Below are positions 1-64,000 of a stretch of DNA of 64,000 bases, piece by piece. How positions within the stretch are numbered: position 1 is the first letter of the stretch; the number at the start of each line of letters is the position of its first letter. Position numbers and translations under genes: made by a program. This stretch comes from Coemansia sp. RSA 487. Lineage: Eukaryota > Kickxellomycota > Kickxellomycetes > Kickxellales > Kickxellaceae. The notes under the pieces are model-generated. The model was not told the DNA's origin. It searched no databases and saw nothing but the letters and a program-made list of their open reading frames with translations. The stretch is from contig JANBRJ010000041.1 of assembly GCA_027577595.1 (NCBI GenBank), positions 81,680 through 145,679 on the forward strand, in the 5' to 3' direction.

Positions 1-447
1 AAAAAAAGCTAATAGTCAAAAAAATATTTCCCAATATTTCTTTTTTTTTTTTCCTTCGTCAATATTGCAACTGGTAATAAACTGAGGCATAGATGCTAGT
101 ACATTGATAGCTCAATGATATATAGCATAGAACCAAGCCATTTCGAATAGAAAAGTGGATAAAGAAGGGAGTGTGGCTAATGAGCATGGCTTCCCCCTCC
201 TTCGTTGCACTGGTTCATAATACAAAACATTTCAACCCCGGAAAGTGACATAAACAGCTGATGTATTTTTTAGCTAATTATTTGTATAAGGAAATAGAAA
301 GGGGGAATTGTTGAATATTTGCCGATAAAAAGCCACAAATTGCAACCTACTGCAGACATCTAGTAAACATGTACATGGTACATTACTATCATTAAAATAT
401 CTCATATAAAGTACATAAACGGGTAATACCCAGGAACAAAGAGATGA
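1..447. other. AT-rich intergenic flank
   Basis: No coding frame is convincing here. The stretch lies downstream of the minus-strand permease and carries poly-T/poly-A runs, so it probably includes that gene's 3' UTR and poly(A) region. Confidence 0.6.
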
Positions 448-2079
448 CTAGGCATCAGAAGCACTGTTCATACGCAAAACCTCCTGCTCTTCATCATCAA
501 TCCAAGCAAGCAACTGGATTCCTGTTTTGTTAGCATAGCGCCACATACGCAAGTACCAAGGGATGGCGCACAGAGCCATGAAAATTACGCCCAGCAGGGG
601 AGCCAGGTAGTACGGCGCTTCAGGATCCTTTTTCCCAGGAATCGTGGCTGGCGGGTAGAACTGCAAGACCCCAAGCACAAGGGATAGTGCGCCAAAAAGA
701 AAGGCCAGTATAAGTGACGACCTGAACCGACGAAGCGAGTATGTGGGCAATCGGCGGCGCAGTAGTATGACGCCAAAGGCAGTCAATGCATAAAAGTACC
801 ACATTCCTTCTTGCACGAGATCAACAAGAAGCTCGAAAGCTTTTCCCGGAGGAGGAGCAAACAGGAAAACAAGAGATAGCGTCCAAATGATGCCCATCGC
901 ATAGACAGGTGTTCCGAAGCGTGGGTGGATATCGCCCAGCACGGCGCCATACGGAATGAACCCTGTTTTCCCAGCCGTGTACATTAGCCGGCCACCACCA
1001 AACAGCTCTGACATGACGACACCAAGGATGGATATTCCTATACATACAGGCAGCACCACCTGGCCCATCGTTTTGCCAAACAGCCTGTCCATGAACTGGG
1101 CGGCCAAAAGCGTGCCATTATCGATTTCCTCCAGCGGAATCACGCTAAAGTACGCGACGTTAGCCAGCACGTAGAGCACAGACAGCGTGCCCATTGCCAA
1201 GCCCAGCGATAAAGGGAGGTTGCGCTTGACGTTGCGCACCTCACCCACCACGTACCCAACATTGCTCCATCCCTCCCACGACCAAAAGAGGCGCGTCATC
1301 GCTGATGCAAACGACTGCGCATCCACACGCGTCCCGTGGAAGCCCCTGGACCAGTTGGTGCCCGAGGACCGCTCGATCGCGCCGACCATCAACAGAAGCC
1401 CGCTCACACTGACTATCGCCAGCGTCGCCATCTTCACCACCGCAAACGCGTTGAGCATCCGAAGCGACCAGCGCACAGACACAATATTGAGCACCATCAT
1501 CGCAGTCATCGCAAGGGCGCCGATCGCGCGCAACAAATAGTCCTTCGATTCGATGTACTCTTGCTTCCCGGCGGCAAAGAAAAAGTACTGTGCAAAAATA
1601 GCCACGTTTGCAGCAATTGCAGCGGGACGACAAAAGAACGTCACGGAGTAGGCCATGATTGTGGCCACCAGGGCACGTGGTCTCCGATACGAGTGCGCCA
1701 AGTACCGGATCATTCCTCCGTTCTGCGGAAACATTGTGCCGAGTTCGGCGCTGGCCAGCGCTCCGCCCAGCGAAAATATGCCTGACAGGACCCAGAGGAT
1801 GAGCGCCATCGACGGGGTGCCGCACAGAAGGGCCACGGATGCTGGTGTAGAGAATATCCCGGACCCGACAACTTGGCCAACAATGATGGACGATGCAGAG
1901 AGAAGCCCAATTTCTTTACGCAGCCCCTCGTCAGACACGCCGGGAGGCTTGACGGAATGCCCGTCATCATCGTTGGGGTCGGCACCGCCCTCTGCGATCC
2001 GGATACTGTCAAAGGACGGAGCAGCAGGCTCTGGCCGGTCATCGGCGCCGTTCTGTAGAGGCGTGTACACGGCGGCCAT
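448..2079 (-). CDS. APC-superfamily amino-acid permease, LAT/MUP1-like
   Basis: Predicted 543-residue polytopic membrane transporter moving amino acids across the plasma or vacuolar membrane. A hydrophilic N-terminal tail of about 55 residues precedes about 12 hydrophobic segments. The first carries the substrate-binding glycine motif GSGIF, and a later loop reads SWEGWSNVGYVVGE followed by VKRNLP, typical of the L-type/MUP1 methionine permease branch. The open frame runs one codon further to a TTG, but the ATG at 2077-2079 is the sensible start. It is divergent from the kexin gene, with an 870-base shared upstream region. The family is certain, the substrate is not: high-affinity methionine or large neutral amino acids are the likely choices. 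Confidence 0.9.
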   Translation of the reverse strand: MAAVYTPLQNGADDRPEPAAPSFDSIRIAEGGADPNDDDGHSVKPPGVSDEGLRKEIGLLSASSIIVGQVVGSGIFSTPASVALLCGTPSMALILWVLSGIFSLGGALASAELGTMFPQNGGMIRYLAHSYRRPRALVATIMAYSVTFFCRPAAIAANVAIFAQYFFFAAGKQEYIESKDYLLRAIGALAMTAMMVLNIVSVRWSLRMLNAFAVVKMATLAIVSVSGLLLMVGAIERSSGTNWSRGFHGTRVDAQSFASAMTRLFWSWEGWSNVGYVVGEVRNVKRNLPLSLGLAMGTLSVLYVLANVAYFSVIPLEEIDNGTLLAAQFMDRLFGKTMGQVVLPVCIGISILGVVMSELFGGGRLMYTAGKTGFIPYGAVLGDIHPRFGTPVYAMGIIWTLSLVFLFAPPPGKAFELLVDLVQEGMWYFYALTAFGVILLRRRLPTYSLRRFRSSLILAFLFGALSLVLGVLQFYPPATIPGKKDPEAPYYLAPLLGVIFMALCAIPWYLRMWRYANKTGIQLLAWIDDEEQEVLRMNSASDA

Positions 2080-2951
2080 CAAGCAAAGGATATGAATTTA
2101 GAAAGGTCCTTCCTTTCCCTTTTTGTAACAACTGGTTTAAGCAAGATACAAGAAGAAAAACGGGGGAGGGTGTATATCAGTAGAGAACACAGGGTGCAAA
2201 AGTTGGCAAGGGAAAAGGAAACGAGAACACTAAATGCCAAACACTGCAGGAAGAAGAAGCCTACTCTTTTAACGCGCAAAGCGGCGAATGCATAAAAGTG
2301 CCAGAAAAGCTGGAAAAAAAAAGTAACTGATGTTATAACCAAATCAATAGATCAAGCACTGTGTCCGTTGCACAGGTGACGGATGCGTGGTAGAAGGATG
2401 CTTGGGGGAGTCTTGGGTGCTAGCGCCGTCTGACGGATGTGTGAATCGTAAGTGATTGAGATGGCGGTCCATGGCGAAAGGTGTAGAAGTGAAGGACAGT
2501 CTCTCCCGTTCCGTCTTTCATCCAAGCCTGACAAAAGACAGGCAATAAGCAAAGCAGGTTTCATGAAAAAGGGTGCCAAGAGAAAAAAAAAGCAATCCCA
2601 TTTAAAAATACAGTGATAGCAATTGTACAAATAGGAGGATCTTTTTGAAACAATACAATCAACACGAGCTTACAAAAGGACAAAACCTCTTTCTGCTTTT
2701 GACACCATGCTTTCAGTTTATATTTATCACTTTCCTATATTACGCATCCAACTCCCCCCAAATACAGTTTCCCCTCCCTCTATCTTTCCAATTCACAAAT
2801 TAACATCTACAGCAAAAGGTCAATTCTATTCTCCACTGTTACTATCAAGCGTGAGTTGCAGAGAGGAGCCAAGAGGAAAGCTGCTCTGACCAACAAACAA
2901 ATACACCCAGGGACCCTGTTTCTCCTCTTTTAATTCCGAACATAAAAAACC
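2080..2951. other. divergent promoter region, permease / kexin
   Basis: No gene is seen. The last 250 bases before the kexin ATG are pyrimidine-rich on the plus strand, as in several other leaders of this window. Short frames here lack protein-like composition. Confidence 0.55.
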
Positions 2952-5507
2952 ATGAAAATCAGTCTGCTTGACCTAGTGGCGGCCATGCTTGGTCTCACGC
3001 TCAGTGTATCAGCAGCTATCGACACAAATGCTCAAACAGCAGCGGACGGCAGTGGGCTTGAGCAGCGGCGCATGCTAAAAGTAAGCTCATGGCTTGGACA
3101 AGCCGCACACGCACCATCAGCGATTCCAAGGCTGCAGACAGATCCAAACTACGACTACGCTGCCGTCAAGTTTGCAACGGACGACCAGCATATCGATCAG
3201 CTTGCGCACGAGTACGCGCTTTCCTCAGGATGGGAGAACGCCGGTCCACTGGGGTCGCTGCCAAAGTACAGGGTGTTCAGGAAACTCAAGAGCGCTACAG
3301 GCAGCGGCAGGCTTTCCAAACGGAACGCACGCGCACCGGAGGATGTCTTTTCCGATCCAACAGTTGTGGAGCACGTGGCGAAGCTCGACATGGCCAAGAA
3401 AAAGCGCCTGTTCAAGCGCAGCAAAGTGCTGCGAGGAGACGAGGCTTCTGGGCCTGTGGGCTTTGGTGATAGGAGAACAGGCCCTGTCGATTCTGCGTGG
3501 CGGGACATTGTCGATCCACAGTTCACAAAGCAATGGCACTTGGCCAACATCGACGACCCTGGGAACGACATCAACGTCACGCATGTGTGGAAGAGCGGCG
3601 TCACGGGAGCCGGTGTCACGGTTGCGCTGATAGACGACGGGCTGGACTACACGAGCGATGATCTGCTGGAGAACTTTGACTTCCGCGGCTCCTACGATTT
3701 CAACGACAAAACCAAGCTGCCGACGCCGCGACTCAAGGATGACTACCACGGAACGCGGTGCGCAGGACAAATCGCGGCTGTGCGAAACGACGTGTGCGGT
3801 GTCGGTGTTGCATACAATGCCAAAGTGGCCGGCATCCGCATGCTTTCCAAGGAGATCACGGACCAGGACGAGATCCTCGCGCTCAACTACGCGATGGATA
3901 CGAACTGGATCTACTCGTGCTCATGGGGCCCCAACGACGACGGCAAAACCGTCCAGGCTCCGGACAAGATTGTTGAGGACGCCTTCATCAATGGCGTTGA
4001 AAACGGACGCGGCGGGCTGGGCTCTCTGTTTGTCTTTGCCACGGGAAACGGCGGTACATACTATGATAACTGCAACTTTGACGGATACACAAACTCCATA
4101 TACACCATCTCCATTGGCGCTCTCGACCATAGAGACAAGCATTCCTACTACAGCGAGCAATGCAGCGCCCACTTGGCCGTTACTTACAGCAGCGGCGAAG
4201 GAAAGAGTATCGTCACTACGGATCTGGGACTCCGCTCGTGCACAGACAAGCACGGTGGCACGTCAGCAGCTGCGCCGTTGGCTGCTGGTATCTATGCGCT
4301 TGTCCTGTCTGTGCGTCCCGATCTGACGTGGCGTGACGTCCAGCATCTGACTGCACGTACCGCGATCCCTGTAGACACCCACGACAGCGACTGGGACGAC
4401 GTTGCCATGAGCCGCAAGTACAACCACAAGTACGGCTTTGGCAAAATGGATGCTTCACGCATTGTCGAGGCTGCACGCACCATGGAGAAGGTTGGCCGCC
4501 AGACAAAGATCGAAGTTGCGCGCGATGACGCTAACGCAAACATCCCGGTGCTGACTGCCTCGGGCGGCCAGAGCGAGGCACTTGTTCGGACCGTCGAGAT
4601 TACAAAGGCCCATGTGGCCGACGCAAACATGAAGCGCGTGGAGCACGTTACTGTGGTCATCAACATGGAGCACCAGTACCGCGGCAACGTCGAGGTGTGG
4701 CTGGAATCGCCCAGCGGAATCCGCTCGCAGCTGGCAGCCGTGCGGAACCTCGATAACAGCAACAAGGGGCTAGACAACTGGAAGTTTATGAGTGTCAAGC
4801 ACTGGGACGATGATCCTGTGGGCAAATGGCGCCTCCATGTGCGCAATGCGTACAAGCCTAACTACACAGGCACGCTTCGTTCGTGGCAGCTAACTGTGTA
4901 TGGAGAGAGCACGGAAAAGGAGCCTGAGCACAGGGTCCCCAGCACCGACAACAGCACGATGCCGTCCTTGCCATCCATGGAAGGAGGCGGAGGCTCCAAG
5001 TCCGACGAAACCGAGACTGAAAAGGGGCTTGGAACCATCCGCACCAGCGTAGCAGCACTCATGAACTTTGGGTTCTTTGCCACCGGCGCAGTGGTCAGCG
5101 CAATGGCTGTGCTCTTCTTTATGCGGCGCCGGGAACGCAAGCTAGAGTCGATGCGGTGGACTGCGATGGATCCGATCGACTCAAGCGGCGGCTACGGGTA
5201 CTCTTCGGGCCCATCCAGGCACAGCATGCCCGAGCGTCCCGAGGACGACGAGGATGTTGCTGTGTTTGAGTTCGAGGACAGAGCTGGTGGATTGTCATCT
5301 TCCAGCACACAGGCTGTCCGCCCGCCACAACTATCATCCAAGGATCCCCAGCAGCGGTCTTCGCAGCATGGTGAGTTTGCTATAGCCAGCAGCGACGAGG
5401 AAAACGATGACGACGACGATGACGACGATGCTACGGCTGGAGACAGAACCCATGGCAACGCCAGCCAAGACTCTCAGGAAGCGCGTGAGAGCGCACGGCT
5501 TGTGTAG
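2952..5507 (+). CDS. KEX2: kexin, proprotein convertase (Kex2-like)
   Basis: Membrane-anchored subtilisin-family serine protease of the late Golgi that cuts secretory precursors after dibasic sites. 851 residues in one exon; yeast Kex2 has 814. Order: signal peptide (1-22), propeptide with candidate self-cleavage KR pairs near 123-124 and 155-156, catalytic domain with Asp228 (LIDDG), His266 (YHGTRC), oxyanion Asn366 (ATGNGG) and Ser438 (HGGTSAA), P-domain about 525-650, transmembrane helix about 703-724, then an acidic cytosolic tail with an Asp run. All catalytic residues are intact. The tail presumably carries Golgi-retention signals (inference). The start is the first ATG of the frame and opens directly into the signal peptide. 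Confidence 0.96.
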   Translation: MKISLLDLVAAMLGLTLSVSAAIDTNAQTAADGSGLEQRRMLKVSSWLGQAAHAPSAIPRLQTDPNYDYAAVKFATDDQHIDQLAHEYALSSGWENAGPLGSLPKYRVFRKLKSATGSGRLSKRNARAPEDVFSDPTVVEHVAKLDMAKKKRLFKRSKVLRGDEASGPVGFGDRRTGPVDSAWRDIVDPQFTKQWHLANIDDPGNDINVTHVWKSGVTGAGVTVALIDDGLDYTSDDLLENFDFRGSYDFNDKTKLPTPRLKDDYHGTRCAGQIAAVRNDVCGVGVAYNAKVAGIRMLSKEITDQDEILALNYAMDTNWIYSCSWGPNDDGKTVQAPDKIVEDAFINGVENGRGGLGSLFVFATGNGGTYYDNCNFDGYTNSIYTISIGALDHRDKHSYYSEQCSAHLAVTYSSGEGKSIVTTDLGLRSCTDKHGGTSAAAPLAAGIYALVLSVRPDLTWRDVQHLTARTAIPVDTHDSDWDDVAMSRKYNHKYGFGKMDASRIVEAARTMEKVGRQTKIEVARDDANANIPVLTASGGQSEALVRTVEITKAHVADANMKRVEHVTVVINMEHQYRGNVEVWLESPSGIRSQLAAVRNLDNSNKGLDNWKFMSVKHWDDDPVGKWRLHVRNAYKPNYTGTLRSWQLTVYGESTEKEPEHRVPSTDNSTMPSLPSMEGGGGSKSDETETEKGLGTIRTSVAALMNFGFFATGAVVSAMAVLFFMRRRERKLESMRWTAMDPIDSSGGYGYSSGPSRHSMPERPEDDEDVAVFEFEDRAGGLSSSSTQAVRPPQLSSKDPQQRSSQHGEFAIASSDEENDDDDDDDDATAGDRTHGNASQDSQEARESARLV

Positions 5508-7155
5508 AATAGATCAGCATTTTTGTTTTGGATATAGTCCCACTGTCACTATAAGCTGTAGAACAATCAATGTGTTTCTATGACATAATGCATTTCACAT
5601 CAACAAATATACGCATGTGTGCTTATTATTGTCTGGAATTAGCATTCGGTCTTTGATGCTTCTCACAATGGCTTCGTGGAAAAAGAAACGGACTCTTGCC
5701 TGTGCTAGCTATCTTTGCACTTCTATTGTCTGTCGCCGTATAAGGCGCTGGAAAAGACATGTGGCTGGAAAGAAAGGAGCGTCAGGCGCCGCGTGCAGAG
5801 TGCAAAATATATAGCTGAGGCGCTGAGGCGCTGAGCGATCGGCCGAGCGTCAATGGAATTGCAGTATTTGTGTGAATGCCATTGGCGTTTAAGGCACAGA
5901 CGCGAAGGGAACAGGCGAAAGAACTGGTGCTGGTTGTTTTGTCAGGAGACACACTCAACGCCAGGCGCTCTGTTCTGTCAAATGCACTTTTGTCTCGAAG
6001 CATTCGAAGCACGCGCCCATTACTCCAGGCAACAAACTAAAAAGGTGCTTATTTACCTGCCCGTTGTGTATGCATGCATTCACTGTGGCCGAGCCTGTCG
6101 TTATTTTTGCAATGCCAGCGTGGCCATTTGCTACTGCTTCTGTTGCGCTTGGTGGCGAGGCTGATGCTGGCTTGCCACATTCTTTGCTCAAACGGAACGT
6201 AATTTCTTTGACCGCCGAACATAGTTAGCTGTTTTTACTTTTACTTTTTTTTATATTACATTTGCTTCAAATTCGAAATTTCAGCTCTGCTGCAAGACTC
6301 TTGGTGGGAAAGAGAAACGCACGTCTCTTTCCTTTCTCGTATCTCCAATCAAAACCGAGAAATATCCGCTCTTCCCCCGAATCTTGATATTGCACATTTT
6401 GTTCACTCACTCAACCTGCAACACATCCTTTCTGTGTATTCCATTTCAGGACATCGCAATTTGACCTACAGTAGGAAAGTCTTGAAGGATCTTTTTCCTG
6501 CATCAATTTATTACGCCAAGGGAAATCACAAAATCGAATATTGGAAAATTATTAAGGAGATAATCCCAGTAGACCCAAACGCCCAGAATCCTTCCATCAA
6601 AATATTATTTCGCTTGCTTTCGTTGCCTCAATCGCTCGCTCTTATATAGAGTCCATTTTCCTTTCTTTCCTCTGTTCCCGTATACATCCTATTTTTATTT
6701 CGCATCTCCGCCCTGCTCTTTATTGTTTTTTTTTTCATCTTTTAAAGTCCGCACTGACTCAATGCCTGTCTAATCCTGGGAACCCGAGCGCAAGCCCTGT
6801 CTAGCTATTGTCTTTATCTGCTTTGTTCCAAACGTCAACCTAAAAATATAACAACGCACACATCAACAGCAGCTCACACGAAGCAGCCAGCTCTTCCCGC
6901 CTTGTCCCCCACTTTAATCCTTATTCTCATATCCTTCCCTCCATATTTTTTCAATCTCTTTGCCCTTTTTTTTTTACCCGACAATAGCTAAATAGTGCCA
7001 GCGAGAGAGCGTGCGTGGCTGTTTTGCTGCCTTCCATATATTATTCCATCTAAACCACACGTCTTTATCTGCATGTCCCTTTAAGCTCCGTAAACGCTGC
7101 CAAAGTATCCATTTTATCTGTAATTCTCTCTATTACCCTTTACCAGCTCATTCCT
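5508..7155. other. long intergenic region upstream of the RasGAP gene
   Basis: No convincing gene in 1.65 kb. A GC-rich tandem repeat (three imperfect copies of gctgaggc) sits near 5814-5835. From about 6650 to 7150 the plus strand is markedly C+T-rich, which looks like promoter/leader sequence for the RasGAP gene. A frame at 5853-6161 is cysteine-rich but has no start context or domain and is not called. Confidence 0.5.
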
Positions 7156-9801
7156 ATGAGCAAGGGCTTGAACCGCAAAACCGAGCTTGATAGCTGCTAC
7201 GCTGATGAATTGCCCGCCAAAATGGACAAACCTGAAACAGTCGTTAAGCTTGATGGGGATAAACCACCTCCCCGTCGTAGCACAATAACGAGGTCACGAC
7301 GCTCTCAGCACTACAAAAATAAGACATCTAATAGATCGCGTGCCAGCGCTAAGGATGATGATACAAACAACAGTGACTCGGGTTTAAGTAGCATATTGGG
7401 GCGTCTGTGGTGCGGCTTGCGCAGGGGTCGCGAATCAGTGCTAGGCGCTGGGTCTTTGTCCAAAAAATCTAACGGCATGCTAGAGAGCGGCGCTGCGGTT
7501 GTTGGTCCTGTCAAAGACCCACACACTATTATCCCCGCAGACGTCATGTTTAGCCCAAAGAGAGTTGCTTTGTACAGCAACATGGTAACACTTCTTGTGC
7601 ACAACTCGTACTACCTTTCACGCATTGTTCATAACATCAAGCACCACGAATGTGATGCGCTCCTGGCAATCATCCTTGATTCGGTGTTTTGTTCGCAAGC
7701 CTACGAGCCTGCGCTGACGTCTTTGTTTTCGGTACGTATAGATAGAACTGGCAATTTGCCCGGATTAGTCGGTATCGATATATATCATTCGCCTGCATGA
7801 GATTGCCCAGAAACTAATCAAGCAATTATTGCGATTTGCTGATTTGCATTATCTCCCTGGCGTGTAAAGTCCGAAATGCTATTACACAATTTTTTTTGCT
7901 AAAAATCTAAAAAAAAGCCCTTTATTCTCTCATTTGTCCGTTTGTCTTGGAGGGGGTGGGGTGTGTTGCTATAGGAAATCATCGAGCTCGAGGTGGATCG
8001 CACAAGCTCGATCGATACTGTAATGCGCAACGACGCGCCCAGCGTTCATATGCTATCGGCATTCCTAAAGTAAGTAGTACCACACTGCCCTGTTGTTTAT
8101 GTATCGTCTTATGCAACGCCCAGCCGCTTGTTGTGTTTGCCAATTAGCTGATCAGTATCTGCTGGGTCCTATTGCCCCCAATATTCATTTTTCACAAGCT
8201 GTAGGAAAAAGTCGTGCTTGGATTACCTACAGCTGGCAGTTGGGCAAACAATTGAAACAATCGTCGAGCTTGGCAATGTCAGCCTTGACCCTGAACTAGC
8301 ATCAGTGTATCAGGATTGGGCACGGACACAGACACCAATACGACGGCTGCCACTTGTCGTAAGTGCTGTTGAGGCTGCAAGCTACACAGAGGTGCAAAAC
8401 CTCAGCCGGCGGCGACAGAGATACCTTGCTCACATTGCGTCACACTGCCTGTTCGATATCATTAGCACTCGACACCGCATACCAGCGGGGCTCTTGTCGA
8501 TTTGTGCCAGCACGCTAAATGCCACGAAGCGCAAATTTCCGCACGTTGACCAGGCAAAGGGCTACTCGTTGGTTGGCGGCATATTCTTTCTTCGGTTCAT
8601 CAACGCAGCACTTACTTCGCCCAACCAATACGGCTTACTGAAGGAAGAGCCTGTTGGGATGGTGAAGGCAAATCTGAAGCTGGTGGCTAGACTGATCCAG
8701 CGACTCTCAAACTACTCTGCAAAGCCTCCAGAAGAGTGGCCGTTGGATTCACGGAAATTCATCAAAAGCAATGTAAGTCAGTTCCATGGTTTCCTAGCGT
8801 CCCTTACGAGTAAAAATATCGCGGATGGGGATTTTGCTCTTTTGGATGATGGTACGCACCACGATGAGGAAGACTCGCAAGAGACGTCCATTTCGCCGCT
8901 ACGCGACAATAGTAACATTGGTGTTGAGGCTTACAGGTTAATGAGCATGCCAAAGGCAACCAGACATAAACCAAAGGAGAAGAGTCGCGTCCGACTCGCA
9001 AGAGAGGCGTCAGCTAAAATACTGCCAAGCTTGCTTCAAAATAACGCAAAGGAAGCAGACCATACTGAAAACCAGTCCTCGCGCGCCGAAATCTTATCGG
9101 CAAAATCGTCGGCCACCGCAACAGCAGAAGGGACTAGTGTAGGCTGTAATGGAAGCGCGCTGGTTAATGAGCAAGACCAGCATTTGGACAACGAAGACCC
9201 TCTTCCGCCTGGAAACTCGGCGCTATCGGTGCTACTTCCAAAGGCTGCTGGCTTCGCCATAGGAGCGACAGAATTAAAACATGGAACACCATACTCTGCA
9301 TCCGCGGCGGTTACATCAGCAACAGCTGGTGATTCTGTGGAAACAAAGAACAAGCAGGACGCAGAGCACAGCAGCACTGATAATGGCAGCAGCAACAGCA
9401 GTAGCAATACAAGCAACACCAGCAACAGCGAGGCGAGCACGACAGACAGCTATAGTATGCACTCGATGTACAATCTTGGAGATACACACAGCGGAAAAGG
9501 AGCCGACAGCAGACGAGCTAGCGGAGCTGGTGGCGACTATTCCAACAGTGTGACGTTGCCGCTGAACGACTTGTACCTTTTGCAGAAATACCTAACGCTG
9601 TATTCGGATGCATGGATGCCTAATGAGTCGGCCAAGAGCATCAAACTGGCTCTGGCAGACGATCACTGCGAGACGGATGCAACAGATGGTCAGACGCCAA
9701 TGCACAATTGTCTGATATCGCTCGAAGCGCCACCACCGCTTGTAAGCACTGAAAACAACCACAAGACACGTATATTTCTGACATCTCAAAAGTTACCATG
9801 A
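7156..9801 (+). CDS. Ras GTPase-activating protein, three exons
   Basis: Negative regulator of Ras-type GTPases. Exons 7156-7731, 7975-8069 and 8205-9801, joined by GT-AG introns of 243 and 135 bases with matching phases, give 755 residues. The basic N-terminal region (1-120) is low complexity. The RasGAP domain spans about 140-400. The second exon supplies the arginine-finger segment (VMRND, Arg210), followed by AFLKKK and the YLQLAVG segment across the second junction, then the FLRFINAAL signature. The tail is Ser/Asn-rich. No PH or C2 domain is seen; length resembles fission yeast Gap1. A GTAAGC at 9742 could splice to an exon at 9826, replacing the last 20 residues. Confidence 0.88.
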
Positions 9802-11113
9802 TATAACTAAAAGCTATATTTTTAGAAGATTTACATACGCGAATGCTCATCAATCACTCAATCAATCAATCACTCAAGCAATCAATCGGAAGCACCTCGA
9901 ACATGAACTTTGTGAAAATATATTCAAGCAGCACCATATGGTGGCTGGAAGTTGAGTAAACAAATATACAAAGCTGCTGACAGAGGAATATGGACTGGAC
10001 CACACGCCGCATGCAATGCAATCCAAATATTCGGAATGTGTTGTGATTGCCTATTGGCCAGAACATTCCGTTAAAAAGAGCATCTTTAAGGCGCGACAGA
10101 GCGTGCGTTGTGCTATTACTGTGTGATACAAGTGAAAAGCAAAAAGTGATTGTGGAAGGGGGCTCGGACAACTGGAGGCGGAGGTTTTTTTTTCTTTTAT
10201 GAATCCCAGAGGAACAGGTCGTGCGGATTTCAGAACAAGAGCGAGATTGAAAGTGGACATCCGTTATTGTATGTCTGAGAGTGTGATGAGACAATATAGC
10301 TTTTAGTCACAAAATGCAAGCCTCCAAGGCCATTCGACAAAGGTAGAAAAGGTGACAATGTCCACCATAGCCTGACTATAGGGAGCGAGGGTTTTGCAAC
10401 AAGGGAGGAGGGGTGCGTGCAATCGGCTGATGTCCAGATACCAAGAATAAGACGAATCCGGAAAAGAGCGAGGCTTCTTTATTTGGTAGGGCTTGTATTG
10501 ATTTCGAGCCACACGTGAGCAACAAAGAAGCAACTGAATATCTTCTCTAGAACAACCCTTTTTTCCACAATTCCTTGTTCTGAAGGAGCAAGCGATTACG
10601 AAAGAATGGTCGGTATATCTGGTGATTGCACAGTTGCATGTGTCCCGTCGTTTTTGGAAGCAGGTGCTTGGGATGCAACGGTGATTCAGGGCTTCTTTTA
10701 AAAGCTGCTATGTTGTGGTTGTGTCGTTTTCGTTATGCGGATTTCAAAAAAATTTTCCTTTCGTCCGCAGACAACACGTCAAGAAGTCCTTCTCTTTATG
10801 TGCAATCGTCTCACTCGCAAAACCCTACCCGTCTCTTGTGTTGCATCCCCGAATTTCCACCCCTTCTTGGCAACACGCTCTTCACGATTACTGTTGTCTT
10901 CTTATTTGGTGCACATACAACTCTATTCTTTCTTCATTCCGGTGTGGCCCTCTTCCTTCCCCCCACTCTCTTTCTTTGGCTTTTATTACTTGCGCTTCTG
11001 TATATACATTTTTCTATTTTTTTTACCGGCTGCCTTTATATTGTATTGTGTACATTGAACTCTCCTCCTCCCTTTCTTACTCCCAATATATTCTCCAAAG
11101 GGATTCCTAAGGC
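9802..11113. other. intergenic region upstream of the arrestin gene
   Basis: No gene seen. It begins with a tetranucleotide repeat (see 9850-9887). From about 10780 to 11100 the plus strand is strongly pyrimidine-rich and ends just before the arrestin start, which suggests a CT-rich leader. Confidence 0.5.
9850..9887. repeat. AATC/CACT tetranucleotide repeat
   Basis: Imperfect tandem run of AATC units broken by CACT. It lies at the 3' end of the RasGAP gene and may be partly transcribed. No function is apparent. Confidence 0.7.
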
Positions 11114-13279
11114 ATGCGTTCTGGCCCGTTTCTAGAGATTGCGCTCGACAAACCCGAGCTGCTGGTACGCGGGTCATTTGACGAGGCGTCGGCGTCGCTG
11201 CTGAGCGGCAGACTCATAGTCCACCTACACGAAACCATCCGGGTACGATCACTAAAGCTGGTGTTCACAGGGCGCGTGGACACATCGCTCAACCAAAATG
11301 TGGTCCCCTACACAGTGGCCCGCGACGAGCACCGGGAGATTGTCAGGCGAGAATGGGTGTTTCTTGAGTCACAAAAGCCGCCAATTACGTGGGGCCCTGA
11401 AAACAAAGTGTTTCCGTTTGACTTTCTGCTTCCTGGGGACAACCCGGAAACAATCGTGACTGCGTTGGGCAAAGTGCGGTACCAGCTGCATGCAACGCTT
11501 GAGCGGACGTCGTTCCACGCAAACCTGACTGCTAGCCAGGAGATCTTTGTCAAACGGGGTCCGATATCAGGTGCAGCGTGGGCGCTGGCGCTGATGGAGA
11601 GCATCGAGGCGACCGGCGAATGGAGCCAGCAGCTGGACTACCGCGTCTCCGTGCCGTCACGGTCGCTCAAGGACGGCGAAGTCTTTACCACACGGTTCGA
11701 GCTGGAGCCGCGCATCAAGGGGATGAAGCTTGTTGCCGTCGGCGTGCTTATAAAAGAGTACACACGGTACTACAGCACCACCGGTGACCCGTTGCACCGA
11801 TTTTCGCGCGTCGTTGCTCGCAACGAGAACTACATTAGTCAGACGGGAAACTGCGGCGTGGCTCCACGTATGGCCGACGACTGCATGGATTTGGTCGACG
11901 CCACCAACATCCAGATCCCGCTGTCGGTGCCCGAGGCCTACGGTACCATCCAGTATGATGTGCTCACGGATCTCATTGAGGTCCGCCACCGGATCAAGTT
12001 CCTTATCAAGCTAAGAGATACCAACATGCTTATCCACAGCATCTTCATCGCAGTCCCCGTGTCCATCATGCCTGTCACTGCGCGCGACGAGTCCAATATT
12101 CTCCCGCGCTACGAGCCCACGCTTGCGGGCCCCGGTGGTGCCGTGCTGATGCGGTCGAATACACAGCCACCTGCGTATGATGCTGTCGTCTGCCGGTATG
12201 GCCATCCAGGAGGCAGGTTACGCCAGAGTGACAGAAACAGCAACGTCGCTAGACGGCCATTGGTTCATGGCAGTAATGCATCATCACATGCGTCGGCTAC
12301 ATCATCTGCAGGCCCATCAACGCCAGCAGCAATGGTAGGACCGGGCACGGTGGTTGATGGGTTTCCAGGGCCGATTCATCGCAGCGGGTCGCAGTTCTAC
12401 CTGGCCTCGCCCGACAGCTCTCCCCCGCTCCAGCCAGTTGGAACCAGTAGTAGCCATGCATCGTCTCCCGACAACGCATATTCTTCGTCAACAGCTCAAA
12501 CAATACACGAAACAACGGAGCAGCTACCGCAAGTTGTGTTGGACCAGCCGATGCTGCAGCTAACGCAAACAAGTACCAATACAACGACAGCCAGTGTACC
12601 AAGCGCTGCCAATACACATGTTGCCGCAAACGCCAGTGGCAGCCGCAGGAGCTCACGCAGTGGCGGTGATGGAGAGAGTCGTCGTGGCAGCGTTTCGTCC
12701 AAGGCTGCATCGCTTCACGATATCTTGGCTGGCAGCAAGATTTCGGATAAGGTGCGCTCGATCTTTCATGCACGTACGTCATCGACGTCATCGGTTAGTA
12801 ATGGCCACCAGAACCGCCCTACGCATCATAGACACAGCAGACAGCACAGTCGCGAAACCAACCTTACAAGGTACGAAGCCTCACAACAACCCAACTGTAG
12901 ATCGATGACTCCGCCGCCTGCCAGGGTGCACAATTCGCAGTGCAATGGAGGCGGTGGTGTGAGTCCCCGGCACAGTAGTGTTGGGCCATCGATTATGCAC
13001 CCAGCATACAGCTACGACAGCGATCTGCGCCAGAATCCAGGCCATATTCCGGTGCTTGGTGCTCCGAGCTCTCACGGCTATGCTCTGACGCTATCGTCCA
13101 ATATGGCGGCACTGGGGACTGAGACAAGTAGTATGCCAATACCACCCCACGCTATAATCAGACCGCCTCCAGAGGCGCTTCTTCGCGACCACCACAAACA
13201 ATCGGCTTCGCCGCACTCGGATGGTTCCACAAACCCTCCAAGCGGCACATCGACTTCGCCGGCCCTTGTTTTCAATTAA
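11114..13279 (+). CDS. alpha-arrestin with PPxY motif (ART family)
   Basis: Cytosolic adaptor expected to bring a Rsp5/Nedd4-type ubiquitin ligase to plasma-membrane transporters for endocytosis. 721 residues, one exon. Arrestin N-lobe about 5-150 (GRLIVHLHETIRV, LKLVFTGRV), arrestin C-lobe about 165-320 (DGEVFTTRFELEP, VRHRIKFLIKL). A PPAY motif at 352-355 is the predicted WW-domain ligand. The remaining 360 residues are a Ser/Thr/His/Pro-rich disordered tail with basic patches that could be phosphorylated. The start ATG sits eight codons before conserved beta-strand sequence, so little could be missing upstream. Family assignment is firm; which transporters it serves cannot be told. Confidence 0.92.
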   Translation: MRSGPFLEIALDKPELLVRGSFDEASASLLSGRLIVHLHETIRVRSLKLVFTGRVDTSLNQNVVPYTVARDEHREIVRREWVFLESQKPPITWGPENKVFPFDFLLPGDNPETIVTALGKVRYQLHATLERTSFHANLTASQEIFVKRGPISGAAWALALMESIEATGEWSQQLDYRVSVPSRSLKDGEVFTTRFELEPRIKGMKLVAVGVLIKEYTRYYSTTGDPLHRFSRVVARNENYISQTGNCGVAPRMADDCMDLVDATNIQIPLSVPEAYGTIQYDVLTDLIEVRHRIKFLIKLRDTNMLIHSIFIAVPVSIMPVTARDESNILPRYEPTLAGPGGAVLMRSNTQPPAYDAVVCRYGHPGGRLRQSDRNSNVARRPLVHGSNASSHASATSSAGPSTPAAMVGPGTVVDGFPGPIHRSGSQFYLASPDSSPPLQPVGTSSSHASSPDNAYSSSTAQTIHETTEQLPQVVLDQPMLQLTQTSTNTTTASVPSAANTHVAANASGSRRSSRSGGDGESRRGSVSSKAASLHDILAGSKISDKVRSIFHARTSSTSSVSNGHQNRPTHHRHSRQHSRETNLTRYEASQQPNCRSMTPPPARVHNSQCNGGGGVSPRHSSVGPSIMHPAYSYDSDLRQNPGHIPVLGAPSSHGYALTLSSNMAALGTETSSMPIPPHAIIRPPPEALLRDHHKQSASPHSDGSTNPPSGTSTSPALVFN

Positions 13280-13533
13280 GGGAAAAACAACGATTTTCTA
13301 GTAGCTGATTGTCTTTGGATAAATTTTAAGACACAGCTATCCCGAGTAAGCTAAATCAAAAATTGTATAGAAACCCTTATAGCGATATTTCAGTCTCTCA
13401 CGCTGGTGCAGCACTTTATTCTCGGAATATATGTTATAACGGAACAGGGGTAGTCGTGCTATATGATTGCCTTTCCCGAGCATGATGTAGCGTTGCTTAG
13501 CTAGAGCATTAGTAACCAGAGGCAAGTGCCTGA

Positions 13534-14640
13534 AGCAGGCTATGGTCGTGGCACCACAGGCCCACCAACGGCCCCAGCTGGATCAACAGCCTGATCCTCG
13601 ATCTTGGCGGTGTTGGCAAAATCCACATGCGCAACTTCGCTCACGGCGGAGCGGTCAACGGATAACATACTTGTGCAAGGAAACCTGCTCCACCATACAA
13701 TCCCCGGAACCCACCAGCAGGTGCACGGCTTTATGCTGAAGACGCGCCAAACAGGATACCCGAAGTCTAACTCGGCTCTGTACACAATCTGGACGGGCGC
13801 AAACGACTGCCCTGCGCTGGGCGGCATTGGATCGCTCAAGCCTGACCGCAAGTTTCAGGTTTCCGACATCGAGGAGTCCATACTTCAAGATGTTCTGATC
13901 CTCATGCCACCACCTGCCGAAGACATGCCCATGGCCAAACACGATAAGCCCAACGCACACACTGTTTGAAAAGTTCAGCACCCTGGGAAGTGCCACAATT
14001 ACCGACAATGTGCGTCTGGGTTCGCTGCAGCAGCCAACTCATCTGTCAAACCACAGGACCCGCGTAGCATACCCGATCACGCACTACATCACTGTGGATC
14101 TGCCGCACAACTACGACCACCTTTTGCCGCACGAGCACAACGGCACGCACCTAGCTGCGCCCAGCACTAGTGCATCAGGGTCGCCACTGCACCTCCATCC
14201 AGTTCCCAGCACCGTCACTGGTCCCGGCTATCCATCTGCAAAGCTGCATAAGCGCTCCGCCGTCACATCAAGCGTCAGTCATGCCGTCCAAAGCACTGCA
14301 GTTGGCGGCGGCGCAACAAGACTACAGATCATGGTGCACGACGCGTATGGCTTCATCAAGCACGCCGAGGAGAACCCGCTCTGCTACGGATTCAATCCGG
14401 CCATGATGAACAAGACGTGTAGCGAGCAGCCGCATTGTCACGACCGCGTGTGGATCGACGATTCCAACATTGGCACTGGCGTCCACTACTGAATGGCCCG
14501 CGATATCAATACCCGCTTGTATATGTGGCATATGCACAATGCTGGCATCAACCTTGAAAGGTGCTTCAAAAATAGCACTAGAGCCAAGGAGCTGGAGCTC
14601 GAGATGCTGGGCTTTTCTCATGCCCAGTGCATGCAGCGCC
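13534..14640 (+). pseudogene. decayed GDSL esterase/lipase
   Basis: Three frame segments in the right order still read as a GDSL (SGNH) hydrolase. 13534-13662 gives TNGPSW then NFAHGGAVN (block II). After a one-base shift, 13663-13930 gives DNILVQG and WTGANDC (block III). After a second shift, from 13965 the frame gives CYGFNP, then WIDDSNIGTGVHY, where a degenerate DxxH block is expected. A TGA at 14490-14492 then interrupts; past it the same frame continues MARDINTRLYMWHMHNAG. The FGDS nucleophile block and signal peptide are not found upstream. It belongs to the same superfamily as the intact genes at 20-24 kb but to a different subgroup. Confidence 0.82.
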
Positions 14641-14841
14641 AACAGATTTCTAGATCCCTCTTTAAACATTTTCATATCTCACTATCGCTCAATCTGTTTG
14701 CTTTCTGCCTTTGGAAATAAATAAAGTAAAAACAACGAATGTCTCGTTTTATAAGCAAAGAGTATTTATAATTATGCACCGTGGATATTTGAATCATCTA
14801 CTAAACAATATCGACGTGTGCGATTATACAAAAGATCCCAA

Positions 14842-17471
14842 CTAAGGGCGGAATGGCTTTTTGGGATTGGATCCAGATGTATTGCTCTCCGACTTCCTCT
14901 TTTTGGATGAAGACGCCTGTGCTGAGCGACCAGTATTACTTTCCTTGTCGTCCGACAGCCGGCACTTATCCACGAATTCCCTCAGGCCACTGAGGCATTT
15001 CATTTTGGCCATAAAGGACCTTGTGGTGGTACTCGATCCGCCAATTGCAGTCTCAAAGACGGCAAGCAGCTTGGCCGCATTAACTTTGTTCAAGCGTGGG
15101 TCTTCCAGCTTTTCAATAATGCTGTAATTATCGATATCCGCAGGAAAGAGACAATCGTACAAGCCAGTTGCAAGGCGCTCCAACTCGGATGGGCAATTGC
15201 TTAATCCCATTCCCTTGATGAACATTGCCTTTGAACCAAGCCAAAGCATGCGAGTTCCAAGGACCTGGTCCTTGTTGAGATTACCTTGCCACAGGGCATC
15301 GAAACGATCTGTGGGCTTTCCATATTTTCTCCATAGACAGTGAACAAGCACCAGGAAGAGCGATTCCAGGTCATCAATAAGCGACCGGTTTCTACTTCCC
15401 TGCAGTACTCGTATGCTCATGTAAACGGCAGTCCCGACCATAGCTGTGGCGGCAGCAATGCGATCCTCGTCGTTGTTCACAATAAGACCGCAGCCCCAAT
15501 CGATCACAAACGGTGTGCTTCCACCTCGGACCATTAGATTGTTGGTCGAGATGTCGCGGTGCAAAACAAAAACCGATCTGTCGCCTTCAGCCGCCGCAAG
15601 TAGGGTGTGGGCGTACCCTGCAAAGATGTCAGCGATCCTGAATCCAGGCAAGCTGGACGATTCCTCGAAAACCGAGGACACGCTCTCACCTGCATTCTCC
15701 ATGAGCAGGACTTCGCCAACAACGCCCCCATCGCGGTCGTGGTCACCATTGATGGCAGCCGAGTGAAGGAGCTCAGGCACATAGGGAACCCCCAGCTGCC
15801 GGACCTTGCTGTGGACCCGCGCCTCTGACTTTCCTGGCGAGTGCCAGTGAAACTTCAGGATGCGCTGCGCAGGAGGGCCACCCTTGGCGGAGCAAACGCC
15901 AACGCCATAAACCCACGAGCGCGGCCCAGTTATATCGTGGCGTCTCCCGCCAGACGCGTCATTTCGCAGCAGCGTAATCGTCGCATTGTTGAAGATGCTT
16001 CGTACGCTTCCCAAGACATACCCTGGGATCTCCCTCAGCTTGAATGGGCTTTGGATGCCCAAATGCTGCGGCACCAGGAATCCGTAGTCAAGGGGGAGCT
16101 GCCAGTAAACCAGAGTGAAGAACTTCACTGCCCATACTTGCTCTGCGCTTGGAACTACGCCGTTGCTAGGAGCCGGAATGCTGCCGATCCGACTACAGAA
16201 AATGCTATTTGGGGTGCACAGGTACGCGTGCAGCTCCCCCTGCCCCGATACAGACAACCCCAGCATGAACCGTCGTGGCTGGTCCCTGGCCATGTCGGTG
16301 AAGTTCCAGATCAGCTGTCCTCTGAGGACGCCGTCCTTGGAACTTACACTCTCGCGCTTGACTTCTACTGCGAGCACAATGTGGGCCCAGTCATCATTTG
16401 TGCCAGCGCCTCCAACAAGAAAAGCGCCATCGGGTTTCCTGTCCGTTCCCGATGAGCTTCTGATCGTCTTTTTGTGGCTGTCCATCCAACGCAACTTGGG
16501 CTCGCTCCTTTGCGTGGTCCTAAGATTGGCTTCGATTGCTGAGACGAGCGTGTTAACTGCTACTTGGAATCTATCTTCCGGCCCGAGCCTCGAGAAATCG
16601 CTGGGCGTGTAGCTGCCATTGTATGCAGCAAGTATGCTGTCCACATAGTCCTGACCGAATGGACTATTACCAGCAAGCGCCGTGTCCCATGTGCTTTTCC
16701 AATTGCCGCCGAGATATCCCAGAATGCGATCTATTGAAACCATCTGCAACGTTTTCACATTAGCCAACGCAATTTTCTTGTATTGCGCCGCATCCGCCTT
16801 AGGGTATTTATCGTAGACGCAAGACGGCGTTGCATCAACAGCTACATATGTTTAAAATTAGGTCAAGTAAAAGAAATGGTCAGTACACCAGTAATTCGTG
16901 TTTTGAAAATACATACATGTCTTTATAATAGTACACCACTTACACTGATTAATGCTGCTCTTGCTGCTCCCCATAGGTAATTTCGTTGGCGTGTTCTGAA
17001 GGATTGAGCCCTACATGTTTCAAAATTTCCCAGCAGCATTCATGTGCGGTAAGTACATTTTCCTGGAGACATGTATCGCTATCATGATGTAAACATAGGC
17101 GCAGGTCTAGTATATGTTTTCCGGACGTATAAACTTACCTTGCCGCTAATACTGAATGAAGGTGGAGGAGAAAATAGACGCTGGGGCTTCGGTGTCTCAT
17201 CCACACGGTCAAGACGCTCTAGAATATTTCTGCTGGCTTCGTGCATCCTCTGGAGCTGATTCGCAAGTCTTTCGTCCCGCTCCCTCTGCTCTTGGGCGAG
17301 TCTTTCGTCCCGCTCCCTCTGCTCTTGGGCGAGTCTTTCATCCCGCTCCCTCTGCGCTTGGGCGAGTCTTTCGTCCCGCTCCTTCTGCTCTTTTTGTTGG
17401 CTGACAAGTTCGCGGAGAAGGGAAGCTAGGACGCTCTTTTCGCTGTTAGAGGACTCATTACTTGAAGCCAT
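14842..17471 (-). CDS. FunK1-type protein kinase with N-terminal repeat coiled coil
   Basis: Proposed complement(14842-16841, 16944-17010, 17139-17471), 799 residues. The large exon has the FunK1 kinase domain: HRD at 561-563 (LHRDISTNN) and IDWG in place of DFG (Asp581), with a Ser/Lys-rich tail. Its open frame starts at a TTG and continues upstream to a TAG acceptor; a 67-base exon (TPTK, then GSSKSS) joins in phase. That exon in turn joins in phase to an exon encoding 111 residues with four 11-residue repeats (RDERLAQEQRE). The introns are 102 and 128 bases, GT-AG. Alternative: the coiled-coil exon uses a CAG acceptor near 17043 and ends separately, with FunK1 starting at 16974. FunK1 kinases are fungus-specific and their substrates are unknown. 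Confidence 0.75.
17263..17394 (-). repeat. 33-bp tandem repeat, four copies, coding
   Basis: Four near-identical 33-base units encode the charged 11-residue coiled-coil repeat of the FunK1 gene's first exon. Near-identity at DNA level indicates recent unit duplication, and copy number is likely to vary between strains. Confidence 0.9.
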
Positions 17472-17956
17472 CTTGTTTTAAACCTTGCTGGGTGTAATAT
17501 GGAGCGTGTCTGGTGCAAAAGGAGCGTATATGAGTGGTGCAAAAAGTTGGAAATTCAATAGTTCAAATAAATGATATGGATACGAAATGACATTAAAAAA
17601 TGCAGAGTAAATTCAAACAAAAAGAAGTGGAAGATATTTACTTTCCAGGCGGTTGTTTACTTTAGTTTTTATTTTGGAATGTCTGTTTATTTTATATTCG
17701 AGAATCACAGATCTAATTCTTTAATTGATTTGTATCACGTGCATCAACCCCACACTAAATGCTGCAGGGTTTGTTACGAAGCGACAAGTTTCAGGGGATG
17801 GTTTTTTGGATCAGAAAAGCTTAAACTAAAAAAGGCGCAAAGTTTGAACGTTTAATGTTTTTCTCCAGCTTATTTTGTTTTATATCAGTTATCTTGAAAA
17901 ATGCTTTTTCCACTTTTGTATTTAATCCTTTGAAGTTTTGATTCTAATGCAGAGGT
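17472..17956. other. AT-rich intergenic region
   Basis: Upstream of the FunK1 gene on one side and of the 18-kb relic on the other. No convincing coding frame is seen. Confidence 0.45.
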
Positions 17957-18508
17957 TTCCTCCAGAAAGTCAAATCGTCACCTTCGGGTACCGATTCATA
18001 CACGAACGGAAAGAATAACAGTAAGAACGGTGAGCGGCCGTGTACTCCACATGGAGTGAGTGCATCGCTTGCCAATGGGCCAGGCTCGGCAGAGCTGCCT
18101 GTCCAAAGAAAGAGACACGCAGTCTCTCCTCTCAGGGGCAGCCGCTTGGTTGCTCCGGCGCCCAGCGATATTAGCAGCAAAATGGAGATAATGCACGAGA
18201 ATATGTTCATCCTGGAAGAGGAATTGGTCTAAACCAGAATGGAGACTCTCACGACCAGAGATCCTATGCTGGACATGCTGGAGAACATTATAGTGGCCCT
18301 CAAGGATCATGGTCATAGGGAGACGGCAGATGCAGTTCTGCAATCTATTATTGATGAACAGCCCAGAAAGCCAAGCACGCCTGCGCAGAAGAGACACCCA
18401 AGCAGATCAACAGCGGGCGAAGACTCGAAGTTGAAGAGCAAAGGGAATGAGGAATCAGCGGTCAAGGCGGCACCAGCAGCCAAAATCGTCTATGAGTGCA
18501 TCGTTTGA
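17957..18508 (+). pseudogene. unknown protein relic, one in-frame stop
   Basis: After a possible CAG acceptor, one frame stays open and protein-like from 17957: a basic, Ser/Asn/Pro-rich part, then KMEIMHENMFILEEELV, a TAA at 18234-18236, and directly on in the same frame TRMETL, a predicted helix (DPMLDMLENIIVALKDHG) and a Lys/Ala tail ending at 18508. A single stop between two plausible halves suggests a recent nonsense mutation; two short genes are the alternative. No family is recognised. Its end overlaps the end of the opposite-strand relic by 19 bases. Confidence 0.4.
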
Positions 18509-19375
18509 ATGAGAGAGCCCTCAAAAAGGTACTTACGCTTTCTGCGGCACTTCGCCTCCATGTCCATATTCTGAATATCCTCTACACTGGATCCGCTATT
18601 GCTGATAGCGCTATCGGATACCGAGTGCAAGTACTCTTCTTCTGGCGAGATGCTGTAGAATAGCAAAAGCTGTGTCAGCTTGTGTTTTCCTAGAGCGATG
18701 TGGCAAGCGTATACGATCAGCTTCTTCGGTTTCTTCCCAGAATCCCTTACACCAGCGTCAGTAAATTTTACACTAGCTGCCACGTGCGATCCAGATACTC
18801 TGGTGGGCGAACCGCTGGGCCTGTACGATTCATAGAGCTTTTCCGGCGTATGGTGGCTACTGTTGTCGCTGCCGTTGCCGTGGTGACAGTTCTTTTTGTT
18901 TGGGGCACGTCTTTTGTGTATTGCGCTGGCAGACAAATCGTGGAGTATGAACATCTTGCGCTGAGGCTCGCTGATGTCCTCTTCGACAATGGCAGACGAT
19001 CTGCTCCTATAGAAAGCAAAAAAGACAATTTAACGTTTAGGTTGAAGTAACTCAGCTGGTTTATCGTAGTTACATATGATTTTATATTTTGACAATTACT
19101 TACCTCTTGAGCACACGGTGTGTCGGTGGATTTGGTTGGCAGATGTTGACCGTCTCTCCTTCCCACTGCTTGCTGTCGATGTTTGGGAACAAGTCGATCT
19201 CAAGCGAAAAGTTTTCAACCAGCGTTTATTCGTTGCTGCTTCGGTTAGTATTGTTACTGCGGCTAAGGCTTGGTGCGCTCTGGTCCAAGGACGGTGTGGA
19301 CATGCTGATAATGCTCTCGCACACGCTGTTGGTTGCAAGTGAGCTTAGCGACAAGTCCGACATGTTGTCGCTGGC
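18490..19375 (-). pseudogene. unknown spliced protein relic, one in-frame stop
   Basis: Exon A (19104-19375) reads MSDLSLSSLATNSV and on, meets a TAA at 19226-19228, and continues in the same frame as TLVENFSLEIDLFP to a GTAAGT donor. A 97-base intron ends at a TAG, and exon B (from 19006) joins in phase, running through a Ser-rich region and KKPKKLIVYACHIALG to a stop at 18490, or to a second GTAAGT donor at 18536. A TAG just before exon A could be another acceptor, so upstream exons may exist. No family is recognised. Protein-like composition plus a single stop argues for a young pseudogene. Confidence 0.42.
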
Positions 19376-20383
19376 GGACTAGTCGTCCTGGCACATTCAG
19401 TTACATCAGACAGACATTCGGTCCTTCTGCGCCTAGAGTGCATTGTTGGCGATAGACAGGTTAAACGATATAAAGCATATTAAGGTGTATCTGTGGATAA
19501 ATGTGCTTTATACTTTGGAGCAGAGACAAAGGGAATACTAGATATTAGTAGCAACATGTTGTTTGGGAAAACCAACGACAATTCCCTTTTTAGATTTCTC
19601 TTGTGAAAATATGATTGATAATATACATCCATCAAAAATATCAATCATGTCAATCATATATCAAAATGTTTCATGGCTGTAATCAGGCAATATATGGATT
19701 ATGATATTTAACAGACGAATTATGATTGTGATGCTAAATCCATGAATCAGCGAATTTGGCCATTATATGTAAGCGCGATTCAAATGCATTGATTATTGGT
19801 AATGTGCATCAGTAACCAGCTCGATAGCTGTTTAGTTTCCGCTGCACTATCACAATCTTGTGCGTAAAAGGGCGTTAATTATTTAAGATGTTAAGATGTC
19901 ACGAGGATTTGGATTTTTAGAAAGCCGCTTTGGCCAAACTTTAATAGTTATTGTACATTGTAAGCTTATATAAAAAGGCGGATATTGCTGCCACATCATT
20001 TTACAAGTGCGGAAAACATTTAACAAGCGATTTGCATACTGCAGCTCTTTGTGATGTTGCGCAAAAAAAGGTTGCGTTTTTGCACGCACTCAGCTCCACC
20101 AAAAAAGAAATGTAAACACTAAACATCTCAGTGTCTTTTTGCAAAATAATGCACATTAGAAAGAACGAAAATCATTACAGGAGTGACAATATTTGAAAGA
20201 CCAGCTCCAGAAAAGCGTATTGGTATTCATCCATATATAAAAGCTAGAGGTAGCGGTTTAAAGAACAAGCGATTTCTTTTTTATTTCCAACAATACTTTT
20301 TTAGAAGTGCAATACTGTCGTAAAAGCCAACGCTACATATTCATTATTATTTCAATACTATAATCGCCGTCTAAACCCACAGT
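19376..20383. other. AT-rich intergenic region with inverted repeats
   Basis: No gene seen. A 10-bp perfect inverted repeat (ATGATTGATA at 19611-19620, TATCAATCAT at 19639-19648) lies in a patch rich in ATGATTG/CAATCAT words. The right end holds the promoter of the first GDSL gene. Confidence 0.5.
20236..20243 (+). promoter_or_regulatory. TATA box of first GDSL gene
   Basis: TATAAAAG, 148 bases before the ATG. The second GDSL gene has the same octamer at nearly the same distance. Confidence 0.6.
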
Positions 20384-21442
20384 ATGAGGTTCTTTGTCGC
20401 CGTTATTGCAACCATATCTGCTGCCGCCGCTAGTGTTCATGGACTGCCTGTTCGACCAACTGGCAGCAGCCCAACCCTACACATTTTCGGCGACTCGCTG
20501 TCTGATATTGGCACGCTCAAGGAAATGACGCTTGGGCTTGTGCCGCCAACGCCGTACTGGGATGGGAGATTTTCATCTGGACCAGTGTGGAACGAGTACC
20601 TGTCGCTGTTACTAGACTATAATCTGTACAACAGAGCAATCGGTGGGAGCACGGCAAATAATAACGAGGCTACCATCATCGACATTCTCAATTTCCATAT
20701 ACCTAGCACGCAGGACCAGATCAACTACTTCAAGTTCCTCCATCCGCTCTATACTCTTGATACGACACGCAACAAGGATATTGCGGTTCTAGAGGTCGGT
20801 GCTAACGACTTTTTTGCAGACCAAGGGAGTATTGCGAATGGCACACTTAGCGTGGACAGTTTTATCGACACTCTGTCCACTGCAGTTGTCGACCAGCTTG
20901 ATCAGCTTCGCAATGTCGGATTCAAAAACATTATAGTGACCAATCTAGCGGCAATACAGTATACGCCAATGGCGCGGACAGGAAATGGCGTCGCCATGGC
21001 AACGTCGGCTGTAACTGGCTACAACAGTATGCTTGCAACCAAGGCAAATGCGTGGGCCAAGATTAACTCGGACATCACGTTTGCCATCAGCGACATTGGC
21101 GGATTTGTCGAGGTTACAGTTAAATCTGCCGCAGTGATCAGTGCGCTTGGGCTGACCGACACGACCGATGCCTGCACCGACAGTCTGAATGCATCTTCAT
21201 TCGACGCCCTTTTTTCCACGGCAATCAATGGAATCACTGCATGCGCTGACCCAAGCACCAGCTATTTCTTTGACGCTGTGCATCCGGCAGAGCGCGTCCA
21301 CCGCCTGTTCGGATACTATTCATGGAAAGCAATTAGTGCACTCCTAAGTGGATCAACATACGAGCTTAATGAGGCAAACCTCTTGTCGCTCATAAAAACG
21401 TACAAGCTTGGAACTGTTGCACCGAAGCCCGCTGCCATATAA
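20384..21442 (+). CDS. secreted GDSL (SGNH) esterase/lipase 1
   Basis: Predicted secreted hydrolase acting on ester bonds of lipids or acylated polymers. 352 residues: signal peptide 1-20, block I IFGDSLSDIG with nucleophile Ser38, block II with the oxyanion Gly (NRAIGGST), block III VGANDFF, and block V FDAVHPAERVH with the Asp-His of the triad. All catalytic positions are present. It lies head-to-tail with a close paralogue 690 bases downstream and near a third in opposite orientation, so the cluster arose by tandem duplication. Substrate is unknown; the fatty-acyltransferase-like/thermolabile-haemolysin branch of SGNH hydrolases is the nearest description. Confidence 0.93.
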   Translation: MRFFVAVIATISAAAASVHGLPVRPTGSSPTLHIFGDSLSDIGTLKEMTLGLVPPTPYWDGRFSSGPVWNEYLSLLLDYNLYNRAIGGSTANNNEATIIDILNFHIPSTQDQINYFKFLHPLYTLDTTRNKDIAVLEVGANDFFADQGSIANGTLSVDSFIDTLSTAVVDQLDQLRNVGFKNIIVTNLAAIQYTPMARTGNGVAMATSAVTGYNSMLATKANAWAKINSDITFAISDIGGFVEVTVKSAAVISALGLTDTTDACTDSLNASSFDALFSTAINGITACADPSTSYFFDAVHPAERVHRLFGYYSWKAISALLSGSTYELNEANLLSLIKTYKLGTVAPKPAAI

Positions 21443-22128
21443 TTGCTGATTCAGGAATTTTCTATGTACTGCTGGTGCAGCAGCAGGATATTTTTCCTTC
21501 CGTATCGCATTTGGATCCTCAGCTGATAGTTCATTTACGGTGCGCACTTTCACATTGCGGTGTACAATTTGATAAATGCGCAAAGCTAGTGGTTTATATT
21601 GTATCGTGAGAACTGCTAATTATGCATTCTATAGAAAGGGCATGAGCCAGCTGTCATTAGCGCCCTGGAGCTTGGATTGCTAGTGTGCATGCATATTAGG
21701 AACGTCCCTATCAATATAACCGCAGCAATTGTATGTCTTTGACAGCTTCTTTAGAAAATAGATATGTCTGGCTGTTGATCCATTTGTTGCTCTTTTCTCC
21801 ACTCTGCTTCCTGTAATCGCTGAACGGATTTCCTGAGAATTTTCCACACAAAAAGAATGACCATGCTAACTTGCTTTCAGCGTCTTTTTATGCTGCATAG
21901 CTTTGTACGCAAAGAGTGAATGTAATAAATGTTGGAAAAAAAGTGAAATTATCTGAAAGGAAAATTTGGGTTGGTTCAAGGAAGATATAAAAGAAACGAT
22001 GAATGCTGCCGCTTGACTGTCCTTTAATTAGCCATACAAACATATATTTATGCCATTTCATCCATCCTTATCTATTTAGCGAATTGGGTTATTTTTATGT
22101 TTTCAAACGTACCTTGTTACTAGTTAAA
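21443..22128. other. spacer between GDSL genes 1 and 2
   Basis: AT-rich, no gene; contains the terminator side of gene 1 and the promoter of gene 2. The open frame of gene 2 extends upstream to 22003 but that part is unlikely to be translated. Confidence 0.55.
21986..21993 (+). promoter_or_regulatory. TATA box of second GDSL gene
   Basis: TATAAAAG, 143 bases before the chosen ATG. This supports starting translation at 22129 and not at the first codon of the open frame, which would lie only 17 bases from the TATA box. Confidence 0.6.
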
Positions 22129-23220
22129 ATGTGGCTTTGTGTTTCGACTTTTATTGCTGCGTCTGCCGCTATTGTCTCTTCAGTGGCTGCCTTGCCATCG
22201 GGAACCCATTCCAACGAACTCCGTAGTTTAACCGACCCCACGCTCTACATTTTTGGGGACTCGCTGTCCGACGTTGGAACACTCAAGACCATGACTCTGG
22301 GTCTTGTTCCGCCAAAGCCGTATTGGGAAGGCCGCTTTTCATCCGGCCCTGCTTGGAACGAGTACCTTGCACTTCTTTTAAAGTACAATTTGTACAACAG
22401 GGCACTCGGTGGAAGCACATCGGACAACACCCACTCCACTCTTATCGATATATTGAATATCAACATTCCAAGCACCCAGGACCAAATAAACTATTTCAAA
22501 TTTACAAGGCCACTGTATAAACTTGACCCGTCACGCAAGAAAGATGTCGCTGTGCTTGAGGTCGGTGCAAACGACTTTTTCGCAGAGCTTACTAATCTCA
22601 AGAGCAAAAAACTGACCATCGACAGCTTTGTCAACACATTGTCGACGACTGTGATGAGCCAAGTTGACCAACTACACAAGATCGGATTCAAGAACTTGAT
22701 TGTAGCCAACATGGCGGCTATCCAGTACACACCTATGTCCAACGAGGACAGCGAGACACGCCAGATTGCGCAAACCATGGTGATCGAGTACAACAAGCTG
22801 CTAGAGTCGGCAGCCGCATCGTGGAAGAGCAGTGCCAAGGACGTTGGCTTCTTTGCCATCGGTGATATCGGCGGCTTTGTTGAGTTGACTATAGGGTCGC
22901 CAGCGATCATTGGAGCACTTGACCTTAACGATACTAAAAGCTCTTGCATTGCTGGTTTGGTCACTGAGTCTGTTGGTGATTTGCTTCTTTCGATCATCAA
23001 TAGTGCTGATACGCCAACGTGCGCTGACCCAAGCACCAAATACTTCTTTGACGATATTCATCCCGCTGAGCGCATCCACCGTCTGTTTGGATACTATGCA
23101 AACGAGCTGGTTAAAGCGTTGTTTAGCGGGTCAACCTACGACCTAAACGAAGAAAACCTGCTTTATCTTATTAGCACATATAAATTGAACACAAAGGCTC
23201 CAAAGCCTGCATCCGTATGA
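22129..23220 (+). CDS. secreted GDSL (SGNH) esterase/lipase 2
   Basis: Paralogue of the preceding gene, 363 residues from the ATG at 22129, which opens into a signal peptide (about 1-21). Catalytic blocks are intact: IFGDSLSDVG (Ser45), NRALGGST, VGANDFF and FDDIHPAERIH. The frame is open 42 codons further upstream, but that extension would bury the signal peptide and overlap the promoter. Similarity to gene 1 runs the full length, including the C-terminal SLIKTYKL/YLISTYKL region and the final KPA motif. Substrate unknown. Confidence 0.92.
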   Translation: MWLCVSTFIAASAAIVSSVAALPSGTHSNELRSLTDPTLYIFGDSLSDVGTLKTMTLGLVPPKPYWEGRFSSGPAWNEYLALLLKYNLYNRALGGSTSDNTHSTLIDILNINIPSTQDQINYFKFTRPLYKLDPSRKKDVAVLEVGANDFFAELTNLKSKKLTIDSFVNTLSTTVMSQVDQLHKIGFKNLIVANMAAIQYTPMSNEDSETRQIAQTMVIEYNKLLESAAASWKSSAKDVGFFAIGDIGGFVELTIGSPAIIGALDLNDTKSSCIAGLVTESVGDLLLSIINSADTPTCADPSTKYFFDDIHPAERIHRLFGYYANELVKALFSGSTYDLNEENLLYLISTYKLNTKAPKPASV

Positions 23221-23319
23221 AAAAAAGAAGGGTCGTCTATTATGATATTTCTAGTCAGTATAATCATTAAAATCCTCGAAAACAAACAACTAGGTACTTT
23301 TGATTAAGACTAAAAAATG

Positions 23320-24423
23320 CTATATACTAGCAGGTTTTGGCGCTGGGTTTGCTAAGCTATATTGTGATATTAGTGAAAGTAAGTTTTCTTTGGATAACAG
23401 GTCATTAGAAACACCAGCATCGCCGTTATTACTGGATAGTATTTGCTGGAACAGTTGAAAAGCATAGTATCCAAACAATCTGTGGACGCGCTCAGATGGA
23501 TGGATGGGATCAAAGAAAAAAACGCTTGCTGGATCTTTGCAATTGGTAGCTTCTTTGGCACCAGACTCAAAGACCACGTATTTCAAAAAGTCAAGAAATG
23601 TTATACTGTCTTCAAAAAGACTGAGCCACCGGCCATTAGCGCAAAAAGTCGTGGTGTCTGTTATTCCAAGCGCATGTGTGATGTCTGGAGACATTGCGAT
23701 GTTGAGAAACTCACCAAGGTCGATGACAGCAAAGGAATCGATGTTTGCTAACTTTGACCACTCTTTGGCTTTTGTATCAAGCATTTTGTTGTACACAGTA
23801 ACCGTTGTGGCAGCCAAGAGTGACCGGGTTTTCCTTATGACTATTGGAGTATACTGCATAGACGGAAGGTTGGCAACAAGAATCCGTTTGAATCCGATCT
23901 GTTTAAGCATCTCTAACTGCAAAACAACGACATCAGATAGTTGGTCGGAAAAAGCATAGGCCGACTGTTTACCATTATCAATGTCAACAAATGCCGAGTT
24001 TGCGTCGTTGGCACCAATTTCCAGCACAGCAACATCGGCGGATTGGACAAGTGGGTAGCGAGTATTTGCCTTTGCGCGTGCAAACTCTTGTATTTGGTCG
24101 TGTGTTGTTGGTGGGTCCAACGGAATAAAATGGAGAAACCATTGGCGAACACCTGTGGATTTTGCTAGCCCCACAGCATGGTTCGAAAGGTTGTAGTCGA
24201 GTAGCAGTGATAGATACTCGCTCCATACTGGACCAGATGAAAATCGACCGCTCCAGTAGTATGGTGGCGGTACTAGTCCGTGTGTTAGCTGCTTGAGATT
24301 ACCAGTATCGGAGAGGGAGTCACCAAAAACGTGCACTGTTGGTCGACTTATCGGTAGAGCTTGGATCAGCATGCAAGTATAGGATATCAAGAAGATTAAT
24401 GATGATGGCGTCAATAGAAACAT
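23320..24423 (-). CDS. secreted GDSL (SGNH) esterase/lipase 3
   Basis: Third, more divergent member, convergent with gene 2. 367 residues from the ATG at 24421-24423; the upstream extension of the frame starts only at a TTG. A hydrophobic leader (1-22) is followed closely by VFGDSLSDTG (Ser36). IGANDA replaces the VGANDFF of the others, and FDPIHPSERVH keeps the catalytic Asp-His. Block II is altered (NHAVGLAKS in place of the GGST form), so the oxyanion loop differs and substrate choice may too. The C-terminus again ends in a KPA motif. Confidence 0.9.
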   Translation of the reverse strand: MFLLTPSSLIFLISYTCMLIQALPISRPTVHVFGDSLSDTGNLKQLTHGLVPPPYYWSGRFSSGPVWSEYLSLLLDYNLSNHAVGLAKSTGVRQWFLHFIPLDPPTTHDQIQEFARAKANTRYPLVQSADVAVLEIGANDANSAFVDIDNGKQSAYAFSDQLSDVVVLQLEMLKQIGFKRILVANLPSMQYTPIVIRKTRSLLAATTVTVYNKMLDTKAKEWSKLANIDSFAVIDLGEFLNIAMSPDITHALGITDTTTFCANGRWLSLFEDSITFLDFLKYVVFESGAKEATNCKDPASVFFFDPIHPSERVHRLFGYYAFQLFQQILSSNNGDAGVSNDLLSKENLLSLISQYSLANPAPKPASI

Positions 24424-25567
24424 TATAGAGGTGTCATAAAACTGGGCGTGAATTGGCGTTATTAGCAGAGAAAAAAGCAAGGTAAATGTAATAATAAAAG
24501 CTCTCGAATCCCTCAACGTTGAAGCAGCTTAATGCCGTTTATAAACAGCTGAGGAATATAAACAAACGAGTAGATAGCCGCTCTACCCAGGAAAGCAAGG
24601 TCGGAGGAGCTCGTGTAGGATTGGAGCACCCCAATGTCTTGTATAAAATGATTTTTAGAAACGAAATAGATACTGTTGTGTCAGCCGTTATAAAGGTGAA
24701 TGCTGATGTATCATATGTAAAAATCCAGTCGACATGGCGCCTTCCTTTTTCGCAAGGATAGTTCGAATTGCAACAAGAGCTTTGGGCTAGAAGGATAAAG
24801 CAAAAGTATTGGCATTTCTATACGACACGGTAGGATACAGCCCATCCGTTTGGCTATTTAACAGAAATCAATATGGCTATCAAACCCCGTATCTTCGCTT
24901 AAACACGCAAATGCAAAAAGATGAAAAAGCAATGTGTGCGAAGAACGAAACGAAAGTAGCTTGTGACAATTGCATATCTAAAAGGGGCAAAGGATGGCGA
25001 AGAACAGTTGGGGGTGGGTGATCTGCCAGGTTTGTTCGTCTTGGTCCAAAAAAAGAGAAAGAGAATATCGTAAAAAGGAAATAGCATGTAGAAGGTGGGA
25101 CTGCGTGACAATGTGGCTGTACTTTATGATGTCTCTTGTATTCACAATTGGCTAACTTGGTTATGAAAAAGGAGCCAACATTGCTGAAAAGAGATTGCAA
25201 ATCATGAGGTTTTTCCTTTGTCTTTGCGGTCCAAAATCAACAAGTATAGCATGGATTTCATGATGAAGAGGATGAAAAAGACATTTAACTCCCTGTGCTG
25301 TGATAGTGCAGAAAAATGCAGCCCATCAACTTGCTAATAAACAAGCGAAATGTGTGATGGCTCGGAGAAGTACCAGCTTTAGCCATATGAACGACGATTG
25401 TCCAAAAAGAAAGTTTTCAATGCTAGATATGATTAATAGGATTGTATTAAATCACATTCTACCGGTATGTACACATAACGTGCATCATTCAGCCAAGAAA
25501 AAAGAGTATGTGCGGCCATCAGCACCGTAAATAAAAGGAGGGGGAAATCGCAACAAACAAGCTTCCT
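24424..25567. other. intergenic region between GDSL 3 and SNU13
   Basis: 1.1 kb with no convincing gene. The frame at 24519-24761 begins at TTG and overlaps the GDSL 3 promoter, so it was not called. Confidence 0.5.
24538..24543 (-). promoter_or_regulatory. TATA box of third GDSL gene
   Basis: TATAAA on the minus strand within the palindrome GTTTATAAAC, 115-120 bases before the ATG at 24423. Confidence 0.45.
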
Positions 25568-26229
25568 TTAAATAAGAAGCTTCTCGATCTGCTGCTTGAT
25601 GTTGGTGATCTGGGGCTTGAGATCCGAGGCTTCGTTGGTGGTGACCGAGGCAGCAACAACAGAACGCGAGACACCGCACGCACGACCAAGAGCGGTCTTC
25701 GAGGGAACAAAGACGTAGGGGACGTTCTTGTCTTCGCAAAGCAGAGGCAGATGGAGGAGGATCTCGATGGGCTCGCAGTCGGCAGCCATAATGATGAACT
25801 CGGAGATACCGCGGTTGAGGGTCTTGGTGGCCTCGTTGGCGCCCTTCTTCAGCTGCTTGTAGTGCGATGCCTGCTGCACAAGATCCAGGATCTTGGTACT
25901 GAGCGTTGCGTCGGCAAGAGGAAAAGCCTTGGGGTCAACTTCCGTGGTCTACACACGCCAAAAACGGATTGTTAACGAACAATAAAGAAACACACTTGCT
26001 TCGTTAGTAACCATGATGTTATCGTAGTATGTTTGTTTGTTTTCACTGGATCGGTGGTGTTAAGAGCAAGAATCAGATATTAAAAATCACAGCTGGTTAC
26101 ATGTTTATAATTGATTGTTGGTTTCAAAGTGAGCTGGGTGTGAAATCATCACATTCGTTGCTTTATACGATGCACAGAAGAGAAAGCATATCTCCAGCGG
26201 TTGAACAAAAAATACCAAAAGCTTACCAT
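25568..26229 (-). CDS. SNU13: Snu13/15.5K, L7Ae-family kink-turn RNA-binding protein
   Basis: Core protein of box C/D snoRNPs and of U4/U6.U5 snRNP; it binds kink-turns in C/D snoRNA and U4 snRNA in nucleolus and nucleus. The 127 residues are nearly the yeast (126) and human (128) length. Landmarks: [55 protein letters not shown]. The frame lacks a start until an intron is allowed: exon 2 (25568-25948) follows a TAG acceptor, and exon 1 is only the ATG at 26227-26229 followed by GTAAGC. A perfect TACTAAC branch point at 26003-26009 lies in that 278-base intron and makes the nearer ATG at 26013 unlikely. The intron also holds a C/D snoRNA candidate. Confidence 0.93.
26066..26161 (-). ncRNA. 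intronic C/D-box snoRNA candidate, snR71/U29-like
   Basis: Within the SNU13 intron on the sense strand. C box GTGATGA at 26152-26146; D box CTGA at 26076-26073; flanks GCAACGA and TTCTTGC form a terminal stem (four pairs, a mismatch, two more pairs). The guide ACCCAGCTCAC after the C box is an exact 11-base complement of GUGAGCUGGGU, a conserved segment of large-subunit rRNA downstream of the A-loop (recalled from memory). With TTGA as D' box, the D'+5 rule points to the A that snR71 methylates in yeast (Am2946). The element is upstream of the branch point, as expected for intron-processed snoRNAs. Confidence 0.75.
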
Positions 26230-27042
26230 TATTTATATTTTTGAAATCTGACAAAAAGCAAAAATCTGAAGAGTGAAAAATAGCGAAACAAGCGAACGGA
26301 TGGAGAGAAAAGCTTGGTCTGGAAGATTGTGCCAGAGTCCCGTTGTTTTATACTGAAAAACAAACACAAAAGATTCCAAAAAAAAAGAATCATGAAAAAA
26401 TTGCTAACCGCGTAATCGTCCGATCTGATCATTGTGATTGGGCTGATAAATCCAAAAAAGCATAATCACTGCATCAAGCCAGCATTTTGTCCCTTGCATA
26501 AAGTGCACTGCTTTAAAAAAAAACATAAAATGCACTGCAACAAAAATAAATAAAACAAAAATAAAGTGCACTACAGTGGGTCTTTTCAAATAATGCTGCG
26601 GCTTATCCATGACTTTTATGCGGCTCACAGCTATTCCAGCAGCGTTTTTCAGGAGAGTTGGCTCAATATCAGCACATCTTGGTTTGCTTTTGATCTGGGA
26701 GGGGTGATACAGCCAGGTAAGTTAACGACCACACCATCCTCCTCTCAGCACGCTGCTCTTCATTATCCCTCAGAACAAACATTCAACACAGGCAGTTCGT
26801 GTTGCCATCATTGTGCTCAGTTTGCTTAAATGTTAGCTTTAACTTTCCGACTCCAGTTGCTTAGTAGCTGGGGTCTTATATTGATTTCAATGATTCGGAT
26901 TGGCAAAAAATTCTAAAAAACAAAATGTGGTTTTTTTTGATGCACAGCAAAGGACACGTACAAGCCACTAGCCAAATGTAATCGCGATTAATGTATACTG
27001 CGCCAGCAAGGAGACCAGGAAAGCACAGTTTGCTTGCACTAT
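26230..27042. other. intergenic region upstream of SNU13
   Basis: AT-rich. Three copies of ATAAARTGCACT occur at about 26499, 26527 and 26562, spaced 28 and 35 bases apart. No gene is seen. Confidence 0.45.
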
Positions 27043-27591
27043 CTAAATTCCAAGGGCATATTTGAGGATGAGTGGCATAAGCGAATCCACTGCATTTGCA
27101 GTTGCCTTGACCAGCTGGCGCGATGGACCAGCTGGTAGAACACCATTAACAACACTAGCAAGCTCCTTTATAATAGGGCGTAGTGCATGAGCAGCCTTGT
27201 TGATTAGTTTTGTGGTAGAGTCATCAGAATCATCAGAATCGCTAGAAGAATCATCGTCATCCTTAGCACGGTTTTGAACGCCTGAATTTGCAGATGTGAC
27301 AGTACGTCTTTTCTCAACCAAAGTGCGGATCTCATAAAGGGTGTCGACAAGACGACCACTGAGCTGCTGGACAAGTGCTTTGGCTTCGGCTTGGCTGAGC
27401 TCCTTTTCTTTGTCCCTGTCTTGGTCCTGGTCCTGGGCAGGTGTGGCATGTGCAAGGATGGTTGGACTAGGCAGTGTTGTTTGTGCTGACAGTTGCAAGT
27501 CCTGGTTGATTGGAGCAGCAGTCGCCGATAGGCAATGCAGAAGCACAACTATGCACAACGATAAGAGAGTAGGTAATCTATCCAGACGCAT
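27043..27591 (-). CDS. small secreted protein, function unknown
   Basis: 182 residues from the ATG at 27589-27591; the open frame starts two codons earlier at TTG. A clear signal peptide (LLSLCIVVLLHCLSATA) is followed by a QDQDQDRDKEKE repeat, a helix (KALVQQLSGRLVDTLYEIRTLVEKR) ending in basic residues that kexin could cut, an acidic Asp/Ser block (DDDDSSSDSDDSDDS), and a C-terminal helical segment with LINKAAHALRPIIKELASVV. No cysteines in the mature part and no family recognised. Probably secreted or cell-wall associated. It is a possible kexin substrate by motif only. Confidence 0.72.
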   Translation of the reverse strand: MRLDRLPTLLSLCIVVLLHCLSATAAPINQDLQLSAQTTLPSPTILAHATPAQDQDQDRDKEKELSQAEAKALVQQLSGRLVDTLYEIRTLVEKRRTVTSANSGVQNRAKDDDDSSSDSDDSDDSTTKLINKAAHALRPIIKELASVVNGVLPAGPSRQLVKATANAVDSLMPLILKYALGI

Positions 27592-28796
27592 ATTCAATTT
27601 ACAATGTTCCTTGGCATGTGTATCAAAGGTGGAATTGACATAAGATAAAAAGAGAAGAAAGAAAACCTATTTGGTGTTAAGTGTTGGAGGTAGCATATGA
27701 AATACATATTTCCTGCATTTTGGGCAATATGGCTACAATTTAGGCAGTAATCAATGCTTTAAAGGGCAATTTTAGTGACATGCTGCACTTGATGTCAAGG
27801 AAGAAGATCAGGGGCGGGGAAATGAAAAAGGGGGAAATTACATGGTGCATGGTGCATCATTTGCATCTTGTGTGTCTGTTTTTTCGGGATTCAAAACGCC
27901 AACGACAAACGTAGATTATATGAACCACAACAGCAATGCTGAGCAATGTCAATATGCCTTTACTCGCTTTGTCTATTGCCATCATGGTTTGAGATGCGCG
28001 ATTAAATGAGTTTGCTGTCACCACGGATGTGCTTGGTTCTCAGAATGGTTCTACTTCTAGAAGCTCACTTGATCCGCCTATGCTGAAAGCGCTACTGTCA
28101 GCATGCGTGAGGGAGACGGACGAACAGGATAAGCAGAGGAATGAGGGAGAGGGATTTGTTCTTGCGGATTTGAGGAGAACAGTGTGATTGGGCAGACAGA
28201 AAAGCACAGTCGCCTTTTTGGGGGGAGGAGAAACGGCATTTACAGGCTGTTACCTTTTGTTAAAAAATTTGCACACCCCATGTTCTGTTTTCTGTTGTTG
28301 GCGTGCGTACCAAAAATCCTGCCAAATAATATCTCTAGAGCGCGCTCTTTATACAAGCTGTGTGCAAAATGGCATGGCTCAGTTGGGCTCAGGTGTGCAT
28401 TTTGAAAGTCCCTTCAATCACTCGCGTTTTCCCACTTTTATGTCCTTAATCAATTGTCACACTTTTTTTTATCTTTTGCTCACACCCCTTTCCTCCTCTC
28501 CCTCTGTTTTTTCTTCAATCACACTTGTTAGGAATCTCTTTTTTTCTTTCTTTCTTTCTTTCATTCCGAAGAGGTACATTACTTTTTCTATTTCAGATTT
28601 TCTGCTAGAGGCTGTTATTAACCGAGCTCTTGGCTTCTTTCTGCGGTCTTTTTATCTCTATTATATTGTTATCCACAAAGTACCAGCAGTATACGCGCGT
28701 GGTACCAGAAACACAACCTCTTTTTTTCTTGTACAGAATACCACAGTAAAGTTTACTTTAGCTGGTCTAAACCTTATTGTAACACAGATAGCGAAC
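27592..28796. other. divergent promoter region
   Basis: No gene supported. The open frame of the downstream gene extends back to 28188 but is pyrimidine-rich leader sequence (about 28430-28600) without conserved content. The translation start at 28797 opens the BED domain directly. Confidence 0.5.
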
Positions 28797-31700
28797 ATGG
28801 CACCAAAGCACTTTGCGCCAGTATGGCAGCACTACGAGCGGCACGAGCCCACGGGACGGTCAAAGCACCACCGGGCTATATGCAAGTTTTGTAAATACGA
28901 GCTCTCTGGGCAGCCAGAGCGCATGAAGACCCATCTGCAGAGATGCAGCGGCTGTCCTCAGCACATCAAGGATGATTTTGGCGCCGAAGACGCGCAGGCG
29001 CAACAGTCGACGGGAGGCGACGGTGGAGCGTCGTCGGCGTTTGGAAGAAACAACTTTGCCATTTCGACGTCAGCAATGGAGTTCGAGCAGAGCGAGGATA
29101 CAGCAGAGCCATCCCGGCCAGGCGTGCGGATGTCTGGGCCGCCGATAAGTGCTACAACACCGATGAAGCGCAGGCGGTCGATGGAGATTGGCAGCGGGGC
29201 TGAGGGACTGGCTGGGCTTCCCTGGGCACCCATGGCGAATGCCAGTGCAATTGCTCCAACACGTAAGTATCGTCTTTTCATTTCAATTCATTCCCTCTAT
29301 TAGCGTCGGTGTCTGCTGAATGCAGTGTGCATGCACGGGTAAAATACCGTGCTTGTTTTCTCTCCCAGCGACCCCTGGTGCTCTTGGGTTCTTGGTCTCT
29401 CAGAACACAGCGTGCACAAAAAGGGGGAGGGGAGGTTTGCTGATCGGCTTTTGTTCGCACGCATTTCCAGGGGGAGAGAAAGCTCAGGGCAGGTAAACAG
29501 AGATGTGCGCAAGCGCCTGTTTCTCTAAAAGTGCAAAGTGGACAGGCATGCATGTTGCATTGTATTCCTTGGGAAGAAACACCTCTGTATCAATCTATTC
29601 TACGATGTCCAGCGTTTGCTGCTTCATTTTGCCCATGTTCTTCTTCTTCTGTATATGCATGCAGTATGCGAAGACGTTTAACGCGACACATACGATCCCT
29701 CCCTTCTTCTCCATCTTATCCAATGTTTGGCTGCAATCGTCCTCCATGTTTATCGCATTCATTGCACTGGATGTTGCGTTGTCGATTTTTATCGATCAAG
29801 ATGCACAAATTGTAACATGCTTGCTAATCTATGTGCAGCTGTTATCCGGCTCCAACCCACACAACCCGTATCCCTATATTCTATGTGTATGTAGAAACTG
29901 CTGTTCCGCCAGCGTTTAGCACGCCATATGCATCTTCAGCTGCAACCACATTCCCTCCACCGCCGCCGCCTCCACAGGCACCTGCCTCCACAGCATCAAC
30001 GACAGCACCACCACCACTACATCCTCCGCAATCTGCTTCTGCTGCTGTTAGTGCCACAAACTCCTCTGGAACGTCTGCACACAACGCAGCAGGGATTACG
30101 GGTGGTAGCAGTAACAATGGGCCCCACGCACCACTGACACCAGCAGGCGCGGCGCAAATGGGGGGAAGCAGCATGCAGGCTCCGTACCACGTATACCAAA
30201 GCGAAGCATCGCCGTTTTCAGGCGTGTACGAGAACGTGCGCGGCTACTACTCGCGGTATACGCCGATAAATAAGATGCAGACGTCAATAGGCCCGACGAT
30301 CTCGCCGCACCCGATAATCCGCGACGCCATATCCAAAGTGCCCAAGCCTGTGCGCGACCGGTTCTATGGGTGTGGCACGCCACTGCCGACGGGAATCGAC
30401 GGATTGCGGGTTCTTGACCTGGGATGCGGCGCCGGGCGCGATTGCTATGTGGCTGCCAAGCTTGTAGGTCCGTCAGGCGAGGTCATCGGCGTCGACATGA
30501 CTGACGAGCAGCTACGCGTGGCACGGGAGTTTGTCTCTGAGTACTCGAAGGTGCTTGGGTACCAGCCGCACTTGCGGTTCGTCAAAGGGTACATTGAGTT
30601 CCTGAACCAACTGCCCGATCTGTATTCCGGCTCAATCGACGTGTGCATCTCGAACAACGCAGTCAATCTATCGCCCAACAAGGAGCTAGTTCTGCGCAGC
30701 GTGTTTGATATATTGAAAGAGGGCGGCGAGTTCCAGTTCAGCGACATTTATGCGGATCGGCGGCTGCCCAACCATGTCCGGTCGCATCCAGTACTGATGG
30801 GCGAATGTCTTGGCGGCGCACTGTACACCGAGGACTTTAAGCGCCTGTGCCAGCGCGTTGGGTTCATGGATGCGCGGCAAGTCAGCCCGCCGGCTGCCGT
30901 GCGGATCGAGTCGCCCGAGTTGCGTGATCTTCTGGGTGCAACACAGTTCTACAGCATCACGTTCCGGCTCTTCAAGTTCTCGCGACCCTCGTCGGTGCTA
31001 GAGCCAACACGCGAGGACTACGGACAGGTTGCCATCTATCGCGGGACAATCGAGGGCCAGCGGGCACGCACGCGCTTTGACAACAAGTGGGCGTTCGAAG
31101 CGAATCGTCCTGTGCTCGTAGATGGAAATACGGCTGTCATGCTAGGCGAATCGTGGCTGCGCCGGCATTTTGAGGTACGTGGCGACCGGTCGCAGCATTT
31201 TGGCGGATTTATGGCAGATCCGCCAGCCGTGCAGTACGAGCCGTGGGAGACAGATCCTGAGTACGAGGAGTATGTGCCCGGTATGTCGTTTGGTGGGCTT
31301 GATGCTTCATCAATTACTGGGCAAGAGGAGGCGCTCGTGCGCCGCCGTGGATTCCTGCCGTTCCCCACGCCCTATTTCCTCAACGGACTGCAGAAGCAGA
31401 AGCAGCAGCAGCAGCAGCAGCAACAGTCTGGTGCGTATGGTGCTGGTGATGTCGGAGCACAGGGAATGTCGGAGCGGTCGTCGCCAATGAACGATTCTTA
31501 CACTTCGCCACAGACAAGGACATTTCACTCACGAATGAACAGCTCCGCGGGTGGCAGCAACCACGTAGCCCATCAGAGGACAGCAGCGCTGCGCGAGCAT
31601 CCAACGACCTTTCCGCGGCTATCGTCGTTTTCGATAAGCCAGAGTAACGTGCGCTCAGATGGCACGACATCTGGGCGGCCACATCCACCATCGAGCATTG

Positions 31701-32311
31701 GCACCCACCACTATCCACTAGCTCCAAACACAACGACACCCACCGCAGCGCAGCCGCCGCCGTATCAAAAATACAAGCGCACATCGAGCCCGCGGTTCGT
31801 CATGCCGGTCCACCGCGTGTCGTCGTCGTACAAATCGCACCACCCCTATCCGCAGCCAATATCCGCCGGTGTGTCACCCACGGCTGGCCCAGTCAGCGGG
31901 AATGGAGGGGCACCGATGCCAATCGTATCACCACTTCCGCCAAATAATGTGCCACCACAGCACACCACATCGCTTGCCTCGTCGACAATGTCGCCGCAAG
32001 CAGCGCCACCGTCATCTCTTAATAAAGCATCGGGCACAAGCGCATCGTCACCGACACCCAACCCACGGTCTGCCGATAGTCCAAGTGCACCAGGGTATAC
32101 AACAGCACCGCTTGTCGCGCTATCAACATCGTCGTCATCGACATCGCTGGCTCAATCGGCCACGCGGTTTGAGACGCGCCAAACGTCCTTTTCCAGCGGT
32201 GCTGCTACCGCAAGCTCCAGAAGATCTCCCATAGCTGCTGTGATGGCGGTGTCGCCGCCCAGGCACCACTCGCCAGGGCCGTCGATCGTCACCGCTGCCT
32301 CGATCAACTGA
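28797..32311 (+). CDS. BED zinc finger fused to AS3MT-like methyltransferase
   Basis: Exons 28797-29262 and 29895-32311 join in phase across a 632-base GT-AG intron, giving 960 residues. An N-terminal BED-type zinc finger (Cys29, Cys32, His46, Cys50) suggests DNA binding. After a disordered linker with a Pro run, residues about 270-530 match arsenite S-adenosylmethionine methyltransferases: LDLGCGAGRDCYVA (SAM loop, about 329-341), GVDMT, GECLGGALY (Cys460) and the extension GQVAIYRGTI. The YGCG cysteine is kept, but the SNCVINL cysteine is Asn410 (SNNAVNL) and the most N-terminal AS3MT cysteine is not seen. A 400-residue Ser/Pro/Gln-rich tail follows. Arsenic methylation is therefore doubtful; a nuclear methyltransferase is possible. 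Confidence 0.85.
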
Positions 32312-32422
32312 GCTGTGAAGGGGGGTTTTATGTTGTGTGTAGTATTTTTATTTAAATGATTTTATTGGTTTTTGTAAGTTAATGCGTAATACTGCTATGC
32401 TTTATTGCATGCAAAAAAAAGC

Positions 32423-33844
32423 TTAAAGAAACCATGGAACAGGAAATATTATCCTCTCGATTTGCGAATCTGGTGATAGCTTGTGCAAGAAAAAGATAAA
32501 TTTATTCACTTTTTTCTCCGTGTGCTTCTTGAATGAATGTTTTTGGATCTCTCTAGCATATATTTTAGTGAAATCCAAACATTTGTCCAAGCTAAATCCT
32601 CTAAAATCGATAGTTGAGTCAAACATAACAATTGATAGATTTGGTATAAACTTTAGGTCATAAATTGATATCAGAAAAGAAAGCGCAAATGGATATAGCC
32701 CAATTAACACATTGGTAAGTTTTGGCGCCAGTACTTTATAGTCTACCTTGTGTTTAGTATTGCTCCACATCAAATCAGCAACATCACCAGTAAACGTATC
32801 TGAATTAGCTCTTAGGCGTAGCGATTTAAGATTGGAAATGTGCAAAGTTGTTACATCATCGCTATCTCCAAATGAACTCCAATTGAACCCACCTCTCAAA
32901 GCATCCAAATAAAGCACCTTCAGGTTTTCAGGACATATATGCGGAATATAGTTTGTAGGTTCGCCTTTTCCAGTTAATCCAGCATACTCTAGTTTTTCAG
33001 AAAAGGAATCTACCTTTTCAAGAACAACATGCGGATATACAAATCCTTTCAGCTGATGTGCATATCCTTTTATGATTCCTCTGGAAAACCTTATTGCTCC
33101 AGGTTCAAAATTGGATCCCCTCAGTTTAATAAACTCTACTGATGGGATGAGCTGTGCAAATTCTTCACCTAAATAGTCGACTTTTGTAATATTAGAAGGC
33201 ACGCTTGATAAATGGCGGGCAGAATGATACAAACAGAAAATCAGCTCCACTTTTTTGATCTTCTTTAAGAAGTGGCTACAATGACGTACCTTTTTCATTA
33301 TACCACTGATAATATCTGCCGAGTCATCATATCTCTTGATAAAAACCTGAATGTTCTGTGGCCAATGCTCACCATGGTTATTTACCACATCTAGATTAGA
33401 TCTTGTTATTAGTTTTTTTGTCAGACGTTCATGTAATCTATAAGAGCTAGTTCCTTTAAGTAAGTTGATAGAGTCACTGAAGCTGCTGGCTGAATAACTG
33501 GACCTGTGACTCAAGCCATCAGAGTCATAGACTGAAGCATCAGATCTGTTGGTCGAATGGTCAGACATGGTACAGTCGCTACTAGAATCCTCATTACTAA
33601 AGCGGTCGAAAGGTGCACCATCTTTCCAGCATTCACCCTCACGGACACTGATGCATCTAATAAATGAAGTTCTGTGTACATGGGGAAGCGCTAGTTCTCT
33701 GTATACTTTACATACAGCCAGAAGCTTAAGCTTGCCTCTCCATACCTCTGGTCTGTAATGTCTAATTTTTGCCCCCTCAAAGCCATTGCATGTCCAGTCA
33801 AATATTTTAGCAAGTACCAGATCAGGAAGCTCGTTAATATGCAT
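32423..33844 (-). CDS. F-box-like protein with LRR-like body
   Basis: 473 residues, one exon, ATG at 33842-33844. The N-terminus (INELPDLVLAKIFDW, then KLLAVCKVYRELALPHVH) is an F-box of the lineage-expanded type in early-diverging fungi, expected to link SCF ubiquitin ligase to a substrate. A Ser/Asp-rich insert (about 85-125) follows, then irregular leucine-rich stretches (LKVLYLDALRGG, LHISNLKSLRLR). Convergent with the BED-methyltransferase gene, 111 bases apart. Base composition is AT-richer than its neighbours, as is common for fast-evolving F-box copies. No substrate can be predicted. Confidence 0.8.
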   Translation of the reverse strand: MHINELPDLVLAKIFDWTCNGFEGAKIRHYRPEVWRGKLKLLAVCKVYRELALPHVHRTSFIRCISVREGECWKDGAPFDRFSNEDSSSDCTMSDHSTNRSDASVYDSDGLSHRSSYSASSFSDSINLLKGTSSYRLHERLTKKLITRSNLDVVNNHGEHWPQNIQVFIKRYDDSADIISGIMKKVRHCSHFLKKIKKVELIFCLYHSARHLSSVPSNITKVDYLGEEFAQLIPSVEFIKLRGSNFEPGAIRFSRGIIKGYAHQLKGFVYPHVVLEKVDSFSEKLEYAGLTGKGEPTNYIPHICPENLKVLYLDALRGGFNWSSFGDSDDVTTLHISNLKSLRLRANSDTFTGDVADLMWSNTKHKVDYKVLAPKLTNVLIGLYPFALSFLISIYDLKFIPNLSIVMFDSTIDFRGFSLDKCLDFTKIYAREIQKHSFKKHTEKKVNKFIFFLHKLSPDSQIERIIFPVPWFL

Positions 33845-34540
33845 TGTTAGACGCTTGGATAAAGCTTAATAGCGTATAAATGTAAAATGATAGAAAAGAA
33901 AGACAAACAAAGATGAAAGAAAGGTCAGCTTTTTTATAACGAGTGCAAACCTTTGTGCTTTTTTTTTTTACAGAAACAGGCAAACCAAGAAGACTTTATG
34001 TTTATTGAAACATCGAGCACACACTAGCATAATCGTAAATACCTCAGTGTGTTTTTATCGGTTCTACTGCTGGTGTAATTTAGTTAATTTGCTTTTAAAA
34101 GCCCCTCCATTTCAGTGGTCAGATGCGTCGAAAGAAACTCTATTGGCAGATAAACACATGCACCAAATTGTGCTATATAGTTTTCATGAGCTGGAGCTTT
34201 CAGCTCATTGTTGGATACCCTCAGATTTGCTACAAGTGATGATTGTCCCTCAGCCTATATCGCGCAAATCAAAGTCGGGATGTATGTCAAAAGAACAGTA
34301 GGGCAAAAGCCGCTTGGCAAAAGGTGAGTTTTGTCCCCTGTACATTCTCTGTTATTGTGCGCATTTTCCCATCAGCCATTCCCCTCACCTGGCCTCCCGT
34401 TTTTCTCCACATGCCACGAAACAAACGGCTCCATTCCCTTATTTCTCTCAGGATTCTCCTTCTCTTTTCCTTCTTTTATACCAAACACCAACGGACCCTT
34501 ATTATTTATATCCCTTCTACTTGCCCTCTTATACACTACA
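33845..34540. other. divergent region upstream of F-box and CTLH genes
   Basis: No gene seen. The 200 bases before the CTLH gene are C+T-rich on the plus strand. No SPRY-encoding frame is present upstream of the CTLH gene. Confidence 0.5.
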
Positions 34541-36214
34541 ATGTCTGCATTTGTCGACGACGACGACTTGTCTGGTCCTGGCCCACGAACACCACCCGTC
34601 GATATTGGCTCTCTGCATTTGCTAATTTACTCGTACCTGTTGCACAACAATTGCGGCCGGTCTGCCAAGGCCTTTGCCCGTACTTGCGGGTTATCCACAT
34701 CTGGCTGTCTAACTGGTGACGGTGCTCCAAAGTTCCTGTCCACGCTGCCTGCGTCAGACGCCGACAATAATGGCAGCGCAGAAGATGAAAGCGCCAGCCA
34801 GTACAGCACCCCGCCACAGCAACATCAGCAGCAGCAGCAGGAGTCTGCTTCGTCTGTGGCGATTGGCAAGCGCCCAGCATCATCAGGCATGATGGTATTT
34901 GACGAGGATGATTCTCTTGAAGTGCAGGAGAAATGCTTGGATGGTGCGTCCGCTGCTAGCCAAAAAGGCAAGAACAACGGCGACGAGCGTGTCAGAGACA
35001 TGTCCAGCACTGCTCAAACAAGCTTTTGTGAAACAAACTACATTCACGACGCTTTGTGCACCACAGGCGCAGCGCCCTCAGGTGCTGCTAATACTGATAC
35101 TTCAGAGTCGGATATCGAGCGTGCAAACAAGCTTATTGACCACCATATAGAATGCTTGCGGATACGGCAAAGTAAGTTGGTGCCCGTTCCTCTCTCTTCC
35201 TCCCTTGTTGTTGGTACATTCGCCACCAGGATAAGCAGTACCGGAACCATTTGCTGATTTTTGTACTAACCAAAAAGAAAAATGCTCGTAAGCATTGATC
35301 CGACACACTATTTTACTGTAGGTATATGCTCAAGTATTGAAGCTGGGGAGCCTGAAGTGGCACTAGATCTTCTGACCACATACTTTAGGGCCGTACTGAT
35401 CCCGCCGCCCGCTGAGAGTCTAGCTGTAAGCCCACTTCCTCTGCGCAGCGAGTTCAATGCCACACTGCTTCGCTTCCGCCTTGACACGCAGTATTATGTA
35501 GAGCTTATTACCAAACACCAGGAACTCGACGCACTTATCTTTGGTCAGCGGACACTATGGCGTTACCCGGACATATTTGACACGTGGCTCAACAACTCCT
35601 TGGGGATATCCACCAGCAGCTACAATTCGCCCAGCAAGCCACCAGTGCCGGTGCCAACTAAATCCGCAGCATCAGCAGAGTCAGCAGCAGTAGCCACCTC
35701 ATCCTCTAGTATCCGGCGAGACCAGCAATCCCCTAAAAAAGATACGCCCAGCTGCCAACCACAGGAACAACAGCGCAGAGCAGTCGACGGAGACGCCATT
35801 GTGTCCCGCGAGGAGCTCAAGCAAAAGCGTGCGGAGATCATGCAACACATCACCAACGTCGCCGCCCTCGTCGCATACCACGATCCGCACAAAAGTATTT
35901 TGGCGTATCTGCTGAGCCAGGAGCGGCGCAACGAGCTAGCATCCGCTGTGAACGCTGCAATCCTCCGCACATTAAAGTTCCCCCGAGAACCCGCAATGGT
36001 CACCCTGGTGCGCCAGCTAGCCACAACCAGCGCCTGCCTTGTCGGGTATCCGTCGTCCTCGACTGCACGATCCAACAGCATGTCCTCCCAGCCTACATCC
36101 GATGACCTCGGCACCCAAGGCTCCGGCACTATATCCATGTCTAGAATGAACCAGCCCTGGGTTCTTGACATGTTTGTCAACTCTGACAGCGAGGACAATT
36201 CACTCATGATGTAA
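34541..36214 (+). CDS. LisH-CTLH-CRA protein, RanBPM/Gid1-like without SPRY
   Basis: Exons 34541-35171 and 35322-36214, a 150-base intron with a TACTAAC-type branch point, phases matching; 507 residues. LisH about 20-52 (LHLLIYSYLLHNN), a long Ser/Gln linker, CTLH about 190-258 (IERANKLIDHHIECLRIRQ, then IEAGEPEVALDLL across the junction), and a C-terminal CRA-like part about 372-445 with LLSQERRNELASAVNAAIL, typical of RanBP9/10 and Vid30/Gid1. Those proteins carry a SPRY domain before LisH; none is visible here. Likely a scaffold subunit of a GID/CTLH ubiquitin ligase. It could alternatively be a specialised paralogue of the true Gid1. Confidence 0.83.
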
Positions 36215-36703
36215 CCCCTTTTTTGTTTCTACTAGGCTTGTCAGCAACTCTATATCTCCTTTTCTCTATATACTATTGTTCTTTTTTTCGTATATATATT
36301 GTATCAGGCTAATCAGATTAAATTTACCTGTTAATTCGACTTATAGCTTGTTTGTAGAAAAATTTTCCAAATTTGGTTTTGTCAATTAGCTTGAAGGTAT
36401 CCGGCGTTTGCTGGTTCTTTTCGAGCAACACAGTAAAAGCTAGGGTGTTCTTTCGTCCTCTGGCTTTTGGGGATGTTTGAGCGGGCCTTGTCGTCAGTTC
36501 GATTCCTCAAGACAGCCGATAAAAGCGAAAATATAATTTAATGTGGGTCATACATCGAATAACTTTGAAGGGATTCGGTTACTTTGCAATGATAGAAAAA
36601 AACCTTGGATTATCTTTCGTGGATATGATTAATTTCCGAAATATTTAAGACTACAACGGTATCTGAGCAAAAAAATGTAACTTTCCTTCTTTTAGCACTT
36701 TTT
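36215..36703. other. convergent intergenic region with a GC-richer, foldable patch
   Basis: Between two convergent genes. About 36400-36530 is GC-richer than its flanks and can fold: AGCTAGGG pairs with CCTCTGGCT, and TGTTTGAG with CTCAAGACA allowing one bulge. It contains the tRNA B-box-like AGTTCGATTCC, but the T-arm does not pair, so it is not a tRNA. Confidence 0.35.
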
Positions 36704-37678
36704 TTACTTTTTATAGCTATTATCAACCCATGACTGGATACGTAGCTTAAGAGCAAGATCAGGTTCTATCTGGCTCTGATCTAGCGGAAGCCCCGTGAAT
36801 GGATCGGTCCGGTGACTGTCCAAATGGCGAGCGATCGTTGAGCGGTCACAACGCGCACCGCTTGGGAGGACCACCGGATCAGTCATTATGTTTTGCGTGA
36901 TGGTGTCGATAAACTCTTGTGGGCAGTCAAAGGCGCTAATACTAGAAGTTCCGTGTCTAGCCATTATGTGTGGCAATGGCTGACCCGAAGCATCGGCAAC
37001 TGGCTGTGCAATAGCCTGGTATGCCTCCATCCATGCCCGAACCTTCTGGTCACCAGGCAGTCGCTGCGACGGCTGTGCCCAGATCTCGATACCGCCAACC
37101 CCTACTGCGTGTACCTCATGCATGGCCACGATGGTTATTTTGATCTGCTTGATGAAATGCAGTGCATTTGCCGATGGCGCACGCATAACAGACCACCGTG
37201 TTGATCTGGAGCAATGGTTTCTGTCTGCCGTTTTCATAGCTTGCGAAAGCATCTCGGGTGTTACATCGCCGTTGTGCAGCCCGTATCGCTGCTGCTGCTG
37301 GTGCATGCCTTCTGCATTTGATTCCCACACCAGCTTTCCTGCAAACTCCCAGCGGTCTCTATTGACACCCATGGTAAACACGTTGGCTACTTTGGCGTGG
37401 CCACGGCGAATACACGGGTTTATTACTATGGACGCCAGCGACACTTGGTACGGAAGCGTGAAGACGATATCGACTGGCGGACGGACAAACGATTCGGCCA
37501 TGAATCCACCGCTGCTGCCCCCAAGATGCTGCATGCCGAGGAGCAAAGGAAGCTGCTGGTCACCGGCAGTATGGCTTCTTTTTTTGAGGAGGTTACTGAT
37601 CTCGTAGTTTGTTGTACAGGGGCATGTACTAGAAGCAGCGGTTCCTAATCGTAGGTCGGCATAGTCAAACAGCTCCAT
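36704..37678 (-). CDS. U-box ubiquitin ligase, RNF37/UBOX5-type
   Basis: 324 residues, ATG at 37676-37678. The N-terminal half (NLLKKRS, FVRPPVDIVFTLPYQVSLASIVI) matches the N-terminal beta-rich domain of RNF37/UBOX5, which in animals is a nuclear E3/E4 partner of UBE2 enzymes and VCP. The C-terminal U-box starts around residue 250 (CPQEFIDTITQNIMTDPVVLPSG, then DPFTGLPLD) and has no zinc-binding RING pattern, as expected. It is shorter than the animal protein, which adds a C-terminal RING-like part. Convergent with the CTLH gene. Confidence 0.87.
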   Translation of the reverse strand: MELFDYADLRLGTAASSTCPCTTNYEISNLLKKRSHTAGDQQLPLLLGMQHLGGSSGGFMAESFVRPPVDIVFTLPYQVSLASIVINPCIRRGHAKVANVFTMGVNRDRWEFAGKLVWESNAEGMHQQQQRYGLHNGDVTPEMLSQAMKTADRNHCSRSTRWSVMRAPSANALHFIKQIKITIVAMHEVHAVGVGGIEIWAQPSQRLPGDQKVRAWMEAYQAIAQPVADASGQPLPHIMARHGTSSISAFDCPQEFIDTITQNIMTDPVVLPSGARCDRSTIARHLDSHRTDPFTGLPLDQSQIEPDLALKLRIQSWVDNSYKK

Positions 37679-37934
37679 CGCCCGACTGAGTTTGTTTTAG
37701 CTTGTTCTATAATTACAAATCTAAAGTGCGAAAGTTGCAGCTGAAACAAATATAAAACAACACAAACATCAAGCAGCTCTTCATTTACGTCTTATTCAAG
37801 GCTAAAAGTCGAAAATTCAGCAACTCTTGCCTTGTTAAAGCGCCAAATAGGCATATGGGATTTTGTCATAATCATGATTCAGATGCACTACGTTTAATAC
37901 ATAACTCAAAGGAAAAAAAAGCAAGGAATGCTTT

Positions 37935-40478
37935 CTACTTGCGCTGTGCACCATCGTCTGGGATATCTGTGTACTCTGCATCAGCAGTTCCGTCGTCAAA
38001 CACATCAGCATTGGCATCCAAACTGGGCTCGTGGTTTCTGACAACCGCAAGCTCCTTGGCATCGCCCTGGCTTTCCACACAAACCTTGACAATCTCGGAG
38101 CTGCGGATGCTTCCGTCAATGAGGCAGCGTGCCAATGGGTTGAGAAGACGCTTGTGGATGACTCTGTTGAGCGGCCGAGCTCCATACACAGGGTCATAGC
38201 CCCGTTCAGCCAGCCAGTCCTTGGCTTCGTCGGTGACTTGGAGCTTGATTCTGCGGTCATCAAGGTGATGCTGGACTTCGACAAGGCGGACATCGACGAT
38301 CTTGCGAATCGCAGTGCGCGACAGGCGGTTGAAGACAATGAGGTCGTCGATGCGGTTAGTGAACTCGGGGCTAAAGTGGTGTGCAAACATGTTCTTTATC
38401 TGAAGCTGGATCGATGGGCTTACTCCAGTATTTTCTGCCGAGCCTGGCTCTGCCGCTGGATCTGCTGCAAGGAGATCCGAGCCCAGATTGCTAGTGCACA
38501 CAATGATGGTCTGGCGGAAGTCGATCTTACGGCCCTGCGAGTCAGTCAAGTGGCCTTCGTCAAGCACCTGGAGAAGCAGATTCGCCACATCGCGGTGCGC
38601 CTTCTCGATTTCGTCAAACAGCACAACCGAATACGGCTTGCGCAGAACGGCTTCCGTGAGCTCACCTCCTTTCTCTGAACCCACATATCCGGGCGGAGCG
38701 CCGACGAGTCGTGACGTCGAGAAACGCTCCATGTATTCGCTCATGTCGATGCGCACGATCGCCGATTCCGTATCGAACAAAAACTCTGCCAGCGCCTTGC
38801 ACAGCTCGGTTTTGCCAGTGCCAGTGCCACCAGCAAAGATAAACGAAGCAATCGGTCTGTGGTCGCTTTGTAGCCCGGACCGACTGAGCCGCACTGCCTC
38901 CGAAACTGCAGATATAGCCTCGTCCTGGCCAACAACACGTCTCTTGAGCACATCTTCCATATGCAAAAGCTTCACCTTTTCGCTCTGACGCAGCGACGAC
39001 ACAGGGATTCCAGTGGCACGCGAAACCGTCTGTGCAATCAGCTCCGAAGTGACTCTGTCGCTAAGCAGGTTTGCATTTTCGGTTTTCTCCTTTTTCGCGG
39101 ACAGCTCATCTTGCAGCTTTGGGATCACGCCATACTGGAGTTCCGAGGCGCGCGTAAAGTTGCCCGCACGCTGAGCATTCTCGAGCTCATTCTGCACCAC
39201 ATCCAAGCGCTTACGGATCTCCTTAATACGGTCAAGCTCTTTGCGCTCCTTGTCCCACTGGTCTGTCAGTGTCTTGCTCTCCTTTTGTTTTTCGTTGAGC
39301 ATCTTTTCAAGCTCGTTTCTGCGCTCCTTGCTTGCAACATCTTGCTCCTTCTTAAGACTCTCCAGCTCGATCTGAATTGTCATTATTGCGCGGTCCAGCT
39401 GCTCGATCGGCTCTGGCTTGCTCTCCTGCTGCGTACGCAGCATACTGCAGGCTTCGTCGACCAGATCGATTGCAGAGTCTGGAAGGTGCCGTGTGGTTAT
39501 GTACCGGTGCGCCAGAGTCGCTGCATTAACAAGCGCGCTGTCAGCAATCTGCACACCGTGGAAAACTTCGTACTTTGGCTTGAGGCCGCGTAGGATCGAG
39601 ATCGTGTCTGTCACTGAGGGCTCGTTGACCATGACTGGCTGGAACCTGCGAGCAAGGGCTGCATCCTTCTCGATATACCTTCGGTACTCGTCGATAGTGG
39701 TTGCACCCAAGCAGTGCAATGTACCACGGGCCAGCGCAGGCTTGAGCAAATTGGCACCGTCCATACCGCCCTCGGTTTTTCCAAGCCCAAGCAGCATGTG
39801 CAGCTCGTCGATGAATACAATGACATCCGGTGAGTCCTCAATATCCTTGAGCAACGCCTTGAGTCGCTCCTCAAATTCGCCTCGGAACTTTGTGCCTGCT
39901 ATCAGAGCGCCTAGATCCAGCGCAACTACTCGCTTGTCTTTCATGCTTTCGGGCACTTCTCCCTTAATGATCCGCTGGGCCAGTCCCTCGGCTATCGCAG
40001 TCTTGCCAACACCAGCAACTCCAGTCAGAACAGGCGAGTTTTTGGTGCGACGTGACAGGATCTGGATGGTGCGTCGGATAATGTCGTCGCGGCCAATCAC
40101 TGGATCAAGCTTGCCCTTTCGTGCCAGATCTGTCATGTCAACACCATACTGCTTCAGGGCTTCGCCGGGCTCGGGAGCTGCTGGCTGCTGGTTCATGCGG
40201 AACCCTTGGGGGCCCATTGCATATGTGCGGCATCTGGGTTGCTGCAACGATCGCTGCAACAGCAGCACATTAGCCATGTGAGTGGCAGCAAGTGGACTGA
40301 TGCGTGGATGCGTGGGCAGTGAGTGCGAGGCTGCAGTTGTGCTCGATAGGTATCGCTGCTTGTTTTGCTTTACAGCGATGTGTCTGGATGAGTAGCAAGC
40401 GAGTGTCGCAGATAGCAGACATGGCCTTGCCAGCCGCGGCAGCGCTGATAGACCTGCCGACCCTTTGAACGCCAACAT
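37935..40478 (-). CDS. HSP78: mitochondrial ClpB-type disaggregase Hsp78
   Basis: Hexameric AAA+ unfoldase that resolubilises aggregated proteins in the mitochondrial matrix with Hsp70. 847 residues from the ATG at 40476-40478. The frame extends 73 codons upstream, but this ATG opens an Arg/Ser-rich mitochondrial presequence. No ClpB N-domain, as in yeast Hsp78. NBD1: Walker A GVAGVGKT (153-160), Walker B VIVFIDE, pore loop TKFRGE with Phe where Tyr is usual. Middle coiled coil about 350-480. NBD2: Walker A GGTGTGKT (the usual Pro is Gly), Walker B VVLFDE, pore GAPPGYVG. The Asp-rich C-terminus is normal for the family. Divergent from USP7. Confidence 0.95.
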
Positions 40479-41617
40479 TGGTGACTCTCCTGGAATTGAT
40501 GATAGTGGGCTTTTTCTTTTTTCAGAAAATAAGAATAAGAATATATAAAAAAAATCAATGATGGTGGGAAGCGAAAAGAAGCAAAGGTAGCTGCCAAGTG
40601 AAAGAGAGATGTTGCATGAAATTATACCATCCCCTCCAAGAGGTGCAAGTGGATCAAAAGGCGGTTCCAGATCATTCGAGAATCCTGCTGAAAACAAGGC
40701 ATAATAGAGGTGGCCAACCAGGATGAGCTAGCTAGACAAAGTTGCTCACTGAACCAAGAATTGTACTACCAGCCAAATCAAAAGTAGCATTCAAGGACTT
40801 TGATGATGACGTTTGTTTTTGCCAAGGATCAAGTTGCACGTGATTGCTAGCACAAAATGAGCCGACTTTTTTTTTACTTGGCTCGAAAAATCTTCGTGAA
40901 GAGATTGCGTACACAAAAGGGCCGAAGCTGCTAAATAACACCAGCATTGATTGGTAGACACGAAAGGGACTCGTTATTTCTCTGACCTTATTTCTTTTTC
41001 CCACAAACCTTTATTTCTTTTTTTTGTGTTCAACATAATCAGGTCCTTTTTCAGATAGTAAAGCCGGTAGCAGCGTAATACTTTATTGTAGCTTTTCTGC
41101 CACACAGCAACCTTGGTAATGTATCGTTGAAGCAAATGCGCCAATAAAAGCAAGGTGCCAATGTGTGCGTGAATCACACACATATAGCTGAGATGAGGAC
41201 GGCGGAAATTCCAAACAAGAAAAAGGAGTGCTTTTGATCCCACGCAGACTAGCAGCGCTCAGTACATAGCTTCTAAACTACAGAGCACACCACTCCCTTC
41301 TCACTAACGATGTGAGAGGATGGCTGTGCGGCTTGCCCTCTTGCTCTACCTGGCGAAAGATGAAAAAGCTTGCACAAAGTTGGGGCTATGTGTGTTAACC
41401 ACCACCCCCTCACCCAACAGTTTCTTTGCATATGTTTTGTGCTTGCGTTTGACTTTGCAATATCTCCTTTGTTCTTTTTTTTTTGCATCGCTTTACTTGT
41501 CTATATTGATTTGGCACTTTACCTAAATCTTGTTTCTCAAGACATTGACTATATTCTTTTTGCAAGCGTTGTAGAAAATTCATAAAACAGAGGACAGAAA
41601 AGAAGAGGTAATTACAG
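40479..41617. other. divergent promoter region, HSP78 / USP7
   Basis: 1.1 kb with no supported gene. Poly-T tracts and a C+T-rich stretch precede the USP7 start. Canonical heat-shock elements (three or more alternating nGAAn units) were not evident on reading. Confidence 0.5.
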
Positions 41618-44600
41618 ATGGACTACAATTCAGAGGCCGACAGAGATGCTGCGCAGCAATCGCCGCGCGAGCCGTCTGTCCAAAGTCCTCCAGAGGTCAG
41701 CGACTCTCCTCGACTATCACCGCCTTCCATGGATGCCGACCCTGCGCGCGCAGAGCCCTCTGCTCCTTCTGAGCCCCAGTATCAACAGCGTTTGCCAACA
41801 GTTCTGGATGGTAAGTTATGATCAGATTGCCTTCCTCCTGCTTCCCTAGACACAGAGAAAAGCACAAAAAGCCATGCATGCTCTTTTTTCCTCTCACATT
41901 AGACATGCTTATGTCAAGTTTTGTTACATGCTATGTTTTGTTTTCCCTCCTGGTTTATATCTATACCCTGTGAACACCATACACACAATCACGATGATGC
42001 GGCGGCCGTCTTTCGTTGCTAATGCCCTTCGTGTCCATTTCATGTCACAATGTAGAGGAGGAATACATCGCAAAGCATATTGTGGTACCAAACAACCTCG
42101 AAGAAGAGGGCCATGGATACTTTCACTGGGAGATTGACGACTGGACGCAGCTACCAGACCGCGTTCTCAGCAGTACCTTTACAGTTGCCGGGAGCGACTG
42201 GGACATCCTACTCTTTCCCCGCGGCAACCAGGCTGGAGATACCGTGTCAATGTATATTGAACACAAGCCCAAGGAAGGTGATGACCCTAACTGGCACGTC
42301 TGTGCTATGTTCGAGACGACCATGTCCAACATAGACAGCCCCGAAGTCTTCAAGAGAAACCCAAGTCGCCACCGCTTTACGCAGGAAGAGTCCGACTGGG
42401 GGTTCACACGCTTCATTGACATTCGAACGCTTGTCACGCCGCCCGACGACGAGACGCCGCCACTCGTCGAAAACGGCCGCGTGCGCATAAGTGCCTTTGT
42501 CCGCGTTATCAAGGATCCGCTTGGCGTGCTGTGGCACAACTTTTACAATTACAGCTCGCGCAAACACACTGGTTATGTCGGGCTCAAAAACCAGGGCGCC
42601 ACATGCTACATGAACTCGCTGCTGCAATCGCTCTACTTTACAAACGAGTTCCGCAACGCAGTCTACCAGATCCCAACCGAGAACGACGACCCCAAAAAAT
42701 CCGTGGCACTGGCCCTCCAGCGCGTCTTTTACAACCTGCAAATCTGTGACGAGCCCGTCGACACAACCGAGCTGACAAAGTCATTTGGGTGGGACTCGTA
42801 CGAGTCGTTCATGCAGCACGATGTGCAGGAGTTCAGCCGTGTGCTTCAAGACAACCTGGAGACAAAAATGAAGGGTACTGTTGTTGACGGCGTGATTGCC
42901 AAGCTATTTGAGGGCAAAACAAAGAACTATATCCGCTGCGTGAACGTTGAGTACAGTTCGTCGCGCATCGAGGTCTACTACGACCTTCTGCTTGACATCA
43001 AGGGACACGCAACGCTGCGCGACTCGTTTGTAAACTACTGCGAGATTGAGATGCTCGACGGTGAAAACAAGTACCGGGCCGAGGGACATGGACTGCAGGA
43101 TGCGCGCAAGGGCGTGATCTTTGAGTCGTTCCCGCCAGTGCTGCAGATTCTGCTCAAGCGGTCCGAGTACGACCTTACGCGGGGCACAATGGTCAAAATC
43201 AACGACCGCTACGAGTTTCCGCCAACGATTGATCTGGAGGAGTTTCTGTCTGAAGACGCCGACCGCAGTATATCGTGGAATTACTCGCTGTACGGCGTGC
43301 TGGTGCATAGCGGTGAGCCACATAGCGGACACTACTTTGGGCTTTTGCGTCCTACCACAGATAACAAGTGGTACCGGTTCGACGATGACCGCGTTGTCCC
43401 CGTGCACACCGAAGAGGTATTTGAGGAGTACTACGGTGGTGAGGTCCAGCAGATGCACAACCCCGGGATGCGCATGCGCCAGAACAGCAAACGCTTCACA
43501 AACGCTTACATGCTTGTGTATATCCGCGAAGCGATGGCTGATAGTGTGATGTGCGGAGGCGATGCGCCTGTGCCGGAGCATCTTATCAAGCGCATCCAGC
43601 AGGACAAAGATGACGAAGAGCGCAGGATTCGCGAGAGGCAGGAGCTGGCAAATATGATTAGAGTTACGGTGATCGGCAAAGAGCAGTTTGCCAAGCACCA
43701 GGGCTTTGACCTGTGCCAGTTCAACCAGCGACAGGCGAAGGAAAACCAGCTGTTCTCAGAGCTTGTGCCCAGAAACATGACGCTCGGAAACTTCAAGAAG
43801 CTCTATGGCGAATGCTGCGGGATAGAGCCAGACGATTTCCGTCTGTGGACGATGGTTGCGCGTATCAACAAGACCATCCGGTGCGACGTACCGCTGGTGG
43901 GAGGCTCGATTGACATGACTCTGGCGCAGCTCAAGGAGAACCGTGGGCCCAAATGGCCGGACCTACGCCTGTTCTGCGAAGAACGCGATGCGGGTTCGCC
44001 CGAGGGCTTCCATCTGGAGAGACCCAGACCTGGAGTCAATCTGGTCCACATCAAGTACTACATCCCTGACGAGGAGCGGATTGTAGGGCTGGGCAGCATA
44101 TATGCCCACTCCGATCAGCTTGTGGGTGGCATCATACCGACGCTGCGCAGGATGGCGGGGCTTCCGGCTGACGCAAACCTCATGCTGTACGAGGAGGTTA
44201 AGCCATCGTTGGTCGAGGAGATGGACACTGGTCTTACGTTCCAAAGAGCCGAGATCCAGAGCGGCGATATCATCTGCTTCCAGCAGTCTAGCGCCGAAGC
44301 CAAGGGCGAGGGCGAGCTGAACACGGTAGCAAAGTTCTTTGACGACATGGAAAACCGCGTGAGCATCGAGTTTGTCGAGTGTCCAGCACGCAACGACGGC
44401 GACGACTTTGGCAGCGCCAATCTAAAGGGGAGCAAGACGTCTGTCGCAGCGGCAGATTCGGATAGCAGCGACAGCGATAACACGTTCACAATGGTTGCAA
44501 GCACAAAAACGCCGTACGACCAAGTGGCACAGAGGCTTGCAGAGGAGATTGGCGAGCGCGATCCATTACGGCTGCGGTTCTACACTGTCGGCCCGAACGG

Positions 44601-45801
44601 ACAGATGCGGCAGCCAGTGAGACGCATGACGTCGACGACGCTTGGAGACATGCTGCCGAGCATCAACTACGCGCCCCCACCAATCAACGCGGACGGACTG
44701 AAGGAGTACTTGGTGATGTATGAGCGGCTAGAAGTCGATATCATGCAGATCGAGAAGCTGCGCAACATCCGGGTGACGTACATTGGCAAGAACATGAAGG
44801 ACGAGCACGCGGTAGAGGTCCTTGTGCCGAAGATTGGAACGACGCATACGCTGATGGAGGCGACATATGCGAAGGTCGAGAGCGCGCTGCGCAACAAGGC
44901 GCAAGGCGGCGATGTGGCAGCGATCAAGCCGTTTGCGCTACGCTTCTACGCGGTCAGCGGACATCGGGTCAAGCGGGTTATCGATGGCGGCGAGAACATC
45001 GACGACCTGGGCAACCAGAGGCTCGGCGATGTTGTTGCTGAGTATATCAACTCTGAAGAACAAGCTGTGCCAGAGACCAAGGCTGACGAGATGCGCATGG
45101 AAACAGACGAGGACCTGGTGCAGGGCATGGGAGTAGACGTCGAGGTGTTCCACTTCTACCGCGACCTCAGGCACACGCATGGAGTTCCGTTCCTGTTCCG
45201 GATATACGCAGGCGAAGCCTGGTCGGACACATGGGCGCGGCTGGAGCGCAGGCTTGGGCTGGGCGAGAAGGAGCTGAAGAGCATGGGCGTTGTGGTTGGA
45301 TCGCAAGGCGTGACCGATCTCCGGGCATGCCAGGTGGTGCAGGAGGGCACGGTTGGGATGGACAGCAGCAGCAACAACAACAACAACAACAGGAGCAAGC
45401 TAAGCAACTCGCCTGGCACCGGACAGCACACGCCATCTGTGACGCCACCACCGACAGCAGCAGCAGCAGCAGCGACGATCGAACCCGAGCTGGGTGTTGG
45501 CGATCAAGCTGTCATCGCGAATGTCGAAGGCCAGCAACAACTAGCTGAAACAGCAGACCGCAACAAGACGCAAGACGGGGGCGATTCGGCCAGCAGCGGC
45601 AATGGTGCTGTTCCAGATGACGCAGGTAGCATGTGCGTGTGGGACATTATCCAGCGCATGGTTTCTTCCGGGCAAGAGGTTATGGACGACGGCAGCGGAC
45701 ACCTAAAGACCACACCGGGATTCATCGGGCTCAACCATGCTGACCGGTCGTCACGCTATCGCGGAGTGCACCAGGAGCGGGGAATCAAGATCCTGAACTG
45801 A
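41618..45801 (+). CDS. USP7/Ubp15-type ubiquitin-specific protease
   Basis: Cysteine deubiquitinase. Exon 1 (41618-41810) encodes an acidic Ser/Pro-rich tail; a 245-base intron leads to exon 2 (42056-45801), in phase, total 1312 residues. MATH/TRAF domain about 66-225 (FHWEIDDWTQL), USP domain about 235-555 with the Cys box GLKNQGATCYMNS (Cys248) and His box GEPHSGHYFG (His490), then the long C-terminal ubiquitin-like (HUBL) region found in USP7 and Ubp15. Near the end a lineage-specific insert carries Asn and Ala runs. Catalytic residues are intact. In yeast and animals this enzyme acts in peroxisome, endocytic and nuclear stability pathways; the targets here are unknown. Confidence 0.95.
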
Positions 45802-46142
45802 TGTTCCCCTTATTTCGGTCTTTTCAACATGCTCTCTTGCCTCTATAAGCCCTTCTCGCTTTCTAATTGACCAATTTATTACTTTTTTCACAGCTTTTTT
45901 ATATTGTAAGTTGCTATCTTTGGTCGGAGTTTTGCTCGGGAAAAGTGCACTTTTTAGCGCAAAGGCTTGCTGATCGGAGAGTGCTGACTGTAATTTTTGA
46001 TTTAGTCAAGATAGATATCCCAGGAATCTTTTTGTTTTTGTTTTTCACCTTCCTCTTTCTCGTTCTGTTGCCATTTATTTATTTATTTATTTATTTTCTG
46101 AATTGCACTAGATATACACTAAACGAATAAACAGCCTAAAAA
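45802..46142. other. short intergenic region with ATTT repeat
   Basis: 3' region of USP7 and 5' region of the TMEM14 gene. It contains an (ATTT)n microsatellite of about six units near 46075-46097. Confidence 0.6.
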
Positions 46143-46463
46143 ATGTCGCATCATCCAGCTTATTCAATGGCAGGCATCTGCGCGGTTGGCGGCGCGATCG
46201 GGTATGCCAAGGGCCGGTCGGTCCCATCGCTTGTAGCAGGCGCCAGCATTGGCGCAGTGTACTGGTATGCTGGAGAGCGGATTCGGAAGAACGAAACGTA
46301 CGGACACGAGTTGGCGCTCATTGCATCGACGCTGCTTCTGGGAGCCATGGGACCCAAGGCAATGAGGACCCGTGCGCCGGTCCCGCTCACTATGTCTATC
46401 CTGGGCACTGGATCGGCTGCTTATTACACGAAAAAGGCATACGAAGACCGGTGTGGTGTCTGA
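46143..46463 (+). CDS. TMEM14 family small membrane protein
   Basis: 106 residues with four hydrophobic segments and the glycine-rich pattern of the TMEM14/UPF0136 family (GGAIGYAKGRSVPSLVAG, then ALIASTLLLGAMG). In animals TMEM14C sits in the inner mitochondrial membrane and supports porphyrin import for haem synthesis; plant relatives export fatty acids from plastids. Which applies here is unknown. The gene is tightly packed between USP7 and the R3H gene, all on the plus strand. Confidence 0.88.
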   Translation: MSHHPAYSMAGICAVGGAIGYAKGRSVPSLVAGASIGAVYWYAGERIRKNETYGHELALIASTLLLGAMGPKAMRTRAPVPLTMSILGTGSAAYYTKKAYEDRCGV

Positions 46464-46698
46464 GAGTCACTTCTTTATCACTGTGAAGTGCTTTTTTTTG
46501 TTTCTTTTGTGATTTTTATAAAGCCACTTCTGCAACAAAAAAACAATATTCTGCTTCCTTTCTTTAGCTTTGCTATTCTGTTTATCATTCCTTACTCTCT
46601 AGTGTACGTGGATTTGCAAAGTCGTGTGTATATATCTTTTTATTTCCTCTCTCTACTAACCCAAAAAAAAAACCGGGGGTGGAAAACAAACTTGAGCC

Positions 46699-47412
46699 AT
46701 GGCAGATTCACAAACAACAGCACCAATTGCAAGCCAAGCAGAAACGCAATTGGACGAGATTCTAGACATAGCGTTGAAGCAGAGCGCCACGGATCGGCAG
46801 TTTATCTTGGAAACAGAAGCAGCGGTTCTTGAGTTCATGCACCAAGAAGGGATCCGACGACTCCCGTTTCGTCGGCAAAACTCGTACCGCCGGTTGCTCT
46901 TGCATCGCATCGGTGGATACTACGGGCTCAACCACGTGGTCGTTGGAAAAGGACGCGATGAAATTGCCTTTTACAAAAGAACCACGAATGAAGAGGCTCA
47001 GGAGCAACAGCAGAACGATCCAGAAGATATAGCTGCGGTGATACGAACGGAGCAGCAGATGCTTCCTGTGCCTCTTGCATTGAGGGTCCCTGGGCTGGTC
47101 CCAGATCCATCTTTGGAGGAGGCTGATTCTCAGAAGCGGCGGAACGTGGATAGCAACAATCCATCCACCGTCACCAGTATCAGCAACAGCAGCTCACAGC
47201 AGGAGTTCACTCGTATTCTGGTCAAAAGGGAACTTGCGGGTTCGCCAGCGAATAGAACCAATACGTCTGCTCGGCCCCTAGTGCCTACTGCTGATGCATC
47301 CACAGATCACCCAAGCACTCACGAGTCCTCTGATGAGCAGAATCTGAAGACGGCCCAGCAAAGACAGGAGGAGTACGAGAGAGCCCGTGCAGAAATATTC
47401 CAGGACCAGTGA
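46699..47412 (+). CDS. R3H-SUZ domain RNA-binding protein
   Basis: 237 residues. R3H domain about 35-95 (ILETEAAVLEFM, LPFRRQNSYRRLLLHRIGGYYGL) with the spaced Arg and His that give the fold its name and bind single-stranded nucleic acid. The C-terminal end, RQEEYERARAEIF, matches the SUZ motif, which also binds RNA. The R3H+SUZ pair is known from R3HDM/ARPP21 and fungal proteins that touch mRNA stability or translation. The middle is disordered with Ser/Thr/Gln. Short for the family. Convergent with the oxidase gene. Confidence 0.85.
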   Translation: MADSQTTAPIASQAETQLDEILDIALKQSATDRQFILETEAAVLEFMHQEGIRRLPFRRQNSYRRLLLHRIGGYYGLNHVVVGKGRDEIAFYKRTTNEEAQEQQQNDPEDIAAVIRTEQQMLPVPLALRVPGLVPDPSLEEADSQKRRNVDSNNPSTVTSISNSSSQQEFTRILVKRELAGSPANRTNTSARPLVPTADASTDHPSTHESSDEQNLKTAQQRQEEYERARAEIFQDQ

Positions 47413-47553
47413 AACAAACTATCCGCCATAGTCTGTTATTTTTCAATAGCTTGCTTTATTAAAAAAATCTCTATTTGATTCAAATCATGCGGAGAGCATG
47501 CAAATGGAGCTAAACCTATATTATCGCTCTCTAAAGGATCGATCTAGTTGCTC

Positions 47554-48705
47554 TTACAACCTGGGCTGGCCAGGCATCCTGACGTGCTCGCGTTTGATGT
47601 CAGAAACAGTGGCACAGCCAGCGAGCGCCATAGCCAGACGGAACTCCTCGTTAATCATGTCGAGCATCTCGACAACGCCGTCTTCGCCATTATAGTTGAG
47701 AGCCCAGAGCACAGGACGACCCAAGAACACGGCTCTTGCGCCCAGCGCCAGCGCCTTGAGCACATCAGTGCCACGACGCACGCCGCCGTCCAAGTACACT
47801 TCGACACGGCCACGCACAGCACAGCACACTTCCTCCAGCGCATCGATGGTAGCCGGCGCCGTATCCATTTGGCGTCCCCCGTGGTTGCTTACAATGATGC
47901 CATCGACTCCTGCCTGCACCGCCAGCTCGGCATCCTCGGCAGTTAGAACGCCCTTGACAAGCACCGGCACACGCGATACGCTCTTAACCCATTGCACGTG
48001 GGCCCAGTTCAATGTCGGATCGATCTGCGATGCCACATACGTAGCAAGTCCCGACGAGTTCTCTGCCGCCGACTGCGACTCCCCCGACGACGACACCTGG
48101 GCCTTTGCCTGGTCTGCAAAGTTGGCCATGGTCAGGTGCGGCGGCAAACGGAACTTGTTGCGGATATCAGCCAACCGGCGGCCCAGGAACGGCGTATCCA
48201 CGGTAAGCGCAATGGCCGAGTACCCCGAGTCCTGCGCACGCTCGATTAGTTTCTTGGTGGCCTCCCTGTCCTTATAGATGTACAGCTGGAGCCATTTTGG
48301 GCTAGGTGCCTCCGCACTCGTAGTGGCTTTTGCTGCTGCTGCAGCGGCGACGTCTTCAACGCTTGTTGTTGACCACGACGAAAGGACCATACATGTTTGC
48401 TTACGTGTAGCTGCACGCGCCGTTGCGCACTCTCCCTCAGGGTGCGCCATCCGTTGCATTGCGGTAGGCGCAATGCAGATGGGTGAGCTGACCGGGTGCC
48501 CCAGTACCGTTGTGCTTGTGTCGACGTGTGAGACGTCGCGGAGTATGCGTGGGCGCACGACGATGCGGTCAAATGCGCGCTGGTTCTCTCCCAGCGTTAG
48601 CATGTCCTGCGCTCCCGATCGGTAGTAGTCCAGCGCGTTGCGGTCCAGGTTCTGCGCCGCGTACTTTTCAAAGTCATCGAGACTGACAAACTGCTGTTGC
48701 GTCAT
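47554..48705 (-). CDS. FMN-dependent (S)-2-hydroxyacid oxidase, glycolate oxidase-like
   Basis: Oxidises glycolate, lactate or longer 2-hydroxyacids to 2-oxoacids with release of H2O2. 383 residues. Family landmarks: Tyr27 of DYYRSGA, LSSWSTTSVE, QLYIYKD, LTVDTPFLGRR, the catalytic NHGGRQ with His275 and Arg278, and the phosphate-binding LDGGVRRG. An Ala/Lys/Ser insert (about 120-140) sits in a surface loop just before the QLYI strand. The final tripeptide PRL is a plausible peroxisomal PTS1 signal. Fungal cytochrome b2 lactate dehydrogenases share the fold, but no haem domain is present, so an oxidase is more likely. Confidence 0.92.
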   Translation of the reverse strand: MTQQQFVSLDDFEKYAAQNLDRNALDYYRSGAQDMLTLGENQRAFDRIVVRPRILRDVSHVDTSTTVLGHPVSSPICIAPTAMQRMAHPEGECATARAATRKQTCMVLSSWSTTSVEDVAAAAAAKATTSAEAPSPKWLQLYIYKDREATKKLIERAQDSGYSAIALTVDTPFLGRRLADIRNKFRLPPHLTMANFADQAKAQVSSSGESQSAAENSSGLATYVASQIDPTLNWAHVQWVKSVSRVPVLVKGVLTAEDAELAVQAGVDGIIVSNHGGRQMDTAPATIDALEEVCCAVRGRVEVYLDGGVRRGTDVLKALALGARAVFLGRPVLWALNYNGEDGVVEMLDMINEEFRLAMALAGCATVSDIKREHVRMPGQPRL

Positions 48706-48979
48706 ATCTATTAGCCGTGGGCCAAAAATGTTTAATAACGAATAAATAAGAAGCGAATGTTCAAAAGATAAAAGAGAAAGCAGCGGCGGCTTCCGCTAAA
48801 GTCGGATGGGAAAACTGGCATCACAATTTGATGCTGTCTTTCACCAAAGCCTAGCAACATTTGGTGCGGGGGAAAAAAGGCGCCCTTCAATCCGGGATTT
48901 GCTGAACACTCGAAATCTCCTCCTCCATGTGAACGGGAAAAAGAGGGATATTAACGAATGGTATTCCGTTACGATTTAA

Positions 48980-51091
48980 CTAACTGATAACGCCGCCCTG
49001 GCGAATGGCAAGACGGATCTGGTCTGCCAACCTGCGGTCCTTTTTGCCTACAAGCGCCGAGACCTTGCCCTTGCCGCCAGCGCGCGCCGTGCGGCCTGAG
49101 CGGTGCAAGTAGTCGATAGCCGTGGTCGGGAAGTCGAACAGCACCACATGCGTCACAAACGTCGTGTCGAGTCCACGCGACGCCAGATCTGTGCACACAA
49201 GGATCTTGCGCACTCTGCTGGGCGCCCCGCCGTCTGTGGTGGAAATGGCGCTCTGTGTTTGCGCTACCTCGGGATCGACGCTGACGGGCGCCAAAAGGTG
49301 CTCTGGAACCGGATCGCTGTTTGCAAACGCCTTTAGCACCTCGTCACGGTCGAAGCTGGGCACAGGCGCCCGCAGGTCGTTGATACTCGAACCGCCCACT
49401 GGTTGCTGTTGCTGTGGTCCTCCATCTTCGTTTTCCCGATGGTTGTTGCCTCTGGTCGGCGGTCTTCCTTCTTGCTGCTGCTGGGTGTGGGTAGCTCCTG
49501 TCAAAAGAAGCGACGGATGCCCACGTCTGCGCATCTGGCGGAACACCATGTTTGCGTTCTCCTTGTTGTTGCAGAAGATAATGGCATGCTTGTCGGCTGC
49601 CGCCGTTCGCAACACGTACCATAGTGCATTCAGCCGATGGCCCTGGAAGTCCTTTGACACGTCGATAAACGTCTGCGACAGCTTCTGCGGCGCTCTATGG
49701 AGGGACGGCGTCGTCACGTGCACGACATCTGGGTACCGGAGGATGATTTGCTCGCGGATGAGCTTGGGTAGCGTGGCGCTGACGAAGATCGCCTGCTCGC
49801 TCTGGCCCGTCTGTGTCTGGTTGGCGCGCCTGATCAGATCCAGGACCTCGACGGTCTGCTGGCCAAAGCTGTGCGAGTCCATCAGCGAGTCGGCCTCATC
49901 GATGACAAGGCGGCGTACGCTGGCTGGCGAGAACACCGGGTCGCGCACCATGTAACAGAGAACGGCTCCGGGCGTGCTGACCATGATGTCAATGGGGCCC
50001 TGCTCTGCGTATGTGCGAAGGGCTCGCCGCGACACGCCCAGATGTACGCCGATCACACGCACCTTGGCATGGTGTGCGATGGCCTTGAGCGTCTGCGTCA
50101 CTTGCTTGACAAGCTCGCGCGAGGGCACAACGATGAGCGCACGCGGCCGTCTTTCGCGCCGCAGCAAGTCCATGTCTTTCTGCACAGCCTCTTCTTGCTT
50201 TAGCATCGACACAAGAGGCAATGCGTAGGCAAACGTTTTTCCGCTGCCTGTTTCAGCCGCCAGAAACACGTTGCGCGCTCCGCGGCTCTTCGTGGGCTTT
50301 GATTTGCCTCCGACCCGCGTTTGACCTAGGATCTCGGGGATCGCAAGCGCCTGGATCTCGGTAGGCTTTAGCTCAGGATCCGTCTTCACGTGCGCGTTAC
50401 GGGCTCTGTATTGCATCATCAGGATCTGCTTTGCAGCCTCAGCCACAGGTGCCGCCAGCCCCATGTTATCAAATGTAGCAGCGCTCACTTGCTCGGCCAG
50501 CTGCTTAATGCTCATGGTCCTTAGCATCCCACCATCGTTACACGAGAGAGCAGTCAGCTCTGTGCCCGATTCATTCTCAACAGGCATTAGCCTGAACCGT
50601 GCCGGTGTGAACCCCAGTCCTGGAGTCCTCCTGCTCTTAAGCTGCTTAGACCGCTGCCTAAGGATCCGAGCCTCTGCCATTGCTCTTTGCTCTTGTGATG
50701 CTGACGAACGCTGCACGAATTCACGAGCCTGGTGGAATTTGTCCTTTTTATCCCGCGCACGCCGCATGCGTGCATCCAAAAGCTGCGCTTTGCCGCCACC
50801 GGATCGTCCACCCTGCTGCCGCACAGTATCCACGCGCATGCGGTGGTCCGTGGTTTTCATTTTCTCATATTTCGAGCGTCGTTCTTGCTTTTCCTCGATC
50901 TTTGCTTCGTTTCGGCTCATCCGCCGCGGTGGCTGTTTGTACTTGGGGGCTGGTAAACATGTTTGAGCCGTTGTATGAAAAAGTCCATTTTGGTCCACAG
51001 CTCTTGGTACGAGATAGCTGCTATCTGGAGCCACATGGCGTGCTTTTAACGTTTGTCCGATCCTCGGCGTCTGCTTCCAAAATCGAAGCAT
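48980..51091 (-). CDS. MRH4: mitochondrial DEAD-box RNA helicase, MRH4-like
   Basis: 703 residues from the ATG at 51089-51091; the frame opens four codons earlier at TTG. A basic N-terminus of about 90 residues looks like a mitochondrial presequence. Helicase motifs in order: Walker A AAETGSGKT, PSRELV, TPGAV, DEAD at 398-401 (VIDEADSLMD), SATLP, IIFCNN, VCTDLASRGLD and HRSGRTARAGG. A Gln/Asn/Gly-rich insert of about 60 residues lies in the second RecA lobe. In yeast Mrh4 is needed for late assembly of the mitochondrial large ribosomal subunit. Orthology is inferred from overall layout; another DEAD-box clade is not excluded. Confidence 0.85.
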   Translation of the reverse strand: MLRFWKQTPRIGQTLKARHVAPDSSYLVPRAVDQNGLFHTTAQTCLPAPKYKQPPRRMSRNEAKIEEKQERRSKYEKMKTTDHRMRVDTVRQQGGRSGGGKAQLLDARMRRARDKKDKFHQAREFVQRSSASQEQRAMAEARILRQRSKQLKSRRTPGLGFTPARFRLMPVENESGTELTALSCNDGGMLRTMSIKQLAEQVSAATFDNMGLAAPVAEAAKQILMMQYRARNAHVKTDPELKPTEIQALAIPEILGQTRVGGKSKPTKSRGARNVFLAAETGSGKTFAYALPLVSMLKQEEAVQKDMDLLRRERRPRALIVVPSRELVKQVTQTLKAIAHHAKVRVIGVHLGVSRRALRTYAEQGPIDIMVSTPGAVLCYMVRDPVFSPASVRRLVIDEADSLMDSHSFGQQTVEVLDLIRRANQTQTGQSEQAIFVSATLPKLIREQIILRYPDVVHVTTPSLHRAPQKLSQTFIDVSKDFQGHRLNALWYVLRTAAADKHAIIFCNNKENANMVFRQMRRRGHPSLLLTGATHTQQQQEGRPPTRGNNHRENEDGGPQQQQPVGGSSINDLRAPVPSFDRDEVLKAFANSDPVPEHLLAPVSVDPEVAQTQSAISTTDGGAPSRVRKILVCTDLASRGLDTTFVTHVVLFDFPTTAIDYLHRSGRTARAGGKGKVSALVGKKDRRLADQIRLAIRQGGVIS

Positions 51092-51376
51092 GTCTGTGGG
51101 CAAGTATAGGTAGCAAGTATAACTAGTCCAAATATTTACAAATTGAAAAAATGAAACGAGTAATAGATAGAAAGAGCCGATCTTTGCAACAAAAAAAAGT
51201 ACTTGATATGATGCTAAGGTGGAACGAAAATTTTCCCCAACGAGTAATCCACGATCAGATCAGCAATCGCAGATATTTTTATACCATGTTCAAAACACTG
51301 CTCTGACCATTGCCATCAGCAAATGCTGGTTTTTTTTATTGCTGAAAAACATGCTATATTCGATTACTATCAGCTA

Positions 51377-52063
51377 ATGCAAATGAAATTTGCAAAAATT
51401 CATCATCATCATCATCATCGCCACCATCATCGCAATCACAATCAAGTCTGCATATGCTTATCCCTTTAGTGATACTACAAATTCTATAGCTGTCTCGTCT
51501 ATAAAATGCGATCAAGGTAATGTCAGTGATAACAATCAGCTAACAAAAGTATGGTTTATAATAGCTATAAATGCATATCGCCTCACGAGTCAAAAAATAA
51601 ACAAAAGTAGCTTGTAATAGGGAACTATAAAATTTAATGAAATACCTCACCAAACATGTATCCATATTTCTAACATTGTATAGCATTGTTATCTGCCTGC
51701 TTTTCATTATTCCGAAATTGTCGTTTTTACAAAAAGTAACATCTACCAATAATATCACCTTTTTAAACTCCATTTGCAGGACATTCCCCTTTTCGAGACA
51801 GCTATAAAATGGAGTACAAGGTGGTTTACACTGACCCCATCTCAAAAGAAGTAAAAACAGTTTGGTCAAGCCCTTTATATACATTTGCCGGCACTGACGA
51901 GGAAGCTAAACATCAAATTTATGAAACTATTCGCAATGATTTGCTCTTTGAGCTAGAGGTTGCAATTCTAACCACCGATACTATTGGCGAAATCACGGAC
52001 GAGATTCTTAGGAACGTCTATTCCTATAATAATATTATTATTAGCATTGAGAGAATAAAATAA
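51377..52063 (+). pseudogene. small secreted protein gene with one-base frameshift
   Basis: From ATGs at 51377 and 51383 the frame reads MQMKFAK and then runs into poly-His across a (CAT)6 tract. One base less in the A5 run at 51394-51398 would put it in the frame of an excellent signal peptide (FIIIIIIATIIAITIKSAYA) followed by YPFSDTTNS. That frame reaches a GTAATG donor at 51517; a 263-base intron ends in CAG, and exon 2 (51780-52063) joins in phase and encodes a beta-hairpin-helix domain (MEYKVVYTDPISKEVK and on). Intact product would be about 140 residues. Real frameshift or sequencing error cannot be told apart. The domain resembles the gene at 52649. Confidence 0.6.
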
Positions 52064-52648
52064 ATAACAGCATTTAATAGGCATATGTTTGTGTTTTACC
52101 CATTTCCTGGTACCGCTATCTGGCAGTGATGCTGCAGAGTTCGGAAATTTTCTATTTCATTTCCACTGCTTCATTTCATTTGCCACTTGCTAGAAAGCTG
52201 GGCATTTAAATTATTACTTCCTTTCCTCCTTCCTTGATTTAAATATACAACCAACAAAGTCATGTAACTTCAGGTGATAGATACGCAGCAGCTGGCAAGT
52301 TAATGTTTCATTAATTCCTCCCTCTGTTGCGTTAGTGCCCGATTCAAACCTTGTGATGCAATGATGATTTCCTTTGAAACAGCGGATCTCTTTGGTTTAA
52401 AGTAAAAAAGAAAATATCATTTCTTTTTGTTCACCAACATCAGCAGAGATAATGAATGGGAAAAAGTAAGCGTACAAGCCATTTATCCATTAGTAGGTTA
52501 TAAAAATCAAAGGATACGCGAAAACACAACAATTCATTCTTTTTCACAACCATTTTTTTGCTATCTATACTTTAGCATATTTATTTGACCATAGCTATTC
52601 AAGCATTTTTGTCATATTCAAATATTATATAATTGATTTTTTTTACAA
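52064..52648. other. AT-rich intergenic region
   Basis: Nothing coding is seen. A stop codon lies in frame shortly before the next ATG, so a signal-peptide exon for the downstream gene would need an acceptor that is not visible. Confidence 0.5.
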
Positions 52649-52957
52649 ATGCCACAAGTTAAAGCAGGTTCATCAGGAACACCACCCAAGTATGATGGGA
52701 TTGAATTTGAAATAACCTACAACTGCCCCATTCAAGGAAAAGAAAAGCGTAAACGGGTTTTCCCAGCTGCAAAATACAAAAACGATAAGGAAAAGGGTAA
52801 AATTAATGTCGTCGAAAACCTCTGCACGCTTTTGAAAGTAGAGATGAAACATCTGGCAAAGAGCAACAACGAGGATGCCAAGAAGTATACAGACAAATAT
52901 ACTACTGAAAAGCTAAAGTCTAAAAATCTTGTTAAAAAGGTTAGAGTTATCCAGTGA
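52649..52957 (+). CDS. small basic protein, possible paralogue of the 51.8-kb domain
   Basis: 102 residues, Lys-rich, no signal peptide. Residues 19-102 align without large gaps with the exon-2 domain of the neighbouring frameshifted gene: GIEFEITYNCPIQGKEK against MEYKVVYTDPISKEVK, then a central helix, then a short C-terminal strand (VRVIQ against IERIK). Shared anchors are E, Y and PI plus hydrophobic alternation; identity is low, so the relationship is a suggestion. No known family is recognised. AT-rich surroundings match those of the neighbouring gene. Confidence 0.6.
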   Translation: MPQVKAGSSGTPPKYDGIEFEITYNCPIQGKEKRKRVFPAAKYKNDKEKGKINVVENLCTLLKVEMKHLAKSNNEDAKKYTDKYTTEKLKSKNLVKKVRVIQ

Positions 52958-53238
52958 ACATTAAGGCTTCAGTGAAGGGCTTGCTGCTCGTCAAGATGTT
53001 GTTTGTAAGCTCTATGCTACTGCATATGTGTTAGGCAAGACCGGGTTTACGAGCCACAATCGCTCATAGTATCCTTTTTTTTAACCTATTTCTCATTTCT
53101 ATATTTGAAAAGTTTCAATGTCAGAGTGTTATTGTGCTTTCAAATGGAAAAAGAAAAAAATATTTATATTATTACCATGGAAAACTAAAAGAAAAAATCG
53201 ACAAAAACTGAAGAGTACACATGCTTTGACACTTGAAC

Positions 53239-55149
53239 CTATTCATCTTCATCCTCAATCTCTTCAGTATCTTCGCCTTCGTCAACGACATCTCCTTGCC
53301 CCTGCGCAATACTTGCCGAAGCAACAGGCTCTGGAGGACATACGTTTACATAATATAGCTGCGCTGGGTGGGTACCGACATTCTCAATCGAATATGTGTT
53401 GTACTTTGGTATCATAAATTGTCCAAGAACTCCGACTTTGAACTTGGATGCATGCATTGACACCTCCACCTTTCCTGCTGTGACCAGGTAGAACAGGAGC
53501 TTGTTGGACGAGTTGCGCGGCGGCTTGCGACCACCAACAGCTATGGATAGAACGCCCGTGCTTGCATCGACTCGCCCATCCTCCTCTTCCATAAAAAGTC
53601 CAAGCCCGACCTTGTACTTGTCGCTTTTGGTGTCCACGTTGCTCCATTCGATGGATTGGCGTGATATAACAACTTCTTGGTCCACTTCAGATTCGCCATC
53701 GGGGAGAAGAACGGGCTTGGGACGCTCGTCAACTGGGATGTCGTCGTCATCGTCAAAAATGTCGATTGTCCGTTTCTGCGCGTTTTGTGCCTTGCTGTTC
53801 CTATTTTGCGATACAAATTTCGGGCCATACTTTCCAGAATTATCGCCGCTGACAGGGAACCCATAGCCCTCGTCATCGTAGTAGAAGAACTGGTTGCGAT
53901 CATCAGGGTCAAGCTCGCTCCGTTTAATACCACGAAGACTTGGAAGGTTCTGTGCATTACGCTTTACCCTGCGCTTCTTTGCTTGGTTTTTCTCTTCCGC
54001 CGTCTGTCGAACACGCACAACACCCTTCATTTTCGGCACTGGGGCTCCCTCGTTGGGGCCAGACTTGTACTCGTACTCCACGTGCTCATTCCGCCAGTAT
54101 GCCACAGGCTGGATGGTGGCTCTCGTGCTACGACGCACAGGATGTTCCGAGTCAAGTCCCCGTTTGGACTTTGTGGACTTTTTGGAACCATTAGGCTCAT
54201 CGCTTTTGGTATTCGTTGCTTCGTTTTCGGCATCCTCTTGCTCCCTACCATGGTCGTCAAGAACGGTTTCCCCGTGCGATTCTGATGCCGATGCATCGTC
54301 GTCTATAGGTTGCTCGTCGGGCTGTTGTTGGTTCGGCTCGTCCAGTTCGCTGTCTTCCGAATAAACAATATCCTCGGTTTCTTGCTCACCAACCTGTTCC
54401 TCCAAGTCCCTGTGCTCAACTGCATCGTCAAAGTAATCCTCTTGCGCGTCGTCAATGACGTTCCCAGGAACATCGTCTTCCATGTCGTTGTCTACCTGCC
54501 CTTCCTCGCCTGGCACAAACCCATCTTTAACCGCATCTATAGTCCCAATATCTGGAGAAAGGTCATCGTCATACCCGGCATCTCGAGCAGAGGTGCTTGC
54601 TTCTTCCGCAAACTCAGCAGTTGATTCCACGATGTTGCCATTCTGGCTCTTCTGGCCCATAAACGCCATAGTTACCCGGCGACCCTTTCTTGGAGAGCGC
54701 ATCCATTCGGCCTCCCGCGATCTTTGCCGTGCCGGAGCAAGGGTAGTGCGCCGATTAGCGCCTGCTCTGCTGTCAAAGTCCGTATTGAACTGGTGTGCAC
54801 GCATTGCCCGAGCCTGTATTGGACTCACAGTAGCTTCGTCCTCCTCCATAACATCAGTGGCGGTTAAGCTGGTAAGTGTGGTGGCGTTTGTCTGTACCTC
54901 TGTTTTCCTTGCCTGAGACGAAGGCATATCGAGGGCGCCCATTAGAGTGTCGTAGTTTGCTGTGCTACGTATAGGAGTTGGGCTCAGAAGCGTATGCAGC
55001 GTTCGTGTCCTCAGCGCCTTACCACCATTCTGATTTTCGTCATTGGCGTTTGGCGGCGAGGTCTGTTTGTAAAACTCTTCAACGTTCTCTAGCCCGTCCT
55101 CGTCCACGCGAACATCTCCTGCTACCCGCACACCGGTTTTTCTATCCAT
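53239..55149 (-). CDS. MIF2: CENP-C / Mif2 centromere protein
   Basis: Inner-kinetochore protein that binds CENP-A nucleosomes and links them to outer kinetochore complexes. 636 residues. The CENP-C signature motif lies at about 339-361 (RRSTRATIQPVAYW), with Arg and Trp positions that contact the nucleosome. The C-terminal Mif2 cupin dimerisation domain spans about 520-625 (LLFYLVTAGKVEVSMHASKF, FMIPKYNTYSIENVG). The N-terminal part carries the Mif2 N-region (FYKQTSP near 27) and long acidic Glu/Asp stretches. Divergent from FANCD2. Start ATG at 55147-55149. Confidence 0.94.
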   Translation of the reverse strand: MDRKTGVRVAGDVRVDEDGLENVEEFYKQTSPPNANDENQNGGKALRTRTLHTLLSPTPIRSTANYDTLMGALDMPSSQARKTEVQTNATTLTSLTATDVMEEDEATVSPIQARAMRAHQFNTDFDSRAGANRRTTLAPARQRSREAEWMRSPRKGRRVTMAFMGQKSQNGNIVESTAEFAEEASTSARDAGYDDDLSPDIGTIDAVKDGFVPGEEGQVDNDMEDDVPGNVIDDAQEDYFDDAVEHRDLEEQVGEQETEDIVYSEDSELDEPNQQQPDEQPIDDDASASESHGETVLDDHGREQEDAENEATNTKSDEPNGSKKSTKSKRGLDSEHPVRRSTRATIQPVAYWRNEHVEYEYKSGPNEGAPVPKMKGVVRVRQTAEEKNQAKKRRVKRNAQNLPSLRGIKRSELDPDDRNQFFYYDDEGYGFPVSGDNSGKYGPKFVSQNRNSKAQNAQKRTIDIFDDDDDIPVDERPKPVLLPDGESEVDQEVVISRQSIEWSNVDTKSDKYKVGLGLFMEEEDGRVDASTGVLSIAVGGRKPPRNSSNKLLFYLVTAGKVEVSMHASKFKVGVLGQFMIPKYNTYSIENVGTHPAQLYYVNVCPPEPVASASIAQGQGDVVDEGEDTEEIEDEDE

Positions 55150-55963
55150 TTAAAAAAGAAAGCACGAATGTTAAGAAACGGCATTAGCAAAACATAGACA
55201 CATGAACGCAAAATTCGGCTACTTTTATCAATGTGCACGTAACCAAGCAAACAAGCTTTATACACGCGTAGATATAAAGGGTGGAAAGGTAGAACCGACT
55301 GTATGCATAGAAGACTATAACATAAAAAATAATTCATACCTCCCGGTTACACCAATGTCGTTAAATCTGTTGCGGTTGGCAGGAGACTTTGTTCTCCTTA
55401 ACGCTCGGCTGCTCATTTGGAAATGTAAAACACTAGAACGCGTCGCTGTATATTGGGGGAAAAGGAAATTCAAAAAATGTATTCTTTACTTGTGCAATAA
55501 ATAGGGGGGAAAAGATGGGGGGAAGGTCAAAGAGTAGGGGAAATACGTGAAGCGCGTGTTTTTTGTTTTCTTTTTTATTCCTTGATTGACCAAAAACTCC
55601 AATCGAAGAGACGATTTCGATCCGTAATCCGACGATTTTACTGGTCGATGTTGATTTTTATTTTTGTCCCACTTTTTTGTCCCACGTTCTTTGATTTGTT
55701 GTAAACAAATGGGATTAGCCGATCAGCGGGTTAGATTAGGATGTGTATTCTCAAAAATGAATGCGCAGCAAAAAGCATCATCATCTTTCAAGCAAAAAGA
55801 GCGTAATTGAAGGGGGGCAACAATATCAGCTTTTCTTTCCAACTTTTATCGTTTACACGTTTTTCAAGTATACTTTGACACATAATTTACTCTGTGCGTT
55901 GTCTCCTACACACACGCACGCACGCACACACATTTAAAGCAAACTTGGTGTTGTTTACGTAGC
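55150..55963. other. divergent promoter region, MIF2 / FANCD2
   Basis: Contains a CA/CG-rich simple repeat (acacgcacgc pattern) near 55907-55932, just before FANCD2. A 100-codon frame at 55202 lacks domain support and overlaps the MIF2 promoter, so it was not called. Confidence 0.5.
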
Positions 55964-58900
55964 ATGGAAGATAGTACTCGGGAGCAATTTAGCCAGGAGA
56001 CATTCGCCAGCTGTGGCGTTGAGCTTTCAGAGGGTTGTGTCCCTGTTCTACATACATCGGCTGCGCTATTTCGCTTTAAGCTAAGTGAAAATATATCGGC
56101 GAACAAGTTGCTGGCGCAGGAATGCGGCGACTATATTGGCAGCCTACTGTCTGATCATGATACGATATCGCTGTATCTCGATCCAGTGTCTCTTGGCAAC
56201 ACTGATGACAGCAGTATACCAGCACCCCAGTCTGTAGATCAGCCTGGACTACTAAGGGCAGAAAGCTTTGTGCGTTTGGTCCTTGGCGTGGATGTGCTAC
56301 AGTCTCGTGTGATTTCAACGTTGCTGGAAAAGTTCCCAGAATTCATTGGCGAAGAGGACAGCCAGGAGGACGAAGACGCAACCAAGGTGTCTGTGAAAAT
56401 ACTGCGGCAGCTGAGATGGCTTGACTATGTTATAGACTCGGCTGGATTGGTCGATAAGCTTTTGGAAACACTTGGATATGTGCCACCAGAAATGCAAAGA
56501 GAGATCATTTCGGCTCTTCCAGACATTATATCCGATGCAGACAGCGTCCAAGTGTCTAGGGTGTTGGCAGAAATGATGACCTCGACGCCCGAGCTCATGC
56601 TTCCAATCCTTGAAACTCTTGGCAGCCTTGAATGTTCGCCACATCTTTTGCAAGAAGCACGCAACTCGGTGGTTATGCACTTGGTCTCTGCAGAGCCACT
56701 CGACTTGCCAGTGATGATTCGCTTTCTTCTTCATTCGGTGTCATCCGACGCAGCTGGCCCACTTATTGTTCGAATAAGAAAGCGTCTTGACTTGGATTCA
56801 ATTGTCCTGGCCTCGCGCCAGCTCCATGGAGCAAGCGACGACCAGACTCCAGACGTGCTCATATTCGACATTATCGCAACTAGCCTTCGATCTCACAAGC
56901 ATCTACGCGATGCGTGGCTCAAGACGATTGCTAGTGACACATCGGAAGTTGGACCGCATACTACACTAGACTTTGCTGTGCTTTTGATTTTACACCAGAT
57001 CACGACGCACACGAAGCGGGTAGAGTCGATACTAAAAGCAAAAATAGAGACTGTCGCCTCTCACTCTGTCGCGTACACGCCCCGGACCATAGAGTCAATC
57101 ATTGAACGTTTCCCAGCCGTATTCTCTGCCCACTTCACTGCATTACTCTCAGTGGCAAGCTGGCTTGTTCGGACATCTCCGACTGGTGGTTTGGGGAGTC
57201 AGGTAGCAACATCGATGCTGGTCGCTGCATTTGGCACAATGGGAATGTTCCAGCGCCAGGAAATATCGGGCGAACTTACCGTGCACATCGGTAGCGGTAA
57301 TATTAACGAGATGGACACTGCGGCCCGTACTTGTCTACAACTGGCTCATAGCTATCCATATGAGCTTCGGCCGTTTGCCATCTTCATCAAGGGATTGCTT
57401 GACTACGTCGATAACTTGCCGATAGAACATGTGCGTATAATTTTCGATGTGCTTGGGATTGTTTCTACGCTGGGTAGTGCTGACGGGGGAGGAGACGGTG
57501 GAACCGAGAGCAGCCTGTTCAACGACCTGTACATCTTTGTTCGCAAGCAGCTTGCAAGCGTGTATCCAAAGTACAACCGCGTCGGAATTGTTGGCACCGT
57601 GGCCTTGCTACGTCAGCTTGGATCAAAAGATAATGCGGCCATGGCAGCATCTAGCTCAGGTGATGCCGGCAGCAGCAGCCGTGCGGCAGAAACGCAACAG
57701 GGTGCCAATATCCACGCGCTACGGCGGGCTGTGCAGCTACTAGAGATGCTTATGGACTCGGGCAGGCATCAGTCGTGGGCTTTTGTGTCAATGACCTACG
57801 ATGAACTGGCGCATGTCGTTGAGACCAAGGGCTTGCACATTCAGCTGCTAACTTGGCTACACGAAAATGTTTCTTCTACGTTTGCCTCTCAATTTCTTGG
57901 TGATCCGGAACTGCTGTGTGATCGCTACATGCTTCCTGGTCAGCCATATTCGTCGCTTTCTATCGACGATGAGGAACCGACGATTCTTGACATCTTCAAT
58001 CACAACCTTGACGCATCAAGGCTGGGTCTGTGCCAACTGGTAAAGCGTCCTGATGCTTCTGACAGAGCTGAGATGGAAGGTATTGATAGTCCAGGCGCTA
58101 GCGGCAACAAGGACAGCAGTCCGCGACTTCGAGGATGTCTGCTTTCGTGCCTTCCGTCTCTTCTTCGTCTTATCCAGGTGTGCGAAAAGGCGCTTAGCGA
58201 ACAATCGCTTGCAGAGATTGATTCTCTGCTTGTGTGTGGGGTTTACCTCTTGCCTTCAATCGACATTGATGCGACTGTCGCTTCCAAAAACACAGGATTC
58301 CAGGGAGCTCGCTATGTGCTTGCCAAGCCTGGGGGAAATGCACACAGCGACACCTCTTTCCAGCTATCGGGGAATGCGCTTGTCGGGATAAATGAAGAGG
58401 CACGTGTGGAGCTTACTGAAAGCATACGGCTTTGGCCGCCAGAGCTGCGGCGAATAGTCTGCACCTCACTGTATGCAGCGGCAAACTGGGTCCGTGAGAT
58501 CATCAACGCCTTTGCTGACCAGCCGTCGGCGGAGATGCGCAGCAAAGTTGTTGTGCGTGTAAACCAGCTCTGGCAGATCGAGAGTGATCTGGAGGCCATT
58601 GCTGCTTCTCTGGATGACACCCCTTACGAGTTTCATCCGGTGGCTGCAGGACTGTTGCCAGAAGTGTCTGACTCTCCAGCTACTTGGACTGCACCCACCG
58701 TCCCGACCCTGCGGATTCAAGGTACGGGTGATGCAGGAGGAGTTGTGACGCAGGGTGTAAATGCGGACGCTGATTCAGTCTCTGTGGACCTGCAGAACGG
58801 ACAAGTTTTGGAACACAACGTGGGCGCATATACAGTGGATGTTGACGGACTGCTTCTTTCGCAGGACGACACTGTTCGATTCGTTGAATACGGTGCAGAG

Positions 58901-60913
58901 GTTGGATCCGCAGAAGCAGCACCCGCAGATGGTGCAAAGAAGCGTGGACGCAAGCGAAAGTCCGCCAGCACAAATGCTTCTGGCACCAGCACAGCAGGTA
59001 GTCTGTTTACAAATGGTACTTCTGGACCAGCTGAAGGTTTTACGAAATCGCCTGCGCTATATCTGCGCGAGCTCAGCTTTTCAGCGTTCAGTGTACTTAA
59101 CTTTAACTCCAAACAGCTTGTACTTTCGCAAGAGCGACAAGGGGCGTCTATTCCAAAGCTGACCGCACATGGACTGTACGTGATCTTGCGTGAGCTCAAT
59201 GCAGCGCTAAGTGTCAAGTTGGTTCGGCAGGGTGAGCGGCGGTTCCCTTTCCAAAAGCAAAATACTGCGTCTATCACCTACGGACAGCTGGCAACGTTTA
59301 GCTCAAATATTTCTAGCAGCTCATCCAACGCGATTATTGACAGCTTGTTGCCGCTGCTTCCTTCTTTGTTGAAATACCTCGAGAACTGCCTTGTCACGCG
59401 TGCAAAATTTCGGAATGACGTAGAGCTCGATAAAGAAGCGAAATCAGAGTCCGAGAACCGTCTTCTCGCATCAGTTGATACCCTGGCTGATGTGGACATG
59501 GTCGAGACCTGTATTGATACACTGCTTCAGATCATCTCTTCCATACTCTATTGGGACGGACTGCAAGGAGAAGGATGCGATCCGAGAGTGGATTCCAGCA
59601 CCAGCAGGCGTCCCAAGGGAAAGGGTGTATCGACGGTTTTGGGTGTCTTCTTGAGCGCGTTGGCAGAACAGGGCAAGCATATGGATGCCAACGAGATGGC
59701 TGATTTGAGCAAGAGCGTACTTATTCGCCGTGCATTCGACTATATCCACGGGCTTTCCAGTCTTGTGGCCACATCCACACGGGCTATGAATATTTTGCGG
59801 ATGCTCATTGCTCTACGTGACCTGACTCGAGAGAGCGAGCATGTCGAAGAGACTCAATATATGGCTGCCGAGCAGCGTGAGAACACAATGAATGGACGGA
59901 TCAGCAACCTCGCGCGTCGTATCTTGTTTGCTGACTGGTCCGAGGTAGACTTTTTGAAACCACGCGATTTGGAGTACGTTGTCATGCAGTACTTTACGCG
60001 GTACCCTCACAACCGCCTCGAGTTGGTCCACAGGTACGCTACAGCAACGCTACTTCGAGGCTTGCTGATTGGCGATGATTTGGAAGATGGGGACGACGAG
60101 GACAAGGACATAACCGGAACACTGCGTCCATCTACCTTTTCCACGTACTACAGCGCTGTGCACCACGCGCTAGCAATAATTATCAAAGAGGCAAGGTTTG
60201 ACGATATGAATGGGCAAGAGCTGCTTGGATGCGTCGGCAAGGTGGGCGAGAGCTGGCTTTCGCTGGCAAAGCTCACACAGAAGCTGACCGGAGACACACA
60301 GCGCAAGATCCTGCTCCATGCACTCAATGGCGGCCACGTACTTGTGGATCTTTTTATAAAGCAACTTGTGCCGCAGCTCGACAAATACTTTCTTATGCAT
60401 CGAGACGACGTGCTGCTTGTCTTTAACCGCGTGCAAAAGTCCACGCGGATCTTGCAAAACATCTGCAACCACTCCAAGGTGTCAAAGGACATGAAGCTTC
60501 AGTCGGCCGTACCGCGAGTGAAGCGCTCGCTTGAGCAGCTTCTGTTCAAGGTCATTGCGATGATGGAGAACAACGACTGTATCGGAGCGATCAACCTTGG
60601 CAATCTCAAGCATAGGGATATTTCTGGCACCATCGTCAGCTCGCAGATACCGCAATCGGCAACAGAGGACGAAGCTAGCGAGGACGATCTTGGTATTGGC
60701 CTTAATGCAGACGATGATATCCCGCTTGGTTGTAGCGATGCTGAGCAAGATGAACCCGATGACGTAAACGACGGTGGTACAAACAGGGTGCCTCTTCAGC
60801 AGCCACCAGTTGGTGCAGGAAAGTGCACCAAGCTTGTTGCAGCCAGAAAGCAATTGCTTGCAAATCGGCAAAGAGGATCCAGCAACCGTGCAAGACATGG
60901 CTGTGCCGGCTGA
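55964..60913 (+). CDS. FANCD2: FANCD2, Fanconi anaemia DNA-repair protein
   Basis: Helical-repeat clamp protein that, with FANCI, closes on DNA at interstrand cross-links when monoubiquitinated. 1649 residues in a single exon; human FANCD2 has about 1451. Collinear landmarks: LVLGVDVLQSRVISTLLEKFPE, LRWLDYVIDS, LPVMIRFLLHSVSSD, FIKGLLDYVDNLP, RKQLASVYPKYNRVGIVG, WVREIINAFADQPSAEM, then the C-terminal HEAT region and an acidic tail. The segment corresponding to the human ubiquitin-acceptor Lys561 reads KYNRVG, with Asn538 at the aligned position and Lys536 two residues before. A basic KKRGRKRKS cluster (about 987-995) could be a nuclear signal. The gene is absent from model yeasts. No FANCI gene lies in this window. 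Confidence 0.93.
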   Translation: MEDSTREQFSQETFASCGVELSEGCVPVLHTSAALFRFKLSENISANKLLAQECGDYIGSLLSDHDTISLYLDPVSLGNTDDSSIPAPQSVDQPGLLRAESFVRLVLGVDVLQSRVISTLLEKFPEFIGEEDSQEDEDATKVSVKILRQLRWLDYVIDSAGLVDKLLETLGYVPPEMQREIISALPDIISDADSVQVSRVLAEMMTSTPELMLPILETLGSLECSPHLLQEARNSVVMHLVSAEPLDLPVMIRFLLHSVSSDAAGPLIVRIRKRLDLDSIVLASRQLHGASDDQTPDVLIFDIIATSLRSHKHLRDAWLKTIASDTSEVGPHTTLDFAVLLILHQITTHTKRVESILKAKIETVASHSVAYTPRTIESIIERFPAVFSAHFTALLSVASWLVRTSPTGGLGSQVATSMLVAAFGTMGMFQRQEISGELTVHIGSGNINEMDTAARTCLQLAHSYPYELRPFAIFIKGLLDYVDNLPIEHVRIIFDVLGIVSTLGSADGGGDGGTESSLFNDLYIFVRKQLASVYPKYNRVGIVGTVALLRQLGSKDNAAMAASSSGDAGSSSRAAETQQGANIHALRRAVQLLEMLMDSGRHQSWAFVSMTYDELAHVVETKGLHIQLLTWLHENVSSTFASQFLGDPELLCDRYMLPGQPYSSLSIDDEEPTILDIFNHNLDASRLGLCQLVKRPDASDRAEMEGIDSPGASGNKDSSPRLRGCLLSCLPSLLRLIQVCEKALSEQSLAEIDSLLVCGVYLLPSIDIDATVASKNTGFQGARYVLAKPGGNAHSDTSFQLSGNALVGINEEARVELTESIRLWPPELRRIVCTSLYAAANWVREIINAFADQPSAEMRSKVVVRVNQLWQIESDLEAIAASLDDTPYEFHPVAAGLLPEVSDSPATWTAPTVPTLRIQGTGDAGGVVTQGVNADADSVSVDLQNGQVLEHNVGAYTVDVDGLLLSQDDTVRFVEYGAEVGSAEAAPADGAKKRGRKRKSASTNASGTSTAGSLFTNGTSGPAEGFTKSPALYLRELSFSAFSVLNFNSKQLVLSQERQGASIPKLTAHGLYVILRELNAALSVKLVRQGERRFPFQKQNTASITYGQLATFSSNISSSSSNAIIDSLLPLLPSLLKYLENCLVTRAKFRNDVELDKEAKSESENRLLASVDTLADVDMVETCIDTLLQIISSILYWDGLQGEGCDPRVDSSTSRRPKGKGVSTVLGVFLSALAEQGKHMDANEMADLSKSVLIRRAFDYIHGLSSLVATSTRAMNILRMLIALRDLTRESEHVEETQYMAAEQRENTMNGRISNLARRILFADWSEVDFLKPRDLEYVVMQYFTRYPHNRLELVHRYATATLLRGLLIGDDLEDGDDEDKDITGTLRPSTFSTYYSAVHHALAIIIKEARFDDMNGQELLGCVGKVGESWLSLAKLTQKLTGDTQRKILLHALNGGHVLVDLFIKQLVPQLDKYFLMHRDDVLLVFNRVQKSTRILQNICNHSKVSKDMKLQSAVPRVKRSLEQLLFKVIAMMENNDCIGAINLGNLKHRDISGTIVSSQIPQSATEDEASEDDLGIGLNADDDIPLGCSDAEQDEPDDVNDGGTNRVPLQQPPVGAGKCTKLVAARKQLLANRQRGSSNRARHGCAG

Positions 60914-61620
60914 CAAACTGACTGACTGGGTCTTTTTTTAGTTCTCAGTTTCACAAGAACAATGTGTTTTTTCCCCATATAAATTAAAATGCATTTATAT
61001 ATTTTTTCACAAAAGTTCTGTCTGGTTGATTGTTGTTACTTTTCACACAGAAGAAAAAACAAAGCAGAGTCGCAGGCACAGCATCTTTTGTGAATGACAT
61101 ATGGCTTGTTTAAAAATAGACTGTGTTTTTTCTTGTGTTGTACACACTTCATGACAGGTTGCATGAATTTTTTTGGTAAATGCCGTAAATGCGTCTTTTC
61201 ATGTTTTTTTCCTACTAAAGCTATTAAGGGAGGTTTGTGCGTTTCCGACGCCGCAGAGACGAAGAAGAAAACGATCATGCATGTATCATATATTTGTTTT
61301 GCACTGGCCAGTGTGCATGGCTTTGTTCGTTTATTCATGTCAAGATGCTTTGAAAAAGAAACCACACGACAAAATTTACATCTTTCCCCTGACAACCTTT
61401 GTTTTTTTTTCCAGAATTCTAATTTTGATGCAGCAACAGTGTAGCAGAAAAAAGTACTGATATAAAAATAAAGCAGCTGGAATGGTTTTTTTGCTTCCAA
61501 CGAAATTGGAAATATCAAGGCCCTTTTGCCAGTTTTTTTCTCCTCAAACATTTCTACTAAAGCCTCCTTCCTACTTATTCAACCATTGTGGTTTTCTGTT
61601 GTAAACGCAATACTGAAAGG
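60914..61620. other. AT-rich intergenic region
   Basis: No gene supported; several overlapping short frames on both strands lack protein-like composition. The right end is the promoter of the cysteine-rich gene. Confidence 0.5.
61461..61467 (+). promoter_or_regulatory. TATA box of the cysteine-rich secreted protein gene
   Basis: TATAAAA, 160 bases before the ATG at 61621; same arrangement as the GDSL genes. Confidence 0.45.
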
Positions 61621-61959
61621 ATGAAGACATTTATGCTTACCTCTTTGCTTGTTGCCATTGCCGGGCTTTCGTTCCAGGTCGAGGCAAACTCAAAGTGCCA
61701 TCCAAAGGATTGCTACATCGACTACGTTGGTAAAGAGTGCCCTCCAGAGCAACCATGTCCCGCCATTGCCTACGCTGTGGAAGCGTGTCCCTGGGACTGC
61801 GGAAAACCTGTTCCTGCGAATTGCCAGGAGCGTTGCAGACCGTGCAAGGCAGCTATATGCCCCGAGATCTGTATCTGCGAAAAGATATGTCCAACTGATC
61901 ACCACTTGCCTCAGGCAATGACAACGCACACAACTGCAACTCCTCAAGAGCCCAACTAA
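61621..61959 (+). CDS. cysteine-rich small secreted protein
   Basis: 112 residues from the ATG at 61621; the open frame begins 11 codons earlier but that would hide the signal peptide (FMLTSLLVAIAGLSFQVEA). The mature part has 13 cysteines within about 70 residues, many in CP/KC pairs (CPPEQPCP, CPWDCGKP, CRPCKAAICPEICICEKICP), then a Thr-rich tail. An odd cysteine count suggests dimerisation or one free thiol. No known family is recognised; apoplastic effector or wall protein are both possible. It ends near the retrotransposon remnant on the other strand. Confidence 0.78.
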   Translation: MKTFMLTSLLVAIAGLSFQVEANSKCHPKDCYIDYVGKECPPEQPCPAIAYAVEACPWDCGKPVPANCQERCRPCKAAICPEICICEKICPTDHHLPQAMTTHTTATPQEPN

Positions 61960-62290
61960 GTCCATTAATGTCCGTATCATTTGCCGATTCCACTGGCGCC
62001 ATAGTCAGCAATGACAGTGCTGTCATAAGCAGTGTTTGCAGTTCCTCATCCTTGGTCTCAACAATCTTATCTGGTTGCGAAGTCACCGAATAAGACAACC
62101 CATCTGCTACAACATTTTTATATCTGGAACTGTGATAACAATCTACGTTGGTGATCTGTGAACTGAGCTGTAAGATGATTGGTTTATTGAGAAATCAATC
62201 ATACTGTTGGTAATCACATCTCATTTATCGTAAGCTTTTCTTGACGATATTTTTGTGGCTATAAAAACCATTGTTTTTACTAAATAAATG
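61960..62290. other. AT-rich spacer
   Basis: Between the cysteine-rich gene and the retrotransposon remnant. Contains short imperfect inverted repeats near 62180-62200. No clear LTR is seen. Confidence 0.4.
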
Positions 62291-63729
62291 TTAACAAGGA
62301 ACTTTAGTTCCGTTTCTCATATCCTTGTAACACAGCACCCTTGCAATCGGTGCAGATCCCTCTGTCAGATGGATCTCCATTTTAGGATCGCCAGGCGCAG
62401 GTCGGCTGACTGGCGGCTGCTCAAGTGCCTGATTATACTTTGAGTACAACATCGTCAACTGAACTTCCTGACTTGTCGCCAGTGCCGCAACAGACAATTG
62501 AGACTTCAAACCATCCTTGGGAAATCTCACGCAACCCCAGCCCATTGAGTCGGCATCGTCGTCTTTCACTAACTTTGTCATTGCATTGACTGTAATCGGT
62601 TTGACTGTGTTCTCTGCAACAGACACAGACTGAGCTGCTGTTCCCAATATTTTCCAATCTTTATCTTTTTCAGTAATAAATACATCTTCCTCGTAATGGA
62701 TAGCGCTGTTGTGCTCTTTCAGTCAGTTGTTACCGAGCAGAATATCAGCTGTTGCTAGCATCACCAAATAATAAGTATTAATACGCCATATGTCAAAACA
62801 GTCGGTATCGACGCATCCAAAGCATACAGCTTGATTTTCTACTTTTTACAAAACTCCTCATCGGCAATAGCTATCTGCAACCCGCTATCCACCAAAATGT
62901 GAACCGGGATCTTGTTAACCATGCTGTCAATATACAACTGCTCCGCAGGTAGTATTTGTGCAGGCGCCCCATTCAGCGGACTCGTTTCGATCAACGCTAT
63001 ACTACGCGGCATAACCAAGGGATTTTCAGTCCTCACAACCTTCAGCCAGTTATTCATATTACAACGAGGCGTAGCTGTCATTACTGCATTGGTTTTAACT
63101 GGCACCCGTTGCATTGACTTTTCGTCTGCAAAGAAGCACCTAGCTTTTGACACAGCTGCATCGAACTTATACGCTATATTAGTCGCTGCTTCAGCAATGA
63201 ACCGATTACAAAGCTTGATCGGAAGCTTCGCAATGGAGATATCTGTTGCAAGCCCCTCGTATACACCGCGTTTGCACAGGATTTTATATTCCTCAAGGAA
63301 GGTTTCAAATTCGGCCGCATTCGTCGGCGGCTTCGTCTGATAAATTCGAATACCAGCATCCAACCAATGGATCGCGTCGCAATATAGCGTGACTAGAAAC
63401 TCTCCCAATGAACTCCACGCCAGAACCTCGTGGCCATTCAAGGCGCACTAATTCTCGTACTCTGATTGCTTATCCATCGGAACTTTCACCAACGCGAACG
63501 ACACCCATAGATTCTTCTCGACCCGGAACAATTTAAAAACATATTCAGCGTGTTGCAGCCATGGACCAATCAGAGCAATCTTTTCGCTTACTCTATTCGG
63601 CTGCAGCTCCCTGAGGGTTTTCAAAACATAGTTGATCTCTGTAGCCGACAACAAACTTGTAGTTTCAATAGTCGCCATTATCATACACATTGTGGCAATC
63701 ATCACAATAGAACAATAGCCACTAAACAA
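62291..63729 (-). mobile_element. broken Ty3-type LTR retrotransposon remnant (gag-protease, start of RT)
   Basis: On the minus strand. Gag-like segment (IGPWLQHAEYVFKLFRVE, VSFALVKVP) is cut by a TAG at 63448-63450, then continues in the same frame through ETFLEEYKILCKRG to a retropepsin-like LVDSG; that frame ends at a stop at 62839. Further along, in another frame, the stretch ending at 62291 resembles the lead-in to reverse transcriptase (a KMEIHLTEGSAPIAR segment) and stops before any catalytic RT motif. RNase H and integrase are absent. At least two stops and one frame change make it inactive. Confidence 0.72.
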
Positions 63730-64000
63730 TTCAACATTAGAGGAAGTGATTTGAATTAAACTATAATAGTATAAAAATCGGTGGCGCTACCAAGTTTCAT
63801 AAAGATTGCTAGTATTTTTCAAAACGGAACTAAAGTTGCTCTGAGTTTTTATTCCAACAAAAGATTGGCTTTTACAGCCATCAAAACATTCTGATGATGA
63901 TGATGACTCGCAATATGATTGTCTCTTGTCGGAACAATCATATTGTTGGGAAGCATACGATATATGCTTCCCAATTATCTAGTTCAATTGTTGTAGTGTT
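63730..64000. other. end of window, possible LTR edge
   Basis: Next to the 5' side of the retrotransposon remnant. Contains a 16-bp copy of a sequence found inverted at 62300-62315, a GAT-type triplet run near 63893-63905, and the paired hairpins listed separately. Confidence 0.4.
63911..63974. repeat. two adjacent perfect 12-bp inverted repeats
   Basis: Hairpin 1: caatatgattgt (63911-63922) with acaatcatattg (63934-63945), 11-base loop. Hairpin 2 starts on the next base: ttgggaagcata (63946-63957) with tatgcttcccaa (63963-63974), 5-base loop. Hairpin 2 begins TTGGGAAGC, like many LTR ends. Confidence 0.85.

Follow-up and report, generated by a model that had tools for sequence, protein, structure and literature searches.

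A putative box C/D snoRNA of the SNORD29/snR71 type in the SNU13 intron of Coemansia sp. RSA 487

The SNU13 locus of Coemansia sp. RSA 487 raises the question of whether the gene for the protein that begins the assembly of C/D snoRNPs carries a C/D snoRNA in its own intron. Coemansia is placed in the Kickxellomycotina, an early-branching fungal lineage. The original prediction, made for a stretch of 64,000 nt (hereafter, the window), had proposed such an element at positions 26003 to 26229. The motifs on which it drew, i.e. the GTAAGC donor, the C box GTGATGA, the guide, TTGA, CTGA and TACTAAC, are all present, on the minus strand. The proposed span thus holds the right contents, but it ends at TACTAAC, whereas the predicted intron extends for 278 nt to the GTGTAG acceptor at 25949. 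The host gene is laid out as follows:

26227 to 26229, minus strand: coding part of SNU13 exon 1, consisting of the start codon ATG alone (ATG followed by GTAAGC)
26221 to 26226, minus strand: 5' splice site GTAAGC, directly after ATG
25949 to 26226, minus strand: SNU13 intron of 278 nt between codons 1 and 2, with GTAAGC donor and GTGTAG acceptor
26003 to 26009, minus strand: TACTAAC, matching the branch-site consensus, with its A 68 nt downstream of the D box and 55 nt short of the 3' splice site
25971 to 25976, minus strand: GTTAAC, a second branch-like sequence by motif resemblance, with its A 23 nt short of the 3' splice site
25568 to 25948, minus strand: SNU13 exon 2, residues 2 to 127 plus stop, with matches to PF01248 and yeast Snu13

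Joining of the predicted exons at GTAAGC and GTGTAG yields an in-frame Snu13 of 127 amino acids, and either TACTAAC or GTTAAC could serve as branch point. The product matches the Pfam family L7Ae (PF01248) with an E-value of 1.4e-28, and its top matches in the PDB are yeast Snu13 (E 1.4e-60) and human Snu13 (E 2.6e-58). The best seven of the 60 chains listed all have E-values of at most 3.9e-58; five of them are labelled Snu13, NHP2-like 1, 15.5K or 13 kDa, and the remaining two 'NHP2/L7aE family protein YEL026W' and 'Ribonucloprotein'. Labels are mixed at intermediate values (2aif_A 'ribosomal protein L7A', 7.4e-53; 5oql_V 'Snu13 | H/ACA subunit 2', 2.8e-47; 5ewr_A Snu13p, 9.5e-47; 3o85_A 'Ribosomal protein L7Ae', 5.4e-34), and among the matches listed, chains named solely H/ACA subunit 2 or Nhp2 start from 2.3e-22 and those of eL8 from 2.6e-25. 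Judged from these E-values and labels rather than from a tree, the predicted product qualifies as an ortholog of Snu13/NHP2L1 rather than of Nhp2 or eL8. The nearest named fungal relatives among the matches listed are Coemansia snu13 proteins of up to 98% identity. The identification of the host as SNU13, which the original prediction had already made, is thereby firmly supported at the level of the predicted protein.

The database entries of related proteins bear on the position of the intron. At least 11 of the 120 Snu13 homologues listed have 'partial' in their names, and all of these 11 were inspected within a set of 22 sequences, their start positions being judged by eye against full-length entries. 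Seven of the eight 'partial' entries from Coemansia and Linderina (P0003, P0004, P0030, P0040, P0054, P0103 and P0108) start at residue 2 and the eighth, P0065, starts later; the three others (P0025, P0036 and P0067) have no starting methionine and were left unplaced. Starts at residue 2 are what annotation would give for a first coding exon made up of ATG only, and they suggest that the intron position is conserved. On the presence of a snoRNA in these relatives they say nothing.

Within the intron, the following elements of the putative snoRNA were located, all of them in sense orientation:

26065 to 26162, minus strand: candidate C/D snoRNA of the SNORD29/snR71 type, about 98 nt with its closing stem, ends inferred from Rfam and anatomy
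26154 to 26162, minus strand: 5' arm of the closing stem, AGCAA-c-GAA, from folding
26146 to 26152, minus strand: C box GTGATGA
26129 to 26139, minus strand: guide ACCCAGCTCAC, complementary over 11 bp to LSU rRNA GUGAGCUGGGU, with a duplex energy of -22.6 kcal/mol
26124 to 26127, minus strand: D' box TTGA, its fifth base upstream a T opposite the target A, with the same spacing as in the SNORD29 consensus AGCUCACUaUGA
26073 to 26076, minus strand: D box CTGA
26065 to 26072, minus strand: 3' arm of the closing stem, TTCTTGCT, from folding

The element thus has RUGAUGA near its 5' end and CUGA near its 3' end, as is required of a box C/D RNA. The closing stem of the original prediction exists, albeit in a corrected form, AGCAA-c-GAA / UUCUUGCU, with 8 bp, one bulge and -6.3 kcal/mol; of 2000 mononucleotide-shuffled versions of the flanks, 53 gave a stem as stable as this. 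It is flush with CUGA and stops one base short of the C box, so that U-G-U is left before GAUGA. A three-base bulge is expected under the C/D kink-turn rule, and the predicted stem, the 3-nt UGU bulge and CUGA together fit the kink-turn register. Inspection of the element by eye revealed no clear C' box; the D' box TTGA is present.

The guide assigns the element to a family and to a site. Its exact complement to GUGAGCUGGGU is 11 bp long, as had been claimed, and neither more nor less in both yeast 25S and human 28S rRNA; the target sequences were taken from printed text, i.e. from a yeast 25S oligonucleotide in the available part of PMC8044721 and from human 28S in that of PMC12477938. Against both texts, the D' guide to LSU GUGAGCUGGG has an A at D'+5, and the T at this position of the guide faces that A, in agreement with the application of the D'+5 rule in the original prediction. 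This register points to the adenosine methylated by SNORD29/snR71-type RNAs, and methylation at this site is predicted for Coemansia. The original prediction numbers the target A as A2946 of yeast 25S; a literature search for this position in connection with snR71 returned nothing.

That the site is the one of snR71, as originally proposed, is borne out by a table on Neurospora crassa in which snR71, U29 and Nc CD27 are equated as guides of 26S-Am2904 (PMC2780460, available text). According to the same text, the snR71-type site is guided in yeasts, Arabidopsis and human, and the Nc CD27 element is predicted to serve Cm2906 as well. The A-G-C in the target accords with this two-base offset between A and C. 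In the available part of a study on nucleomorphs, SNORD29 is assigned to human LSU-A4493 and is one of 25 families that are traced back to the last eukaryotic common ancestor (PMC6461891).

Compared with SNORD29/U29 (RF00070), the Coemansia element has the same boxes, guide core AGCTCACT, guide-D' spacing, single D' guide and target adenosine. Unlike it, the element scores below the Rfam cut-off and exceeds the model by 25 bases, of which 23 lie between D' and D. It also has another host gene, SNU13, than the human RNA, which is hosted by the non-coding SNHG1. The intronic fungal homologue of snR71/U29, Nc CD27 (85 nt), likewise uses a D' guide, but its pairing extends over 15 nt, and a second action is predicted for it on the C two bases on, the snR69 site (PMC2780460, available text), whereas the Coemansia element pairs over 11 bp and its D' box, as we read it, would fit the A register only. 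In the same source, 45 of 55 Neurospora C/D snoRNAs are intronic and the distance from 5' splice site to stem is mainly 41-60 nt; in Coemansia it is 64 nt, i.e. near this range. Because the Nc CD27 homologue is intronic and the distance is near that found in Neurospora, the reading as a snR71-type snoRNA gains further plausibility.

The covariance model gave a more ambiguous result. The Rfam SNORD29 model, proposed as a check in the original prediction, matched the element from end to end (26157-26068, minus strand), but with 22.8 bits against a gathering cut-off of 48. The genome-wide E-value of this match is 0.36, and a spurious site ranks above it with 23.6 bits. Sub-threshold matches to the model also turned up in 12 of 14 control genomes; the 12 that are named are prokaryotes. 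The Rfam score alone is not significant: it lies at the chance level for the genome and is no proof of a snoRNA. What carries the case is that boxes, guide register and stem occur together, and in an intron on the sense strand. On anatomy and guide register, the assignment of the guest as a SNORD29/snR71-type C/D snoRNA, made in the original prediction, is well supported, and it falls short on the curated Rfam score. Because this score is under the cut-off, we say that the element 'works like' SNORD29/snR71, homology being likely and not proven.

The chance-level score also belongs to a competing explanation, in which an ordinary intron happens to contain C-, D- and guide-like words that have fallen into place. 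C..D pairs are indeed common: counting both strands of the 64-kb window, RTGATGA has a CTGA 45-110 nt further on in 12 places, the intronic pair among them, and five of the 12 stem from one simple repeat. Over 128 kb of strand, the 12 amount to roughly one pair every 10 kb. The intron as a whole folds no more stably than its shuffles (z +1.03), which fits an ordinary intron as well. At least three stem pairs in the exact kink-turn register are found in two of the 12 pairs, the intronic one included, and in four of the 12 if offsets are allowed. The rarity of the combination argues in the other direction. The genome was searched for TGATGA followed after 3-25 bases by AGCTCAC, which gave 16 sites compared to seven for a control with the pattern read backwards; all 16 were inspected, 12 by script and four by eye, and a D' box at the snR71 distance plus CTGA within 90 nt was found in the intronic site only. 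Similarly, ACCCAGCTCA occurs at 38 sites in the genome, compared to 14 for its control, and inspection of all 38 revealed C, D' and D together only at the one in the SNU13 intron. With C and D boxes joined by a stem in kink-turn register, on the sense strand of an intron, and with an exact 11-nt complement in the right D' register to a site that is guided in yeasts, Arabidopsis and human (PMC2780460, available text), we regard chance resemblance as very unlikely.

Several other candidates were rejected. The 23.6-bit SNORD29 match at C105:9302-9364 (L002:1501-1563) is without TGATGA, its guide is broken and no CTGA follows the guide. At L021, one of the 16 sites with C box and guide, where TGA directly follows the guide as in the snR69 register, there is no CTGA in the next 90 nt and, by eye, no purine before the C box. 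The sole feature is a D'-like TGA at the ACCCAGCTCA sites L044, L050 and L060, a C box at L055, and a C box with one mismatch at L033 and L056. A C..D pair of the window at 33330 on the minus strand, with a 4-bp stem in register, looks coding-like by eye. The combination of C box, guide and D' was found 0 times in viral contigs. In the window, no Rfam family reached its gathering score and ARAGORN found no tRNA genes. Identical stretches occur on three contigs (24 bases in L002 and L020, 18 bases in L020 and L062); they apparently represent a dispersed repeat, one copy of which would mimic part of SNORD29. At 51406-51418 on the minus strand of the window, a run of TGATGA-like units gives five overlapping C-box matches, a simple repeat and no snoRNAs.

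A second snR71 homologue elsewhere in the genome, which by the original prediction would have spoken against the intronic element if it fully accounted for the modification, was searched for and is absent among the sites examined, i.e. the matches to the Rfam SNORD29 model and the 16 and 38 pattern sites, in an assembly apparently without rDNA. The LSU sequence GTGAGCTGGGTTTAGA, present in the yeast and human LSU text, had no match with up to one mismatch in the 184 contigs of the assembly, so the rDNA is probably absent from it and the assembly hence incomplete. This incompleteness, for rDNA at least, leaves room for a different history, in which the intron holds a relic, i.e. a once-functional snR71 copy that has dropped out of processing, while a gene in unassembled sequence serves the modification. 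The unrecognised C' box would agree with such decay; the terminal boxes, guide and stem, however, are all intact, and with no second candidate among the sites examined, a relic appears exceedingly unlikely.

Taken together, the SNU13 intron very probably contains a real, functional snR71-type snoRNA. The SNU13 pre-mRNA would then hold an intronic box C/D RNA with the function of snR71 in yeast and SNORD29 in human. Once the intron had been spliced out and debranched, exonucleases would degrade it up to the borders of the part covered by the C/D snoRNP, so that the snoRNA would be freed from the spliced intron as an ordinary LSU methylation guide. Snu13 would bind the C/D kink-turn first, followed by Nop56, Nop58 and fibrillarin; that Snu13 is the first binder of the kink-turn is established for the class (PMC7671301, in the text available). 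Pairing of the D' guide with LSU rRNA would direct 2'-O-methylation of the A in GUGAGCUGGGU. While gene, intron signals, boxes, guide complementarity and register are observed, expression, processing, protein binding and methylation are expected from the class of RNA. Since host and guest are on one transcript, the supply of the guide would follow the supply of its first binding protein. The co-regulation suggested in the original prediction holds in this weak sense, in that a shared transcript of SNU13 and the snoRNA is implied; feedback is possible, if unproven.

Folding of the intron as naked RNA adds a further layer. At a probability of 0.99, the donor GUAAG is paired to CUUGC in the 3' stem arm, and this pairing and the snoRNA stem are mutually exclusive. 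With the snoRNA stem imposed, the fold is 4.5 kcal/mol less stable at 37 °C, a figure in which kink-turn pairs and protein are uncounted. The favoured naked fold, in place of the snoRNA stem, hides the first four bases of the C box and most of the D box. The pairing of donor and arm was retained in seven growing transcripts (P 0.85-0.98) and in four of five longer contexts (P 0.93-0.98), but fell to 0.37 in the fifth. Among 300 dinucleotide shuffles, pairing of the donor to that arm never reached P≥0.5, and in two the donor paired somewhere within the snoRNA at P≥0.9; with donor and arm fixed and the rest shuffled, P 0.9 was reached in 0 of 300 and P 0.5 in four of 300. As the hypothesis was formed after the fold had been seen, these figures flatter it. 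In addition, retention of the intron would give a frame of 26 codons that is closed within the C box by two consecutive stops, TGA TGA; this is a one-in-three matter of frame.

These observations raise the alternative that a genuine snoRNA also acts in cis, the assembly of the snoRNP altering access to the 5' splice site and giving Snu13 feedback on its own mRNA. This would be a refinement of the snR71-type reading and is compatible with it. The strong and, among shuffles, rare pairing of donor and arm and the short frame of the retained intron are in its favour, and there are precedents, in SNORD86/NOP56 and in the L7Ae of archaea, which binds a k-turn located in the leader of its own transcript, as far as the available texts describe them. 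Apart from its post hoc choice and the one longer context with weakened pairing, it has to contend with the finding that 18 of 300 dinucleotide shuffles hide the entire donor somewhere at P≥0.9 and that shuffled introns are on average more stable than the real one, with 169 of 200 folding at least as well. Moreover, freeing of the donor by Snu13 would be a positive, not a homeostatic, feedback. We think a cis role unlikely. The most specific form of the idea, which we consider quite unlikely, makes the intron a two-state sensor of Snu13: without Snu13, the 5' arm of the intron would pair with the 3' half of the snoRNA, the donor would be hidden and the intron retained; with Snu13 bound to the C/D kink-turn, this pairing would break and both mRNA and guide would result, tying the amount of protein to the production of the guide.

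Of known systems, the nearest is SNORD86, a C/D snoRNA that resides in an intron of NOP56, itself a gene for a C/D core protein (Lykke-Andersen 2018, as covered in the available parts of PMC11028025 and PMC10324135). The same texts describe feedback on mammalian NOP56 by its snoRNA guest. In contrast to the Coemansia element, which has a clear rRNA target and a hypothetical cis role, SNORD86 is described there as an orphan that acts mainly in cis on splicing. The autoregulation of archaeal L7Ae, in the available text of PMC6298567 and PMC5539422, is similar in that the transcript of an L7Ae/Snu13 family protein contains a bindable kink-turn. There, however, an element of the 5' leader folds upon binding and blocks the ribosome-binding site, whereas in Coemansia the putative kink-turn lies within an intronic guide RNA. 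The extension of the idea to a whole C/D toolkit hosting snoRNAs is unsupported, as Rfam gave no snoRNA match at E-values up to 3 in three Nop-domain loci and one fibrillarin locus (open frames of 342-538 aa), a search in which a weak one could be missed.

While an intronic snR71 homologue (Neurospora) and a C/D snoRNA in a core-protein gene are known, SNU13 as host is new with respect to the literature searched. The matches listed, mostly open-access, contain no report of SNU13 as a snoRNA host, a word search did not find SNU13 in the main text of PMC8216456 and PMC12309372, and no literature on Coemansia snoRNAs was found. Genes of ribosome biogenesis and RNA processing are enriched among snoRNA host loci (PMC12309372, available text), and snoRNAs are mobile among broadly expressed hosts in comparative work (PMC3511168, available text), so that SNU13 may be just one such landing. 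The Coemansia element appears to be an ordinary, ancient guide for rRNA methylation in a fitting and possibly regulatory host gene. If this is true, hosting by core-protein genes extends to the very protein with which the assembly of C/D snoRNPs starts, in one early-branching lineage of fungi, and the SNU13 pair would allow shared transcription alone to be tested against cis regulation as the reason why such pairs persist.

The same genome contains a candidate C/D snoRNA of the snoR38 type at L067:1878-1979 (C13:247877-247978, minus strand), with 39.5 bits at a cut-off of 45, an E-value of 3.9e-4 and a closing stem of 7 bp. By eye, it sits between two open frames, in no obvious intron of a coding gene, which suggests that snoRNAs of Coemansia sp. 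RSA 487 occur outside coding-gene introns too. Its score is far above that of the intronic SNORD29 match in the same genome, both being below their own cut-offs.
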